From: Treponema sp.
Lineage (GTDB): Bacteria; Spirochaetota; Spirochaetia; Treponematales; Treponemataceae
Assembly (NCBI GenBank): GCA_017421145.1
Contig: JAFOTA010000127.1
Span: forward strand, 1 to 6,521
DNA length: 6,521 nucleotides
Reading direction: 5' to 3'
Part shown: positions 1 through 6,521 of the stretch, one piece after another
Layout: every line of letters starts with the position of its first letter
How positions within the stretch are numbered: position 1 is the first letter of the stretch
Made by a program: the position numbers and the translations under genes
The notes under the pieces: model-generated
The model's database searches: none
What the model saw: only the letters and a program-made list of their open reading frames with translations
Told to the model about the DNA's origin: nothing

Positions 1-342
1 ATAATTCACGCCGTCGCAGGCGCAGACGATGGCGTCCACGGGCTTGTGGAGGACGATGCGCCGCATGTCCTGGCAGACGAAGGGCAGGAACCGGAGCCCT
101 GCGTTGAGGGCCTTCTGCCGGGCCGCCATGAGCATATCTTCGGACAGGTCCGAGCCGGTCATGGCATACCCCATCTTCGCCAGGCGCACCGTGAGGTTCC
201 CCGTGCCGCAGGCGCATTCCAGGACGGATCTGGCCCCTGCTTCCTTCAGAAAGCCGTCGATATACCGGGCCCAGCCGTCATACTTCACGTCGCCCATCAT
301 GCGGTCGTAGCCCGCGGCAAAGGCGCTGTACGCTTCGTTCAT
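1..342 (-). CDS. Class I SAM-dependent methyltransferase, N-terminal 114 residues (runs off left edge)
   Basis: This is a probable small-molecule or tRNA/protein methyltransferase of the Rossmann-fold class I type; the substrate cannot be told. The visible part begins MNEAYSAFAAGYDRMMGD, the YxxFAxxYDxLM-type opening common in Firmicute enzymes of the YqeM-like/Methyltransf_25 group. SAM-binding motif I is VLECACGTGNL (residues 40-50). The acidic residue after strand 2 is Asp65 in TGSDLSEDML, a second conserved Asp is at 92 (CQDMRRI), and the strand-4 motif DAIVCACDG lies at 103-111. The family is usually about 240-250 residues, so about half is missing past the edge. The ATG overlaps the whiA stop codon in an ATGA, so translation is probably coupled. 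A GGAG lies 11 bases upstream, inside whiA. The fold is secure; the function is not. Confidence 0.88.
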   Translation of the reverse strand, partial: MNEAYSAFAAGYDRMMGDVKYDGWARYIDGFLKEAGARSVLECACGTGNLTVRLAKMGYAMTGSDLSEDMLMAARQKALNAGLRFLPFVCQDMRRIVLHKPVDAIVCACDGVNY

Positions 343-1274
343 AGTAAGCCGTTCTCCAAATCCTGGGCGTACTCCACCAGCCGGGTGAGCCGATGATTCA
401 TGCCCGATTTCTTGATGTCCGCCATATCGGCCAGCTCCTGCAAGCTGGCGTCCGGATAGTTGAGCCGAAGCTCCGCCGCCTCCTTCAACGCCTTGGGAAG
501 CCGCTGAAAATGGCCGTGGCGCAGAATGGTGTTCACCGCTTGCTGCTGCTTTACAGAGGCCGCCACCAGTTTATCCAGGTTCGCGTACTCGCAGTTGGTG
601 GTGCGGTTCACGTAGTTGCGGGTCTCCTTCTCCGCCCGCACGTTCTCCAGGTCCAAGGCGGCGGTGTTGGAGCCGATGAGGGCCAGAAAGCCCGTGACGC
701 TGTCCCCCTCCTTGAGATAGACCACATACCGGTTCCGCCGCAGGGAATAGTTTGCCGACAGGCCGTATTCGTTCAGCAGATCCACCAGCCCCACGGCGAA
801 GCTCTCCGCGCGGCAGAGGAGTTCCACGCTGTAAGCCCCCTGGGGATCGGAACAACTGCCCGCGCCCAGAAAGCACCCCCGCACAAAGGCCCGCCGGGCC
901 TCGTCCTCCCGGATCAGGGCTCCCGGCAGCCGGGACAGCAGATGGATGCCATCGTCGTCCGTGACCATGACGCCCGTATCGGAAAGCATCTGGGCGGCTT
1001 TCGCGCCGCTCATGTTCACCACGTACAGGGGGGCCTTGCGATGCTCCCGCACCCGTTCCTCCATCTCCACATCGAGGCCGTACAGGGATGTGCCCAAGGC
1101 GGCGATATGGCGGCCCACCTCCCGATTCTCCGTGCGGTAGCTCACAGCCTTTCGCCGACCCAGCTTGAGATTGCCGCAGGCGAAGGTAAGGCCGGAGAGC
1201 TCCGAGAGCTTCACCGCCCCGTCCCGCGTCCGGATGCGAACCACTTCCTCCTTAATATCCGATGCAAAGCTCAT
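339..1274 (-). CDS. whiA: WhiA, DNA-binding sporulation/cell-division regulator homologue
   Basis: WhiA is a conserved DNA-binding protein of Gram-positive bacteria. It combines a degenerate LAGLIDADG homing-endonuclease-like fold with a C-terminal helix-turn-helix. It activates sporulation genes in Streptomyces and affects cell division and chromosome segregation in Bacillus. The 311-residue product has the usual family length and opening (MSFASDIKEEV). The LAGLIDADG-like core shows AFVRGCFLGAGSCSDP at 129-144, then NRYVVYLKEGDSVTGFLALIG at 181-201 and the signature LDLENVR...ETRNYVNR at 208-224. The C-terminal HTH lies at about 268-306 (LRLNYPDASLQELAD, then KKSGMNHRL). The ATG abuts the rapZ stop codon with no gap; a weak AGGA lies 11 bases upstream. 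The overlap with the downstream methyltransferase start suggests one polycistronic mRNA. As in other bacteria, WhiA is not expected to be a nuclease. Confidence 0.97.
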   Translation of the reverse strand: MSFASDIKEEVVRIRTRDGAVKLSELSGLTFACGNLKLGRRKAVSYRTENREVGRHIAALGTSLYGLDVEMEERVREHRKAPLYVVNMSGAKAAQMLSDTGVMVTDDDGIHLLSRLPGALIREDEARRAFVRGCFLGAGSCSDPQGAYSVELLCRAESFAVGLVDLLNEYGLSANYSLRRNRYVVYLKEGDSVTGFLALIGSNTAALDLENVRAEKETRNYVNRTTNCEYANLDKLVAASVKQQQAVNTILRHGHFQRLPKALKEAAELRLNYPDASLQELADMADIKKSGMNHRLTRLVEYAQDLENGLL

Positions 1275-1955
1275 TTAATGCATCATCCTGCTTTCGATGT
1301 CCGCCGCCTCCGCGGTGAGATCCCGGTGATAGACCCGGACGGGGATGCCGTCCTCCCGCAGGCGCTGCGCCACGGTTTCCGCCGCGTAAACGGACCGATG
1401 CCGGCCGCCGGTGCAGCCAAAGCAAAGCCGCAGTAGATTTTTGCCCTGAAGCTCAAAGTAGGGCATGGTGTCCTTCACCAGCTTCACCGCCCAGTTCAGC
1501 ACGTCGTCCATGAGGGGCTTGTCCTCCAGGAAGCTCTTGACCGGCTGATCGAGGCCGGAGAGCTTGCGAAGCTCCGGCACGTAGTAGGGATTCTCCGCAA
1601 AGCGCATATCCAGCACGATGTCCGCATCCACGGGCACGCCGCGCTTGTATCCGAAGCTGCAGATGACCAGGCTCATATGGGGGCTGCCGATCTCCGGCAG
1701 GATCTTCCGCATCATTTTGGGCACGTTCCTGACCGCCACGTCGGAGGTGTCCAGCACATAGTCCGCATGGGCCAGCATGTTTCCCAAAAATACCCGCTCC
1801 AGGCGCACGCCGGAGGCCACATCGCCCCCCTCGCCCAGGGGATGCCGCCGACGGGTCTCGTTATAGCGCTCCATGAGCACCTCGTCCCGGGCGTCCAGAA
1901 AAAGGATCTCATACCGGCAGGTCAGCTTCATAAGCACGTCCACCGCGTCCTCCGA
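1275..1955 (-). CDS. rapZ: RapZ/YvcJ nucleotide-binding protein, truncated at its N-terminus by the sequence junction
   Basis: RapZ family proteins bind nucleotides. In E. coli RapZ binds small RNAs that control glucosamine-6-phosphate synthase; in Bacillus, YvcJ is a GTPase linked to competence. About 222 residues remain of a usual 285-295. Visible motifs are YEILFLDARDEVLMERYNETRRRHPL, VLDTSD, SFGYKRGVPVDADIVLDMRF, and the C-terminal signature FGCTGGRHRSV followed by YHRDL. The N-terminal 75-80 residues, including the GMSGAGKS-type Walker A loop, are absent: the frame reads back through ASEDAVDVLMKL to a TGA at 1962-1964. The GTG at 1941-1943 could be taken for a start, but it is an internal Val codon with no ribosome binding site. 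The stop codon is immediately adjacent to whiA. The truncation is probably an assembly artefact, not a real pseudogene, because the remaining frame is intact and well conserved. Confidence 0.93.
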   Translation of the reverse strand, partial: SEDAVDVLMKLTCRYEILFLDARDEVLMERYNETRRRHPLGEGGDVASGVRLERVFLGNMLAHADYVLDTSDVAVRNVPKMMRKILPEIGSPHMSLVICSFGYKRGVPVDADIVLDMRFAENPYYVPELRKLSGLDQPVKSFLEDKPLMDDVLNWAVKLVKDTMPYFELQGKNLLRLCFGCTGGRHRSVYAAETVAQRLREDGIPVRVYHRDLTAEAADIESRMMH

Positions 1956-1961
1956 AGCTGA
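1944..1961. other. Probable chimeric junction between two genomes
   Basis: The leftward rapZ frame makes sense up to about here and hits a stop at 1962-1964. The rightward binding-protein frame makes sense from about 1951. Base composition moves abruptly from GC-rich to AT-rich, and coding direction flips. The exact breakpoint is ambiguous because the bases around tccgaagct fit both genes, which could reflect a short stretch of microhomology. No IS ends, target duplication, integrase or tRNA is present. An assembly or amplification chimera is inferred; a true recombination is possible but less likely. Confidence 0.85.
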
Positions 1962-2286
1962 TCAGAAAGCAACCGCTGATTTTATCTACTGGCTGTATTC
2001 ATCAGCAACTGGAAAAGATTATGTAACAAACAAGTTGGGATTCATCGCTCCGTTTGATACATTCTCAGACAACGAAAGACCGACAGATCCACTTGCTGTA
2101 GAAATCAACAACTGGATGTCAAAACCTGGAATCACATCTGTTGCTTGGAACTTCACATTGTTCCCTTCACAGACATTCAAGGACAACTTTGGTGCATCTT
2201 TGCTCCGCTACGCTCAGGGTTCAAAAGATTGGTCAGAAGTTAAGACCAGTGTTGTTGAAGATTGGGCCAGCGAAAGTGAAATGTAA
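1951..2286 (+). CDS. Sugar ABC transporter substrate-binding protein, C-terminal 111 residues only
   Basis: This is the end of an extracytoplasmic solute-binding protein of the CUT1 (MalE-like, family 1) type, which captures an oligosaccharide and delivers it to the permeases encoded just downstream. The visible part begins SEADQKATADFIYWLYSS, matching the family's C-lobe pattern (SEEDQKATLDFINW...). It continues with a GFIAPFDTFSD segment at 30-40, VAWNFTLFPSQTFKDNFG at 64-81, and the usual ending LLRYAQGSKDWSEVKTSVVEDWA. Two stop codons follow in tandem (TAATAA). The signal peptide, lipobox and roughly the first 300 residues are missing because the sequence to the left belongs to another genome. 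The same frame is open further left to about 1873, but that part is antisense to rapZ and is not protein. Family assignment is based on pattern and operon context; the ligand is inferred to be a maltodextrin-like sugar only from the neighbouring malQ. Confidence 0.87.
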   Translation, partial: SEADQKATADFIYWLYSSATGKDYVTNKLGFIAPFDTFSDNERPTDPLAVEINNWMSKPGITSVAWNFTLFPSQTFKDNFGASLLRYAQGSKDWSEVKTSVVEDWASESEM

Positions 2287-2321
2287 TAAATCCTAAAAGC
2301 GATTTACAACAAATCTTTTGG

Positions 2322-2353
2322 GGAGGGTTTTTCCTGTTGAACCCTCCTTTTTT
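2322..2353 (+). terminator. Rho-independent terminator after the binding-protein gene
   Basis: A perfect 8-bp stem, GGAGGGTT (2322-2329) with AACCCTCC (2340-2347), has a 10-base loop and is followed directly by six T residues (2348-2353). It starts 35 bases after the binding-protein stop codon and lies upstream of the permease genes. In binding-protein-dependent sugar operons, such an intercistronic hairpin typically lets the binding protein be made in excess over the membrane parts, by partial termination or by protecting the mRNA 3' end. A weaker AT-rich hairpin (GATTT 2301-2305 with AAATC 2311-2315, extended by AAAA/TTTT across a 2-base bulge) lies just before it. Confidence 0.85.
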
Positions 2354-2354
2354 C

Positions 2355-2373
2355 AAGGGTGCTACAAACCCTT
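2355..2373 (+). promoter_or_regulatory. Second hairpin between terminator and permease ribosome binding site
   Basis: AAGGGT (2355-2360) and ACCCTT (2368-2373) form a 6-bp stem with a 7-base loop. It ends two bases before the GGAGG that serves the first permease gene. Its arms also complement the arms of the preceding terminator: ACCCT at 2341-2345 can pair with AGGGT at 2356-2360, and AGGGTTT at 2324-2330 with AAACCCT at 2366-2372. Alternative folds are therefore possible. The pairing is seen in the sequence; any regulatory role is inference. Confidence 0.45.
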
Positions 2374-2375
2374 AT

Positions 2376-2380
2376 GGAGG
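2376..2380 (+). promoter_or_regulatory. Ribosome binding site that fixes the start of the first permease
   Basis: GGAGG lies 5 bases before the ATG at 2386. This decides against the in-frame GTG at 2359, which sits inside the second hairpin, and against the in-frame ATG at 2374, which overlaps the ribosome binding site itself. Confidence 0.8.
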
Positions 2381-2385
2381 AAACT

Positions 2386-3249
2386 ATGAAAAAGGAAAAT
2401 AATCCACTCAAAAAATATTTTCCAATTTTTGTCTTGCCTACATTAGTCTGCTTTGTCCTATTTTTTCTGATACCTTTTATTATAGGCATTGTATTATCGT
2501 TTACAAACTTTACGACTGTAACTGATATCAAAGGGTTTGTAGGTTTTCAAAATTATATAAAGGCATTTACAACCGACAAAGAATTTTTACACGCTTTAGG
2601 ATTTACATCTCTGTTCACTTTGGTTTCGATTGTTACTGTAAATATTTTTGCATTTGTTCTTGCGCTGCTTCTTACGAAGGGACTCAAAGGAACTAATTTT
2701 TTCAGATCGATTTTCTTTATGCCGAATCTGATTGGCGGAATCGTTTTGGGATATATTTGGAATCTTTTGATTAACGGACTCCTTCTGAAATATTTTGGTG
2801 AAGATATTTCGTTCAAAACGGAGTACGGATTTTGGGGACTTGTGGTTTTGACAAACTGGCAGCTGATTGGCTACATGATGGTAATCTATATCGCGGGTTT
2901 ACAAAATATTCCTGACGATGTGTTGGAGGCCGCACAGATTGATGGAGCGTCTTCACTTACAATTCTTTTCAAAATCAAGATACCAATGGTCATGCCTTCA
3001 ATCACAATCTGCATGTTCCTAACTTTGTCAAACTCATTCAAAATGTTCGACCAGAATCTTGCGTTGACAGCTGGTGCTCCAGAAAAGAGTACTGAAATGC
3101 TTGCTCTGAATATTTATCAGACTTTCTATAATAGAAATGCAAACTGGCATGGTGTGGCTCAGGCTAAGGCAACCATTTTCTTTATCATCGTTGCGGTGAT
3201 TGCTTTCCTGCAGTTGAAACTTACTAACAGAAAGGAGATTGAATCATGA
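2386..3249 (+). CDS. CUT1 sugar ABC transporter permease, MalF/UgpA-like
   Basis: This inner-membrane permease subunit pairs with the next gene product to form the sugar channel. The 287-residue protein begins MKKENNPLKKYFPIFVLPTL, a short basic N-terminus then the first membrane helix (about 13-40). Further hydrophobic segments lie at about 72-98, 106-130, 148-172, 203-222 and 262-279, giving the six helices usual for this family. The cytoplasmic EAA loop that docks the ATPase is EAAQIDGASS...FKIKIP at 181-200. The length is typical of the short MalF-like proteins of Gram-positive bacteria and spirochaetes, which lack the large periplasmic loop of enteric MalF. The stop codon overlaps the next start in an ATGA. 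The substrate is inferred from context to be a maltodextrin or related oligosaccharide; other CUT1 substrates are possible. Confidence 0.94.
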   Translation: MKKENNPLKKYFPIFVLPTLVCFVLFFLIPFIIGIVLSFTNFTTVTDIKGFVGFQNYIKAFTTDKEFLHALGFTSLFTLVSIVTVNIFAFVLALLLTKGLKGTNFFRSIFFMPNLIGGIVLGYIWNLLINGLLLKYFGEDISFKTEYGFWGLVVLTNWQLIGYMMVIYIAGLQNIPDDVLEAAQIDGASSLTILFKIKIPMVMPSITICMFLTLSNSFKMFDQNLALTAGAPEKSTEMLALNIYQTFYNRNANWHGVAQAKATIFFIIVAVIAFLQLKLTNRKEIES

Positions 3250-4088
3250 CAAATAAAAATAATAAAATAGGTTCACAGTTTATCTACGCAGTTCTGGTTG
3301 TTTTGACGGCAATATTTATCTTCCCGATTATTTTGGTCCTGATGAATTCCTTCAAATCAAGGTTGTATGTTTCAACAGTTCCATTTGCTTTACCAAGTGG
3401 AAATATGTTTGTTGGTCTGGAAAATTATATCAACGGTCTTACAACGTCCGGATTTTTTATGGCATTTTTGAGATCCGTTTGGGTGAGCATTGCCTCCGTT
3501 GCTTTGATTATTGTGGGAACTTCCATGACGGCTTGGTTTATCGTCCGTGTTAAAACAAAACTTACAAAAGCACTGTACTACGTTTTTGTCTTCAGCATGA
3601 TTGTTCCGTTCCAGATGGTGATGTACACGATGACATTTATGGTAACAAGTCTTGCTTTCGATAATGTAGTAGGAATTGTTCTTGTATATCTTGGATTTGG
3701 AGCTGGACTTTCAGTTTTCATGTTTACCGGTTTTGTAAAAAGTGTTCCGCTGGAAATTGAGGAAGCTGCGACAATCGATGGATGCAATCCGCTGCAAACA
3801 TTTTTTATCGTCGTGTTCCCAATGCTCAAGCCGACTGCCATAACAGTTGCAATCCTGAATGCCATGTGGGTTTGGAATGACTATCTTTTGCCTTACCTGA
3901 TTTTGGGTTCCGATCACAAGACAGTTCCTGTTGCAATTCAGCTGGCAATGCAGGGAGCTTACGGTTCTACCGATTACGGTGGATTTATGGCGATGCTTGT
4001 TGTTTCAATTATTCCTATAATTATCTTTTATGTATGTTCACAAAAGTATATTATAAGGGGTGTAATTGCAGGAGCAGTAAAGGGGTAG
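3246..4088 (+). CDS. CUT1 sugar ABC transporter permease, MalG/UgpE-like
   Basis: This is the second permease of the heterodimeric membrane channel. The 280-residue protein has a first helix at about 12-34 (FIYAVLVVLTAIFIFPIILV). Its MalG-type features are the MNSFKS segment at 33-38, the central PFQMVMYTMTFMV region at 121-133, the EAA loop EEAATIDGC...FFIVVFP at 172-192, and the MWVWNDYLLPYL segment at 207-218. The ending RGVIAGAVKG is typical of MalG-type subunits, whose tail contacts the ATPase. AAAGGAG lies 8 bases before the ATG, and the start overlaps the preceding stop by four bases, indicating coupled translation and equal dosage. Only one base separates its stop codon from the regulator gene downstream. 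Confidence 0.94.
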   Translation: MTNKNNKIGSQFIYAVLVVLTAIFIFPIILVLMNSFKSRLYVSTVPFALPSGNMFVGLENYINGLTTSGFFMAFLRSVWVSIASVALIIVGTSMTAWFIVRVKTKLTKALYYVFVFSMIVPFQMVMYTMTFMVTSLAFDNVVGIVLVYLGFGAGLSVFMFTGFVKSVPLEIEEAATIDGCNPLQTFFIVVFPMLKPTAITVAILNAMWVWNDYLLPYLILGSDHKTVPVAIQLAMQGAYGSTDYGGFMAMLVVSIIPIIIFYVCSQKYIIRGVIAGAVKG

Positions 4089-4089
4089 T

Positions 4090-5103
4090 ATGACTATTAA
4101 AGACATTGCGAAAGAGTGTGGATGTGCGGTTGGAACTGTTTCAAGAGTTTTAAACAATCATCCTGATGTTAGTGACAAGACTAGAGAAGAAGTTATGGCA
4201 GTTGTTGAAAAACATGGATTTGTTCAAAACGCAAATGCAAAGCAGCTAAAAACGCAGGAGAGAAAAAATCTTGCCATAATTGTAAAGGGGACTTCCAGCA
4301 CTCTTTTGAATGGTCTTTTGGAACGCATCCAAAGAAAACTTGAGTCTTCGATTTATTCAGCGAATGTTATCATCCTTGATGAAAATGATAACGAAGGCTT
4401 AAATGCGACAAGGATTTATTTTTCACTAAAACCTTTGGGAATCATTTTTCTTGGAGGTAGTCCGGACAAGCTGAGTGGAGATTTTGAAAAGGTACACGTT
4501 CCAAGCGTTTTGATTTCCAATAATGCTGATTCACTTAAAAGCAAATATCTTTCAAGTGTAAGTTCAGACAATATGAAAGCGGCATACAGTTCCGCAAAAT
4601 ATTTGATAAAAAATGGACACAAAAAGATTGGTGTAATTGGTGGCGCAATGGATTCGGAACTCTCCTGTATCCGTTACGAAGGTTTTATAAAAGCAATGAA
4701 ATCTGCAAAATTGGATTTTGATTTTGAAAAATCTTATGCGGTTTCGAAATATTCTTTCGAAGGTGGATTCAATGCCGCCGAAGAACTTTTAAAAAAAGAT
4801 CCATCGATTACTGCAATCTTTACGATGTCTGATGCAATGGCGATTGGTGCAATCAGGAAACTTACTGACATGGGGAAAAAAATTCCGGAAGATATTTCCA
4901 TCATAGGATTTGATGGAATTTCTTTGGTTGATTTTATCTGTCCGCGTCTTGCAACAATTCGTCAGATGGAAGAACAGTTGGCCGACGAAGGACTTTCGCT
5001 TTTGTTGGACAACATTGAAAATAAAACAGCACCGTCGCACAAAATGATTCCATTTGAATTTGTTGACGGAGAAAGTGTAAAGGACATTTCTAAGAAAACA
5101 TGA
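4090..5103 (+). CDS. LacI/GalR-family transcriptional regulator of the sugar operon
   Basis: This is a DNA-binding repressor-type protein with a sugar-sensing domain. The 337 residues have the family layout: N-terminal HTH at 2-24 (TIKDIAKECGCAVGTVSRVLNN), hinge at about 45-56 (VQNANAKQLKTQ), then a periplasmic-binding-protein-like core. Core signatures include SVSSDN at 156-161, HKKIGVIGG at 177-185, the effector-contact Arg195 in IRYEGF, FTMSDAMAIGAI at 244-255, and ISIIGFDG followed by PRLATIRQ. AGGGG precedes the ATG by 4 bases, and the gene begins one base after the upstream permease stop. It is therefore part of the transport operon and probably controls it and itself. Next to malQ a MalR-like role in maltodextrin response is likely, but this is inference. 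The usual YxPN before the hinge reads FVQN here. The operator is not visible and probably lies upstream of the missing start of the binding-protein gene. Confidence 0.93.
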   Translation: MTIKDIAKECGCAVGTVSRVLNNHPDVSDKTREEVMAVVEKHGFVQNANAKQLKTQERKNLAIIVKGTSSTLLNGLLERIQRKLESSIYSANVIILDENDNEGLNATRIYFSLKPLGIIFLGGSPDKLSGDFEKVHVPSVLISNNADSLKSKYLSSVSSDNMKAAYSSAKYLIKNGHKKIGVIGGAMDSELSCIRYEGFIKAMKSAKLDFDFEKSYAVSKYSFEGGFNAAEELLKKDPSITAIFTMSDAMAIGAIRKLTDMGKKIPEDISIIGFDGISLVDFICPRLATIRQMEEQLADEGLSLLLDNIENKTAPSHKMIPFEFVDGESVKDISKKT

Positions 5104-5125
5104 TTTTTTAGTTATGCCCGAAAAT

Positions 5126-5129
5126 AAGG
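5126..5129 (+). promoter_or_regulatory. malQ: Ribosome binding site that decides the malQ start
   Basis: AAGG lies 8 bases before the ATG at 5138. A second in-frame ATG at 5114 would add eight residues (MPENKVEH) but has only T-rich sequence upstream with no Shine-Dalgarno match. The conserved part of the protein begins right after the later ATG. Confidence 0.6.
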
Positions 5130-5137
5130 TTGAACAT

Positions 5138-6521
5138 ATGAGTTTGCTTGATAAACGTGCTAACGGTGTTTTAATGCACATATCATCTTTGCCGGGAAAA
5201 ACAGGGATTGGGACACTTGGTTCCAGTGCCTATGCTTTTGTTGATTTTTTGAAAAATAGTTCACAGACTTATTGGCAGATTTTACCAATCGGGCCGACAA
5301 GTTTTGGTGATTCACCATATCAAAGTTTTTCGACCTTTGCAGGTAATCCATATTTTATTGATTTAGAATTTCTGGAACATGATGGCCTGATTTCAAAAGA
5401 AGATTGGGAAAATGTTAACTGGGGAAACGATTCTACTTCTGTTGATTATGGAGTGCTTTACAAAGAACGACATGCCTTGTTCGCGAAAGTCCAAAAAAAT
5501 TTTGAAAAAAATATTCCATCAGAATATTACGACTTCTGCAATTATAATTCTGCTTGGCTTGAAGATTACTCGCTTTTTATGGCAATCAAGGATGCGCACG
5601 GAGGATGTTCATTCGATTGCTGGGAAGATGATATCAGAAAAAGAGAAGGGGATGCTGTAAAGTTTTGGTATGAAAAATGTTTGAATCGTGTTTCATATTA
5701 CAAAATGCTGCAGTTCCTTTTTTACAAACAATGGTACGCATTAAAAAAATATGCGAACGAACGTGGAATAAAAATCATAGGTGACATTCCAATTTATGTT
5801 GCGGCTGACAGTGCGGATGTTTGGTCAAATCCAAAACAGTTTTATCTGGATGCTGATTCAAAACCTATTGAGGTTGCCGGCTGTCCTCCTGATGGATTTT
5901 CTGCTGATGGTCAACTTTGGGGTAACCCAGTTTACAATTGGGACTACATGAAAAATAATGGATATTCTTGGTGGAAAAAGCGTCTGGATATGAGTCTGAA
6001 AAATTATGATGTACTTCGCATCGACCATTTCCGCGGATTTGATTCCTACTATTGTATTCCGTTTGGTTCTTCTGATGCGAAAAATGGATTTTGGCGGCAG
6101 GGACCTGGAGCGGACCTTTTTTCTGAAATCAAAAAAACTTTTGGAGAACTTCCAATCATTGCGGAGGACCTGGGATTCCTTACTGACTCTGTTTATAAAA
6201 TGCTTGATGAAGTTGGATTTCCTGGCATGAAAGTTTTGCAGTTTGCATTTGATTCCAGGGAAACAAATAGTGGATATCTTCCGCATTGCTACAAAAAAAA
6301 TTCTGTAGTTTATACGGGAACCCATGACAATGATACTATCCGCGGATGGATGAGCGCGATTTCAAAAGATGATTTGGAATTTGCAAAAGCATATCTTCGC
6401 GCGGATGAAAATAACTTAGCGGTGAACATGATGTTGACTGCGATGGCAACGGTTTCAAACACCTGTGTGCTTACCATGCAGGATTTGATTGGACTGGATG
6501 GAAGGGCAAGAATGAATCAAC
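5138..6521 (+). CDS. malQ: 4-alpha-glucanotransferase (amylomaltase), GH77, truncated by right edge
   Basis: MalQ moves alpha-1,4-glucan segments between maltodextrins in the cytoplasm, releasing glucose and building longer chains for phosphorylase. The visible 461 residues are uninterrupted. They show the GH77 opening GVLMHISSLPGKTGIGTLG (11-29), WQILPIGPTSFGDSPYQS (47-64), FAGNPYFIDL, and GDIPIYVAADSADVW. The catalytic nucleophile is Asp296 in LRIDHFRGF, the acid/base is Glu343 in IAEDLG, and the third carboxylate is Asp397 in TGTHDNDT. These positions closely match the family. The sequence stops in GLDGRARMNQ, just before the PSTxxGNWxWR-type C-terminus, so about 35-45 residues are missing from a usual length of about 500. 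The gene starts 34 bases after the regulator with no terminator between, so it belongs to the same operon. It links imported sugar to alpha-glucan metabolism. Confidence 0.96.
   Translation, partial: MSLLDKRANGVLMHISSLPGKTGIGTLGSSAYAFVDFLKNSSQTYWQILPIGPTSFGDSPYQSFSTFAGNPYFIDLEFLEHDGLISKEDWENVNWGNDSTSVDYGVLYKERHALFAKVQKNFEKNIPSEYYDFCNYNSAWLEDYSLFMAIKDAHGGCSFDCWEDDIRKREGDAVKFWYEKCLNRVSYYKMLQFLFYKQWYALKKYANERGIKIIGDIPIYVAADSADVWSNPKQFYLDADSKPIEVAGCPPDGFSADGQLWGNPVYNWDYMKNNGYSWWKKRLDMSLKNYDVLRIDHFRGFDSYYCIPFGSSDAKNGFWRQGPGADLFSEIKKTFGELPIIAEDLGFLTDSVYKMLDEVGFPGMKVLQFAFDSRETNSGYLPHCYKKNSVVYTGTHDNDTIRGWMSAISKDDLEFAKAYLRADENNLAVNMMLTAMATVSNTCVLTMQDLIGLDGRARMNQ

Follow-up and report, generated by a model that had tools for sequence, protein, structure and literature searches.

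Chimeric contigs that mix several genomes are a known problem of metagenome assembly, as noted in passages of one published account (PMC7299287). The contig stretch analyzed here (6,521 bases, below called the window) appears to be an entire contig, as the longest contig listed for its own permease, P0121, measures 6,521 bases. It resembles such inter-genome chimeras in its single abrupt switch of genome, in sides that continue elsewhere without the join, and in a flip of both composition and strand. It differs from them in the near absence of contiguous overlap at the join, which speaks for a chimeric read or insert and against a shared repeat.

Two gene arrangements serve as the references for the window. 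The rapZ-whiA cluster of Clostridia, as found in locus L128 of genome G979, consists of a complete rapZ (294 amino acids), then whiA, then a complete methyltransferase gene, and the frame preceding rapZ in this locus presumably resembles murB; the window's copy differs in that rapZ lacks its first 69 codons, an absence due to the join only. The other arrangement is a Treponema sugar ABC transporter operon, which we take to be of the CUT1 type, with a binding protein, two permeases, a LacI regulator, and a 4-alpha-glucanotransferase in identical order in loci L001 and L002. Here the window differs in that the binding-protein gene lacks its first 335 codons, again because of the join only. All parental sequences come from draft assemblies, L001 and L002 being metagenome-assembled genomes (MAGs).

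Composition and Gene Content of the Window

A sliding profile and a direct count gave a G+C content of 62.9% for positions 1-1953 and of 38.3% for positions 1954-6521. The annotated genes to the left of the join (methyltransferase, whiA, and rapZ) all lie on the minus strand, and those to the right (the end of the binding-protein gene, two permeases, the LacI regulator, and 4-alpha-glucanotransferase) all lie on the plus strand. Both the abrupt change in base composition and the flip in coding direction that the first-pass annotation had described were thereby confirmed. The features of the window are as follows.

1 to 342, minus strand: class I SAM-dependent methyltransferase of the Clostridia part, its 3' end lost at the edge of the contig; Pfam Methyltransf_25, E 6.4e-14; intact in L128 with 245 amino acids
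339 to 1274, minus strand: whiA, intact (Clostridia part); TIGR00647, 229.9 bits (cut-off 44.1)
1275 to 1954, minus strand: 3' part of rapZ, truncated at the join so that residues 70-294 of 294 remain; the RapZ C-terminal domain is present together with part of the N-terminal one; intact in L128 at 3592-4476
1953 to 1955, no strand: chimeric junction in our reading, with G1954 common to both parents; base-by-base comparison with G979/L128 and L002
1954 to 2286, plus strand: 3' part of the sugar-binding protein gene, truncated at the join so that residues 336-445 of 445 remain; whole in both L001 and L002, with SBP_bac_8 there
2386 to 3249, plus strand: sugar ABC transporter permease of the MalF/UgpA type, in the Treponema part; BPD_transp_1; nearest loci are the Treponema MAGs L001 and L002
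3246 to 4088, plus strand: sugar ABC transporter permease, MalG/UgpE type; BPD_transp_1
4090 to 5103, plus strand: LacI-family regulator; LacI and Peripla_BP_3
5138 to 6521, plus strand: 4-alpha-glucanotransferase, its 3' end lost at the edge of the contig; Glyco_hydro_77, E 9.3e-168; longer frames of 503 and 505 amino acids in L002 and L001, respectively

The Left Part and Its Clostridia Parent

Positions 1-1953 aligned without gaps to one contig (contig 37) of the Clostridia genome G979, with 5 mismatches in 1,953 bases (99.74% identity). The RapZ fragment of the window was 100% identical over 222 amino acids to two full-length proteins of 294 amino acids from other contigs (P0001 and P0002). 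Missing from the window are residues 1-69, among them GMSGAGKST, presumably the Walker A motif of RapZ, in line with the earlier statement that RapZ has lost its Walker A domain. The divergence is abrupt: these relatives read SAGPEDAV at the point where the window reads SASEDAV behind a stop.

RapZ was continuous across the break point (residue 70) in 12 of 12 genomes of the Clostridia genus. Out of 15 loci from that genus, 14 entered this count, the 31-base match L123 being left out, and 12 of them span the break; of the remaining two, L119 holds the end of RapZ only and L122 holds no RapZ, and both of these genomes span the break in another locus. The hunt for the left parent took in the 22 genomes behind the loci, a Clostridia class sample (391 genomes), and one order (394 genomes), which yielded only short matches to the left part, in 4, 20, and 44 genomes, respectively. 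A protein search of that class sample came back empty at a cut-off of 1e-90, a threshold too stringent for the outcome to carry weight. Two of 200 genomes from another order carried a RapZ 88% identical to P0001, and it was their genus (12 genomes) that contained the parent, G979.

The Right Part and Its Treponema Parent

Positions 1954-6521 aligned without gaps to one contig of the Treponema MAG L002, with 11 mismatches in 4,568 bases (99.76% identity), and to the Treponema MAG L001, likewise without gaps, with 27 mismatches in 4,568. When counted from 1951 to 6521, the mismatches rise to 12 in 4,571 for L002 and to 28 for L001, position 1953 being the extra mismatch. Both MAGs carry a whole binding-protein gene upstream of the matching permease, regulator, and glucanotransferase genes. 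In L002 its product has 445 amino acids, counted from a chosen ATG, and only residues 336-445 of it are present in the window. The first-pass annotation had the binding protein losing its signal peptide and N-lobe; the N-terminal part is indeed gone, but the loss exceeds the N-lobe.

Among 80 loci of relatives, 74 had a match to the binding protein and 73 spanned the break point, the exception being L078, in which the gene is cut by the contig end. Six loci had no binding-protein match, and in five of these the permease match starts at most 134 bases from the start of the locus. The sixth, L019, has about 1.4 kb ahead of the permease yet no binding-protein match, unlike nearly all other loci.

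In a tree of the first permease with 81 rows (the window and the 80 loci), the window adjoins L001 and L002. One branch, with support of 99/92, parts 48 Spirochaetota rows from 31 Bacillota rows, 2 rows belonging to neither group, and the window stands on the Spirochaetota side together with its two neighbors. On the strength of this grouping, a cross-phylum transfer of the operon was rejected.

Six other loci (L036, L038, L040, L046, L051, and L055), whose MAG labels are Oscillospiraceae, Ruminococcaceae, Clostridia, or Bacillota, carry a permease with 70-75% identity to that of Treponema, along with a related binding protein. Because a single tree branch sets these permeases apart from those of Spirochaetota, their sequences are compatible with a possible old transfer or with shared ancestry.

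The Join, Base by Base

Comparison of the window with both parents placed the join at 1953/1954 or 1954/1955, inside the interval 1944-1961 in which it had been reported. At the join, the Clostridia parent is identical to the window until 1954 and the Treponema parent from 1954 onward, G1954 being the sole base at which the two parental identities meet contiguously. The earlier observation that two genes are cut at the same few bases also holds, as the rapZ and binding-protein fragments are both cut at the join. Past the join, over 1955-2099, the window and the Clostridia parent are 21% identical in an ungapped comparison; a G979 match to 1904-2003 reaches 1971 at 91%, but base-by-base identity ends at 1954.

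The contiguous overlap between the parents is thus 1 base; when 200,000 joins between L128 and L001 were drawn at random, 41% had an overlap of at least 1 base. The two parents have the same base at 1951, 1952, 1954, and 1958-1960, and within a 10-base stretch that crosses the join they match at 6 positions at best, a value reached by 5.5% of 100,000 random joins. The 12-kb parental stretches L128 and L001 have no exact 14-mer in common on either strand. The bases tccgaagct (1951-1959) had been described as compatible with both genes, which is true in part: the Treponema parent matches 8 of the 9 (not 1953), the Clostridia parent only 6 of 9 (not 1955-1957), and both together 5 of 9. The short microhomology proposed as a possible cause of the join was not supported as a contiguous match, which amounts to 1 base, and the interrupted similarity of 6 in 10 that turns up in 5.5% of random joins is a weak hint at most.

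Pfam searches of the 8 main frames found no mobile gene, no repeat was located at the join among the 20 of 26 direct-repeat families and 21 inverted pairs listed, and the window had no Rfam match and no tRNA. A mobile element, a repeat, a tRNA, or a known structured RNA at the join was rejected on these grounds. The earlier remark that neither a mobile element nor a repeat nor a recombination signature is present is therefore upheld as far as these tests extend, and within the same scope the hallmarks of horizontal transfer or mobile insertion (integrase, transposase, target duplication, repeats, and tRNA) were not found at the join.

Searches for Either Part or the Join in Other Sequences

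Neither part was found in the genome of the other: positions 1-1953 had no match in the Treponema genomes G001 and G002, and positions 1954-6521 had none in the Clostridia genome G979. None of the 15 genomes tested gave a match across the whole of 1904-2003, and the exact 34-mer at the junction was absent from viral_contigs. Weak matches to the right part (64-81% identity over at most about 400 bases) did occur in six of the Clostridia genus's 12 genomes; these are probably other permeases of the same kind.

In the protein collection, 114 relatives were found for the frame that crosses the junction (1873-2286). No alignment among them reaches the first six residues, and many begin at residue 7-25 with the binding protein's own sequence. 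The first 26 residues, the Clostridial head, share at most one 4-residue word with any relative, and the three relatives with such a word (3 of 114) each have a different one, which we read as chance. A clear antisense-rapZ head was seen in none of the 114 relatives in a search that also missed the window's own cross-junction frame, which makes this result a weak one; neither the best 120 protein matches nor the 114 relatives include the frames that the window itself has at the join, and other copies of the join could therefore be missed too.

Four relatives of the binding-protein end (P0354, P0315, P0344, and P0346) have other sequence beside it, with break points that differ from the window's, and for P0354 aminoacyl-tRNA synthetase domains are listed. 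These look like pieces of other chimeric or frame-shifted contigs.

Origin of the Join

The left and right parts of the window match separate genomes. Taxonomic assignment of the two sides, run separately as the first-pass annotation had advised, gave Clostridia (G979) for the left and Treponema (L002) for the right, and the accompanying search for sequences that continue each gene recovered RapZ (294 amino acids) and the binding protein (445 amino acids) whole in the parents. Each side is thus nearly identical to a different organism (99.74% to G979, 99.76% to L002), and each continues undisturbed beyond the break in the genome it comes from, with rapZ and the binding-protein gene intact. Taken together, these results leave us with little doubt that the contig is a chimera, in which 1,953 bases of a high-G+C Clostridia genome on the left and 4,568 bases of Treponema on the right were joined almost blunt; the first-pass proposal that two unrelated genomes meet inside rapZ and a sugar-binding protein gene has accordingly gained its parents, at about 99.75% identity.

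We infer both a metagenome origin for the contig and the manner in which its parts were joined. The seed would most likely have been a single chimeric read or insert, or a few of them, formed through ligation or template switching during library preparation, which the assembler would then have extended on both sides. A chimeric read or insert is likelier as the seed than an ordinary k-mer overlap, because the parental sequence in common at the join, with no exact 14-mer between L128 and L001, is too little for the latter. For the same reason it is improbable that the chimera was helped by short similarity near tccgaagct, whether through template switching or assembler overlap: the six positions at which the parents agree, and a 6-in-10 stretch, slightly above what a random join usually shows and reached by 5.5% of them, favor this route, but the contiguous overlap is a single base, and de Bruijn assemblers require an overlap of about 20 or more, against which no common 14-mer exists.

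Real recombination, in which an illegitimate event placed 4.6 kb or more of Treponema DNA inside a Clostridia rapZ, or the reverse, appears very unlikely. Illegitimate recombination can also give near-blunt joins, and related binding-protein and permease operons are present in both phyla; yet the permease tree parts Spirochaetota from Bacillota and keeps the window with L001 and L002, the join occurs in 0 of the 15 genomes tested, the 8 main frames contain no mobile gene, none of the listed repeats lies at the join, and no tRNA is present. Furthermore, as both parts are about 99.75% identical to separate genomes, such an event would have to be very recent. Its most specific form, in which the Treponema sugar-transport operon entered the rapZ gene of a gut Clostridia bacterium in vivo through a very recent near-blunt insertion that removed the ATP-binding part, we regard as scarcely credible.

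With the contig read as a chimera of pieces from two unrelated gut bacteria joined during sequencing or assembly, the broken rapZ and binding-protein genes are most likely an artefact, both genes being intact in real genomes, and the artefact is most likely of an already known kind. Its value is that of a warning only: such contigs can produce false truncated genes and false cross-phylum transfers, and the window is to be split at 1954 ahead of any annotation or taxonomic use.
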